A DNA stretch of 64,000 bases from Echinostoma caproni (Eukaryota > Platyhelminthes > Trematoda > Plagiorchiida > Echinostomatidae): the NCBI GenBank assembly GCA_900618425.1, contig UZAN01039383.1:128557-192556 (forward strand), given 5' to 3'. Position numbers and translations under genes: made by a program. Shown here in pieces: positions 1 to 64,000 of the stretch. Position 1 is the stretch's first letter. Each line of letters opens with the position of its first letter. Below the pieces are notes generated by a model that ran no database searches, was not told the origin of the DNA, and was given only the letters and a program-made list of their open reading frames with translations.

Positions 1-1749
1 GTTTGAGTGTAACTCTATGTGTACAATCTCAATCACTAAGCATTTTCAACAAAAATTGAAAGGCGGAATGAAGTTTGGACAGACATTTCCCCACTGATGT
101 GACATTATTGACTTGACTTGATTCCGGAAATCCTGAAATTGTTGTTTACATTGCTTTATGAAACACGTTTTCTGAATCACAATTTTTTCATTGCTTTAAA
201 CAGGAATGGCTAGGTACCTAAGCTTTGCAAAATGTATTAATTTCTCAACCTAATCAGGTTTACTAATCTAGAGCCCGTTTGAAAAGATCAGCATATATAG
301 ACACATTGAGCAGTTTTACTGTACGGCAAGTGATGCCCATTACAGTGGTCATTTAGCAGTTCAAATCGGGATGAGCTATTTAACTTGACTCTGTTTTATC
401 AATTAGTTTAACCTTCAAATGTTTTTTTATGTTTGTCGATGATCCAGGATGGTCAGGTTAGTTCAAAAGCTAGTTTCCGAAATACAGTGTTCAATGCGAA
501 TCAGTTATTTTATCAGTAGAATTTGTAGGACGAAAGAATGAAAGCACACTGCTACCGATCTGAGAATCTTTTCCGAAAGGTTCATGTTTACTTTGTTTGA
601 CAAATCATTGAAAAGATGTTACAAGCGCGGTGCTGTTATCACAAAAACATCATGAATGTTAAACATAGAGAAACGTTACGCTGACGCATTCAATGTATGT
701 GCTACTCATTCTGGGATGAAACTGAGCCTTCACATGATCAGTACAGGTTACCGTGCACACTATGCGATTAGACGACCCTCGAAACATTAGTTCCTGCGAT
801 TAACCTCTAGCATTTCAAACGTTGTATATTACCCTCGATTGAATGAATGCATATCCTCTTGAACGTCATTGTATAAACTGAGTAACACGCACCACGGAAG
901 CTTGCAGCTAGAACCTGGGACAACATATTCCTCGGTTGACATTTCACTAATGTACCTCCAGAATCTAAATCTAGAAACCAGATAATTTTTTTGAATCTAT
1001 AATGTGTACTTATTCTGTGAAGAGGTCTGCTTTATCGCTAATAATGTGTCGCCTTTCATAATTAAAATCTGAGCAACTGACATCATTTGGTAGTAAATAT
1101 ACTTCAGTGCACTTTGCTTGTGATGTCTTGACTGCACATTTCGGATTATATAAACCTTTGAAGTGTAAGACTTAGCTTTTCTATCGATTACATGGAATGG
1201 AAATTTTGATTACCATTGTTATGTGAGAAGTACAACATAGAGCAGATGGAAAAAATATCACTAACCAGGAAACTGAAATATACGGAATAGACAATTTTTG
1301 AATGACGAGACCTACCGGAGACCGAAATAGACAGTATCTGTATTTGTGACTTATCAGAGTTAAAGCATATTGTCTGGAAACATCTGCATTTTCCCACATG
1401 AGTTTGGGTACATGTGAATAGGCGAGTTTTGATTTCTTGCTTTCATCCAATATGAACTGTGATAAGTCTTAAAAAGAGTTTACAGACTTTATATGGAACT
1501 ATGAACGTGTGATACGAAAACATTGTCACCGTATGCGAAACTGTTTAATGTCTGAAATTTTATGAACCTTGCAGTGATGAACCAACATTTATTTTCAACC
1601 AAAGATCACAAAAACACTGGCATGTTACAGCACCCGTCCGGTTCGAATTGTTTTAAACCGGGGCATAACCCACTTGCTCAGATGCACGAAAAAGTGATTT
1701 TATGCATATCTATTTTTTTTCGACAATAAATGAAATGATCATCTGTCCG

Positions 1750-1868
1750 TTCGGTGGTCAGGAGGTAGTATGCTTGCGTTCCGCCGGTGAGGTCCCGGGT
1801 TCGATGCTCAGTCAGGTTGATGGATTAGCACTGTTGAACAGATTGATTCACGTCAAAAGCTGCATGAG
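1750..1868 (+). mobile_element. tRNA-derived SINE (copy F), decayed 3' half
   Basis: The head ggtggtcaggaggtagtatg and the B box cgggttcgatgct match the copy at 52.4 kb. The hammerhead region (about 1827-1866) is recognisable only as gcactg and cgtcaaaagctg and has lost its helices. Confidence 0.6.
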
Positions 1869-4800
1869 AATTTTTGGAATTGCATGACGTGCTTTGTCTT
1901 TTCTGCACACAGGGAAACTCACTGTATAGTCAACACAAATTATTCACCGCTTTCATGGACATTTTAGTTCATTACAACCTATTGAAAGATATATTTCCTT
2001 TGATCCCGGTTGCAGTTAATCGGTAGATTTCGAGGCAGTTCTAACTTTGAAGCTCATGATGGTAAGTCAATAGTCCCAATTATCATATAATGTTATCTTT
2101 TTGCTGAACATCGTTTTGATGTGATGGGATTTCAAACGGTCGCCCACCTAAAATCTCCGGACCAAAGTTACCTTTCACCAAAACCAAATAATATATTGAT
2201 ATGATAAATGCCATGCAAAAACCATCGTTTTGCTCATTTTACAGCAAATTTTCATAATATCCGTTTCACTCAGGTTACGGCCATTTTCTGTTTCTTTTTT
2301 TGTCAAGACCTCCCTGATTGGGCAGACACAGACGTTGTGCACCCGTTGTTCATGCATCGTTTGTCAGCTCCTTTTTTCTACCTAAAACCCAATGTCTGTA
2401 ATGATCCATAAAATAGTATTTTAACAGGATTAGACCTAGTAACTTCACGTTTTTGCCCGTCGTTCCCATTGTAAATCCTTTGACAGTTCCCCCAGAACAG
2501 TAACTCCCCATCTTTCTCCACCCGAAAGCGTTTTCAACTTTGTAGTAACCCCCGATCTCATGCGCGACTGCATGGCATCAGGCACGTAACAACTTATTTT
2601 TCACACACAAATACATCCACGAACAAACACATCTAAGGTGTGTCAAGTCGGATAGTTGTTAATGGCAACTTCGAACTTTCGGGGAAACAGTTAACTTGGG
2701 TGTAAATGGGCTGATTCGGTATAAAATGAATGTTTCACGGTAGTGGGCTGCTCATTCCATCAAAAAAACGCGGTAATTCGGAGCTTGAAACCAACCAGAT
2801 AGACGAGTGAAATGGCTTTCAGGACTTTCGACTAAACCACACACACGGAACAATGCATTTAGTCATTCACCCGCTCACGATGACATGTTGTCAGGCCTCA
2901 GATCAGAGAACCGTCAGAGTAGAATCATCAATAGGTTTAATTACAAATGAATGCGACGTAATAAATCCCGCGCCCAAACCAACCAATTCTCGTAAAATCC
3001 TGTTTCATAAAAATAAAATATGCATCTCAAAACAATTCCACCGGTGAATATAACCAAATGGATAACCTGCGTAAGGTCCATCATTTGTCCATAATTTTCG
3101 GAAGGTAGATTTACGTCGATATGTTTTCAGACAATACGCATCATATAAATACATCAGAATTGTGAAGGATGTAGAAATTGCGATAATAAGGAATAGATTG
3201 AACCTGCGCGTTAGAAAAGAATTGAATGATTTAATAAGATTTAGTCGATTGTTATAAAATACGTTCTTCCCATTTGATTGTTCTTAGCACTACATTCCCC
3301 CCCCCACATCGTCTTCCATCTTGCAGGTTTATACATTTTTTCAACTTGAATGCACTATTATTTTCGTACGGATCGGTGTGTTAGATGTTGCGTGCTTAGG
3401 TATAACTCACATCTTTTTATGCGTTTTCCGCAGCTGTGCTTTGTGATGCGGAATGTGTATGCATTTGCCAATAAACTAACCAGATCTCTCACTTGGGAAA
3501 CGCAGGCACTTTCACACCCAAAAGATGGTGTAACAGTATGCTCGTGTTTCTTGAGTGCGTTCAGGTGTTACTTCATCCAGTACGTTTAGCTTACTTTTGG
3601 ACCCGAAAACGGGTAAAACGATCAAACAGGAATTAGTAGGGGAAGATGAATGCAAATATTGCAATTTTATCGCAGTTCATGTCAGTGTTCGAGAGTAGGT
3701 TACTACGTGCTAACTAAAAAGGGCTGAGTTCAATTGACTGAGTAGGCAATCAATATTCGTTGGTAAAATTAAAGAATTGACGTATGCGGAGACAAAGTAC
3801 AACAATTAAACTCTGTTTTTCATAGTTAATCCGTTTATACTTGTTTGTTGGTTCATGGGAATAAGGCAGGAAGCATCTATTTTTGTCCACATATATACGC
3901 ACATTTCACACACAAACGTTTCCTTTTGATTGTATATTTACTAGTTAAACAATACGACAAATTATCGAGAATATGAAAGACTGTTCTCCAGAGGAAGAAC
4001 CTAACCTGTCCTGTTTTTTGATACGGTTTGTCTTTTCTGACGTATGTGGAGTGTTTTTCAGGTTTCACAGAATTTCAAATTTCACAAGCAGTCACGTTTT
4101 TCTTTTTTCTGCCAAGAATTCACCATTTCACTGAGCGCAGTTAGTTTAAGTAAACCAAGCAAATTGTCTAAACAAATAGTGAATTGAATATAAGGAATAA
4201 ATACATTGTTCAGTTTGGGTATGAGAAACAACGAAAACCCGTGTGATCTGCTTGAAGTTCCTTGAAATTTTTGAAGGCAATCATTTGACGGTATTTGTTC
4301 ATCGGGTTTTCCGATTTTAACCACTATTCAGAAACTTTTACTTAAAATATGGAGATGATGTAGTAGTAAATAGTAATTCATACTGCCCACTCCACCCCGT
4401 GAAACAGTCAACCAAGTGACAGTCAGCCAATTCTCGCATGCCTTATGTTCACTACGAATATATTGGCACAATGAACACCCAAAATGTGACAAACTAAATA
4501 CCCCACAAAATGAAATTCACAATTTCCTCTTTTTTGTATCGAGATTATTTGATGGATCAACAGTGCCGCAGCATTCTCGTGTATTTCGGTCGTCTCGCTA
4601 AAAACCACTTGCATATGGAGAAACGGGATCATATTACGCTACACAGTTCACAGTTCTTCCAACGTTGCTAAAAACGTTGCAACACCAAAAATCAATAATT
4701 TTGTTCAATGAATGACAGTATTTGCTTCTTTTCTGTTTCATTCTCGACATCTTCATTTTGTAATATTGATATGACGAATTCTTTGGTGCACAGTGGATAA

Positions 4801-7800
4801 ATAACATCGACACATTGATCTTTTTCTCAGAACTACAAGGTACAATTTGTCTATTGTTTGAAGTGAATTACATAAATGGTAACACTGTTCTCTGTCATCC
4901 TGAGTGAAGTAATTAATTACCCACTAAACTGTCTCATTCAACATTCTTCTCAGGCCAAACAAAATTGTGTTAGTATAGTGTGACTGCTTCCGGATGAAAA
5001 CAAAACTGCAGTTTCCCCAGCTCCGTTGGTTTATAGAGTACAAAACGTGACGTGGTCCAAGAGTGAGGGATTTTGTCGAATCAAGATTATTAAAATATTT
5101 GTTCCCATGAATTCACCTGTTTCTCTAAAACAGACATGCATTTTTGATTCTAAACGTTATGAAAGAGTCAGATAAAACGAGTAGATTGCATTGTTATCTG
5201 CGATCGGATAGGGTAAGTGATACGTTTATTGTAATCGACAGTGTAACTGCTAAACAGACAATATTCACCAAACAGAGCACACATGATTATGAAATTTAGA
5301 CTGGGAAACAAAGTTCTTTGATCACAATTCCTCACTCAGATTTTCAAACACAAATATGAGTGGTAATTTTTACAGCCGGACATCCACATTGCCTTCTGCA
5401 GACGATTATGTTGGGTTTGTTGGGCTGAGAAAGATTTTGTTTCGAAATGAACGAATGGGTTGAATGAAATCAGCAAAAGAGTGATGAATATTAGTGAGCA
5501 AAAACTATTTTGAGGAGGATAGACGGTCAGTCAACAGTAAGTTTTATCATATTGTTTTAATACGTCGATAACTCGAAGATGAATTCAAAACCGTTTCAGT
5601 CTGAGTGCCCCTCACTACCACGAACAAGATCAATTCAGAACAAGTGAACTCAGAGGAAGTATCTCAAATTCAAGCTCCCCTTAAATATGCTACACAAAAT
5701 CAAAGTGTACGCACTCTCTGATTACGTAAATAGGACAGGCAACCGGGTAGTTGCAGAAACGCACGATAGAACACCGTATTCACAATAAACGGTCACGGAA
5801 AATCAAGCGGAAGTGAAGCGTTTGGAACAGGACTCAGTCAAGGCGTTGGTGGAGCTGATGCAATTGATTTGAACAAGCCTGTCATCTTGAACCAAGGCCA
5901 AGAATCATATACAAGACAACTCATAACGGAAGTATTGTTCATTAGCGCTTATCCTACCTCACCAGTGACTTGTCTGTACGCACACACGCACACACAGGCA
6001 AACTCAAGTCACACCAAACAGTTCCATTCGCCAAACACATTCGTAGAGGAAGATTTTGTTAAGTTGAAATATGGGCGAAACACTTGATATGTTAAGGCAC
6101 AAAGAAACTAATAGATAGTGGTGATCATTTTTACCTATTCTGTGAATATGGTAAATGATTTGCCAACGTTTTGTCACCAATCATTGTTGCAATATCGTTG
6201 TGTTGGAGATGTACATATATATTTCGTTTTTACAGACCACAAACCATACACGATTCCTCACTGATCTACTTACACTGGACCACTATCTTTTTTGGGAATT
6301 CGTTTGTATTGATTTGAAAGCGGCCTACCAAAATATTCGAAGTATAAGCACGGTTGCTTTCAGTTTCAGTTTGTAAAACCGTTAATCACGCATATTCGTG
6401 CCCCGGTTGCTATGTTGTTGAAGCAATCATCGTTATTGCGGCATTGAATCAAACTAGCTGATTATTTTAATTTGTTGTATTTACCTAAATGACTACCGCA
6501 AGATCTTTTGAGGATGCTGTTTCATTAGAAAATAAATACGAAATAAGTGAATTTACTTATCCGATGCTCAACTGTATGTATACTTTTGCAAATCTGTTGT
6601 TTTGATCAATCAGAGTTTAACGAACCATTCAAACTGAACTGCCATCAGTTACCATCTTTTCAATCTGTCTCAATTCTGATCATTTTGTCCCCAACCAGCC
6701 AGCTGTTCTCATATACTCCTGACGATTGCAGCACAATATCATTTAACACCGATGACTACCCGCGCGTGTGCGTGCGTGCGTCCGCGCCATTCCCTCACCA
6801 CCACCACCACCAGCCCCCCCCCCCNTACCATTGTTCATTCATCTTGCAGTCTGGATCTGCAACACTTGGAGCCATGAGATAGATCGGGGGCGGAGGGGGA
6901 GGGGGAGGCGTTTGGTCAACAAGACTATCTGTAGGTGTATATGTGAAACGCATACGAGGACAAATCGGTACGCGAGTTGGGCGTGCATAAACATGACTGA
7001 CAATTGTGATCAAACAAAACATTAGAGCTATTTAATCACGAAATTTGATAGACATGATGCAATCAATGAGTAATTCTAGTTAAGCGCAATTATATTTGAA
7101 ATGGCAATATTTCGTCTAACCATAAGTTGAAAGCATTGATTTGGAAAAGGGACAACCGTTTATGGTGTTTCCAAACAAATATGGCATTATTATCCTCGTT
7201 GTTTATTTGAAGATCACAAGATTTTCTGTTACCTTTAGTTGTCACACTTTTGGTTCCGATTATATAGATTCTGATTCTTCTCGGGTCCGCCATGACCTAA
7301 GTAAGCGGTAATATTTTGAGTTTCCCCAGTATTTTGGCTACGTAAAATGAAACCAAACCAAACCACTATTCTACTCCAAAGGTTCCTACAACAATATTTA
7401 TAACAATAGACACGAGGTTCAGTTAAACACAACCTCCGAAAGTCAATAATCATTGAAACAGAATAAATGTGGTAAAGTTTCAACCAACAAACTACCGTAT
7501 TTTTCCAATGCCAGAAGTCCTGAAATCAATTTGAAATGTCCCATGATAGAATAGTGAGGATGTTACGCAGTAAAATGGTGAACCTTTGAATAAAAGTGAT
7601 GTTACGAAATGCTTACGTCTACATTGCATCCGGTACGGCGGCACACCGCAAGCAAGAATGTTTGCTCTACATGTGAGATAGAGTAAAAGGCCCGTGATTT
7701 TCAGCCACCTTCGTTTTCTGTCACTTCGTCGAGCCTCTTCTATTAAAGTCTAGCGGACGTTTTCCGCAGGATATAGCATATTCAAGGAAACAGACAATAT

Positions 7801-8881
7801 ACAGATTTAAAACAAAAGCATCCCAACCTAAGGAATGATTAAAAATATGATCAATAAGTTGACATCGTACTGAATTCCCTGATTTTATTTTTGCTCAAAT
7901 AGATTAGACGAATTTACGATTGGTGCTTACGCAAAGCGATTGTAAAGGGACCAGTAGCTCTCGAGGAGGGATTCTAATTTGGAAATGGAGACCATCTGCT
8001 CCGCAGTACATTATACACTTTGCCAAAAACCGTGTTTTAGACATCTCAGGCGCTGTACCTTTTTTACTAAATATGGTTATGTGATATTAACAAGACAAGA
8101 TAAACCCCTTAAAGAGGAGGATCTGCCGTTCACTCAAGATGATCGGGAACGTGACGTGGTGTGACAAGGGACCCTTCTATTGCTGAGTCACATACCAATA
8201 AAAGCCTCCCTCTCATCTATTACACAAAGGACGAATGCAAGTTAATCTATAGAAATTGATAACTCAATCACTAAAAGTTCGTTTTTATTCTTGCGCCGAA
8301 TAACGCGACGAAACGTGAATCTGAGTTGATGTTTCTGCCTCCTCTTTGTCCAGTTCAATTCTTACCGGAATAGATAGTTTCAAGAATAGTGATGATGAAT
8401 CAGCTTCTGTACAATCAATCAGTGTTAGTTTAGCACCACAAATAGTAGCACTTACGCCAAATCCAAATGTTCCACTGCCTTCCGCACAGTTCAACAAACC
8501 GTACATCCATATTCCGTTTCTTATTTCATTGGGTTTGTGTGTATGATCCTAGTACACAATCACCAGATCAAACAAATGAAGGGATGAATTCGAAAAGAAT
8601 GAAGAAGCAGATTGAGGAAGGTGCGGAACAACCCAAAGCCTAATCACACAAACAAAGACGACAAATGGTCATGATGTACATACATTATGCACGGACCGAC
8701 TGTACATAAACAGCTGTCGTAAATCATCTCCAATTCTCTTTCAACAACCAACGGTGCAGGAGCAGCCTATTTGCGATTGCACCTGTGGCAAAGTCTATTG
8801 ACTACGTCCCGCTCTGTCTCTCACGCAAGAAGACACACGCACACAGACCGAATTGCACACACACACACTAGAGTCTAGCAA
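1869..8881. other. Gene-free stretch
   Basis: Apart from the C/G-rich pair at 6.8-6.9 kb I see no supported gene or recognisable element; open frames are short and on both strands. A short CA-rich tract (8855-8869) directly precedes the signal-peptide exon. The first 1.75 kb of the window is likewise empty. Confidence 0.6.
6795..6912. repeat. C-rich run with N, facing a G-rich run
   Basis: A (CAC)n and poly-C tract ends at an N (6825). About 60 bases later a G-rich tract (6886-6912) contains three runs of five G. The two tracts could pair as an imperfect hairpin. The N probably reflects sequencing failure in the homopolymer. Confidence 0.6.
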
Positions 8882-8942
8882 ATGGTCCGTCTTATACTAG
8901 CCCTTCTGATTAATCTGTTGGCTGTCTGCGCTGGGCATGTAG
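8882..8942 (+). CDS. Possible first exon of a secreted protein (signal peptide)
   Basis: The ATG at 8882 opens MVRLILALLINLLAVCAG followed by HV. This is a textbook signal peptide: one basic residue, a leucine-rich core, and small residues before a likely cleavage at CAG. It runs straight into a consensus donor (TAG|GTGAGA at 8943), leaving phase 1. A stop follows soon if the donor is not used, so a spliced gene is the simplest reading. A possible next exon with matching phase begins at 16680, but the link is inference. The mature protein is unknown. A chance ATG in front of a hydrophobic stretch remains possible. Confidence 0.4.
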
Positions 8943-9987
8943 GTGAGAAACCGCATGCGGCACACGCAACTGAGATCTAGCGATAATCCTTTTACAAAGT
9001 TCGAGCCAAGTCCACAGTCAACATATTAACGCCGTATTCCACATGATGCTAGAATATTTTATATCATGTAACTCGTAAGAGGTGCGACTACAGAATAACG
9101 GGTTGAGTTTTTCAGTGAGGACCTAAACTAACTGATCTACTCATCACATTCTGATGTTGGGACCGTGAGATCATGGTAAAGTAGACTGAACGAGTTATGG
9201 CCCTAAGTAGAATGATCAGTGGTTGGAAGTCGGTCCAGGTCGTAGCGGGTTGTGTGAAATTTCAGCATATTAGGGATTCACAAATTAACGTATCACACAC
9301 TACATAGATTGCTAAAGATTCAGCATGTTTGAACATCTGGCAAATCAACGGACACAGTTTACCTACAAAAAACATTTCAATCGCACTGACCGCAGATTGA
9401 TGCTGTTTTGTTTTCAGGGAACAAGCTGAGGTTCGGTTCACAAAATGAAACCCTTCTCCATTTTAATTATTCTTTCAAAAATACTTCATATTTGTGGGCA
9501 TCAGCATGACTGAAGTCATTAACCATCCAATTATCTTACAAAGTACCCTCCCGATTGATAGCCAAATATCACGTCATATCTAAAGCTATTACCGAAAAGC
9601 TGAAGGCCTGTTGTTTCTCCAAACCTACAATTATCTATCAGTGATCATTTGAAAAACCATTACTCATTACCCTAGCGATAGTCAAGCGCAAGCTTCGAAA
9701 ACTTCTGATCACACATTCGACTATGCAACTGGTCTCGGCCAGCAACAACTATAACGTAACGATTGATTTCTCCATTCAATTCAAATGATTTTTGCCGATA
9801 CGATTTCCAGTGTTAGTCTTTTAGGAGATGGGTCCGCTTGGTCGTGAAATCGAGCCGAATGCTTCAAAACATTGACTCATTTTGCCCACAGTGTGGTGTG
9901 CCCTAGCACTGGGATTTCTTTTCGTTCCACGCTGCCCATTGTGATTATCACGTCTCCTCCCGAATATCATTTTGGCTGATAGCCTAA

Positions 9988-10009
9988 ATATAAATTTTAA
10001 AATTTATAT
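9988..10009. repeat. Perfect 22-bp AT palindrome
   Basis: The sequence atataaatttt is followed directly by its reverse complement, with the centre between 9998 and 9999. No gene adjoins it; it may be chance in AT-rich DNA. Confidence 0.8.
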
Positions 10010-10309
10010 AGGAGATTTTTCAGGGCGCGCTAGCTAAAGAAGTATGGCGTAATCAGCTCTATTGCTTTAGTTGAAATATCATTATAAATAGGTAAACGAC
10101 TCAACTGGATATGTCTAGAGTGTAACAATAGGATGTCTGGTGTTGGAGGAATAAATGCGACTGAAGCAATGAGTCTTATAGTGATCATGGTAACACCCCA
10201 GTACCAGTTTATTAGATCATAATATCACTGGAATCAAATGTACAGTGCGACCTCTACCATTGGAGCAGCACATGTTGCTAAATTCCCTCATAGCCCCATT
10301 ACTTCTGAG

Positions 10310-10650
10310 TGCATGTGACTCAGGATTTATTCGCTAGAGAAACGTCTACCCTAATTGCTCTTGCAACGGATGGCTGAACATATTTTCAAGTGGTTGGTGA
10401 AATTGATGATGCAACCTACAATTGATGGTCAAGCGATTACAAGAAATTCAGGATCATCTGCTGCAAAACATCTCATGACAACAAGACATACCATTGACCC
10501 CAATTCGTCTTTCAAACCACTTCTACGTAATCGCAATACTAAACTCTTGGCAATTAGGAAAGCGCTGCTTATTCGCTTACATCACTCAACCTTATACGCA
10601 CAAACATTTTGGTACAACCAATCCACTTATGGTAGAGTTGACCTTCTACT
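10310..10650 (+). mobile_element. Penelope-like retroelement fragment, GIY-YIG endonuclease domain
   Basis: The translated frame contains QRMAEHIFKWLV, then AKHLMTTRHTIDPNSSFK and TKLLAIRKALLIRLHHSTLY. This order (EH-x-x-W, AKHL-x-x-x-x-H, EA/KA-x-x-I-R-L) is that of the C-terminal GIY-YIG nuclease of Penelope-like elements. The reverse transcriptase part is not seen. A stop lies just upstream and the usual YIG motif is lost, so this is a dead fragment. Confidence 0.7.
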
Positions 10651-13600
10651 TCGTTGTTTAGTAATCTTTTTATGCTTGTACACGTTCATTCACCATAACT
10701 GAATAAATCCATGTGCTATATATATATACTTGTATGTTTTAAGTAAGCGATTGAGAAGATTGAACGAAATATTAACATCTCGCGACATTTGTTTTCTTTC
10801 TATACTAATGAAATGGATAAAGGGGACCCAATGTTTTATAGAGAATCTATCAGTTTACACGAATGAGGGAATATCTGACCAATCATCTGCATTAAGTTTC
10901 CGCTTCGTGGTGGTTGTTCTGCTTTTGAAAGATAGTGGAAAGAAATGCGAAAGAAAATGGAAAATTCACTCGTTTTCTCATGATCAAGCACAAAACATTT
11001 TCAACTGAAACGTTCATGCTATTTCATTCTGAACAATTTGCTGTAAAGTGTACATGTTTCGTAACACTTGAAACTTTTATCTCCTTCGCTTTTGGCTGTG
11101 ATGTTTACGTTTATCTGTTTCGTTCATCCGCAAACTAAATCATTTGCCTATTTTCTGCACCAGTAAAATAGTTCCAAATCAAGGATAACCAGAAGAACAT
11201 GTAGAGTAGTGGTAGCTGTAATAAGCAGATTTACCATAAAACAAAAAAAAACAACAGATATTACTCACTTGTTGCCGTTTTGACAATTAAGTTACTATCG
11301 AAATATGGTTTAGTCGATCCACTTGACAACGAGCGAAAAGATTAAAGTTCTCCCATCAATGTTCTTTAGCTGAAGAAACACTCCCAGGATAAGTTCGAAA
11401 GTGAGTCTAACACAAAAGTATGAGAAACGCCATTGGATTTCTGTCATAAACTTTGTGAAGAAAACTCAACCAATGCATCCATAAAACAAACGATTCACTC
11501 AAACACTGATCAATATGCTCTTGAGCTCAACTCTGTAAAGGTAGAATCAAGCATGCTATTGTAATTACAGCTGTTCGCAACAGTTCCGGTGTTCAACTAT
11601 TTGTTGGATATTTCTTATCAATCTTTTCAAACAGGATCTGGTCTTTACACTATTCTTTTGTGTCACAAGAATGCATGTCTAAATAAATCTCCTAGATAAT
11701 TTTTAAGATATAAAACTGTCTTAAACCTCGGCGAGAAATTCAATAATAAAATCGCGTAATGCACACATGGAATTCCGAGACGGAATGGATGCTTCGATAA
11801 CATTACCTGCCTCTTTTGCAATTTTTCCATGAAAAAGTTCGATTTTTAGTCAAACTACAGATCTTTGAAAGCTGAATCCCCCAAATGAATGAGCGGAAAG
11901 ATTGGGTTTTTTATCCATACTACAACAAGTTGGATCAACATCCAATTTCAACCGGTTGATAGAGTATTATTCAGCAAGGATAAAACACGAGATGCCTCGT
12001 TTTTCCTTTGACGATTATAAGAAGCCAATCAAAAGCATCCAGTGTAGTAATCCCGTAAATCGCTGTGGAGACACCAGCTAATCTGTGAAACCATCTGCAC
12101 TCAGGATTGGCTTTTTACGACACCGTTGGTCCCAAAACTATCCAAGTGTATTTCATGCACATCATTTATCACATTTATCACAATTATCTCATCGGATTCG
12201 ACGGAATCTTTTTTTCATCAAAATCCACACCGTGAAATCCTGTTCCAGTAACCATACAATGTGTTGTATTCAATGAACGCTTTTCCCGTTATATACAAGA
12301 TTTAGACCGTTTTCAAGAAAACCTTTTATACTTAGAATCCAAGTGAAAAGCCGGGACCTGGAATTTGACGAACAAACCAGACATAACCGAGTTATTCCGT
12401 TTGATTTCCGCATCAGTTTATAAGTACAAAAGTTGCCGCTGACTTCAGTTACTCCAACAGCTACTTGTCTAAACTTATCACGCATCAAGTATCAATCACT
12501 GGCCTGATTCGGGTGCTGAGCGGTACGAAAATATCAATGTATTGTAATTGAACGATGGTTCACAGTAACGAGCTTGTATCCAAAATTCAAAAATCCGATT
12601 GATTGCCTAAATTACTCAGAAACAGACCTAGACCTCAATGAGAAACGTCATTGTACACATACTGATGAACTGGGTCAGTTGTTTGTTTTCTTGATCTCTT
12701 CAGATAAATAGCCAGCCACCAAACAGAACAAACTATGCAACTAATCATATTCTTGAATGACAAAATATGTTTAATGCTATAAGTTCATATCTACCAAACC
12801 ACAGAAGCCTACCGGGTTACTTAGTAAAACATCGTTTTACCTTCTCCGTTTCATCAACACAAGAAGAACGCGGATTTGATATTGGGCATGAACCAAATCG
12901 TGCAACTCACTTGTCCACCACCTTGTTTAAAGGACTCATTTTACCTTTTATCTATCTTCGTTTTACATGAACATATAAATGTGCGTGTACAGCTAAGTGA
13001 GCGCACGTGAAATCGATGGTCAATATGAATTCTGCTCACATATTTCTTCTTGGGACAAACATTTGGCCCTTGATCCTGTCGCCGGACATTAGAAGCTCTA
13101 GGACTCAAAACATTGAAAATTCGTTTGTTCATCCACTAACCCTTGTGTTGATATAATAAACTAGTTAACCTGAGTGAAACCAACTGCTTATTCAAAACCG
13201 GATTGGCAAATTCTGCAGAGATCATCCCTCAAAACTGAAAACTCGTTCATTTTGTCGTGCGTTTATATATATATATATATATATATACATGGACACTTGA
13301 GAGAAGCCTATCTCATCCTTCATTTTGGACTGTTGCAATTCAGACAATTTCAGTTAATATGTTAACTAAACTATAGCACATGAAATTATTGAGTCCAGTT
13401 TTCCCATTCGCCATCTGGCTAGACTCAGTTTTTAAAGTAAATTAGTGAGATTCAGTTGATTTCTTTGTCCGGCGCGCTTAAAGGTGATTATCAATTCTTA
13501 ATCAATAAGATGTCGATAATGCTTATCAGCAAATCAGGTTTATGTTGAATTTTCGATTGTGCGTCAGACGAGTTACTGGGTGTCGCCCATTCGTGAATGG

Positions 13601-16150
13601 ATAAGACAGCTCCATTCTCGGTTTTGTAAATAGCGTCTGCTTCAACTGATAAAAACAAACGTTTAACAGTAATGCAGTCACGCGATCAAGCGATCAAGTG
13701 ATGGATTGTTTTGTAGCAAAGATGGCAGAATAAAGAGGGTTTAGGTTTAATAATTATCATGGGTTATTATTGTTATTCAGATAACATAGGCTATTCTCAG
13801 GGTTAGTTTGCATATTTTTGTGAAAATCGCGGAGAAACGGAGGGAATGCTGCCTGTATTTTGTTCTGCTTTAAGTTTCAAACCAAGATTGTTATCAAACT
13901 GCATATTTACTGAGTGATTTCTTTTAGTTTAACAATGCAAAAGCGTTGAGAAATTTGCTTTCCAATCGTAAATGCTTAGGTTACTGAAGCCATCATAGAT
14001 AGAGAATTTTTTCAGCACGACACAACAACACTGAAAGCACATACTGTGTAACTGTCCTCAATGTTCTGTTTCTGAACACTAGCATAAAAGCTGCATCATA
14101 AAACAGAACTGTTCAATTCTAATATCATTTTTAATAGTGAAGGTAAAACCATTGGTATAAAGAAATCAACGGGTACCGCTCAGATAACGCCCCTAGCAGC
14201 TCAGGTTCAATCTAAGAAATTCTCAGTCATGTGCCACGGAACAACATTTATTGAAAATTGCAAAATATGCAGTTTTATAGCGGTATCTTAGGGGTCATTC
14301 AGTATCGCGAATTTAAAGAATTTAAAATATCTCACTGGAGTGAACTTTTGTCTTAACAGCAATGAACTCAAGACATTTATATCCGATATTCGAAATCACT
14401 TCACATTTGACAGCACAGTAGTCACGGTGTCCACGTTTGAAACCTCTGGATGCAATGTGAGGAAGAAAGAACTTCAACGTTCCCAAAAAACAAAACATAA
14501 AGTCTATAAAGCAATAGACTTCAAAGACTGAGCCGGTATTTGTGAGTATTTGAACCACACTTGGTATTCTACCGCCGTGTTCACTACCTCATTGAGTAAA
14601 TGGTCTGTGACAACGATTTAGTAATCCTTTCGTTTGTGCTCTTTATATGATCTCCAAAGACTCTTCAATGTGACATTACTGTGGTCAGTGTTCTTCAAAT
14701 GTCCCCCGGGAATGGTGCTTGCATTTCTCTGTGCTGGCATCAAAATCGCTCGGTACGAACAGCATCACCTTCCTAAGGCTAACCTTAATAAGAGAGCCGT
14801 CGTGATCGTGACAGTGTTCAGTGGTATATGTTCCTTTGAGCACCTTTCACGAAGATGTTCTACCATCCATTAGTTTAAACAGGGAAGAAAAGTGTTATAT
14901 ATTTGTTCGGAAAATCAGATCAAGATTCTTTCGAAAAACCATGACTCAAAAAAGTGGCTTCAGATTATACATTATTCCAGTCAATGCCATATTCGTGTTC
15001 CCCAACACCTTGATATTCAGACAGATCTTCCTGTGCATGTGTTCTCACCCTTTTTGGTGGCACATAATGTGTGCTGTTAGAGATCTATCGTTGAACGTGA
15101 AACTCAGAATACGAACCGTTTAAAGTTAAATATGCTCAACTGTTTAAAACTTTCGTTCATTCAGTTCGCGAAAATGGAATCACTTAGGCTATAACTCACG
15201 CTGTTCGTCTACCCACGTTTGAGCCAGCACCGATTGTGATCAATGTTCCTCAATAAGTCACTCCGTTCCACGTTTTTGGTCCTTTTACTATCCCTCTGTC
15301 AACCTAAAAATATGGATATTTTGCGAGTGTATGAAGTGTGTTGCATATCTTTTATCCTACTTTGGTTTCTTGGGAAACACCATAGAAACACCTAGTTGTC
15401 GTTGTTGTTCATGACTGGAATCTCGCAGTTTGTTCCCTAATGCATAGATCTCAGCTGATTTTATCCGAGTTCTGTTTGATGGAAACCAGCCTGATTGTAA
15501 GAGAAGAAAAAGTAACCAGTCCCACCTGACTGGAGTAATTCATACGTGTCTGGACACGAACTGTTCCTCAGTACATTTAACTATCCATTTTCATTGCGAG
15601 CGCTGAATTATTGATGAGAAGAAACATATTCACTGACATCCGAAATGTGGGTCAGAATTGATTTTTATCCAATTCTCGAACTTGTTTCATCACTGCATCT
15701 CGTTAACAAATTTGCTTTGAAAAGAATGATGCATTGGTTACACAAATATCACATACAAAACCTGTATCAGTAACAAATATATCATACAGGTTTCATCAAC
15801 GTGCAGAGGAGAAAAAGATACCTTGAAACCCATCATCCTACTGCTTAGACCAGTATGTTTCTGTGCGTATGCCCACATACACCAGTTTGTAATATGTTCA
15901 CTTGTTTGCTTGTAACTTTTTGAAGTCATCCCCCGGTATCGCGCACATGCGCACACATCCGTCGTTGGTATCGTGATAATTTGACAACCGTATCTTTGTT
16001 GGTCGAATGTCATTCACCGCCAAGAGGAGGGGGGGGGCGTGGATTTGTGTGGGTCTAAGGTATTTGCAAACAAAAGACGCAGCTTTGACATGCCATCTCA
16101 AATCCTCTTTTTTGTGGTCCACGACAGCTTGTTTGTCATTTTGTGCGCAG
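10651..16150. other. Gene-free stretch
   Basis: Holds one TA microsatellite and no recognised gene or element. It could be intronic if the signal-peptide exon at 8.9 kb belongs with the candidate exons at 16.1-16.9 kb. Confidence 0.5.
13264..13287. repeat. (TA)n microsatellite
   Basis: About twelve uninterrupted TA units. Confidence 0.95.
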
Positions 16151-16343
16151 AGAAGCAAGCAGTCACAGGTCATTGACGCTACGGATGCTCACAGCACCAT
16201 CCCGACGATAGATCTAGCCTCGGAAACCAAATGTCACACATTGAAAAGTTTTCATCCGTGCCCAGGCCTGTTAGCCGAATGTGTCAAGTTGTTCGCCTTC
16301 AATTATTGTGAACTCCACGGAGAAATTCATTTATTGTATTCAG
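16151..16343 (+). CDS. Possible internal exon, cysteine-containing, unknown function
   Basis: An open frame follows a strong acceptor (pyrimidine-rich tract ending tgcgcag at 16150). It contains a C-x9-C-x6-C-x8-C pattern beginning KCHTLKSFHPC. It can end at CAG|GTTCAC (16344) in phase 1, which matches the start phase of the candidate exon at 16680. The surrounding 134-codon frame is about as long as the longest expected by chance in a window of this size and composition, so length alone is no evidence. Confidence 0.22.
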
Positions 16344-16679
16344 GTTCACCTTGGTTGTGGGCGGTTGAAGTAATGTATGTTGTATACCATTTTTATGAGG
16401 AAGGTTTATAAACTCGGTCTGGAGGATTTGTGTTTGGTGATAAAGATTGATATTTATCGTCGGGGTTAAAAAGAACGCCTCACTGGGTACACCCTCAAAG
16501 AGAACTAGACTCTTAATTCGAGCTTCAACATACACCTGCGATCAAATTGAAAAAAAGATTAACCTCAATGTTCAAAGCAAGAAATAATAGATCGTCATGT
16601 TTAAAACAAACATTATTGAAGAACATTTTCCGTACAATAGGTTTGCTCATTTGCTTTGTTCCATGACACTTGAGGTCAG

Positions 16680-16883
16680 GACGATTTGATGCTGAGACAG
16701 TACAACAGTATAATCTGCGGGATGTACATGATCAAAAGGCACCACTTAGTGGCATGTTAGGAATACTCAGGGGAAACGTTTCAGCGCATACCTTTATCAT
16801 CAGAAAAGACACGGAAGATCTTGAACTATACACTAAACTCCTGACATGTCTTCTTGTAAATAGATATTTGGAATCCAAAAGAG
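16680..16883 (+). CDS. Possible internal exon, unknown function
   Basis: Lies in a 150-codon open frame, the longest outside the cadherin. The bounds used are an acceptor (gaggtcag, 16679) and a donor (GAG|GTGAAG, 16884). The start needs one base from the previous exon, which both 8882-8942 and 16151-16343 would provide. The sequence (for example VQQYNLRDVHDQKAPLSG) shows no domain I know, signal or membrane segment. A frame of this length can arise by chance here. Confidence 0.2.
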
Positions 16884-17269
16884 GTGAAGATATTAAGCAA
16901 TTTTGGGTATTTCCGTTCCTCCTCCCTGCTTTTATGAAGTCAAACGCGAACACTAGGGGGATTGATTCCAAAACGTCCATCATTACCACTTTCTGTACAG
17001 AACTCAACAGGAGAAAACTGTCACATCCAGATAAAGTAGATCATGCCGTTCCAGTAATTGTGTGGTTTTTCAATTTACTTGTATCCCATTTACACTACAA
17101 CAGCAGATTTATCGTTGTCTGAAAATTGCAGTTCATACAGTGAAAAGATGGTCTCCCTCACTTGTTGGCTCAAAAGTGATTATCGCATGCTCAACCGCAC
17201 GTATATACAAGGAATTCAAAGCTCGGTTGAACCAATCGCTTTAAGGGAACAATGTGGCTTTCAAGGGTA

Positions 17270-17420
17270 TCTAGCTTGGAATAATCCATCCGGTTGTTCA
17301 CAGGGATACAGATAGTGAGTACTGCTGACGAGCCACGAACAGGAAGCAATAGCTGTCCAGTACCATCAGTCGGTCATCACAAATCTTTCCTCGATTACGA
17401 ATGTGGCTTTCATGTGCAAT
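17270..17420 (+). mobile_element. Degenerate SINE with hammerhead remnant (copy B)
   Basis: The central part (17319-17363) aligns with the hammerhead cassette of the other SINE copies, ending agctgtccagtacc. The tRNA-like head is not clearly recognisable, so the 5' limit is approximate. It overlaps no firm gene. Confidence 0.55.
17319..17363 (+). ncRNA. Hammerhead ribozyme motif, broken (copy B)
   Basis: Stem I is GTACTG with CAGTAC, perfectly paired, and differs from copy A at one base on each strand in a compensatory way. The first core strand CTGACGA is intact, the only intact one in the window. Stem II is lost, and the second core strand reads GCAA instead of GAAA. The cleavage triplet GTC is present. 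Not expected to cleave. Confidence 0.6.
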
Positions 17421-20400
17421 AACTCGTGGCACAGTTGGTAGTTGGTTTGACCAGTCTATGCAATAAAAATACACTAATCCGATTTTGACTGCTCTTCGTT
17501 GTCGAATTTTCTCACTTGTTTACCCTAACTGGACAGTATCAGAAATATGACTAGCTGGGGATGATTGAACATATATATTACGGATAAGAAAGAAGAAAAT
17601 AATTTTAATATTGGAAAAAGGACGAAAGCATGTGAAAGAAATTTCGCTCTAAATTGGGAATGAGAACGACACGCAAATGTGAGCGTTAGATACCATTTTT
17701 TCCTCTCAACCAATCAATCAATAATAGTCACAACACGAATATTATGTCCGATAGTTACGTGAGCCATTGATATGAATGCATACTGGATCGAAAATTCGCT
17801 AACAATTCCGTCATATTTTGCCTCTGTTGGCATAAAGCACAAGTATATTTTATTCTGAAAAGGGAGTAATTTGGAATCACCAATTTACCTTTAGATGTAG
17901 ATATTTGAGTATGATACCAATTCTGTAATAATTTGCAATAAATCATGTGATCATTTAAATGGAGCAGTATGTTACAACTCACGAACAGGTTTCATTGAAT
18001 GAAACTGCTACTGTAGCTGAGTTGGTTCAAAAACGTTGCCCCTGGTCGGACGCAGCATATTGCACTGGAAATAATCGGTCGGACTAGGTAAAATCCTGAA
18101 TATATTAGAAAATTTGAATTGCCACCAGCAAAATTGATTCAAATCGGTTTGCCTGAACTACAGTGTAATACAAAATTTTGTGCTGATGCGTAGGACGAGA
18201 TTTGATGAACAACCTCACTGCAGCTTCGTCGCCTGTTAGGAAATCACTGATACAGCGTCATCTGAATCAAGACTTCGTATAAAGTATAACACCAAAAATA
18301 GTATCAATTTATTGACAAATAAGATCGTTTCAAAGAATTCTTTAGTGTAAGTCAAATAGGTCTCATCATCTTACAGGTGAAAACATTCTTCAGTGTAATT
18401 ACTATGCATGAAAGAGAATTATTTAGTTAAATAATTTTCACTACTCCAGTAATAAAAGAAGACGTAAGATTTTTCTGCTTCAATAAGTTTTGCAATGAAT
18501 GGGCTTAATCACTGGAATACGAAATCTAAACAGACAGTACTTTTATTACATAAAAAACGTGGAAAGTCATCATCTTGAATGACGCAAACAACTTTACTCT
18601 GCGCACTTTCGATTGCAGTAAAATTCTTCGCGTTCGCATAAGAAATCAAATATTCAAGAATTGAAGTAAACCATAAATCGCATTCACGGAAATGAATGAC
18701 ATCGGAAACGAAGGGACCAGTAACGGACTTTTAACGCCATGAAACTCTGCAAAATGCTGTATGAGCAATTTAGCAAACTTAGAGACAATTGAGAAATATT
18801 AACGCAGAGTATTTATTCTGAAACGTATTTCATTATTTACAAACAAAAACCATACACCTTCTGGTGGCAGTTTTGATGGCTGTCTTATGATTGCTTATTT
18901 GGGTAAAAATCAAAATGGATATATCGTGAGCCGAGTTAAATAGAAGATGGAGACTCCACCGGAAAGTTACAAGGATAATCAGTGGATGCACGAGCATCAC
19001 CGTTTGTCCCTCTCGGTCAACGTGGTTAACGATCGATTACAAAACTCCCGCGGTTGCCGTATAGCCACCCAACTGCAACACATATGGTTCAGTTTACTAG
19101 TTAAAGTTTTCAAAATTCTCTGGCACGTTTCACAAATGCCAATATGAATTGTAGATCAATTGTCTGCAGCAAACGGAACTAGGGAAAGCGCATGGCAATC
19201 CTCCCAATGGTTTGCAATCGTAAACAAAGTTGGGCAACAATAAAAGCAAACCGATTTGATCAGTGCTATTCACCTGCCTTCCGTTCAGAATGCGAGAAAT
19301 AAAATGTCTTAAGATAACCCCCTCAAAGGTAACCCCCACTCCTGTCGCCTGTAAATTGATGGAAGTAACATTATACCATCCCTATGGAAACTCATTTACA
19401 ACGATGTGTTTATAAGGTGACATGTTCTTCAAAATAAGTTTTCAACTGCAACATTTCAAGTTATGGTTAGCATTAAAAGTTTTGTTCTACGTTTTGCGTA
19501 TTTGATAAACCAAGTGAACAAGCAGAAAATCCTCACCTCAGGGGAAAGAAAAAGAACCAGTTTCCTTAGAAAATGGATGTGTGAACAATTCCGATTAATT
19601 GCAGCTGATCTCGGGAAATATCTGACCAAAATCGCTGAATGATGTGATATATTTTTTTCAATTCAAACACATTTTTTGGAAATTTGAAATGAAGAAATCT
19701 CAAATGTTCAGATCAAAACATATCGAACAAAATAGCTGCCCAAATCAACCGATTGGTTTGATTTAATTAATTCTTCCATGAGCTGATGCATGTTTCCTGA
19801 GATGAGAATTTGGTTGAGTGACCGAGGCTGTCTGATGAACGCCTTTTGCATGTGTATTGATACGGCACTACTGTTTACAGCCACCCTACGAAAGAATGTA
19901 TCATTGCAATTTCGCGACCGTTTGGCAATCTCTGGGTGTCACGACCGAAGGCTTCAAAAAGCTGATGGGCTTTGAGAATGAAGAATATGTAAGAGATCGA
20001 CTTGGGTGAGCTGAAACCAAGTAATTTATGTGCGCTATTCACTGCAAACAATAATGATAACAACTTTCCCGGGATAACTCGCATCGAGTAAAAGTTCGCA
20101 CCCTGAATTATTCCTCCACGCCACATTGCCAGCGAAGCCGAGGAAATAGCTTTTAGGCTGATATCAATAGTTTGCCCATCAGAATGACAATGAGTTTTCT
20201 AATACCTGTTTACTTCATCCAAATAGAATTTACTTCTAACTGTGTCGTTGTAATATTTCATAAATAAGTTGAATTGGGAAATGTTTCAGCTATTATATTT
20301 CTTTTCTAGTTAAATAAATTTTATATAACATATAATGTGCACGTGTCCAGATTGCATCTATCGGGACTGCGCGTAATGCATGATTCAGTTGTTGTATCGA

Positions 20401-21998
20401 TAAAAACATATATGGGTTTTTTGTACAGAAATCTGCTTCTCAAGAAATTTTGCATCTTATTTTATTGTGTTCTCAAATGAAGCGTCACAGGCTAATTCAG
20501 AACCCCGAAAGCCGTAGTGAAACTACGCATTTACTGTAAGCCACTTAGATGTACATATATAAAGTATTCGAGGGATATTTTACGCTTAAATGTTTGTTCA
20601 TTTGTTTCTGATATAAGGCACATATCTATGACGGGTTTTGTGCAAACCAACCTTCGGAAAACAATACCAGTTAGATAATGCAGAAATTCGTTCAAGTGAA
20701 TAATGTTTTGATTATTAGTCACCAATTCAACTAGGTTTTTCAGACCATTTGCTCAACAGGACAAAACTGTTCCCAGAATGACGAGGTTAACAGATTAGCT
20801 TTTTACTTATAATAACTTTACAGTTTTTAAAAAAAAACCCTTATCACATTTTGTTTTGTCTTTTGAGTTCTGAACTGCCACTGAGGATAGCTTTAAACGC
20901 GGAATGAAGCGTAAGTAGAAAAATGTATAGACGCGCTGAAAACATCTACTAATGGGTCGAAATTTCGGTCTACTTGAATATGATTACACTGGAAAAGTAA
21001 ATTAATCAACTAAGCTCTACTACGATATTACGGGTTACATAAACCGTGTGAACATCAGTTGAATCTGGGAAATTAAGCCTGACACGAACGTTTATCAGTT
21101 TATCTTTAGGAGATGGTGTGGGGGGGGACAACATTGTATAATCCCCGGAGCGAGTTGACGTCACCTTATTCCAACGAAGTGCTCATTAACATCAATGACC
21201 AAATAGCAAATATGCTATTATTGTTCTTATTTGGGAGGTTGAATACTTTAACTAATTTTTGGCAGCTTTCACGCTAGAATCGGGGAAAAAACAAAGAAGC
21301 AATTGCATCAAACAATGGCAAGTTTATTCCAAAGTGGAGTGAAATACATCCCGTGTCCACAATTCAAGCCACTCGCACGTGAAATCAGTCCGTAGTTTGG
21401 TGGGAACTGAGCCCCAAGTGTAACCGTCTGACATATCAAAACTTATCAATGTTTATTACCGTACACGCAATATGTTGCTTTCACATGGCTCCCTTTGTGT
21501 AAACAAAACAAAATGAGGCAAAACCAAAAATTTTCGGTTTATCGGAGTGGAAAATTCAGACTGAAACGAAAACGATACAACCTTGGTTAGTGCAACATTG
21601 AACTTTTTACCGAAAATACGGAGATATTGGTAGAGAGGAAATAGAGTTTTAAAAGTATTGTGCGCAGAATTTGAAAATAAGAGAGCAGCAACCCCGTAAA
21701 CCGAAAATCAGATATGAAAATAAGTAATAAACAACTATGAATCGTATTAGACAGTTAAATTTATTCAGCCCAACTTATAAACGAACTTTGAAGACACATT
21801 CGGTACTGGTGGCGGACATGCATCGCTTTAATCTGAGTGACCTATACTTTTACACTAAAGAAGACTAGTGTGTGAAGACTTCTTTTTGAAATCTTTTAAT
21901 ATCTGCCAATGGTCGCAACTCATTGTGATGTTTGAACTATTTAAGCAGCTTGGGTTATTCGAAAGATTGTTTTCTCCACTCTAATCACATTTATCTAA

Positions 21999-22013
21999 CT
22001 TAACCNCTTAACC
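21999..22013. other. Single N with 7-bp flanking duplication
   Basis: The bases cttaacc stand on both sides of one N at 22006, the same pattern as the scar at 25787. Probably a contig join. Confidence 0.6.
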
Positions 22014-23124
22014 ATTTCATCAAGTCCTACGATATCTGGTACCTCCTCAAACGAAAATTGGTTACAGTTTTCTGAAATGTGTCACGGCGATCAAAAGCGA
22101 ATTAAATCATTCGCAAATAACTTCGGTTCTGAGATTATTTTCAATGATATAAGCAGGATGAATTTGCTGTTTAATAAATTTGTGCCATTGATCAAAAAGT
22201 TTGAGGCTTGGTAGAAATTAAAATAATTCCAATCCCGCTCATCGTTCACCTCCATCTGAATTCACTGTCCTGTCCACGTTTGGATTAAAGACAAACATGG
22301 TACTTAATAGTACAATCCTGCATAATAAGCTAACTTTGATACAATGCATAAGACTGTGCTCAGTAATCATTGGGGAACACTTCTTAGTATCCCATGTTTG
22401 CTGTGTATACATAAATACCTCCAGTTTAACTGCTCACGAATACATCATTTAATTCAATGAGGTACTGGTCCCATGTGGTCTCACTGTCTTCTTACAATTA
22501 GATTTCGTGAAAACAATTTAAAAGCTGTTAAATGGTGATGGTGAAATAATTTGCTTAGCTCGTGAGATGGATTCCGGTAGATTATACCGATACTATTCGT
22601 AGAATTCGTCCTACATGCTTCCCAGTTTTATCACAATTATCCGTAAGCGTTTTGGGTAGTTCAGCCTAGAAACAACTGGATTATTAGTTTTGGCCTACCA
22701 AATCAGCCGCTTGTGTGACCGTTGGATAGAGACGCAGGAGACATCGATTCTTGGGTACAAATCTCATCGAAATCTTTCATAGTTAACTATGTTTAAACTT
22801 ATGAGTCTCGGGAACTGACGCAAAGAAGCTGTGTAACTGTTTGTCATTCGACAGTGCTGTTTATTGCACTGGAATGTACCATGATGAAAATATACGTAGA
22901 TAAATCCGGAACACACGCAAGCATGACAAGATGTTCATGCTGTATTCCCCGAAGATACAAAACTCGAGCGCTGCGGGAATTTAAGTGTCATCATGTTCCA
23001 TTCTGAAAGATGGTTGCTTCAGTAAGCGGAGAAAAGCTTATAACAATGCATGCCCTATGTTTATCCGTTCGATTAGTCTAAAATTGACAACTGAATCCGA
23101 AATGCGATGGCAATGTTTGTAACC

Positions 23125-23272
23125 GACAAAGAGCACTGGACAGCTGTTTCGTCCTGTTTGGCACTCGTTAGCAGTGCGTACTTTTTGTGTCCCTGTCAGG
23201 ATTAGAACCGCGAACTTTCAGGTTGGGACTTCCAACCCCTACCACTGAGTTACACGGTAGATGGTCAACGCC
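23125..23272 (-). mobile_element. tRNA-derived SINE with hammerhead cassette (copy A)
   Basis: Reading on the minus strand, a tRNA-like head has an A box (taactcagtggtagggg, 23236-23252) and a B box (ggttctaatcctg, 23197-23209). It is followed by a hammerhead-like cassette and a short tail. It is the most intact copy in the window. The head supplies a probable internal RNA polymerase III promoter, as in tRNA-derived SINEs generally. No protein is encoded; mobilisation would need a LINE partner. Confidence 0.8.
23133..23177 (-). ncRNA. Hammerhead ribozyme motif, type I, degenerate core (copy A)
   Basis: Stem I is a perfect 6-bp pairing, GCACTG with CAGTGC. The first core strand is CTAACGA where the hammerhead needs CTGANGA, a change at the invariant G. 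Stem II is GTGC with GGAC around an AAACA-type loop (one mismatch). The second core strand GAAA is intact. Stem III is only two base pairs (AC with GT) closed by AGCT, and the cleavage triplet GTC is intact. The arrangement matches the Schistosoma Sm-alpha hammerhead; this copy is probably inactive because of the core change. Confidence 0.75.
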
Positions 23273-25315
23273 TTGTGCGAAAGGCTCTTCATGGATCATC
23301 AAGAGTGCCTGGTGCCTTTTAATAATCGAATGGGCTAATCCAGGCTGGCTACTCTGAATCCGAAATAAACTAAATTGTTTTTTGTTCTGTCACATGCAGG
23401 AGTGTAACGCTTGCAGTACTAGTCCCTCAAATGCAATGTGATCACAACAATACCCTTTTAGGATTTATTGCCTAACAGGAGTACCCAAGGATAAAGGAGT
23501 AGTTTTGAAAGCTGCAATTATGCACCAACTCCGTGGTTAGGGCACATCTTGATAAAACCAATTGCTGTGAACCACCTGAAAAGGGTTTGATAACTGTATC
23601 AGGGTGAAGAGACGGCCGGTCTGGTCTGCGTTCTATATATTATTCCTTCACGTATCTGTCTCATCACTGTGCAAACCATCTCCACAATCAGCTCCATCGG
23701 ACTTCTAACGATTTTCGAACAGTAAGCCAAAGTACGGGCTCAGGTGCTTTCCCATGTCGTTCAAGAAGGCAACAGTTGATTAGCTACAGTGATGTTTTAC
23801 GCGTGGATAAACAACTGGCGCCAGGTTAATTAGACCGACAGAATATGCAGTATCTATTGGTGACAAAAATCATCCCTTAGAATTCCCTGATCGGGATGAC
23901 AAAGTACCCAATTAAGCACCCACCTGTTGTTTCAACTTGTTTTATATGAAACAGTTAGACTGAAAGGCTTCTGTGATTTTGGATTATGTATGTACATATA
24001 GATGCATATGTATGTGTATGTCATACATAACAGTCTTATTAATACGAGATCCAGAAGGGTTCGGTAGTCACTCCAGGAAACTTCTGCTCTCCTGATGAAT
24101 CAGTTTCCGGTTCTATTTCCCAGTAAGTACACATTTCGAGCCACAATTTAGGAGGAACTGTAGGCACACATATTACGACGAAATGCAATTGCGAAGTAAG
24201 TTCTCCGGTTGGCAAATGTGATTCAAACCAGTTTTGACATGGGTCTGTAAATGTATTTCTCGTGAAAATGACTTCATACTACTAATCACTTCCGTCCAGT
24301 TTGAACTACATTCGACTTGGCCTACAGTTCCGGTCGACAGAAGAGAAATCAAATCGGAACATCACATTTGAAAATGCACCTGCACAGCCTCGGATAACAC
24401 ACGGGTTCATCTACAGACTTACTGAGTTCATGCATGTGCTGTCAACCGTACTTATATTGATTGCGAATGTGGTACAATGATGTGCTTCTAATCCTCATTT
24501 TAGGCTCAAGTGATTGATGCGTATCTGAAACTTTTTAGATAATTTCTTTTGCAAACGGGAAACTTCTTTCCATGAATAAACCAAGAACCTGGTTTATTTT
24601 TTCAAGAAATTTATGTTTCTCGTTTCACTTTAGCAGAAACAAAAATAAAATGAATAATGCTCACTCCGTCGTGGTTTACAGTAGTTGAGCACTATTTCAC
24701 CTATTCACCTCACTTGGCAATTCATTCACCTAGAGATTTTCTGTACTTCTCCGCAAACAAACCAATGAATTAGTAATTCAACTCGGATAGTCACGTACTT
24801 GAATTAACACTGGTTGGAATAACTTGAACCAACTCAGGTATCAAAAATATGCCTCAGGTATTTGACTAAGAATGTATGCGTAGTTTGCGCTTTTCATCAG
24901 CGCATATGCTCCCTTTGATAGAGGTAAACTTTTATTGTGGTTTACTTTTTAAATGCGCATGTGAAAAGACTCATTTTTATCGGGTTAGATCACCGCTGTA
25001 AGAATGAGACAATTGAATGGTTTGCCGAAATACATCAGACCGACCAAATTCACAGAAATGCAATTCAATAAACCAGGCTCCAGTATTCAGACAGCATTTA
25101 TCATATTATTGTAAAATACTACACTTAAGCTGTTGCCTGAAAATGGTCGGTGCGTAGACCGGGTCTCATAAGCAGAATGACAACACACATGCATTACTGC
25201 ATCCTGTTTGTGCTAGAAAGTAAAAATACTGAGTTCAGCCAAGATAATGATTGATTAAATTTAGTCCCGGTCATTTTCTTCACTAAAGAATCCACATGTG
25301 TAAATGGTGACTTAC

Positions 25316-28300
25316 TTGATAATGTGATTGCTGTCCTTCAAGCACCGTAAACTCATACGAGGTCATGTTGAACTGAGGCGCACAGTCATTAACATCTTCC
25401 ACACTGATGATGACAAACATGTGAGATTTGAAAGCAGTTCTCGGCCTATCCGGCGGAACATTCAACATTTGTTCTCCACTCTCCGTCACCGGACTGTATG
25501 CTTCCACGGTACAATTAATGAGATCCAACGATTCGCGATCGAAAATCACTTCGTTGAAAATTTCACCGGTTATTTTATCAATTGAAATCAAGGGTTTGTC
25601 GGGTGAGACCAAAGCAGTCACTTCCGGCCGTTTCAAGTTGGGTTGTGATGGTGTATAGACTTGACCAATAATTCTGTAGGCCACGCGTGCGTTTTCTCCA
25701 ATATCGGCATCTGTGGCTTGGACTCGTGTAATCAAAGTGTGCGGTGGCTGTCCCTCTTTTATGGTTACTCGATGTACAGAGTTTTCNAGAGTTTTCGAAT
25801 TGCGGTGGCGAATCGTCGATGTCCTCCACACGGACAAAGAACCGCAATTCGGACGATAGTGGTGGAGTTCCCGCGTCCCAGCACTCGATTCGCACTGAAT
25901 GTGACTCCAAAGTTTCGCGATCTAGTACTTTTCTTAAAATGAGTTTGAACTCCGTGGCAGAGGTTACCGTTAAGGGACGAATTACAAATTGTTCATGATT
26001 GGTAAAACACTGAGGGCGACCGCTTACGCGTCCTGGGCTGGTATTTAGTAACTCTTCTTCTTCCGACCCGTAATTCAGTGGCTTGTCTGGATCTAACACA
26101 TTAATCATGGCCACAATAGAGTCTGCTGGTGTGTCTTCCGCAATCCATAGTTGATCACCTGTGTTGGACATGCGCAAATGGGAACTGATCGAAATTACAA
26201 ATTGTTCATGATTGGTAAAACACTGAGGGCGACCGCTTACGCGTCCTGGGCTGGTATTTAGTAACTCTTCTTCTTCCGACCCGTAATTCAGTGGCTTGTC
26301 TGGATCTAACACATTAATCATGGCCACAATAGAGTCTGCTGGTGTGTCTTCCGCAATCCATAGTTGATCACCTGTGTTGGACATGCGCAAATGGGAACTG
26401 ATCGAAATTTTTGGCGGTTGTGTGTTAACTGGAGTCAACTGAACTGTCAGTATGGCTTCAGCTTGGTGCAAACGGTCACTAACTTGTATGGGAATTATGT
26501 AACCGAATATGGGAGATTGTCCGGTGTAATGTGAGACTGATTTGGGACTAGAATCGGGCAGAAGAGAGGCGTTTGGAAAGAACAATCGGTTCCGGATGTA
26601 CACTTCCCCGGTGGATTGGTTGATTGCAAAGCAACGAAGTACTTCCGAATTGGCGGAACTGCTAATTTTATAAATCAGCGCATTTCGATCGATCACATCT
26701 GCATCGCGTGCCACAGCCTGGTAGATANNNNNNNNNNNNNNNNNNNNNNNNNNNNNNNNNNNNNNNNNNNNNNNNNNNNNNNNNNNNNNNNNNNNNNNNN
26801 NNNNNNNNNNNNNNNNNNNNNNNNNNNNNNNNNNNNNNNNNNNNNNNNNNNNNNNNNNNNNNNNNNNNNNNNNNNNNNNNNNNNNNNNNNNNNNNNNNNN
26901 NNNNNNNNNNNNNNNNNNNNNNNNNNNNNNNNNNNNNNNNNNNNNNNNNNNNNNNNNNNNNNNNNNNNNNNNNNNNNNNNNNNNNNNNNNNNNNNNNNNN
27001 NNNNNNNNNNNNNNNNNNNNNNNNNNNNNNNNNNNNNNNNNNNNNNNNNNNNNNNNNNNNNNNNNNNNNNNNNNNNNNNNNNNNNNNNNNNNNNNNNNNN
27101 NGCCACAGCCTGGTAGATAATTGTTCCCAATTTAGTATTTTCTGCCACAGTCACTGTGGGTTTTGTGTCCACAAATACCGGTGGCTGATCGTTCGTGTCC
27201 AATACGATCACTTTGATCGTTAGGGTACCTGTGTGACGTGTCCTGTATGAAACACCAACGGTTTCACTGCCAACCACGGGCAGAGGCCATAAAGGAGATG
27301 ATTCAAATTCCTCCAGCCCGTCAGTGGCTATCAAAATGAGGTAGTGTATCGCCTGCTTTTCTCGATCCAAATCACTATCTACGCGCAAATTTAACTTGAA
27401 CTTTGGACCCAACAGGGCCGTATTATCAACCACTTGACTTTCTAGGCTGAACAAGTAGGAGTTTTGTTGTGCTGGAATCTGCAAACCGTATGATCCGATG
27501 GATTCCCGATCGGGACACTGGACGCAACGCACTTGGGAGGTTTGTGGGTTATAAACAGCTGGAAATAAACGATAACTGACCACTGTGTTGGCCGGTTCTT
27601 GATCGGGATCAGTGGCCTCTGGAAGTTTGTATAATGATCCAATTGGAACGTGTTCGGGGATTTCCAGATCCAATACTGGTTGAGACCATCTGGGTGGATT
27701 ATCGTTCACGTCAACTATGTACACGACGATCTCGATTAGTTGTTCTGAACTGGGATTCTGAAGCACAAGCATGCGAAGAAAGCAGTTCAGAAATACAGGT
27801 TCTGGTAATTTTGAATTCTGTACAGCTCGAAATTGCGGCCGCATTGTGTTGCTCTCATCCATATTATGGACGCTGGATGCACAACATGTTCCCACATCGC
27901 GACACAAAGACTCACGATCAATACGTGACTGAACAAACAAATCTCCGCTTGTCCCATTCAAACCAAGATATTTATTCGACTTTAATTCTAGTAGTTGTGC
28001 ACCAGAGGCAAAACCACGTTTTATGGGTGCATTCGTATTTTGGAGACTATGCAATACATTACCGATCCTCGTACCAATCGGTGTTTCCTCCGTCAAAACG
28101 AATGTCACACGAAGTGCTTCGGTTGAGCCGGAATGAAATGTTCTTCCCGGATCGGACTGCTGCTGCGGATCTGGTCTAACGCAGGAAGGAAAAGAAAGCA
28201 CAATAATCCAGAATATCACAGATAGCCAGGAAGTTGGTGAAGCGAGATTAACTAATTCATGACAAACCAATCCATCCTGAGAGTACTGTTTTTCACTTGA

Positions 28301-28318
28301 TCCACGTCTACTGACCAT
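25316..28318 (-). CDS. Protocadherin-like adhesion protein, 5' large exon (partial, with assembly scars)
   Basis: Encodes the N-terminal ectodomain of a calcium-dependent adhesion protein of the protocadherin type. The start is the first in-frame ATG (28318) after an in-frame TAG; no other ATG lies between. Residues 31-46 form a hydrophobic signal segment after an unusually long polar N-terminus. Ectodomain repeats, read from their inter-repeat calcium motifs: EC1 about 69-209 (DRE at 134-136, ends DVNDNPP), EC2 about 210-380 (ends DTNDQPP), EC3 (starts near TVTVAENTKLGT, has ARDAD, ends PVNTQPP with the acidic residues lost), EC4 (LDRE, ends DIDDSPP), EC5 (ATDADIGENARVAY, FDRES, ends DVNDCAP), and the first strand of EC6. 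The exon ends at 25316 before a GTAAGT donor. The N gap at 26728-27101, the N at 25787 and the 213-bp duplication interrupt the frame or domain order as assembled and look like assembly faults. The transmembrane and cytoplasmic exons were not found. Family call is certain; orthology is not. Confidence 0.93.
25778..25796. other. Single N flanked by 9-bp duplication; frameshift scar in the cadherin exon
   Basis: The nine bases agagttttc stand on both sides of one N. The ten extra bases (nine plus N) shift the frame, so the frame upstream ends shortly after DIDDSPPQFENS and the downstream frame resumes with ENSVHRVTIKEG. Removing the ten bases gives QFENSVHRVTIKEG, a normal start of EC5. This looks like a contig-merge artefact rather than a real mutation. 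Confidence 0.85.
25980..26406. repeat. Perfect 213-bp in-frame tandem duplication within cadherin repeat EC4
   Basis: The block 25981-26193 is repeated without any difference at 26194-26406. The period is 213 bases, or 71 codons, so the frame is kept. It doubles the first part of EC4, from about ISISSHLRMSN to NHEQFV, without forming a complete extra repeat. Perfect identity at both silent and replacement sites means it is either very recent or an assembly duplication; other scars nearby favour the latter. Confidence 0.95.
26728..27101. other. Assembly gap (374 N), probably spurious
   Basis: A run of 374 N inside the protocadherin exon. The 18 bases on each side are identical (26710-26727 and 27102-27119). 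Overlapping those ends gives an uninterrupted reading YQAVARDADVIDRN across the junction, exactly the A-x-D-x-D calcium motif expected at that place in EC3. The gap is therefore best read as two contigs that overlap and were not joined. Confidence 0.9.
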
Positions 28319-28330
28319 CTCGGTTCTATA

Positions 28331-28360
28331 CAATCCCAAATCTAAATTCAGCCATGCTGA
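28331..28360 (-). promoter_or_regulatory. Short upstream ORF in the protocadherin 5' leader
   Basis: An ATG about 42 bases ahead of the chosen protocadherin start opens a nine-codon frame (MAEFRFGIV) that ends at TAG just before the main ATG, in a different frame. If the leader is unspliced here, this upstream frame could lower initiation at the main start. Seen in sequence; the regulatory role is inference. Confidence 0.25.
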
Positions 28361-31300
28361 CCGTTTGATAAAATGTGAAGGGAAATTGCTCCTTCGTAAG
28401 AGGACCTATATGAAATACCCTCCATCTGTTCAATGGCCGGTACTGGATGAAATTCCCATGGACCGGAAAGTTTCTGTCTTGCACTGGACCAATCAAAATT
28501 CAGGTGCAATCTGATTGGTTTATCCTATCTAAACACGAGACGAACCAACACGCTTCGGAATATTTAGAACATGGATGTGTTTGATGCTCCAAATTTACAC
28601 TCTTTGTTTTTAAAAGATGATTGCAGTATTAATGTTACGGTTCCACAAGACGGTGCCTGATCGACGATTGTTGTTTATTACAGAATACAGTTCAGATATC
28701 GATAATATGGCATACATAAAGCAGGATATCTCATTTTAAACATGTCATCACGATTACCGGCAGCACGCAGGGTAATGAATGGAACAGTCGGTAGTTATTA
28801 TCTGGAGCAAAGTAAATCGTTTTAAATGGTCTTATTCATTTTTGACCGTTGAAAGAAACCGCCAATTGCATTATTCTGAATACTGCTCGTAAATGTGAGT
28901 AGTACCTCACACCACTGGTAGCACACTGTTATTGCACAATCAGGTCAATGATCCGTTATTCTGCAAATGAATGTGCCCGGGATTGCGATAATCAGATTCA
29001 TTCGACATGTAAAGTTTGAAGTTAGATTGCTTCAGGTTAAGGATAACAATGCGACTATGCAGAATTAAATTTAACTGTCAGCCAACCGTGCCATGAGTTC
29101 TGACATGAAAACTCCTCAAAAGTGACATGATACCAAAATCGGTTTTTGAACGTTTGGTTCTCGAGACAAAAACAAAACGAATGATGAAGGAAATTGCATA
29201 AGGGTAGTTATATACTGGCTCGTAATAACTTGCATGTAGCCATGACACCGTTTGCCAACAGTGTTTTTTTTTGCTTTTGGTTTGTTTCCTAAAGAATAAA
29301 ACTATGCATGACAAGATGTTTCATTGAAATCAATGAGATTCAAAAATTCTGTAAGCTTTCTGATAACCGACATTTTCTAAGTAAGTTTGATTTTAAAATT
29401 CTCGATGGGATATATATATATATATACATGATTCATAAATATATGAAATCTTTTAGTACAGCGGAAATAATGATGTAATACCCAGCTTGTTTCAGATATT
29501 TGAGGCTCTCTGACTAACCACAGTAAAACACTATAATCAGTGTAATAATATAAATAATAAAAATAATAATACTGGCAATGGAATTTGAAGAAGTAACTAC
29601 GTTTCGTTTGGTATGATGACCCTAATAGATTATTGCACGACAACAACGCACAGAACGATAATCGGGTCATAGTAACCAAAGGATAAAATGAACTTACTTG
29701 AGCAAGATCCTACTGGTGCTGGACACATCATTACCGATTGACAGCAGGCCTTAAATAATTGCACAACTATGTTTTTTCTTCAATAAAAATTCAAATACAC
29801 TTCAATTTTATCGATCAATGTAATTCCGGATGGTTCAACTCCCCCTTAGATCTCTTTCTATAAAACGAACCCAAATATTTTATGGTAGACTACCTAAAAC
29901 GGGATCGTTTGTAAGTTAAAAATAGGATTTCATTGATAATAAAATTGTTTCGGTCAATCCTACAATATTTGGTGGCACTACCTGGATCACAAGCATATCA
30001 AAATCATTTCCCCTGTATGTGGTTCAAAATTGTTGTGAGAGACCATTGAATATAATATTGTTTACTGGTTTGTTTTATCAATAGGAGTAAAAGCCACCTG
30101 AGAGTCCATTTTATTTGAATAACACTGAAAGTTGTCATACGGTGGTTGTCTGCGTTTTGTTAAATTTTCTATCTGTTCTTTAACCAAATTGTCATGCTGG
30201 GTATTAAAAGCATAGGGTAGATCGTAGGACCGAACAAAATGCAACAATAAAATTTCAAACAAGACCAAACTAGCAATTTTCTAATTTTATTCCATTCGTT
30301 GAGTAAAATAACTGAGAAATTATTTGAGAGAACAATATCCTCCATGGTTACTGGAATGTTTGACTAATTTTGTTCTTTCCGTGAACACTGACCCCATTCT
30401 CACCATTTGTGTTGCTCTAGGTAATTGTAACCTCAGTTGCTACGTAACAAAGTTATACAAAAATGAGTTGCGTTCCTGTCCCACATTTTTACTTAAGATG
30501 CCTGGATTTGCCTACAGTGTTGTGAGTTCTCGATTCAATATTCCCGGAGATTGGGTTTGGCAGAAACGGAATTCAAGATTGTATCATGTGATTATGAATG
30601 CTATTCGCGATTAGCGTTCGAAAGCAACAACTTGATGAGAACGAGGGGATCGCAATCTGCGCGAATAGTAAGTTCCAATTTACTTATCTGCTGTGACGAC
30701 AAAAGAATATATTAACTCATTCCGCTAGATTTTCATTCTGTGCTTTCTTGATGAAGAAAATTGGGCAAAGGTGGATTATGCGTGATCGATTTGGTGTATT
30801 CCGCTTGGCAGTAGATTTTTTCTACGTGTAAAATGCATTCGTTCTGGTAATGATGAGTTGTAAAGTTACAAATCAAGTGAACTCAATTATTGGTTCAGAA
30901 ATAAACTTTTCCGTTTTCCTTCTTAGTAATTGAATTTTGTCAGATTTTCAGTATATTTTTTCATTATTTAGAGATTTGTTTACACCAATTAGGTGACCTC
31001 TTCATCAAGTGCAATTCTGGAAGAAACTTGAGTGATTCCTGCGATATTTCAGCGGAACATCCGGATTAAGGTTGATCTATATGCCACTACGTTGTACGAA
31101 AAATAATGGGCACATCAAGAATAACGTTTTGGATTTGAGAAAAAAACTAATTCCTAGTTAACCGAAAAGAGAGTCAATTGTCTGGCTCCAAAAGCATATA
31201 CCTAAGTAGTCCTGGCTGGTTCATGTAGGCGAAATTAAATTCGTTCTAAGATTTGGTAAATATTGTTCACTGGCTGCTCAAATACTGTTTGTCAGTCAAT

Positions 31301-31639
31301 GCGGATGGATAAAACGCTGGAAAATGGTGGCACTAAACACAACACAGTTAATTGTTCACAGCGTAGAAGAAATCAGTTGTACTCTTTTTTGATCAATTTT
31401 GGCAGCCCGTATTTGGACTAAAACGACTTGTACGTGTACGCTATCTAAATTGCATCGATCATCTCCATGACAACAATCAGATGAGTTCAATTAAAACCAA
31501 TGAATTTGACTCATACCTGTGTATACCATACAAAATTTACTAGATTGGTTACAATGTAATTACTCTATTCCATTTCTCTGAACGAAATTTCTGCACTCTT
31601 CTAAGTACAACTTACCAGATATCCTTGTTATTCGACGAC
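28361..31639. other. Gene-free stretch upstream of the protocadherin
   Basis: Contains the presumed 5' leader and promoter region of the protocadherin at its left edge and one TA microsatellite. No further exon or element recognised. Confidence 0.5.
29410..29426. repeat. (TA)n microsatellite
   Basis: About eight TA units. Confidence 0.9.
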
Positions 31640-32400
31640 ACCAAAATGTGGAGGAAGGTACCATATCCTGGATATTATGAAACCCTGCATGAAGCTCTCG
31701 ACGCGGCTTACCGATGGTCAATTTTATTGACATGGAATACAACGTTGAGAAATTCAAGTTTATACTGCTGCGCCACATGAGTCGCTTTCCATACTTATTT
31801 GGAAATAAGCACTTACCGCGTTCGCCAAATGAAATTGACCTGGGAACTATCGTTCGTGAGGATCCACGATGTTCCACACTTTGCGCAAGACCATAAAACA
31901 CGTTCCATTGCTAAAACGTGTTTTTGATCATTCGAAACAGACCTATTGCCCCGTTTACGATCAGCATACGTAAGACCACACACCGAGTGTGCTATACAGA
32001 CTCGGAATCCATAGCTGATTTGCGACCAAAAGACACCCAAACGTCCGCAGAGAACAGCAACCAAAATGGTTAAACGATTAAAATCTAAGACCTACGGTGG
32101 AAGGTTGCGAATTATCGGACTCTATACGTCTGAATACTGTCGAATACGGGGAGGCGTGATCCTCGTATATCAAATACTACATCAACCTAACTACCCGTGT
32201 AGTACTCCACAAACACTATCCAGGAATGTTCACATCCGAGGACATCCGTTTAAAAGTTTGCTCCAAAAGAGTCGGCTAGACTGCAGGAGTTATCCTTTCA
32301 GCCTCAGAGTTTATAACACTTGGAACTCTCTTCCAATTCAAGTTGTTTGTGCACCAACCATCGATTCATTCAAGTCACGACCACGATGAAGCATTGAAAC
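31640..32400 (+). mobile_element. CR1-like LINE, 3' part of reverse transcriptase ORF, decayed
   Basis: Plus-strand pieces in shifting frames give LHEALDAAYRWS, then MEYNVEKFKF, LPRSPNEIDLGTIVRED, then RSAYVRPHTECAIQTRNP, and finally RTATKMVKRLKSKTY, IRGGVILVYQILHQPNY and SLRVYNTWNSLPIQVV. This is the order of the thumb and C-terminal region of CR1/Jockey-type LINE polymerases, including the VRP-x-x-E-x-A motif and the terminal W-N-x-L-P block. Frameshifts and stops make it non-functional; the 5' part is missing. Confidence 0.8.
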
Positions 32401-35400
32401 ACCAAACTTTTAGTGAACGTGATAATTTGCAATTTAATTGTACTACCAACCGAACCCAGTGTGTACAGATCCTATGGGATTCAATAAGCATCAGCTTTGT
32501 AATTTACCCATAATGAAAATTTCAATTTGAATTTCATCGAAATTATTTAAAGATCCATGGGTATCACTATTCAAATAATCCACTTCATTCACAATTCACA
32601 GCTCAGTTTTCCGTTCGCGACCGTTTAACATGCGTGCGTGTGTGGAAGTGTGCGTTAACAACACGAACTGATCACAATCTGGACTTGAGAAATTGTCTCC
32701 CACAGATTATGAGCTAGAAACTGGTCCCCTCCCTTCCTGGCCGACTGCTACACGCAATACAACTTCTCGTCTTCAAGGCGTTTTTGGTTACTATGCCTCC
32801 TATTGCTCGCCAGTAACTTACATATTAAAGTGAGCAACGCAGACACGCTTCGATAGTGAATCATGTTTCTTAAACGAAATAACCCTCATTCCACCAAAAG
32901 TAAGAACGCTCCACAAATAGAATTCTCAGAAGAACGGGTACTATTGGTAAAAATCAGATTAGTTCAATCTATCAACTGTTTCTACTTCAAATAGATTGCG
33001 AGCGGAGTGAAACAACTGATTTTCATCATTTTCTCCAAGAAAAAGTGTTTCTGAAAGCCACCACGAAAATCAATTATCCTCATACAGTAACACGGTCTGA
33101 AAAACTGGAAAATAATTATTCACAGCAGTCGAGAAGACCATCCACAACTGGCCCCACCACACTGTTCCAGGGAAAAACTCAAATGAACAAAATAAGCCAA
33201 AATTATAAATAATAAGAGGCAGTTGACTTTTTATTTGCCTCAGGGCGATTTGTGAGGCCGAGATATTCTGCAATCTCGAAAAAGCAGCATATCCTTGGTG
33301 ATCTTTCACAGATCCGGTCGAAATTCATTGTTGCCTATGCACACATGCACATGGACCAGGTTGAAAATAATTTCACTGAAAAACGGTGTTCATATAATTC
33401 CGGGAGAGGCAAAGGACTATATTCTCTTAACCAAAATTAGAAGCATAATTGTGCAAAATATTTGTTTTATGAGCACGTAAGAAAATGCTTCAGCATTCTG
33501 TTACTTGGGTTCATGGTGATTGGTTTCCGCGTCTCTTTCGCGTGCTCTATCTATTTCTGTCCATCCTGAATGCGAAAACTACGTGAATAAAGTATCGCTT
33601 TTGTTACGTGTTGTGTTTTGTTTCGACACTAACTAATAAGAAACAGAAAACGGAAGACGCGCACATTTGGACATTCTGGACAGAGCAAATCGTGCAAAGG
33701 TAATGTACACATTCGGGATGTCATGAAACGTTCGTCCCTAGTTCATTTGGACCTAATTTGTGACAAGAAGCTTGACATGTGTTAGTTTGACAGAAATTCC
33801 GAGAAAACCATTGAGGCAGACGAGTGTTTTCATCGGGTGGATCGGCCATGGAGGATAACCTACCACCTCTTTCGTTAATTTAATTTTCCTCATCCGGAGA
33901 AAAACAATGCGATTTGTTTTCTGCCTTATAAATGCACAGGGAAAGCTTTACGTTTTCGAGGGAAAAACGTACAGTTGTTTAGGAATGATAAAATCAACGA
34001 ATTCGACAGGGAATATGTGCATGGAATTCGTAAAACAAATTTTTAATTTAAAGGTTCAAACGCAAATCAGGAATATTTTAAAAAAGTACACAGAATAGTC
34101 AACAATATGGTTTTGATCTTCCTTTCTAGTGAACGGGGTCAAAATCAGTTATAAAATGATCTCGGTAATCCTAAACCAGTTCACAGACGCATAAGTTTGC
34201 GTGATATTCATTTCTTAGGCTCCCAGCCCAAATAGTTGGTTTTCGATTCCCGCGAAAGATCACGACACATTGAATACTTCTGAGGGGGTCAAACATGCGA
34301 CGATACCTGTTCCGTGCTCTGTGTCAAACGTTCCGGAAATTCGCCCGGACAAATATTACCATTTGATGATTCTTTATCTTACGTGATAAGTTTTCAAACG
34401 TCGTTTGCAGAAGTTCCACGCGTTGGAAATTGTCTCCCTTAGGCTGCAGTTTTTGCACTTCCAAAGGCTATGAGCGGACCATTCTAAACTTGGGAAAAAC
34501 TACGAAAGTTTATTTTGTTTTCTATTATCTTCAAAACTAGAAACACATGGTCTACTTCAACTGGACGAAATGTACACTTTTTCGTTGTCGACTGATAAAA
34601 CACGAGATTTATTCGAACCAATAGAGTACGAAATCTATACATGTTGATACCAAAAACAAATATGAAATTACTTATTTTACTATTATCGGACTTTGGAGCT
34701 TGGTTTTGTTTTTTTAAACCTTTGTCGGTGAGGACAAAAACATCGAAATAATATCTTCAAATGTACTACACCAGAAATGACCTGACGGTTTGACGTGTGT
34801 TGTTCACCAAACCACTTGCTTTGGGGTTTGTCGAGCCTTCAGTTTTACGAAGTGTTTTGTTTTATTTGTTTGGTAACAATGTAAAGTAATTGGATTACTC
34901 TGAGGCTATCCTAATGAACGTTTGTTCAATTTTTCGATGGTTCCGTTTGATAAGCGAGATACTGCAAACGTATTTATCATTGTGCATTCACTGCATTTCT
35001 ACAACTGACGGAGCAAATAATAGCAAACATTCATGAAAAAAGATTTAAATGATCTAAATAAAGCAATGTTGTTCGTTCATTCAGGTAAAGAGGTTGGATT
35101 ATCAGCTCTACGCTTGATTCAGTAACGAAGAGTGAACAATAGAGAGTAAAAGACGCACATTAAATTATTTATTACAGGTTAAATTTCATGAATGTTTCAT
35201 CGTCAACATGTCATCTGCATCAGCGAAAAACCTCGTAGTTCACTCGACTGCGTTTATTCCTGTCAATAATCTTGATTTGTCCATACCTGGCATATTTGCG
35301 TGCGCTATTCCGGTTCGGACCGCAGTTGGAGGGATTTGAGCCAGACATTCGTCCATTGCTAAATAACGCTCTCTTCTCCGCCAACACTATCGTGTCATGT

Positions 35401-36801
35401 GTCTCTGACATTAGAAACAAAAATGTACCCACGCATGAAATTCTTTTACAAAGCTCTTGTGCTTTGTAACTATCTATGAAAGAATATGGTTGACTTGTAT
35501 TTGCGCTACAATATGCGATGAAGGATTCAAACTCTTAAATGTCTACAGGAAAATATTTTTGATATTTCATAAAAATTCAATTTCAGAGTCATTGATTTAC
35601 GACGTCATATCATTTAATATTATTCTACCCCATTTTAAGTCAAATGAAGTAGAGTATAAGTAAATATCAGTCATCTTTCTTGCAATGGTTTATTCATGAG
35701 AATATTGTTTTGTCCTGTTTACCGTGTAGCTCAGGACTGCGTTTTGTAGCTCCAAAGCCGAAGCCCCGTCGTTCAAAATACCAGAAAAAATATTCTAGGA
35801 TTTTTTCGTTCATGGTGTATTAAGTGGATTGCAAATAATATGTCAAACAATGACGGTATTTCGGTATAGATGTAGTGAGCAATTCTCTTCACCTCCAGTT
35901 TTATTACCTATCGGTTCTGAACACATAAATATGTGTGTGTTTTAAATCCATTTTCTTTACAGCTGTGTCATATACCGGTATCCACACAGTACCGTCCCAA
36001 ATCTTATCCTCCAAGATAGTAGTGTTTATTCCAGCACTGAAATGAAATTAGATTCATAAGTATTTTTTTATTTACAGAATGAGTGAACTATTGCTATCTG
36101 TCGTTTTATTTGCATTTCCTTGTTCAAACCGCTCCTCCGCGGCCCGTCTTCCCAGGTAGTTTTTGTATGGTCGCGACCCCCCTTCCGGAATGTTGACTTT
36201 ACATTTGCATATTCAATAAATGAAAAAGGAATTAAAAAGACAATACATTATTGCATTGGTGAATAGCTGGTAAGCCTTTAATGTCTTTTCACTATGTTCT
36301 CTATGCATAACGACCTGGTAGTAATATTTGAATGGCTGATTTTTTATTGAAAGACGCTCCAGAACTAAGTGATTCACGTGTTATGGGCTAGAAATAAAAA
36401 AGATCTCTATCAAACGCAGCGACTTCGAAAGGATTTATCAAAGAGTAAGAGGGAAAGTGGTGCAAAGTATGAACTCATTCATGTTACAAGGTGACCGAAC
36501 GTCGCGGTGTATAGAGCTGTTTCTTCCGATGGGAAAAATGAGCTTGTATAAATCGAGGAAACGAAGTTTGTACTAAAATATGTCAGACGACCGATGCAAA
36601 TCGAGGCTGTCATCGTCCAGTAGTACAAAGCCTCATCGCACCGTTGCCTACATCTGAACACATAACCAAAGGATGTTCTGTTGTTAGACCTAAAAGTAAA
36701 ATAGTTCAAAAGTCCGTCCAAAGTGACGACATAACACTCTCGTAATAAAACGTTAGCGTGGTCTTCAACTTGTCATTCATGCCCCAAGGACACATATGAA
36801 A
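32401..36801. other. Gene-free stretch
   Basis: No supported gene or element; only short open frames. Confidence 0.55.
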
Positions 36802-36963
36802 GAGTAAATTATCATGGATGAGGTCAGTTTCTGCAGTTTTCCTTTCACTTGCATTCGCATTAACGGTGGTTTAGAGAACACTGGAGACACTGGAATTTAC
36901 AACCGCTCTGAGTAACTGTACTGAGCTTTCTGTGCGTGAGTTCCCCTTTAAATGTGATCCTTA
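36802..36963 (-). mobile_element. Second copy of the Penelope-like linker region
   Basis: Aligns along its length with 38824-38997, for example gagtaaattatcatggatga against gagtaaactatcatggatga. On the minus strand it encodes KTAETDLIHDNLL, matching the linker ahead of the GIY-YIG domain at 38.5 kb. The nuclease portion further down is not recognisable. Confidence 0.6.
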
Positions 36964-38499
36964 TGAGTGGTTCTTTCTTGGAGAGACGAAGGTTTCCTTC
37001 TTCGGAGTGAGCTGAATATTTTTATCGATTTACTTTTCCGAATAACCAATGTCTTGCAGCGTTTGACGGATGAAGCGTTCTTCAGCCAGTGTGTCTCCTG
37101 AACAAATCTTCCGGGCTCCGAAGGTTAAGCACCGGACTGGATTACGTTTATATTTCAAAGCAAAAAAACTACAGAAGTTGATATATTGATCATTCCAAGT
37201 TTTCTTTATGTGGATCTGTATCCTCATCTTCGGCTATCTTCTTTCCCGGATACGGCTACATCCAGAACGGTCAATGTTGTTCGTTTCAACCTCTAAAGTG
37301 AATTCCAGTGATGGATGTGCTTCAATAAACGATTTCAGTGTCTTTGGATGCTACGTTTGCGACCGGTCAAAACTATAAGATCAACAGAATGCTACCGAGA
37401 TAATCCATGAACTCTCTCCGTCCCTTCTCCAACACAGTATGTTACAACCTTTCGTTTTTATCATTTGATGGATTATTCTGCACAAATTTATTCCGATTTA
37501 CTGACTAACCGATATTCCGATGAAATTTTGGTATGAACATGCATGCAGCTGTAAACTTCTGAATAAGGATTTGTGTAATCAGGCATTTTGTAATGAATAG
37601 TCGATATGTTGCACCAAACACTGAACAACAATAACAACCTCCTCAATGGCTTATCGCATTAAAGTGGTCTCCGGTTGCTAAGTGCTTATCAAGAAGTGAT
37701 CTTATACATCGATAACTTGTTTGACAGCACAGGTGAAAATCTCCAGATTCCGAAATTCGCTTAGGCGGATAAGGTGAGAAAACGGGGTTGGGAGTACCCA
37801 AACCTGCAACAGCCACTTTAACACTGATATACTAACACCAGTCAGAAAAGCTTGAATCCTCATTTGTCTATTCGGTATCATCCGTATGGTCCGAACTAGC
37901 GAATATCAGTACCACTGTCATCGTGTGGGGACTGAGCCTTTTTGAAATACATTAATCCAATAAGAGATTATGAAAGAAAGACGAATACAAGCTTCCTCAG
38001 TCAAATCAGGTGTAAGCAATCCATAAACAGCAAAGCGGCATCCGGTAATCACAAATAGTTCTTTTCTTGCTAACCACATGGAATTTGATCGTAAATTATA
38101 CATTTTAATCTCCTCAAGGATAAAATTGTATCAAAAAGTGACAGCGAGGTGAGATAGATGATAAAAGTCTAGATGGACCAAAGACATACTTGTAGCATAA
38201 TTAACTTAGACCATGGTTTTCATAAAAGTAACTTGTTTCGATGACAGTATACAGTTAAGAAAACGAGTCGGTGAGCGAACAATTGTTTTCGGATATTCCT
38301 AGACATGCTTTCACATATCATACAGTGAAAAATCTAACATAATGATAATCATTGGCTCAATTTATGGTCATTAATCGGAGGTAGAGAATAGAGATTTGTG
38401 CGTGTGAGTGTGAGTGTGCGTGCAAGAATGTTTAGCGTGTTAGTTGATGTGACCTTTCCCCACTTGGGTCAAGTGACACGTCATGTTCTGCCTTGATTT
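36964..38499. other. Gene-free stretch between two Penelope-like fragments
   Basis: Lies between the two related fragments on the minus strand. A GT-rich tract occurs near 38.40 kb. No coding region recognised. Confidence 0.5.
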
Positions 38500-38998
38500 T
38501 CACACCCGGTCAAGGCAATTGGAACGTCTGAACCAGTCCTTTTGGGCACACAGGTTGGGGTCTAGTAAGCGAACAGTGATCGCCTCAGCCATAGGTGGTG
38601 TCCAAAGTCGGGCCGTCCTCGATCGATTGAGTGGGATGCGATACACAACATTGAAAGCTTTCTCCGGTTCGATCTTGTGCCCGGTGTCGACGAGATGCCC
38701 CACGATCACGGTTAAGATACGGCCGGTTTTGCCTTGACTTAACCATCGCGAGTGGTGCTCATTAGCGCGCTGAGACAAACGCCTTACCGTACAACCTATG
38801 TAATATAAAGGAGTAGTATAAATGAGTAAACTATCATGGATGAGTTCAGTCTCCGCAGTTTGTCCTTCACGTGTATTCGCATTACGGGGGTGATGCAGAG
38901 GACACTGGTTTAAGTTTGGCTGCGTGGAAAAAGGAATTTACAACCGCACTGAGTAACTGAATTGGGCTCTGTGTGTCTCCTTTAAATGGAATCCTTAA
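38500..38998 (-). mobile_element. Penelope-like retroelement fragment, GIY-YIG endonuclease domain
   Basis: On the minus strand a frame runs GQTAETELIHDSLLIYTTPL, then LYYIGCTVRRLSQRANEHH, then VGHLVDTGHKIEPEKAFNV and AEAITVRLLDPNLCAQK. YYIG, the arginine of RRLSQR, EHH and the late glutamate AEA are the expected landmarks of a GIY-YIG nuclease C-terminal to a Penelope-like reverse transcriptase. The polymerase itself is absent (5'-truncated). The domain is nearly intact and less decayed than the copy at 10.3 kb. Confidence 0.8.
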
Positions 38999-39310
38999 TA
39001 ATAGATCTTTATTGACGTAAAACGTTCAAAAAATTGCCTTTATCACGAGCAAGTCACCACAGATGTGATGTTATTATCGCCTAAGGCAGAGTATGTAATT
39101 AAAGCATATTCAGTTGGGTAAAGGGGCTTATGGTCATTTAGCACTTCATTGCATTTCTTGAAAACCGAAATCCATATGCTGCATTCAATCGCCTCATCAC
39201 AGAGCGTAGCATAGTAGGTCACCTAATGATAAATCAATTAGGCTGATTAGAGATAGGAAATGTATCTTATTTCCGGACTTCCCTAGGACTTACTTGAGCA
39301 TGGTACCTGT

Positions 39311-39333
39311 ACACACACACACACACACACACA
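39311..39333. repeat. (AC)n microsatellite
   Basis: About eleven AC units; a second AC tract lies some 250 bases further right. Confidence 0.95.
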
Positions 39334-39587
39334 AACATGCGCACCATCTTCTGCAACGTGCATCCGCAAGTGAAATTATTTTTAACCCAACAATTCCTCA
39401 GATTAAATGAGGAAGAAGGTGGCGTCTGTGCCATGAAAACCTAACATCCAACAGTCTCGTTCATCTAGTGCACATTTTAAGAGTACAGCTGCATATGTAC
39501 TGTCTCACACACACGGCCTCAAGGGTGAACGTAGACACGGGTTTCGACATAGATGCACTCACCCACGCATGCGAATGCTTATAGACG

Positions 39588-39613
<26 letters not shown>
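39588..39613. repeat. (CA)n microsatellite
   Basis: About thirteen CA units. Confidence 0.95.
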
Positions 39614-39619
<6 letters not shown>

Positions 39620-42600
39620 AGACTCGCATGCCCGAAAACACCCTAGTGCAGAGATGTCCGTCTTAGACGACCACAACGGCATTATCTTATCACTGTTTCA
39701 ATACAAACAGGGAAGTTCAATTATGCTAGTCAAACCAAATTGGTTTCGGCTTTCATGCATGACGAAAATATTGGATGCAGTGGTCCATGAACGAGACTCA
39801 TTTGCAGTGTTGGTTATGCACAAATAGGCATGTGTCTTGTACCGGTTGATTTAATTCAGTTTGCAGTTTTGTGAACTTTTTTAAAAACCTAAGACCAAGT
39901 TGTTTTTCTTGCAAAAGAAAATACAAATAGTTGGAATAACACGAGGCATGCAGTTTACTTATCGAGTATCTGGTGCTCAGTAAAATTACTCTCTATAGAT
40001 CGTAACAGTGTGTGTGACACAGATGAATAAACTTAATCGTCCCATCAAAAGCTGCAAACAGTAACCCTGGATAAGCATAGCCCATGCTAAATGAATTGTA
40101 CCAGCGCTAGTAAAATAATCGGCCATTTATTGGTTGTCAGGGTAACTCTAGCTTGCCAAAATACATACGTTGAACAAAGGAATTGTCTGTACCGAGTGTT
40201 GTCTTGCCGTGTACACCGGAATCATTCGTCTTGTACTAGAAACTTAAATTGTACTCTGCAGGTTGTGTGCCACGCTGTCAGGAAAAACACAGCCAACTTA
40301 GAAAACAAACAACTGGACAGTATCACATGGGGATGGAAAGACGCAGGACTGTCTTGTTGCCAATCGACCAATGTTAAACGGACGAACAACCACATTATTT
40401 ATTCGACAGTACTTCCGGAAACAAAAGGGGCTTTCGGAGGTTATCCCGTGTGCATCTCACGAAGTTAATCTAACTAGCTCGTGGCCATAGCACACTGAAG
40501 TTCTTTTCTATTGAGGCAAGCGAGAAGTATACCAATAAGTGTATTTCACAAAGTATTCCTCATATAAACGGTAATAAGTGTTTTTTATGTAAGTTTAATG
40601 AACAGCTTTATACCTTTGCCAGTAAATTACCAGAAACTCAAACAGATATGACTCGTTCCCCCGCTGCACAATATACTCAACTCTTGTTCTTCATATCTGC
40701 GGTGAATTATCAACTCTTATAATTCTCTTTTTGGCAAGCGCTACCGGTAAAAGGCGATTCCGTTCATATATCGAAAGTCTGACACTTACTAAAAACAGAA
40801 ATCATTTGTGCACCAAAGCAATCTTGTCTATAATGAATCCGACTGAGTCCGACTGCTTGGGGCGTGTTTTGTTAATCGTGTTAGATTTGCAGTTATGATT
40901 TTACTACGCAGCCGTATATAAAATAAAATGTTTATTTGGTTGATCAGCAATCAAGCAAAGAGTAAACTTGGATTCTTGACATGTGTCTACGTTTATCTAT
41001 TCACACTGTTCATAATGACCAGCATTATTCGAACAGCCCATTTACCGTGTTTATTCATGTTTTGATCTGTTCCGTAAATTTATACCATCTAGACCAAGCG
41101 GTATAGGCAGTGTTTTTCAGTAAATACACTAGACAGCACATTTATCATTCATTTAGTACACTTTTTGCGTATGCACGTGGTTGACAGTGTTATTTTAGGT
41201 ATGTTGATTTTTTAATTGGACTACATCGTAACCCAAAGTTTCGCCTTTCCAGTCAGAAAACTGTAGTAGTGTATAAAGACTTCGCCTTTAAGACTGGACA
41301 CTTCCCAGAGTTGCGGGCTCTCCACACTCAACAAAAGTGATCTCCATGGGCCACAGGGTCGCCGCTGTACTCAGCAAGCTCTTGTACAAATTCCAGTGGA
41401 TGATTTGTGAGATGGGTATCAAAGCCTCTTATCAGATATGCATTTACCATGGCTTCTACAAAATAACTAAGATAAACCTAAAGGCCGGAATTGCCACTGT
41501 TTCTCTCACAGAAATCTGCAAAAAGCTTCATTATTGGAACACCCAGTTAGAATTTTACAAGGTTTTTTCTTTCTAAAATAGCTTAACAAAAACACTTTTT
41601 AGAGTGGAGGTTTCAAACTTTTCAAAGTTCTTCAAATGCCGTACTCGATTAGCTCTTCACGTCTTTACTGCTCCCTTCCACTTCATCTTACTAGCCCTTG
41701 AATTTGAAAAGGAAGCTGTTCGACTAATTTTGTAGAATTAAATAAGATCACTACTGGCTTTGACGAGCCTCAATTGCTTTGTATGCCTTGCTCAGTTGAC
41801 GTCAAATATTCAACATTTGATTGCTGATAGAGGTAAACTATTTTAATGATTAATAAACGATTATTTGACGACTGTATTGTGATAGCATGTTACGATGTTC
41901 TACACAGGATGCCCCAAATAGGGTACTACCATTCTCTTTTAGAGTTGGTTAAGGCATCATCTACCAAGCTGTGGTTGTCTTTCCAATAGTAACAATAGTG
42001 AACAAAACTAACCGGGCTTCTAATCATCTCATAAGACTGAATTTCCAAGAATTTTTCATTATCACTTTTGGAAGCGTGACAGATGCAGGACACAGCCGCA
42101 TGACAGTCCCCAAGGAACTGATCGCCCCGGTCCGATCCTCGTCATTGGATTATCTATCGTTGTAATTTACCTGCGTTCTTACCACTGATTTGGGCGTTTG
42201 CTTTTATTCTACATTTTATTGAACGTTTTGTATTAATCTGCATGCTACTTCACTGGTCTCCCTTCATATTTCTTTCTTTCCTCATTAATAACTTTTTGAT
42301 TGATGTTCACACTTTAAATGCCTTTCTGGTTTACAGTTAAGTTGATGGTTATCATTAAATAGACCAATAGTATACATGATGTTATCTACCCGATAAATTA
42401 AATTGATTATTTAAAGTTCTTTACTTATTATTTTGCTGAGAGATGCCTCCTTTTTCTCACACTCCTTGCCTTACTTATATAAATGTCAGTTTTTCCTACT
42501 CTCTTTTAAAAATATCTGAGAAGAAATGCAACAAGAAAATCATTTTCTGAAGATTCTTTGCTTCATGGTGTGCAGGTAAAGATTGATTCATGAATTTTAA

Positions 42601-43654
42601 CCAGTTCATAAACATCTAACATTTATTACTATTAGGTACGGTAAACAAGGATACGTTTAGCTATCGAGAACTTACTTACATATATTATTAATATTTTGAT
42701 TGACATCAGGGCTAATGAAATTCAACGGAAATCCTAATATTGTATTTTCAATAAATTAATTTGGATTTTATTGGTTGGTAATTAACACATGAATCTAATC
42801 GAACATGAATTAACACAAAATACGCAAAAGTAGTAACCGATTGCTTCTATTTAAGCAATTAGGAAACATTTTCGAAAGATTCCTGTCAAACTGTCTGAGT
42901 GTAATTTCCAGAAACCTATGAGTTACAATTGTGTTTTGAGTCAAGACACTGTAGCATTGATAGTGTAGCTTTCAGAAGTGTTTTCGTATCAATGACTTGT
43001 GCTGGAACATTTTGACTAAAAGCGAAAATTGGATTATTCAGTGTAATGTTTGACTTGAATTAACACTGTGATTCAATGCTCCACTTTGAATGAATTGGTC
43101 GTGAGATTATCGGCTCCTTCTAGCTCACCTCGTTGCTATTTTTTTCTTTCTTTCACCCCATTTTTACAGAAAACATATAATGGAGATAAACTGTGTTCAT
43201 GAAGGATGAAGCACACAATCCAAGGGCTGCCACATGAGGTAGGTGGGGAAAGTTTAACAACTTTTGTGGTAAGATTCTGATATGCATCAATCAGGGCGAT
43301 AAGCTGGTGATCCTAATCACTTCACGACTGCTGTCTTGAAAGAGAATCACAATTACCCAATTTTCGTTGATCGTTTCTCAGTCGTTCTTGGTGTCACCTA
43401 TCGAATTGGTACAAATTCTCTTACCGTTTGCAGTGTGGATGGTTTTTATCCGGATCTTTCATCGTAACCCATGTGAGGCTCCATCTGATATATCATTTAT
43501 ATACCCTGGAGTTTTGACGCATCTGAGCAGTAAAGTTATGACGTTTCATGTTGAGAATATTAAACATTCAATAGCCTCGCTAAGCCTCTGTAGCCTCTCT
43601 CTGTAAGTTGGATGGGTAATTCGAATGTGAAAATATCGGAGCTATCGGTGTGGC

Positions 43655-43740
43655 CTCGTAGCTCAATTGCTAGAGCTTTCACTGCAAAAAGCGGAGGTGG
43701 CGTCCATGCGTGGGTTCGAATCCTAACTAGGCTACTACTG
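43655..43740 (+). mobile_element. tRNA-like SINE head
   Basis: Contains a good A box (tagctcaattgctagag), a paired D-arm (GCTC with GAGC) and a perfect B box (gggttcgaatcc). The acceptor stem has a mismatch and a wobble, and the anticodon stem is only about 3 bp around an 8-base loop. It is therefore a tRNA relic, most likely the head of a SINE of another subfamily, rather than a working tRNA gene. Confidence 0.5.
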
Positions 43741-44727
43741 ACTTTTTCACAATTTCAACAGAAAACTTCAACCTACCAAACAGCAATTATGAATTTGTAT
43801 TCAATGCTATGGCCTACACATACATCTTAGACTGTTTCTAAAAAATGGATGAAATTTTGAGAAATTGACCCACTGAAGCTTCTCAGCGGCCTTAATAGTC
43901 GATTTTGATCTTTTTATTGATGTGATTAGAACGGGCTGCCATTCACTTTCATATAATAGTTATTTTTATAATAATTCTTTCACGGCTGAAAGCATTGTCG
44001 TAAGTAATTTTGCGGTATCAGCAACCGACAACTGAGTAGCGCGTAAAACTTAGACAACACCAAAATGCATCTGATCAAAACCGGTTTATCAGCGTGGGAC
44101 GCTGAAACAAATTTAGGGTAAAAATAGTACGGAATGCAAAAATCTGATTTTAAACTATGAGATAATCCAGTAAAACATTCCCCCACAAAATCGCGGTAAC
44201 CAATGATAAAAACAAACGTCACGTGACAAAAAGAGTGAATTTGATCCAATTCTATGCGTAGAAGAACCTCTGAGCTTCAATGTGCCCATTCAAATGTCTT
44301 GTGGGTGTTCTCCCGTATTTGATGACTTGTCCAGGACAACCAAATGTGTGTAATCAAATCAGGTGAAGCTGAACATCCGGTCCTGTCAGCGTGTGTGTAT
44401 TTGAATCAATGCTGTCAGATGCATTTTCCAAGTATCATTCAAGTTTGTGCATGTGAACGCCCGGGTTAGTGGAACCAGAAAATCGTGGCGTTGGCGCAAC
44501 GATCGACCAGATTCTATGATGGAATGTATCCAATGAGCGGTCTGCGCAGAAATAAAAACGGATGCAATCGAGAAGTTTGGAAACGTCAGTCAATGAGGGT
44601 ATATGCTGAGCTGCTCACAAGCAACATTTCCAATGCATTGGTGAATGAAATGAAAAAAACCTTGTATTCTGTTGCTTAGCAATCCTTGTGTTCCAGATTG
44701 AGATAGTTTTCATTTCAGCTATTTCAG

Positions 44728-44795
44728 GCTACAGTGGTCGCCAAACGTTCTACCCGGAGGTCGTGTGTTTGAACCTCAGCACTCTCACTACCTTT
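44728..44795 (+). mobile_element. Possible SINE head fragment
   Basis: A segment reading gtggtcgcc, then cggaggtcgtgtgtttgaac, has the spacing of a tRNA-like A and B box and resembles the heads of the SINEs in this window. The hammerhead cassette is absent. Confidence 0.35.
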
Positions 44796-46593
44796 CTTCC
44801 TAATGACCTTTAAACTGACTACTTTTCCTTTCTGATAATTATTGTTCCATCACACATTCAACAAGTTAAGAAGTTAAGAATACATCCGGTGGCATCGTTT
44901 ATGGAGCTTATACTTCAAATTTTGGTATGATGACCCAAAACGAGCAACCGAATGCCCCTTCATGCGAATCGGTTCTCATCCGCGGTCCGTACTATTTCGG
45001 TGTCCCAGCTTAGCCTTGATCTGCGAACCTTCGGAGTGGGACAGAACTCTTTTACTCCGGAAGTTCGCTATCGATAATCTGAACAGAGGCACGAACACCG
45101 AAGTTTGTTTATTGGAAATCAGAAAGACTTATGAACTCCAATAACACGTAGATTTATTTGATCATCCTTCAGACATTATGTTTTCACGTGATTCTCGGTT
45201 CATTTAGTCAACCAAACTGAAATGATGGAATTTCTCTCATCAAAGCTGATCAGTATCGCATACCCACTAACCTGACCGGTATTTTTCATTCAGATTCCTC
45301 AACTGAAAGGCTTGTGTGTTAGCCCTGTACAAACCAGCTCATACCAAGGCTAGTCCGCAATTTCAGCATGACTGGATGAACTGAACATTTTGGATAAGGT
45401 TTAAATGTATAGGATTATGAATCACATCCCCATCATTTTTCCCAAGTCACTTCCCACAATGTCAGACAGACTATGGTGTGCATGTAAGAGGGACATCATT
45501 TGTGAAACACACACACACGAGCCCTTTTTGATCCTGTTGAAATTCTTCACCTTTATTCGGAAGGGGGGGAGCGGACGTTCCCGATGACGAACTCTCAATG
45601 GTAAAACCGATTGAGGCGGGAAACCAACAAAGTCTACAAATAATCATTTGGTTTTTAGACGTGCTTTTTATTGTCTTTATATACACCCACAGCTTTCGCG
45701 ATTGAACTCACTTATCCTCCAGCAATGTTAATTTTCATGCTTATCTACTACATTTAGTGCATAATGAAGCTATCCCGTTCAGGGCATAATGCAAGATGAT
45801 TGTTCGGAACAAAACCACTGAAAGGAGTGATAAGATTTACCGAGCTCCGAACAAAAGAATCTGCATGGTTATTAAGGGAGCAAACGTTTGCCTTTTGAAC
45901 TAAAAAGGCTTTTCTGAGCTTACATTGCTGTCAAATGCATGACCGTAAATTGATAATAAAAACACATTATGATGCCACCAGAATACATGTAAACAAAAAA
46001 GTTAGCAACTGGATGATATTCAGCCCGTATTGAATAAAGATTTCTGGCATCATCCAAACGGAATTCCAAAGAAGTGGATTAAATAGAGAATGCGCTCAAA
46101 ATAAGCACCATTACGTTCATCAAACTGGCCACACTCTACCTCTGAGAGTGAACGTAGTGGTTATCCTCTTTTTTCGAGATTTCAAAGTCGTAGTTTACGA
46201 ACAGAAATAAAGTACACCTATTCGTTTAGGAAATGTTTGTACAAAAGGTCAAGGTTTTGTGAACGAAACGAACACTAATGAGGAAATCAGAACTCCGTGA
46301 AAGGTCAAGTATTATACAGTTGGCATTCACCGCCACGGTTAACCAAAGTCATAATTCAGTTTAACACGAAGCAAAGGCATTCATCATTCACGGAACATCA
46401 CTTCGTGCATGAACAAGGCTCGATCAAAGTATTTTCAACCTTAAAGGAGCCAGGTGGGTGTTGTTTACATTTAGAATGACTTGGATCAGGAATTAGGCGT
46501 TGATGTGAACTAAATAATTGACTATGTGTACTGGAAAGAAAAAGTGAATAAAGAACATAGTAAAACGATGAACACTATTCGCACATTGATTGG

Positions 46594-46596
<3 letters not shown>

Positions 46597-46633
<37 letters not shown>
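46597..46633. repeat. (TA)n microsatellite, longest in the window
   Basis: About eighteen uninterrupted TA units. Confidence 0.95.
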
Positions 46634-46635
<2 letters not shown>

Positions 46636-47091
46636 TGAACAGTTTCATCACCTACCTGGTGACAAAGTTGTCAGCATCCCTTCGAAATCATAACATACAT
46701 AACAGTTTTATTCATTTCTCATCGAACTCTTATTAACTCAAACCAGTATGATAAACGGTGGGATGGATGCCTGACAATTTATGAAAGCCTATTGTACACT
46801 CAGGGGAATTGAAACTTTACGCCCCGAAAATTGACGCGGGCTATCCACATCAGAAATCGCTAGGATAACATTTGGTAGTACAGTTAGATTCTGAATGAAA
46901 CTTACTTTCTTGATTGAAAACTCCCGAGAAGAAACCACACGAATCTTTTGACGAATTCAGATCGCTGATATCAAGATCAAACATGAAGTATTGAGCAAAT
47001 CTTTTCAAGAAACGAACAAATTAGTTTAACTCAATAGTTGGCGATGTCTGAAGCAAGGATTGCTGCGATGAAGCCATTCATTTCTCCTTTG

Positions 47092-47118
47092 TATATATAT
47101 AAATATATATATATATAT
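47092..47118. repeat. (TA)n microsatellite, interrupted
   Basis: TA units broken once by an extra A. Confidence 0.9.
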
Positions 47119-48389
47119 TTACCGAACTCGTGCAACACCCTTTCAACACATTTTTCCTCCCAACGCCTAGACTTTGTGGTCTCATTCATGGGATTGAAAA
47201 TCATAGTCTCCCACATCAGACGTAACAAATTTTGTAATAATATCCACTTATGTCATTACTGCTATTAGTCGAATTCCATTAAAATTTGGCATTGCTCGAT
47301 TTCGACAAAGGTTGCAGGTGCATCAGTTGTAAAATAACAAAGTCATGGTAAGAAAGACGAATAGAATTTATTTGTCGAAATGACTCATAGACTTCATACA
47401 TGTCTTGTACTTTCATCTTGTTCGAGTTTTACTTTTCCTTCTTCATTTGTGTGCACTGGAAGCAGTCGCTTTTGCGTGAAGTCCACCAAGTTTACTGTGA
47501 AATAGAATTCGCCAGTTTCTTAAAATACATACGGATAATCAGTGAGTAGTTTGTAGCCAAATAATTTATTAATTTATATAAGCTAATACATTTTCATTTA
47601 CTCATTTACCGTACAGTGAATAAAAAGAGCTAGGCTGTTTAGAATAGCTGTGTTTAACCGTATAAACACTTCCATGAAAAAGGAAGCATTTGTTAGAATG
47701 GATGCGGTTCCAAGCAGCTTTACATACAATAATTTCCAAATCTGAGCTGTAGCTTTCGAAGGACTACAAATTTTATCGCAGCACTCCAGGTCGTACAAAT
47801 TGAAACGGTAATGCAAGACAACTAAGAACATGTAAGTGGGAGTTGAAATCCAGAATTATTACATTTTACCCAAAACCATCAATATACAAGTATGATATTG
47901 GAGACTAAAATGTATTCCCAAAATGAGAGTGATGTTGCACAAGATTGATCAGTGCTTGTGAATTTATTCATTTAAGGCTATAAAACTAAACTAAGCTTGG
48001 CCCGGATGTGAAAAACACGCTACGGTTGCCCCTTTCTGATCGATGCGCCGGATCATTGTCTGCAAAGGACGTTAGTTATTTTGATTTTTTTGAATGATAG
48101 AAACCGTTCGGTATGAAATGTATGTCTATGGATATGTATGTATATGTTTACCGTAAACGTATTATTGTTGTTTTGAATAAGGGAAGACTCCCAGAAGCAC
48201 ATGCTTATTTGGCAAGAACGTATCGTGCGCATTTCCTATTGCATCGGTAAGCCTTGGATGGAAGAACTATCCAAAGAGAAAGATATTTCCGTAGTATAGG
48301 TCTAAAGCCAATTGAATATTGCTCTCCTGGATTTCAAGTACGTAGGATAAATTCAGCATCCTATTTATTATGAACTGTCCCAATTCGAT

Positions 48390-48640
48390 TTATGACTTAA
48401 CTTCATTGTAAATAACGCCTGGTGCATGGCGCGTGCGTTCTGTGCACATATACGTTGGAGTCACGTGTGCACAAAATTCGATTCGAACCAAACCATCAAA
48501 GCAAACGCACTCATATGTAGTTAATGTTTTCCTCCCCTTCTGTTCAATGCAGTAAATTAATTCATTGCCAATTAAACCGCGGTAGACGAATTGTCCATCG
48601 ATTGAAACGCATTGTGGAACCGAGCGCATTGCCTGTTATA
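48390..48640 (-). CDS. Possible exon, cysteine-containing, unknown function
   Basis: On the minus strand a frame opens after an acceptor-like ccctataacag and reads CVSIDGQFVYRGLIGNELIY, then a further run with five more cysteines, ending near a GTTAAGT that could be a donor just before a TAA. GC content is higher than in the flanks. The overlapping plus-strand frame (48524-48817) is also open, so strand is not certain. I do not recognise the family. Confidence 0.25.
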
Positions 48641-50264
48641 GGGAGCGCTTCACAGAAAGCATTGCATTTAAGTATGAGGCTTGGTTGCAAAAGTGAGGTA
48701 GAGAGACTGTCTGCTGGTGCAACTCAAAAGCCAACAGTAGCAGCAACAACAGTAACGTGCATAACTGTCGGTCGCATTCTGATTCAAATGTTTGCTTTTA
48801 TGATAAAGCATGATTGACAAGTTTTAATTTGCGACAAATAACCACCCTGAAATGAAGTGAAATATTGGGAAAGCGAAAAACAATGCCAAGGTTTTTTGAG
48901 GTTTTTAGTGGGGTTGTGTTTGCATTTAGACACGTTCACCAACGATTTTGATTAGCTATGGAAGTTGAGTTTGTTTTGAGAATACCCAGCCGGAACGTCC
49001 AAGTTGATTAGACACATACTTTCAACAATGAGACGAACAATGGACCAAAATGGAATTCTTTCAAACTTGCAAGTATTTTGGTGATAAAGCACTCCGAGTC
49101 AGTTTTTGCTCTGAGGAACAAAAACTCGCAACTATTTTAACACTAATATGCTTCAGATAGTAGGGGGTTGAATTATTAATTGAGAATAAATGTGAAATAG
49201 CACATTACTATTGATGAAAATGTGCACAAATGTACCTTAAGAAGACATTCTTTATACAGTAAACAGTTGCGTGATATTACCCAGTTAAATCAATGGGAAT
49301 TTAAACATACCTCATATCAAAAATTATGTGAACGACTTCATTCAGGTATACGTGTCTCTACTTATCCACCTATCTCAGGGCAGGTCACATATTACGGAAT
49401 CCCATCGAATTTCTTCTCATCGGGTCCCTCGTCCAATGATTGAAACGCAACATTTCAACGAATAATGATTTTTGTTTCCATAGGGGATTTTATTGGAAAA
49501 AACAGAAACCAGTAAATATATAATCTTCTGTGATACAAGCAGGTTCAGGATGTTTAAAATCAATCACGCATTATCCAGATATTCTGTGATATACAATGTT
49601 CAGACATACTGCATTCATTTCATCAAGAGCGAAATGGTTGGCTGAATCAATGAACTTCCGAGAAGAGGGATCATTACACGAGCACAACACATCGACAGTG
49701 AGCCTTTGAATTCGCATGATTATTGATCATTATCACCGTTTATGTTAATTTATACTACCGTCGCAACCGGTCCCTTTCAGAGCATTACGCTTATCTAAAC
49801 GTGGGTTAGTTCCGTACTATCTTTATAGGGTTGCTACAAAAATTATGTGCTTTTTCAGTATAAAAATTGGATGAGACCAATAAAATGATAGTTTGAGAAA
49901 TTTCCAATCGCCATAAATGGAAACATTGTAGTCTTTGAGAGGCACATATGCGAGAAAATTTTCATTCCCTTTAAAAGCGAATTAGATTGATTAAACTTTT
50001 CACTGATACCAAGCAATCAAATATAAAGTTTACTGTTATACGAGTCAGTCCCACATTTTGGATAACACTGCTTCTTCCGTGCTGAAATCTTACTCTGCAA
50101 CATCGCTTAATTATCCCTAACTGTTCATGCTTGTGTAACCATCTAGGCAATATGATTGATTGTTTGGGCAACAATATGTTGCTGCATTGGATTGTACTTA
50201 CCATGTAGAAGTTAGATTTACTGTACAATAAATACGGAAGTAACTAGTATAGTGATTTATACTG
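48641..50264. other. Gene-free stretch
   Basis: No supported gene or element between the candidate exon at 48.4-48.6 kb and the LINE fragment. Confidence 0.5.
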
Positions 50265-50770
50265 ACCGGAAAGAGGCTACTTCTATCCTCACACTCCTGA
50301 GTGACCAGTTGGAAATCGTCTATCAATTTACTTATCTCGGGAGTTGTTTCAGCTCAAGAGGACTAACGTAGGAAATATCAGCGCTTATACGCAAGGCTCT
50401 GATGGTTTTCGCCAAACTGCGCCACATGAGGTGCCGAGGTGATCTCGGTCTCCTTTAGGGATGCTGAGTTTGCAATGCCACAATAAGTACTGTCTTGTTC
50501 TACGGCTACGAGAGTTGACCCCTCCAAGCAGAAAGCATATGAAGCATATGTCTCTGCCAATCGTTGCCTTTGTTGCCTCGCCAGAATACTTTGGCAACAG
50601 ACAGTCACCAATAACGAGGTTCGCCGAAGAATCTTCACCTCAGACAATCCCAATCGTGACTGAGACCGGTCATCCCGCTCTCACCTTGGGGTCCCAAGGA
50701 CTGCAAACATATGTGGCTTGAGACACTGGCAAATGCAGCTGGTAATCGGCATCAATGGCGCACCTGTTGC
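50265..50770 (+). mobile_element. LINE fragment (RTE-like), reverse transcriptase C-terminus, decayed
   Basis: The plus frame reads LEIVYQFTYLGSCFSSRG, then EISALIRKALMVFAKLRHM, and later ATISTVLFYGYES, followed by a frame-shifted tail. FTYLGS, then E-I-x-x-x-I-x-K-A, then V-L-x-Y-G-x-E-x is the signature after the polymerase palm in RTE and related LINEs. At least four in-frame stops show it is dead. Clade assignment within LINEs is tentative. Confidence 0.7.
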
Positions 50771-50859
50771 GAGAATCTGATTCGCATTTTTTCATTTTCA
50801 CGTTTCTTTTTTAAAAATTGCGGATTATTTTCCGATTCTAGTTAAATGGTTAATTGTTG

Positions 50860-50876
50860 TATATATATATATATAT
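50860..50876. repeat. (TA)n microsatellite followed by TTGA repeats
   Basis: About eight TA units directly followed by ttgattgattgactga. It lies just 3' of the decayed RTE-like LINE and could be part of its simple-repeat tail, which is typical of RTE elements. Confidence 0.8.
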
Positions 50877-51377
50877 TGATTGATTGACTGATCACAAAAG
50901 CATTTGGCACCTATTAGGAGCAGAATGAATTAATGAAAAAAGAACTTTTAGTGTAGTATGGTCACCATTTTCCTCCATGGTAATTCCTTCTTCACAGTTG
51001 GTCCAAGACATTTAACTTACATCTAAATCCGCGTATCATTAACTGTTCAGAAAGTGTGATAGGACTTTATTGATATTCGTTTATGGATACGAAAAACCAT
51101 ACCCTTCAAACTTGATCGTGGCTGTTATTCAGTTGACGGACCATTCGGTCGTTCATTCCAACTTCAAAACGCTTGGTTTTCGACAGAGTAATTTTTAATT
51201 GATATTTTGTTATCAATACTTATAAATTAGATTGACCGTTTTGATAACTCCATTTTATGGCCTGTATTCAAAGCAAGAAACTATTGGTTAAAGTATAAAC
51301 GTGAACATCCTAGTCTCTGGCATGCATACATGCATACTTCTACGTGTGGGGTTGCTTTCATTTTGCTCATATCTTGT

Positions 51378-51530
51378 TTGAAAGATTCGTTCGATCCCCA
51401 GTCGGGTCGATGGATACGCACTACCGGTGAGACCCAACCAGGTCGAAACAGCTGTCCAGTGCTTACTAGCTTTTTAGCTCACGCTTCATTTACTATATAC
51501 ACGACTAAGTTTCCCTTGGAAAATGTTTGA
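51378..51530 (+). mobile_element. SINE, 5'-truncated, with hammerhead cassette (copy C)
   Basis: Retains a B-box-like gttcgatcccca segment, the hammerhead cassette (51418-51462), and a tail (cacgcttcatttac) shared with the copy at 52.4 kb. The A box part of the tRNA head is missing or unrecognisable. Confidence 0.7.
51418..51462 (+). ncRNA. Hammerhead ribozyme motif, degenerate core (copy C)
   Basis: Stem II is perfect (GACC with GGTC), swapping a T-A pair of the presumed ancestor (GTCC with GGAC) for A-T. GAAA, the AC-AGCT-GT stem III and the GTC cleavage triplet are intact. Stem I is GCACTA with CAGTGC (one mismatch next to the core). The first core strand is CCGGTGA, two changes from CTGANGA. 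Probably inactive. Confidence 0.65.
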
Positions 51531-51632
51531 ATTAATCAACACTTTTTTCAGCTAATTTAAATCCCGTTAACTGATCGGATCATCATCCCCACCATCTAGT
51601 TCTTGCAGCTTTTTTCTCCAATTCACATCGTT

Positions 51633-51812
51633 TTACAAACAAAACAAACTGAGTTCTATCCAGTCGGACAATTCAATCCGTTTGAAGGTTTTGATGTGAT
51701 CCACACACCGTTCGTTTCCGTCCCGATCGTCACTGCTACACTTTAACTCCAACCTGTTATGGTTAATTGTGGCGGAAAAGAAACGCCCGATGCGCAATTT
51801 CTGACATGCGAC
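51633..51812 (-). CDS. Possible exon, unknown function
   Basis: An acceptor with a good tract (catttctgtcgcatgtcag) is followed on the minus strand by KLRIGRFFSATINHN, LELKCSSDDRDGNERC and VDHIKTFKRIELSDWIELS. The frame ends at a TAA, or at a possible GTAAAA donor just before it. The segment is richer in GC than its flanks and its composition is protein-like. It lies about 170 bases to the right of a SINE on the other strand. Family not recognised. Confidence 0.3.
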   Translation of the reverse strand, partial: VACQKLRIGRFFSATINHNRLELKCSSDDRDGNERCVDHIKTFKRIELSDWIELSLFCL

Positions 51813-52235
51813 AGAAATGACGTTGTCAGAATGGGCGCCGTGCAAGAGTTAAACAGAAACCAGGTATTCTACCTTTAGCTAAACAAAAAACATTTATTCT
51901 GACGAGGATAATGATCATCCTCAAAAAGAGTAGTAAAAGCAGGTTTGATCACTTTAATTTCAAATCTTTGACCACCAATGCGTCGAAACTATCCTCCGGA
52001 AATTTCACAAACAAATGTAAGTTGATACACTCATCTCTAGTACAAACAACGGCAGTTTATTTAATGGAAACAATTGGTACGATATCTGAATAAACAAAGA
52101 GTAGGGTGATGCATTTAAAACGCATATCCTGGCGAAAAATCTGTATGACAGTAATTGGGTATTTTATTTGCTTATATGATGAATTCGTCGTATAAATCAG
52201 ACGTTACCTGAAAATCTGGGAGGCAATGAACAGCT

Positions 52236-52271
52236 CTTTTGGCCCAACCAGGTCGAAACCGTCGTTCAGTG
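52236..52271 (+). mobile_element. SINE hammerhead fragment (copy E)
   Basis: Only stem II (GGCC with GGTC), GAAA, a short stem III with loop CGTC, and cagtg of stem I remain. The first core strand and the tRNA head are absent. It lies about 120 bases before a fuller copy of the same family in the same orientation. Confidence 0.6.
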
Positions 52272-52394
52272 TAAGTTTCCAACCGAATATCAAACCTGAA
52301 GGCTAGTGCTGAGATGAATGAGAAACAATACTCACAACAAGCTGGCAAAGATGGGTGGTGCTATATATTCCAAATGAGCAGCGGTCTGATCAGA

Positions 52395-52565
52395 TGCCTG
52401 GTGGTCGAGTGGGTAGTATGCTTGCGTTCTATCTTTTAGGTTCCGAGTTCGATCCCTATTTGGATCGATGGATTCACACTGCTAATGAGGCCCAACCAGG
52501 TCGAAACAGCTGTCCAGTTCCTCCCAGTTTTTCAACACACGCCTCATTCACGCGACGAATTCGTT
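52395..52565 (+). mobile_element. tRNA-derived SINE with hammerhead cassette (copy D)
   Basis: Has a tRNA-like head beginning tggtggtcgagtgggta, a B box (gagttcgatccc, 52445-52456), the hammerhead cassette (52477-52519) and a tail. Its head closely matches the one at 1.75 kb. It is the most complete plus-strand member. Confidence 0.8.
52477..52519 (+). ncRNA. Hammerhead ribozyme motif, degenerate core (copy D)
   Basis: Stem I is reduced to CACTG against CAGTT (four pairs). The first core strand is CTAATGA, with the same G-to-A change as copy A. Stem II is GGCC with GGTC, fully paired with one G-T wobble. GAAA, stem III and the GTC triplet are intact. Probably inactive. Confidence 0.7.
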
Positions 52566-55500
52566 ATATGGAAAAATTATCAAATAAGGCTCACTTAAAG
52601 CGCCTTCGAAACTTCAACTTTTTCTTTAATTAAAAAAATTCTTATTGGTACTCTACATTAGGATACTATGGTGAAGTTCACGTATTTTATTTTTTTCTCA
52701 CATTCACTGTCTAGGTTATGGGAACCCTGAGTAAAGCACTTTTTCTCAAACCGAATGATGGGGACAGACTTTGTGTTAACCGAATTCTCTGCGTTTCATG
52801 TGAGTAAGAGAAAGAGAGATATATAAGAGAACTTTGGCTTCAGGATTCAAAGAAAATAAATGTCATTATGGTTTCTTGAGAAACAGTGGGTAAACCGTGG
52901 GCTTGGTATCCGCGTAACTAAGGGATCTTTCTAAACTCGGTGAATAAATGACCAATCGCTTTCGTTCGATATACACCTAATCTGACAACAACTTTCAAAT
53001 GTTTTCTTGATAATAAGCCCTTAATTATCGACCAAAAACTCTGATCATAATAATTTTTCAAACGTGACACCAAAAATATAGAAGCGAAGAACAAAAGGCC
53101 AAGACTGAAGATTATCACCTGCTTGGTTGCTTACGATAAACAACTATTGAAGCAGTCAGGAAAATCTGCTCTGCAGGAAATCTTTCAGTGGCCCTCAGTG
53201 AGGCTTTACGTTCCAGAAATTCTTCATGTTCGCCGTCACATGACTCTCGGTTATGGTAGCAGTGATGGTGGTAATGGCGGCGGCGGTTCTTTTTTCGAAA
53301 GATCTGTTTAAATTGACCACTACAAATAAAAGCAGCCTGAGATGTTTTGCAACATTCCTCAAACTATGACCCAGCCCTATGCCATATCGGTGTATTCCAC
53401 ACAACGAAGATATCCTTCGATATACTTTTGTTAATAAAGGAGTCTTCACGTACGCCCCCCCCCCTCCTTTTTAGGGTATTTGTAATCCTCACAACGAGCT
53501 CAGAATTGCATAATCAAACTATTTTGGACGTAGTGTAGGGTATCGGAATTCGTATTACAACAAAATAACTTTGTCGTCAACCGAGGTGAACACGAACTGT
53601 AATGAAGGAAATTCGATTTCTGATTCTGATTGAATTCGGTGTGACTTGTTTGACACAACCACCCTTCATGCGATCGACCCAGGTTCAAGTCCCCGAGGGC
53701 TGAGTGCACTACCAATAGGTTCGACATAAGGCAAAACTTTAGTTTATGATTCATTGAATGAGCTGAGGATTGTGNNNNNNNNNNNNNNNNNNNNNNNNNN
53801 NNNNNNNNNNNNNNNNNNNNNNNNNNNNNNNNNNNNNNNNNNNNNNNNNNNNNNNNNNNNNNNNNNNNNNNNNNNNNNNNNNNNNNNNNNNNNNNNNNNN
53901 NNNNNNNNNNNNNNNNNNNNNNNNNNNNNNNNNNNNNNNNNNNNNNNNNNNNNNNNNNNNNNNNNNNNNNNNNNNNNNNNNNNNNNNNNNNNNNNNNNNN
54001 NNNNNNNNNNNNNNNNNNNNNNNNNNNNNNNNNNNNNNNNNNNNNNNNNNNNNNNNNNNNNNNNNNNNNNNNNNNNNNNNNNNNNNNNNNNNNNNNNNNN
54101 NNNNNNNNNNNNNNNNNNNNNNNNNNNNNNNNNNNNNNNNNNNNNNNNNNNNNNNNNNNTTATGATTCATTGAATGAGCTGAGGATTGTGCGTGAAAACT
54201 GAAAACTTAGGGACGCAGAGTCCAGATCAATATACCGAACACCACTCCACTGTGCCAGTACGACTGAAATGAGAAATATGAAGGACTTTTCCGACCGGAA
54301 GCCTGGTTTGCAGTAAAAATTAAGCTTAAGTGAAGTCTCTTCGCGTTGTTTCGTTGTTCTACTCGTAAAATCTGAATTGTACAAGAACTCAACATGTAAA
54401 AGGTGTTGACTTACCCTTTAAAATGTACAGGAAAATTCCATTTGTTGTAACGGTATGATTAATGAGAATTCTCTTAAGCCAGTACTTTTGAGTTTAAGCT
54501 TTACTCATGTGTTTGTACNCTTGTTTTGCCAAGCAACTGGTTAGAACATCATACTTCACACTAAGACGAACTTTCAGTAGTTTATTCATCATTTGAATGT
54601 GCTGTTTATCTCGTTGACCGTCAATATTGCCTTTGAATGCAGACTTCCTTTGTCATAGTTTCGCGAAATTAAAGTGGCGAAACGTGCAATCCTTCAGTGT
54701 AGCGAAATTCATCAAATATTCAAGGTCAGTTTTACTCACAATTGGATTTGTATTTAGTCTCTATATTTTATTGCGAATAATCACCCATTTTTTAATTCTG
54801 TACATTTTGTGGAAAATCATGACAAACGGTTGAACAGTCATGGTTAAAGATATCGAGAATACTAGAGTGTGGCACCCAGGCAGCGTTTCGTTGATAAAAT
54901 ATTCATTTTGTCTATCAATTAAAGTGACATCCATTCGATCCTGGGTAAACTGAATAATGTCAGCAGTGCATAGTGCATCAGAAACAACTTGGATACTTCG
55001 AATGGGTTTTGCCCCAACGCAGCTGATGCGATCATTTAGCGAAATGGATGGGCTGTTTTTGAGGGGAATAGAAGTACAACATTCTGATCACAGTCAGCGG
55101 AATGGCTATTTCTACCAAGTGACAATGAAGTCAAAAAAGTGAACAATTTTTACAATTCCACACAGCCAAGGATAACCTTATTTAAATCCCAGTTTCCTTA
55201 TTAGGCCTCATTGTATACCACCTGTTAATACTTCCGTTGATCCCGATTGGACAACCCTGCTGTTAGTTTGCTTGTTAAGTCCTTAACGTGTTTGCTTGAT
55301 TTAGACCTGTATTTGTACACCAATGTCGTGAATTTCAACCGTTTCGATAAATCTTCCTTAATAACGTTAATTATTGTCAACACTTCCCAGAGGACTCGGT
55401 ATTCACCTGGACGTTCTCTTTATAAAAGACCTTGGGATCAGTTTTTATGAACTCAAATCCCTGGAAGTACTACGGATTAGTGCGATATTATTTTTGTATC

Positions 55501-57689
55501 AATATATATGGTTATTGTTGTCATCGCTATCAAGTTTTGCCCCTCGAAACATTAGAGGGCCAAATTGTCTCCTTAGATATGGTAACATGTTTAGGTCTAC
55601 CGATTTTTTTCTTTTCGTTAGCATGGATATATCTACTAGTTGAGAACATCTCACTGTGGTCTTCGATATTGATTTACCAAAATATATATGCGATTCAGTT
55701 CTGTTTACCTTTCACTGAGTTGGCTGAAAAATGACAACGTTTATTATATTCTTTGGTGTTACCGACTTCGTATGGTCAATGATTCTCGCTCATACAAAGT
55801 CAAACGTCTTACTTTACCTTTATATGGAAAACTAGGAAAGAGTTGGTCATACCTCCTAAATGTCAACTGGTGTTCAAGAACCCTGGTTGTTACCATTCTT
55901 CCAATGTTTCGGAAATAGCGGTTTATTCTGCAACACATTTTACCGCAGAGGGCGCTACAATTACCACTTTCTATTCACTTCTTGGTTTTGAAGAAATGCA
56001 TGCGTAAACAAGCCATACGTTTCTAATAAACCTCGGGTTTCCGACCGTCTCGCGGTTATCGATCTTTGATCCACGTCGGAATCTTTCTTTTTCTCTGTTA
56101 CTTCGTTGCTACCGCTGGCCAAGGTTTGCTTCACGAAGCTGCGTTTTTGTTTGTCATCTTTCTAGCATATTCCTGGAATAACTTTTTGACAGTTTAAACC
56201 ATCAAATTTTATGTGTTGGGTTAGATCAGGATGCATCACTAGGCTGCTCCATAGTCCTTGAAGCAGTTATGATAAACAGGAAAGCTGGTTTATTTTATTT
56301 CTCCGTCAGCATTGCAAATGAGACTCACAGAAACATGTTATGGATGCCTTTATGTGTTCTTCCCTGCTAAAGTGTGCTCAGAGTGACTAATGTCAAATTA
56401 TGAAAGCCAAAGTTTCTCCATATGTTGTAGTACTTTTTTCTCCGTCTTATGCACTAAAGCTTTGGTTATGTATCCAGATACTGGTGTTCCCGTTGACGTC
56501 CATGTGCGCTGATCGTAGACTTTGCCATAGATATCAAATTATATGTTCAAGCATATTTCCTTGAGTTGGTAAATGGCGGCCGGTTAAATTCTCTGGTTGC
56601 TTGGTGGCTAACCTATTAACTCGAATGATGCGGGTAGCGCCAGGTTCAAATTGACTGAGACAAGATAAGACAACGTTGAAAAGGGCCACAATTTCACTTT
56701 TCATAAAGCTTGGAGTTGTAAGTTCATCCAAGAACTACCTTGAGCTGACCACCATATTCTCATGCTCTACGATGCGCGGTAGCAGGGATATTTTATGGCC
56801 GTCACTAGGAAGAAAAAACAGCCTAAACAGAATTTATTTCCTGATTATCTTTGCTAATCCAATGGCCCTTGCTCTTCTTTGATTATATACTGCGATTCTT
56901 CAAGTTGTTCTGTTGTGGCATTGGTTTTGGTCTCTAGCTTTGAGGGGGCGTCCATGTCACTAAGGGACAAGGTTCTTGTGTCCTAAAGTAGTTTTCCATC
57001 TTGTTATTACAGTGTGATAGTTTTGTCCATAACCACACTAACTCTCTACCTTCAGCAACGGGCAAAATGATTCTGTTTCTCCATCTTCAACGTTTTTGAG
57101 TACATTTGCTATTCACGTCCTATCACGACCTATCTGATAAGCCGTAAGAAAAGCAAAACAGGTCGTGTAAACTATGGATAATGTTTCTTTAGTCAACCAA
57201 AAATCTGTTTATATGCCTCACAAGTGATGCTACGTGTCTCACAAAAAGCGGAGTGTGGGGCCATGAACGTTTATGTCATATGATAGGGGGGTATCTAAAT
57301 TTTGAGACGGAAGTTGAAAAGTATTGCAAGTCTGGAACTTGCTGCTACCACTTCCTCAAAGGCCAACAAATAACAGCACTGGCCAACCTCAAATGCGGAA
57401 CAATAGCAGACATGATTCGGTCACATCTACAGCATACTTCGCTTTGCATTGGTGTGGAACAACTGCACGTTTAAATGACTTGATGTTTGCAGGTTTCATA
57501 TATAGAAATGACTATATGATTCTTTCAAACAAATTCACAGGTATGCTCTCCATGTTATTCTCTACAAACAGAAATGCAAATGAAGTACTGAAAGGCAAAA
57601 TCATGTATTTCATTTAGTATTGGTGAAAAAGTCTTTCAAAAATGAACCAAATGAAAACAAGCCTTGTTGCTGCGTTGACGATCTAATTA
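52566..57689. other. Gene-free stretch including a gap
   Basis: Holds the 385-N gap and a single N at 54519. Overlapping hydrophobic plus-strand frames at 55.2-55.9 kb have no recognised domain. A B-box-like ggttcaagtcccc at about 53.69 kb may be a very decayed SINE. Confidence 0.45.
53775..54159. other. Assembly gap (385 N), probably spurious
   Basis: The 31 bases before the gap (53744-53774) are repeated exactly after it (54160-54190). As with the gap in the cadherin exon, the flanking contigs most likely overlap and the gap has no real content. Confidence 0.85.
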
Positions 57690-57933
57690 AAGGTAATGGA
57701 ACGTTTTGCATTTGCAATTCTGATGATTTTCCGCGAATGTTTGTTGTATAATATGTAGTGACCTATTGAGTTGTTTTTCCAATAAAAGTTCATCTGGCAC
57801 GGTTGGGAGGTCACTGGTTACTGGAGAGAGTTGAATTACTCCGAAACTGCTCTCAATTAAAAAAGGAAACCTCAACAGTGTATGCTCATCGAATTTACGA
57901 GATTTTGTACCCACAAAGTGATCAGTTCTATGC
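57690..57933 (-). CDS. Possible last exon of the same minus-strand gene
   Basis: An acceptor (gtgattgtcttctcag) is followed by an 80-codon open frame with HRTDHFVGTKSRKFDEHTLL, then LSPVTSDLPTVPDELLLEKQ and LNRSLHIIQQTFAENHQN, ending in TAA. Its start needs two bases from the previous exon, so at least one more exon must lie between it and 59073. No AATAAA is obvious close downstream. Not recognised as a family. Confidence 0.35.
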
Positions 57934-59072
57934 CTGAGAAGACAATCACAGTTATCATCATAAATAACCATTCAATACCAATCAGTGCAATAAGATAAGT
58001 GCAATATCCACCTTTTGTCTATCATTTCATTAGTCCATTCCTTCGGATATTAGAAGAGGGTAACTCGCGACGGAGACTCGTGTTTGTTCAATGTGTAATG
58101 TATAAAACGAGCGCAGTCTTTACAGTTCGCTTGCAGTGTTTGTAATAGGATTACCTGTATTTTTAAACATTTGTGTTTTGCTGAAGATTTGCCCAGCATT
58201 TTTTAAAAATCATCAACATGGTTTATCATCTTGATCTGCTCTCGACTTCATGCAAACAAGATGCTGCTTGGGTTAGAACCACAGGCTAAATATTAACTTA
58301 TTCCCAAGTAAATTTACCCAACCCAAAAGATTCAGGTTTATTATTGAATGACTTTGTTGCCATTTAATGAAATCTGTCTCGGGCATCATTGACCATCTTT
58401 CGATAAATGATACTAGAATGATAGTTTCTGAGGACTGATTGTTGACGTAGATAAAAAACTAACGTCTCTCGAGGTTGCGGTACAAATTGGCGCATCATTG
58501 TGGACTGTTCAGCGACCCTATGTCTAGACTCTTATAAGGGTTTTCCGTTCTATTCAGTCTTCCAGAGATATAATCCTTCAAAATCACTTTTTTACTCCAC
58601 GAATGATAAATTGTCATTGGTGCTTAGAGTAGTATCTTTTGGTGTAAAATGCAACAGTGAAAATGATTTATATGACCATTATCTGCACGCTTTGCATTTC
58701 CGAACGTGACCAGACAAATTTTCAACTAGTTGTCAATTATCAGAACAATTTTGCTCTCCATTAATGTTTCCCATAAAATATTTGATAGTAAACATTTTAT
58801 GTAAATTCTAAACGGTATGAGCTCCACCGGAATTGTTCAAATCGATTTACGAAAGCATAAAACGTAGTGCTAGAAAATAAGCGCTTTTTCAACTGTTATT
58901 AAGTTTGGTTTCCATTTAAATTTTGCTTATAGTTATTCGATTGCTGCGATTTCTTGCTCGGGTTAACGGAATTCAGATCGGTGCAAATTGAACATGGCAC
59001 AAGTCATGAAGCTGTTGATTGGTTGTATGTTGTTATTATTTAATCGTTTAGTTCATGTTTTAAAGAACTTAC

Positions 59073-59227
59073 ACGAAGTAAACACAGATGTGACATTTTG
59101 AGGGCATGATAGCGGTCCACTTCAATTGTTTGAGTCACAACGGCGTATTTGATGTCCGAGGGCCGGAACTTAAAGCAGTTGATGAAATACGACAAACTCG
59201 TACTCCAGAATGGCCGAAATGGCAAAG
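59073..59227 (-). CDS. Probable internal exon B of an unidentified minus-strand gene
   Basis: Begins after a good acceptor (ggcattttttcatttag) and ends at a perfect GTAAGT donor. In phase with exon A it gives LPFRPFWSTSLSYFINCFKF followed by RPSDIKYAVVTQTIEVDRYH and ALKMSHLCLLR. Aromatic and basic residues dominate the first half. The following exon must start in phase 0 and has not been found; a candidate later exon lies at 57690-57933. Function unknown. Confidence 0.5.
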
Positions 59228-59465
59228 CTAAATGAAAAAATGCCAAACATTCAATTCCAAAGTGTGCCTTTGAAACAGCGTTCCACGAACACAAATACTT
59301 CCAAATACGTGACACTAGGTTGAGAATTTGAATGCTTATTTTTCAGAATGTCATTGGCACTCGGAAAAAGGTTGTATGTCGTAGAATGAGGGATGTTGAA
59401 AGATAGAGCCACGGGGATATAATGGGTGAGAGTTAAAACCAACCAAAGATTTGCGGTAAACTCAC

Positions 59466-59522
59466 GATTTTGTCTTTGTTCTAGTCCATAAATATAAAAC
59501 TCTACCAACGGGTTCAATATAT
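59466..59522 (-). CDS. Probable internal exon A of an unidentified minus-strand gene
   Basis: A very strong acceptor (ttcaactatccctttctcag) and donor (AATC|GTGAGT) bound a 57-base exon reading ILNPLVEFYIYGLEQRQN. It starts needing one base and ends with one base left over. After a 238-base intron (59465-59228) the next exon needs exactly one base, so the frame joins as a proline codon. The protein family is not recognised; the segment may be membrane-associated. Confidence 0.5.
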
Positions 59523-60190
59523 CTGAGAAAGGGATAGTTGAAGATGATGAATAAACGCAGAAAAGTGCTCAACATACGCCACATGATGGCCGACTATTTG
59601 GAAAGTCATGATTTATACAGTCAATACGAGAGATGACTTCAGAAACGATATTGAATACAATAAAAGATTATGGTTTTACGGACGAATCTTCAAGTCTCTG
59701 GTATAAAGAGATTTTATGAGACTTTTCAAAATTGAATCTTATTATGCCAACAGTTGTGTGCATTCATGTGATACACACCAACGAGTGCCATAGATTGTAA
59801 GGGTTCCATAGTATTTGCTGCTCGAAAATCAAGCCTCTTTTCCAGAAGCCAATGATGACCCGCAACCAGTCCTTCAGATGCGATGGGGCACTCATCTTGG
59901 CTTTGTCAGTAAACTATATTGTTTTTGGTCATAGAAAATTTGGAAAGTGGTTGATGAATTTGGGGGAAAGTTGGGGAACAAGTGCGAGTTTTTGTAGAAT
60001 ACCGCAGACATTGTCGACAGAAACGAATAGTGAAACAACCACGCTAACTGATATGGTTCTCTGTCGGAGAAATGCTTCAATGCAATCAAGTGCGAAATAT
60101 TTAGTGACTCAATTGTACGCTTTAGGCAACAGGTTTGGTGGTTTGCCCTAGTGAATGCTTTTTTGAAGATGGGATACACTTAAGATAAAA

Positions 60191-60636
60191 CTAGCCAAAA
60201 AGCGATGCTAACGACCGTGCATCAAAAGAAAGGTCACGTATATTTGCCAATTTGCGCACGTTACACGGTACGTGAATACGTTTATCCGTGAAATGTGAAT
60301 TGAACGTATTCAATAAATACGACCAAGAAATAAAGCGTTCGACGGAGTGAATAGGAGAATTTTTGTTGTCGTTCCTAGTGTGGGCAAATGTGGATTCTGA
60401 ATGGTCGGTGAACAATTTAAGTAAGAACGGGACAGGGAGGAAATGCCTGCAGGCCTAAGAATGATAACATTCAGATATCCGATTGGATCCGAAGCGTTGA
60501 GCATTCTTTTGCTTTCCAAGGAAACGAAAGCTGAAGCTTCTGAAATAGGTTCCTTGTAGAAAACAGAAGTAACGTAGGCGGCCTCCAACGAGTACAAAAG
60601 TGGATCCCCTATCACGGAGAAACACTGCCTACTGCA
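60191..60636 (-). CDS. Possible upstream exon region, two overlapping frames
   Basis: Two minus-strand open frames overlap. One (to 60310) reads SVIGDPLLYSLEAAYVTSVF and KEPISEASAFVSLESKRML. The other (to 60191) reads LLKLFTDHSESTFAHTRN and NVRKLANIRDLSFDARSLAS. Both look protein-like. They would form one product only with a frameshift near 60430, which could be a sequence error, decay or chance. It may belong to the gene with exons at 59.1-59.5 kb. Confidence 0.2.
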
Positions 60637-63600
60637 TATTGTTACCAGTCTTTAGTTATCTTTCTCTCCTCTTCATTGTGTCAATTGCAACGATAAGTGA
60701 AAACAGATCGATTAGTCCAGTAACTGTTTATAAGTTGTGCATGCTCACAATCCAAAGTGAAGTAGCTTTCTTTGGTAATACTTCCCACTGTGTATACCTA
60801 ATTCAATCCAGACCTGCCACTCAATGCTGCTTCGGACACCACAAATTCAGTAATTTTTCCTCTAGCACTGTTTTCCCTCCAGTTTAAACCTTACCTGCAT
60901 CCAACCGCTGAATCGGCATGTTCTCTGTGAATGAATATTCCCATATTATCACTACATTACTGCATATGCCCAAGGGGGTTCACTAGTTTTCTGTACATAA
61001 TGCTAATCGCGTAACAAAAAGTCACGCAACGATATAGTACAGCTGTAACGTTGAGCACACACAAATTGCACCTTTTCACAGGAAGGAACTCGGAACTAAA
61101 ATGTTAAGCAATATTGGAAATAAATCCTCAATCAGATGGATCGATAATACTAAAATTTTAAAACTATTACATGAGCGCGCAACAAAAATAGGAAACCAAT
61201 GAGCAGTCCTTCATTAGAACCTAGTATCGAGGCAAACATATGTCAGTGCCTTTTTGTGGGTAGATTCAGTGATCACGGGGAAACTATGTGGATAAAATAA
61301 GACTGAAAACTTCGTGCATAGAAGACTTCATTCAACAATCCGTTCGAACCCAAAATAACTGTAAGGAAGAACCGGTGCGCAAACTTCGTGGTCACGTCAG
61401 TTCTTTATTGGAGGAGTCCCACCTAATTCAACCGAATATTTTGAGAATCATTTAAAATGTGTTCCGAGAAACGAGAGAGAGAGAAGAGGATACCATGTCT
61501 GAAGCGAGGGAAAACTCAAATGAAGTATTCAGTTCAACTTGGTTGGTGTTAACTCGCCAAAAATGTGAAACCCAGCAGGACGCATCAGTATCACAAATAG
61601 GGTTGCACCAGTTCAGCAATTCAGATGACATTTCTACTCTCCAGCACCGGTATATCCGATTGACCAAATGAGAGAAAATTGGAATCCATTATTTTCTTCA
61701 TTTCAAAATTCCAATCCAGTAGACGTTGCTTCTTTGGGTCTGCATTCCTGCGATTATTAGGTTCAATTCTTTATCGAAATTACCACCCGTTTCTCCCAAT
61801 TTTTAGACATTAAACAGTAATGCCAATTTCAAATGAGAGCAATTATTGGGTTTCATTTTTCAGCACCACATACTACTCACTCACTCACAATTTAAAGCAC
61901 TTCTTGATTTTTTATTTATCTAAATGTTTTTGGAAAACACGACCAAGATACTTGTATTTGTGTACTAATTGCTTTCTGCAGACTGTAGCAAACTGATAAT
62001 TTGCATGAACCAACAGATACAATATGCTGGAAAACCACGGTTGTGTCTTGTAAGATGGCTTAAAGGTCATTTAGGAGCAGCAATTGCGATACACCAAAAA
62101 CTTCTATTTTGGATTAACATCAACTATCCCCTAAGTTTGACCCGTGGGTATTGTTTTACATAGTAATATGCGCTAATTCAGACTGTTTACCTGAAATTAT
62201 ACAAAGGATTTCACAGGAACGTCTCCAATACCTAAAGCGTCTAAGCTTCAACGATTCTAACACTGAACTGGGTTCATACGACGATGTGCATGTGTGTACA
62301 AATGACGTGATGCCTTATCCATACGATTAAAAAGACAAAGTTAAAACTGTTGCCTATTTGATTCAAAAATGGGTACGCAACAAACATAGAGGTGAATCAC
62401 GAACTGGGCTGGAACGAATTATATGAATTTAGATGGCATTAACAGTACAAAACATTAGTCAATTAAAGTGAAGTTCCCATCACAGGTTTTTTTTAATCCT
62501 CACCTCACTGTGTATTATATTAGCTAAATATTGTCAACGGAACACGGAAATAAATTTGGGAACAGGATTCAACCTTTCTATAAACTGAGTGGCCTGTCAA
62601 AATACTTTTTAACATGTAGTCTCTGAACGATAAGACAAACAGTCTCGATATGCATGTGACCGCGTTTGCGATTTTCAACCCTGAACAACTTAAGGTACTG
62701 CATAAAGGTGATCTGTGGTGTAAAATCACTTACATAGATACCTTATCCAATAAGAAGCACGTTTGCCTTCTTACCCCAAAATTTCGTGCAACATTTAGTC
62801 CTTTTTCGAATCTAGAAAACAAAATAGAAAAAAACTTTGAGAGTAAAAATAACGGTTTTTATACTCCGTAATCACGCAGATTTCTGAGCAAAATCAAACA
62901 TTTTGTCTCCTTTTTCCACCTGATTGTAAGCAAAACAGCTGACTAAAAGTCATGTAAAATAAGTGCTAGAATAAAGCCGACTTTGTTCTGTTTATAAGGG
63001 TGTGTTGGAAGAGCTTCAGTTTACTAATTTTTCCGAATTTGAAATTCCGGTAAAAAGTGTGTGTTCACATCAACCCTCACTGGCATTAATAATCATAAAA
63101 TCTCACGAATAATGACCTTAATTTTTTTCAACTCACAACAGACCATTTGGATTGTGCTATGCTTGGGCATGTACGCAGTTAAAGATACAGTGTATTATGA
63201 ATTTTTTCGGTGTTCAACGGCACAAACAGTTGGATGCGGTATGAGTTAATTTGCGAACGGTAAATGGCGTACGTAACAGAACTGATGTCCCGTTTAAACT
63301 GAATACTTTAGTTTTCCCCGCACCGTACATATCAACCAATCCACTGAGCCATGAAGTATCACCCACAGAACAATTGACCACAGTTAATCGTGGATTTAGG
63401 TGAGGTCACCGTAGGTCATTGGTCAATAGTTCTTCTCGTTCAACTTTCGTATTACCGTCTGGGATATGCGACAGGAGTTGTTGCTCTAAAGTTTGAGTGA
63501 TGCTACAGCAACCATACCCCGTGAAAATGCTCAATAAACTCAGTTTACGTTAACCGTGGTGCAAGCTTCTAAGAAAGACAATGCATGTCGTGAGAAGATA

Positions 63601-64000
63601 GAAACTCCTTGATTGGAGGACATGATCTGCTAAATCGATTGAATTACTGTCAAAGAAAACCTATTTAAGTAACAGAAATGCATGGGTTAATAGGTACGTG
63701 TGTGTTGGGCACCAAAACACTTCAGTTTCGCTGTTAGCCCTTGATCGTGCAAAGGTTATTGGAGCGGTTTAAAAAAACCAAAAGAAACCAGGTTACATAG
63801 TTCGTGAAAAACTCCTACGAAAGTTCACGATCTGCACGATAAGGGTTTTTTCCTCTCAAAGTAACCAAATGTGGTAAACTAACTGTTCGACGGAAAAGTG
63901 GAATGATTCATTCGTTCACTCCGTATGACGCAAAGTTGTTTTTCAAGGGGCAACAACTATGAAACTAGCATTGCGCAAAAACGATTCAACGACAATGCAC
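60637..64000. other. Gene-free stretch at the right end
   Basis: Only short open frames on both strands, none with recognisable features. It could be intron of the minus-strand gene at 57.7-59.5 kb. Confidence 0.45.

Follow-up and report, generated by a model that had tools for sequence, protein, structure and literature searches.

What kind of mobile element is the short insertion that carries a hammerhead motif at positions 23133-23177 of the stretch of the Echinostoma caproni genome analyzed here (64,000 nucleotides, hereafter the window), and by what route could it have entered the genome? A preliminary description had placed a type I hammerhead at these positions, within a tRNA-derived SINE, and had spelled out the order and spacing of the ribozyme parts. 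In an Rfam search of the 64-kb window, RF00163 (Hammerhead_1) matches 23177-23133 on the minus strand over model positions 1-45 of 45 with 46.9 bits and an E-value of 6e-9 (the gathering score of this model is 34), so that the position is confirmed exactly and the strand is established as minus. The proposed arrangement is likewise found, namely stem I (GCACTG/CAGTGC), the core strand, stem II, GAAA, a stem III of the form AC-AGCT-GT, and the triplet GTC. Given the E-value and the 40 places in the genome that match the repeat (see below), the motif is beyond chance. The features of the insertion and its borders are as follows (for the boxes, the remnants were read against the exact boxes of the unit consensus).

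23133-23177, minus strand: type I hammerhead, core CTAACGA (Rfam match of 46.9 bits, and family model R1)
23104-23353, minus strand: entire 250-bp insertion, consisting of a direct arm (head, hammerhead, end b) and a short inverted arm from end a
23091-23103: 13-bp target-site duplication, copy adjoining end b, CTGAATCCGAAAT
23354-23366: 13-bp target-site duplication, copy adjoining end a, CTGAATCCGAAAT
23104-23287, minus strand: direct arm with end b, spanning unit positions 7 to about 197 (approximate, converted coordinates)
23294-23353, plus strand: inverted arm, from end a inward (approximate, converted coordinates)
23242-23252, minus strand: A-box remnant TAACTCAGTGG
23199-23209, minus strand: B-box remnant GGTTCTAATCC

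The two 13-bp direct repeats that flank the insertion are perfect. In this copy (L001), the direct arm is plus 7>197 (188 nt) and the inverted arm minus 1>256 (66 nt), both lengths including a few bases of the duplication, and the pair of A and B boxes is not exact. Alignment to the family model R1 reveals CTAACGA in the core where the family has CTGACGA, as well as one broken pair in stem II; with these two changes the copy should not cleave, and judging by its sequence it is probably inactive. The CUGANGA core of type I hammerheads is thus lacking in the window copy and present in the family consensus, which displays all the hallmarks of this ribozyme type (CUGANGA, GAAA, NUH, three stems, and an open stem I).

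The family was sampled from a genome of 426,516,399 bases in 12,689 contigs, with window positions 22900-23300 as the query; 40 of the 2650 first-look candidates were scored and all 40 places matched, the window copy being one of these loci. The loci were picked by likeness to the window copy, with complete bodies up to end b favoured. Their majority consensus is a unit of 320 nt with a G+C content of 48.4%, in which the hammerhead occupies positions 117-161, with cleavage predicted after 155, and reads GCACTG CTGACGA GTCC CAAACA GGAC GAAA CAGCT GTC CAGTGC. Both core strands that the preliminary description expected of a genuine family, CTGANGA (here CTGACGA) and GAAA, are present in the consensus of the 40 loci. 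Upstream of the hammerhead, at unit positions 42-95, the consensus contains exact matches, with starts 43 nt apart, to the motifs that we take to be those of the Pol III A and B boxes. Both boxes are exact in 20 of the 40 loci, and 100 mononucleotide shuffles of the window contain no such pair.

Accordingly, the central element of the original claim, a dispersed repeat that combines a type I hammerhead with a Pol III-type head, is supported by the consensus of the 40 loci, and the narrower labels fare less uniformly. The derivation of the head from a tRNA has the exact boxes of the unit consensus in its favour, but ARAGORN detects no tRNA in either the window or the family consensus, and the family head in locus L002 has no match to the Rfam tRNA model at E<=1; descent of the head from a tRNA is likely but putative. 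In Sm-alpha of S. mansoni, the head is tRNA-Gln-derived. The SINE reading holds insofar as the repeat is Pol III-headed, but the insertions are two-armed with fixed ends and not plain SINE copies. Tandem copies, which had been anticipated, are present as partial units with a period of 320 nt and unbroken plus stretches of at most 545 nt, but the 40 loci contain nothing beyond such partial tandems.

The core of the ribozyme is intact in 30 of 55 full-length instances, a count that took in 55 of the 62 hammerhead matches. The preliminary description had also supposed that a hammerhead with so short a stem III would be cleaved mainly as a dimer or tandem transcript, and this idea appears sensible in the light of the palindromic stem III and the computed folds. 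The sequence around stem III, ACAGCTGT, is a perfect palindrome; the 45-mer alone is predicted to form an inactive hairpin of -15.1 kcal/mol (-9.2 for the active fold, in which stem III has 2 bp), whereas two strands are predicted to form a double hammerhead of -34.3 kcal/mol, as against 2 x -15.1 for the inactive monomers. Such a double hammerhead agrees with the dimer mechanism described for the hammerheads of newt and viroid RNAs in the accessible part of the respective account (PMC6155905). For the 45-mer and for the circular unit alike, the minimum-energy fold differs from the active hammerhead, which counts against the explanation favoured below. A contact between stem I loops is not claimed, as a hand-written stem I extension scores only -2.4 kcal/mol.

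Covariation was assessed in an alignment of 39 typed distinct 45-mers that left out six instances with insertions, the copy at 17321, and duplicates. Seven of the 14 stem pairs in these 39 hammerheads show two-sided changes, compared with 1.2 in shuffled and 2-5 in slid versions; as the Rfam consensus row accounts for six of these seven and the subfamily of the copy at 51418 for the remaining one, the stems covary between families and not demonstrably within the family. Conservation of the ribozyme within the family was dropped as evidence, given that it decays like its surroundings (region means of divergence 0.036-0.073 for the ribozyme, 0.040 and 0.065 for the flanks).

The anatomy of the insertions is more telling with regard to their origin. 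The typical build consists of a duplication, the minus strand from unit position 320 (end a, TTTAGAGTATC), a switch, the plus strand up to end b (about unit 196-206, CATCGCATTTAAAT), and the second duplication. Among 68 outer ends that are of the 3' type relative to the RNA, 34 lie near a, 30 near b, and 4 elsewhere, so that 64 of 68 fall within stretches for which uniformly distributed ends would give 17.5%, these stretches (16 nt for a, 11 nt for b) having been set after the ends were seen. Where both sides of a locus have an a or b end (25 loci), the combination is a/b in 23, a/a in 2 and b/b in none (P ~1e-5 if both ends are drawn with equal chance), with a/a copies probably under-counted owing to the selection of loci by likeness to the window copy. 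The other 15 of the 40 loci are not two-ended and combine a free 5' end with a (6 loci) or with b (5) or follow other patterns (4). Across the 23 a/b loci, the a arm measures 26-373 nt and the b arm 69-370 nt, and the switch points vary along the unit from locus to locus; at the junction, the arms overlap by 1-12 nt in 13 loci, abut in 2, and are separated by gaps of 1-24 nt in 8 (raw counts).

Loci L016 and L039 contain unbroken plus stretches that pass through a to b, or through b to a. Given this read-through, a and b appear to be internal sites at which copying of a multimeric or circular RNA began, unless two RNA species have their 3' ends there. Repeated positions within a locus, compared in the 31 of the 40 loci that have at least 20 of them, share 90 of 590 variant sites, as against 5.0% between loci, and in L016 all 124 of 124 repeated positions are identical. 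Within-locus identity exceeds between-locus identity in 22 of these 31 loci, equals it in 1, and falls below it in 8, a count that speaks against the favoured explanation. The shared variants are compatible with a scenario in which a single RNA, or near-identical units, were copied and the copies then decayed. Two palindromes, GCATTTAAATGC (192-203) and CAAGCTTG (303-310), coincide with the ends or lie close to them, but the length of the former is in itself unremarkable since a palindrome of at least 12 arises in 62 of 1000 shuffles.

Exact 13-bp duplications are found in 7 of the 40 loci, and two further loci have 12 and 11 exact bases. When left and right flanks from different loci were paired 200 times as a control, the best score was 10. 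This value is exceeded in 11 of the 40 loci, one of which (L018, with its second cluster set aside in the scoring) represents an internal repeat, leaving 10 of 40. With L014, the exact duplication of which was missed by the score and found in the tally of exact duplications, 11 loci have supported duplications, and the remaining 29 of 40 have none above the control, which, like the 15 loci that are not two-ended, weighs against the favoured explanation. Ten of the 11 are a/b by the automatic labels, including L017 in the opposite orientation; L014 is labelled 5'/b automatically, its a end having been identified by eye. In young copies, the duplications abut the fixed ends. A target-site motif is weak, with an AT content at 13 sites of 0.716 for the duplication and 0.686 for the flanks, compared with 0.613 for the window.

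The window contains further members of this and related groups. The family model R1 has four strong matches, with E-values from 1.1e-22 to 5.9e-11, at 23133-23177 (minus), 51418-51462 (plus), 52476-52520 (plus) and 17319-17363 (plus), along with a weak one at 52233-52272 (E 0.087); the training alignment of R1 contained the copies at 23133 and 51418, which therefore match by construction, and not those at 52476 and 17319. A second match to Rfam Hammerhead_1 coincides with 51418-51462 (36.7 bits). These additional features are the following.

17264-17399, plus strand: second insertion, of like build to 23104-23353, with its hammerhead at 17319-17363
51418-51462, plus strand: hammerhead with a broken core, from a second subfamily (loop CAACCA, stem II GACC/GGTC)
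52476-52520, plus strand: hammerhead with core CTAATGA, likewise from the second subfamily (stem II GGCC/GGTC)

The insertion at 17264-17399 has a perfect 13-bp duplication at 17251-17263 and 17400-17412, and its a and b ends were identified by eye; it has no Pol III head, the direct arm beginning just 5' of the ribozyme. The second subfamily (51418, 52476) appears by eye to have a different head, with a GAGTTCGATCCC-like B box, and 52174-52244 and 52499-52569 form arms that are inverted repeats of each other at 75%. A tRNA-like element free of hammerhead matches, with inverted arms that are 75% identical over 585 aligned positions, is found in L002 (93-645); it has a weak match to the Rfam tRNA model (22 bits) and a relative at window positions 43599-43736 (plus), with exact A and B boxes at 43659. 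Fold-back copies may thus extend beyond the hammerhead family.

Several coding remnants lie nearby. The protocadherin-like exon at 25283-28405 (minus) is broken by a run of N; its segment 26693-28405 (minus), a cadherin exon, is 67% identical to a protein of Fasciolopsis buski and then 44-46% identical to proteins of Paragonimus, with no schistosome among the matches listed (the best 120 of 1581). The 124-aa open reading frame at 32015-32389 (plus) resembles by eye the end of a non-LTR retrotransposon protein and has no Pfam match. The fragment 38500-38937 (minus) is 72-74% identical to three E. caproni proteins named reverse transcriptase or transposase; by eye it looks like the GIY-YIG end of a Penelope-like element, an assignment that Pfam and PDB sequence searches did not confirm. 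The nearest proteins of the cadherin exon and of this fragment place the host among digenean flukes, probably near echinostomes and fasciolids.

Taking these observations together, we consider it reasonably probable, although well short of assured, that the window insertion is a dead copy of a non-autonomous, retrozyme-like retroposon with a Pol III-headed unit of 320 nt that spread by two-ended priming of the Penelope type. Under this scheme, transcripts exceeding one unit would be cut by the hammerhead, best as a dimer via the palindromic stem III, to yield RNA of unit length, probably circular, or multimeric RNA. A Penelope-like reverse transcriptase-endonuclease would then cut the target with a 13-bp stagger, and both target 3' ends would prime on the RNA, one at the internal site a and the other at b; the two cDNAs would be joined at their meeting point, the outcome being two arms flanked by 13-bp duplications, the inverted one starting at a and the direct one ending at b. 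The involvement of a Penelope-like enzyme as the motor is suggested by analogy, from the inverted, tailed anatomy and the two-strand, internally primed chemistry of these elements, and the cleavage, the circles and the two-ended priming are likewise presumed steps. The strictest version, an ordered entry in which a single ribozyme circle gives rise to cDNAs from a and b that are joined into inverted a/b dimers across a 13-bp stagger, is put forward tentatively, as possible rather than probable.

One competing view is that the element is the fluke version of the SINE-like Sm-alpha and Sj-alpha repeats and nothing more, its inverted arms being incidental. It draws on the shared ribozyme type, the Pol III-type head, the match of stem II to the Rfam consensus, and the similar unit length (320 compared with 335 bp in the Sm-alpha-like W-element W36.2; PMC8490949), yet the present family as a rule has arms that are inverted and fixed at their outer ends (23 of the 25 loci with two ends), and such a build is absent from the published Sm-alpha descriptions in their accessible parts; we grant this view a minor share of the probability. 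LINE-driven twin priming, which we regard as unlikely, would have the LINE enzyme start at the RNA 3' end (b) and the second strand prime internally (a). Twin priming yields an inverted 5' part and target duplications, as observed here; one fixed 3' end combined with an internal site would yield a/b pairing, and LINE-like open reading frames are seemingly present (window 32015-32389, by eye). This mechanism is at odds with the fixation of both outer ends, with the absence of a poly(A) or simple-repeat tail at b, and with the existence of plus-sense ends at a (6 of 40 loci with a free 5' end, and the 2 a/a loci); given these plus-sense ends and the reads that pass b, b cannot be the sole 3' end of the RNA.

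Self-priming (snap-back) of a single cDNA or RNA, a mechanism put forward for rotifer Penelope elements in 2013, would explain why palindromes lie at or near the ends, and head-to-head repeats with palindromes were so interpreted by the authors of that proposal, as far as the accessible part of the paper goes (PMC3846280). Simple snap-back, however, should produce like ends (a/a), whereas 23 of 25 are a/b; moreover, the switch points are scattered along the unit and a palindrome of the observed length is unremarkable in view of the shuffles. Self-priming is therefore improbable, and as the sole cause it is ruled out by ends that are a/b instead of a/a. Least probable by our estimate, and in effect discarded, is a MITE or fold-back DNA transposon, or tandem copies that were inverted afterwards: inverted arms together with short duplications of the target would be expected of such events, but the outer ends a and b are dissimilar, the arm lengths differ between copies, and a later inversion would not leave duplications that abut the fixed ends of young copies.

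If the ordered two-ended entry is true, the insertions would constitute a genomic record of how ribozyme circles return to the genomes of animals, with Penelope-like enzymes acting in trans and, in this case, an additional Pol III promoter. Penelope-like elements are already named candidates for the movers of animal hammerhead elements, a candidacy that, in the accessible text of these sources, derives from shared hammerheads, tandem occurrence, and co-occurrence with retrozymes (PMC7229834; PMC7761336). Ends fixed at a and b, the a/b pairing, and a stagger of 13 bp provide specific, countable signatures that can be compared with each Penelope and LINE family in this genome and with a purified enzyme, so that the mobilization of animal hammerhead elements becomes countable. 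Should the link hold, the family would be a small non-coding genomic counterpart of the two-strand, internally started priming of Penelope-like proteins (as described in part in PMC11167929), with a bearing on which enzyme returns retrozymes, and perhaps Sm-alpha-like elements, to animal genomes.

Comparison with known systems brings out the composite character of the element. The accessible sections of the two Penelope papers describe the following: in rotifer Penelope elements, such as that of Adineta vaga, an inverted pLTR completes the insert, with an optional 31-bp tail at one of the inverted pLTRs, frequent palindromes, and duplications of 8-10 bp (PMC3846280); the purified protein of the Penelope-like element Poseidon of Anolis cuts and extends both target strands, and reverse transcription starts at two internal sites, the interval between which equals the tail, on an RNA that has a hammerhead, the cleavage of which is unnecessary in vitro (PMC11167929). 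The fluke element resembles Penelope-like elements, as far as these sources describe them, in its hammerhead, its partial tandems, the inverted stretch at one end, the one-sided tail, the target duplications, the palindromes near the ends, and the internal start sites (PMC11167929; PMC3846280). Thus, the inverted stretch, one-sided tail and target duplication expected of a non-autonomous Penelope-like element are all found, but the lengths differ: the interval from b to a is about 120 nt in the fluke element, compared with 30-40 nt for the Penelope tail, and the duplication is 13 bp, compared with 8-10 bp in rotifer Penelope (PMC3846280, accessible part). Furthermore, the Penelope-like protein is described as using an equal start site on both target strands (PMC11167929, accessible part), whereas the fluke element has two different sites. 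These discrepancies, like the dispensability of hammerhead cleavage in vitro, weigh against the favoured explanation. Unlike Penelope-like elements, the fluke unit encodes no protein and has a Pol III-type head.

Animal retrozymes, according to the accessible part of the main account, measure 170-400 nt, carry a type I hammerhead, give rise to RNA circles, and presumably rely on Penelope-like elements for their spread (PMC7229834; PMC7761336). The fluke element agrees with these metazoan non-LTR retrozymes in size (320 compared with 170-400 nt), the type I hammerhead, a G+C content below 50%, duplications longer than 4 bp, and partial tandems (PMC7229834), so that the genomic features by which metazoan retrozymes are recognized, including the tandem tendency, are found in it. 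Exact Pol III boxes set it apart from them, as do insertions in which two arms of inverted orientation lie between fixed ends: the main text of that account never uses the word "inverted" (PMC7229834), and no two-armed a/b insertions are reported for Sm-alpha or retrozymes in the listed titles and abstract beginnings, a body of literature that is mostly without subscription papers.

The hammerheads of newt satellite 2 and viroids are alike in that a short stem III is lengthened by the dimer (PMC6155905, accessible part), the ribozyme mechanism being the only common feature as far as these systems were compared. In Schistosoma, Sm-alpha and Sj-alpha are described, in the accessible text, as SINE-like elements with hammerheads (PMC2770079; PMC8490949), and the fluke family is similar to them in being a SINE-like repeat with a type I hammerhead and a unit close to that of W36.2 in length (PMC8490949). 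It belongs to a fluke lineage other than Schistosoma, and two-sided changes separate its stems I and III from those of the Rfam consensus. The fluke element joins parts like those of Sm-alpha, the size of a retrozyme, and an insertion anatomy like that of Penelope.
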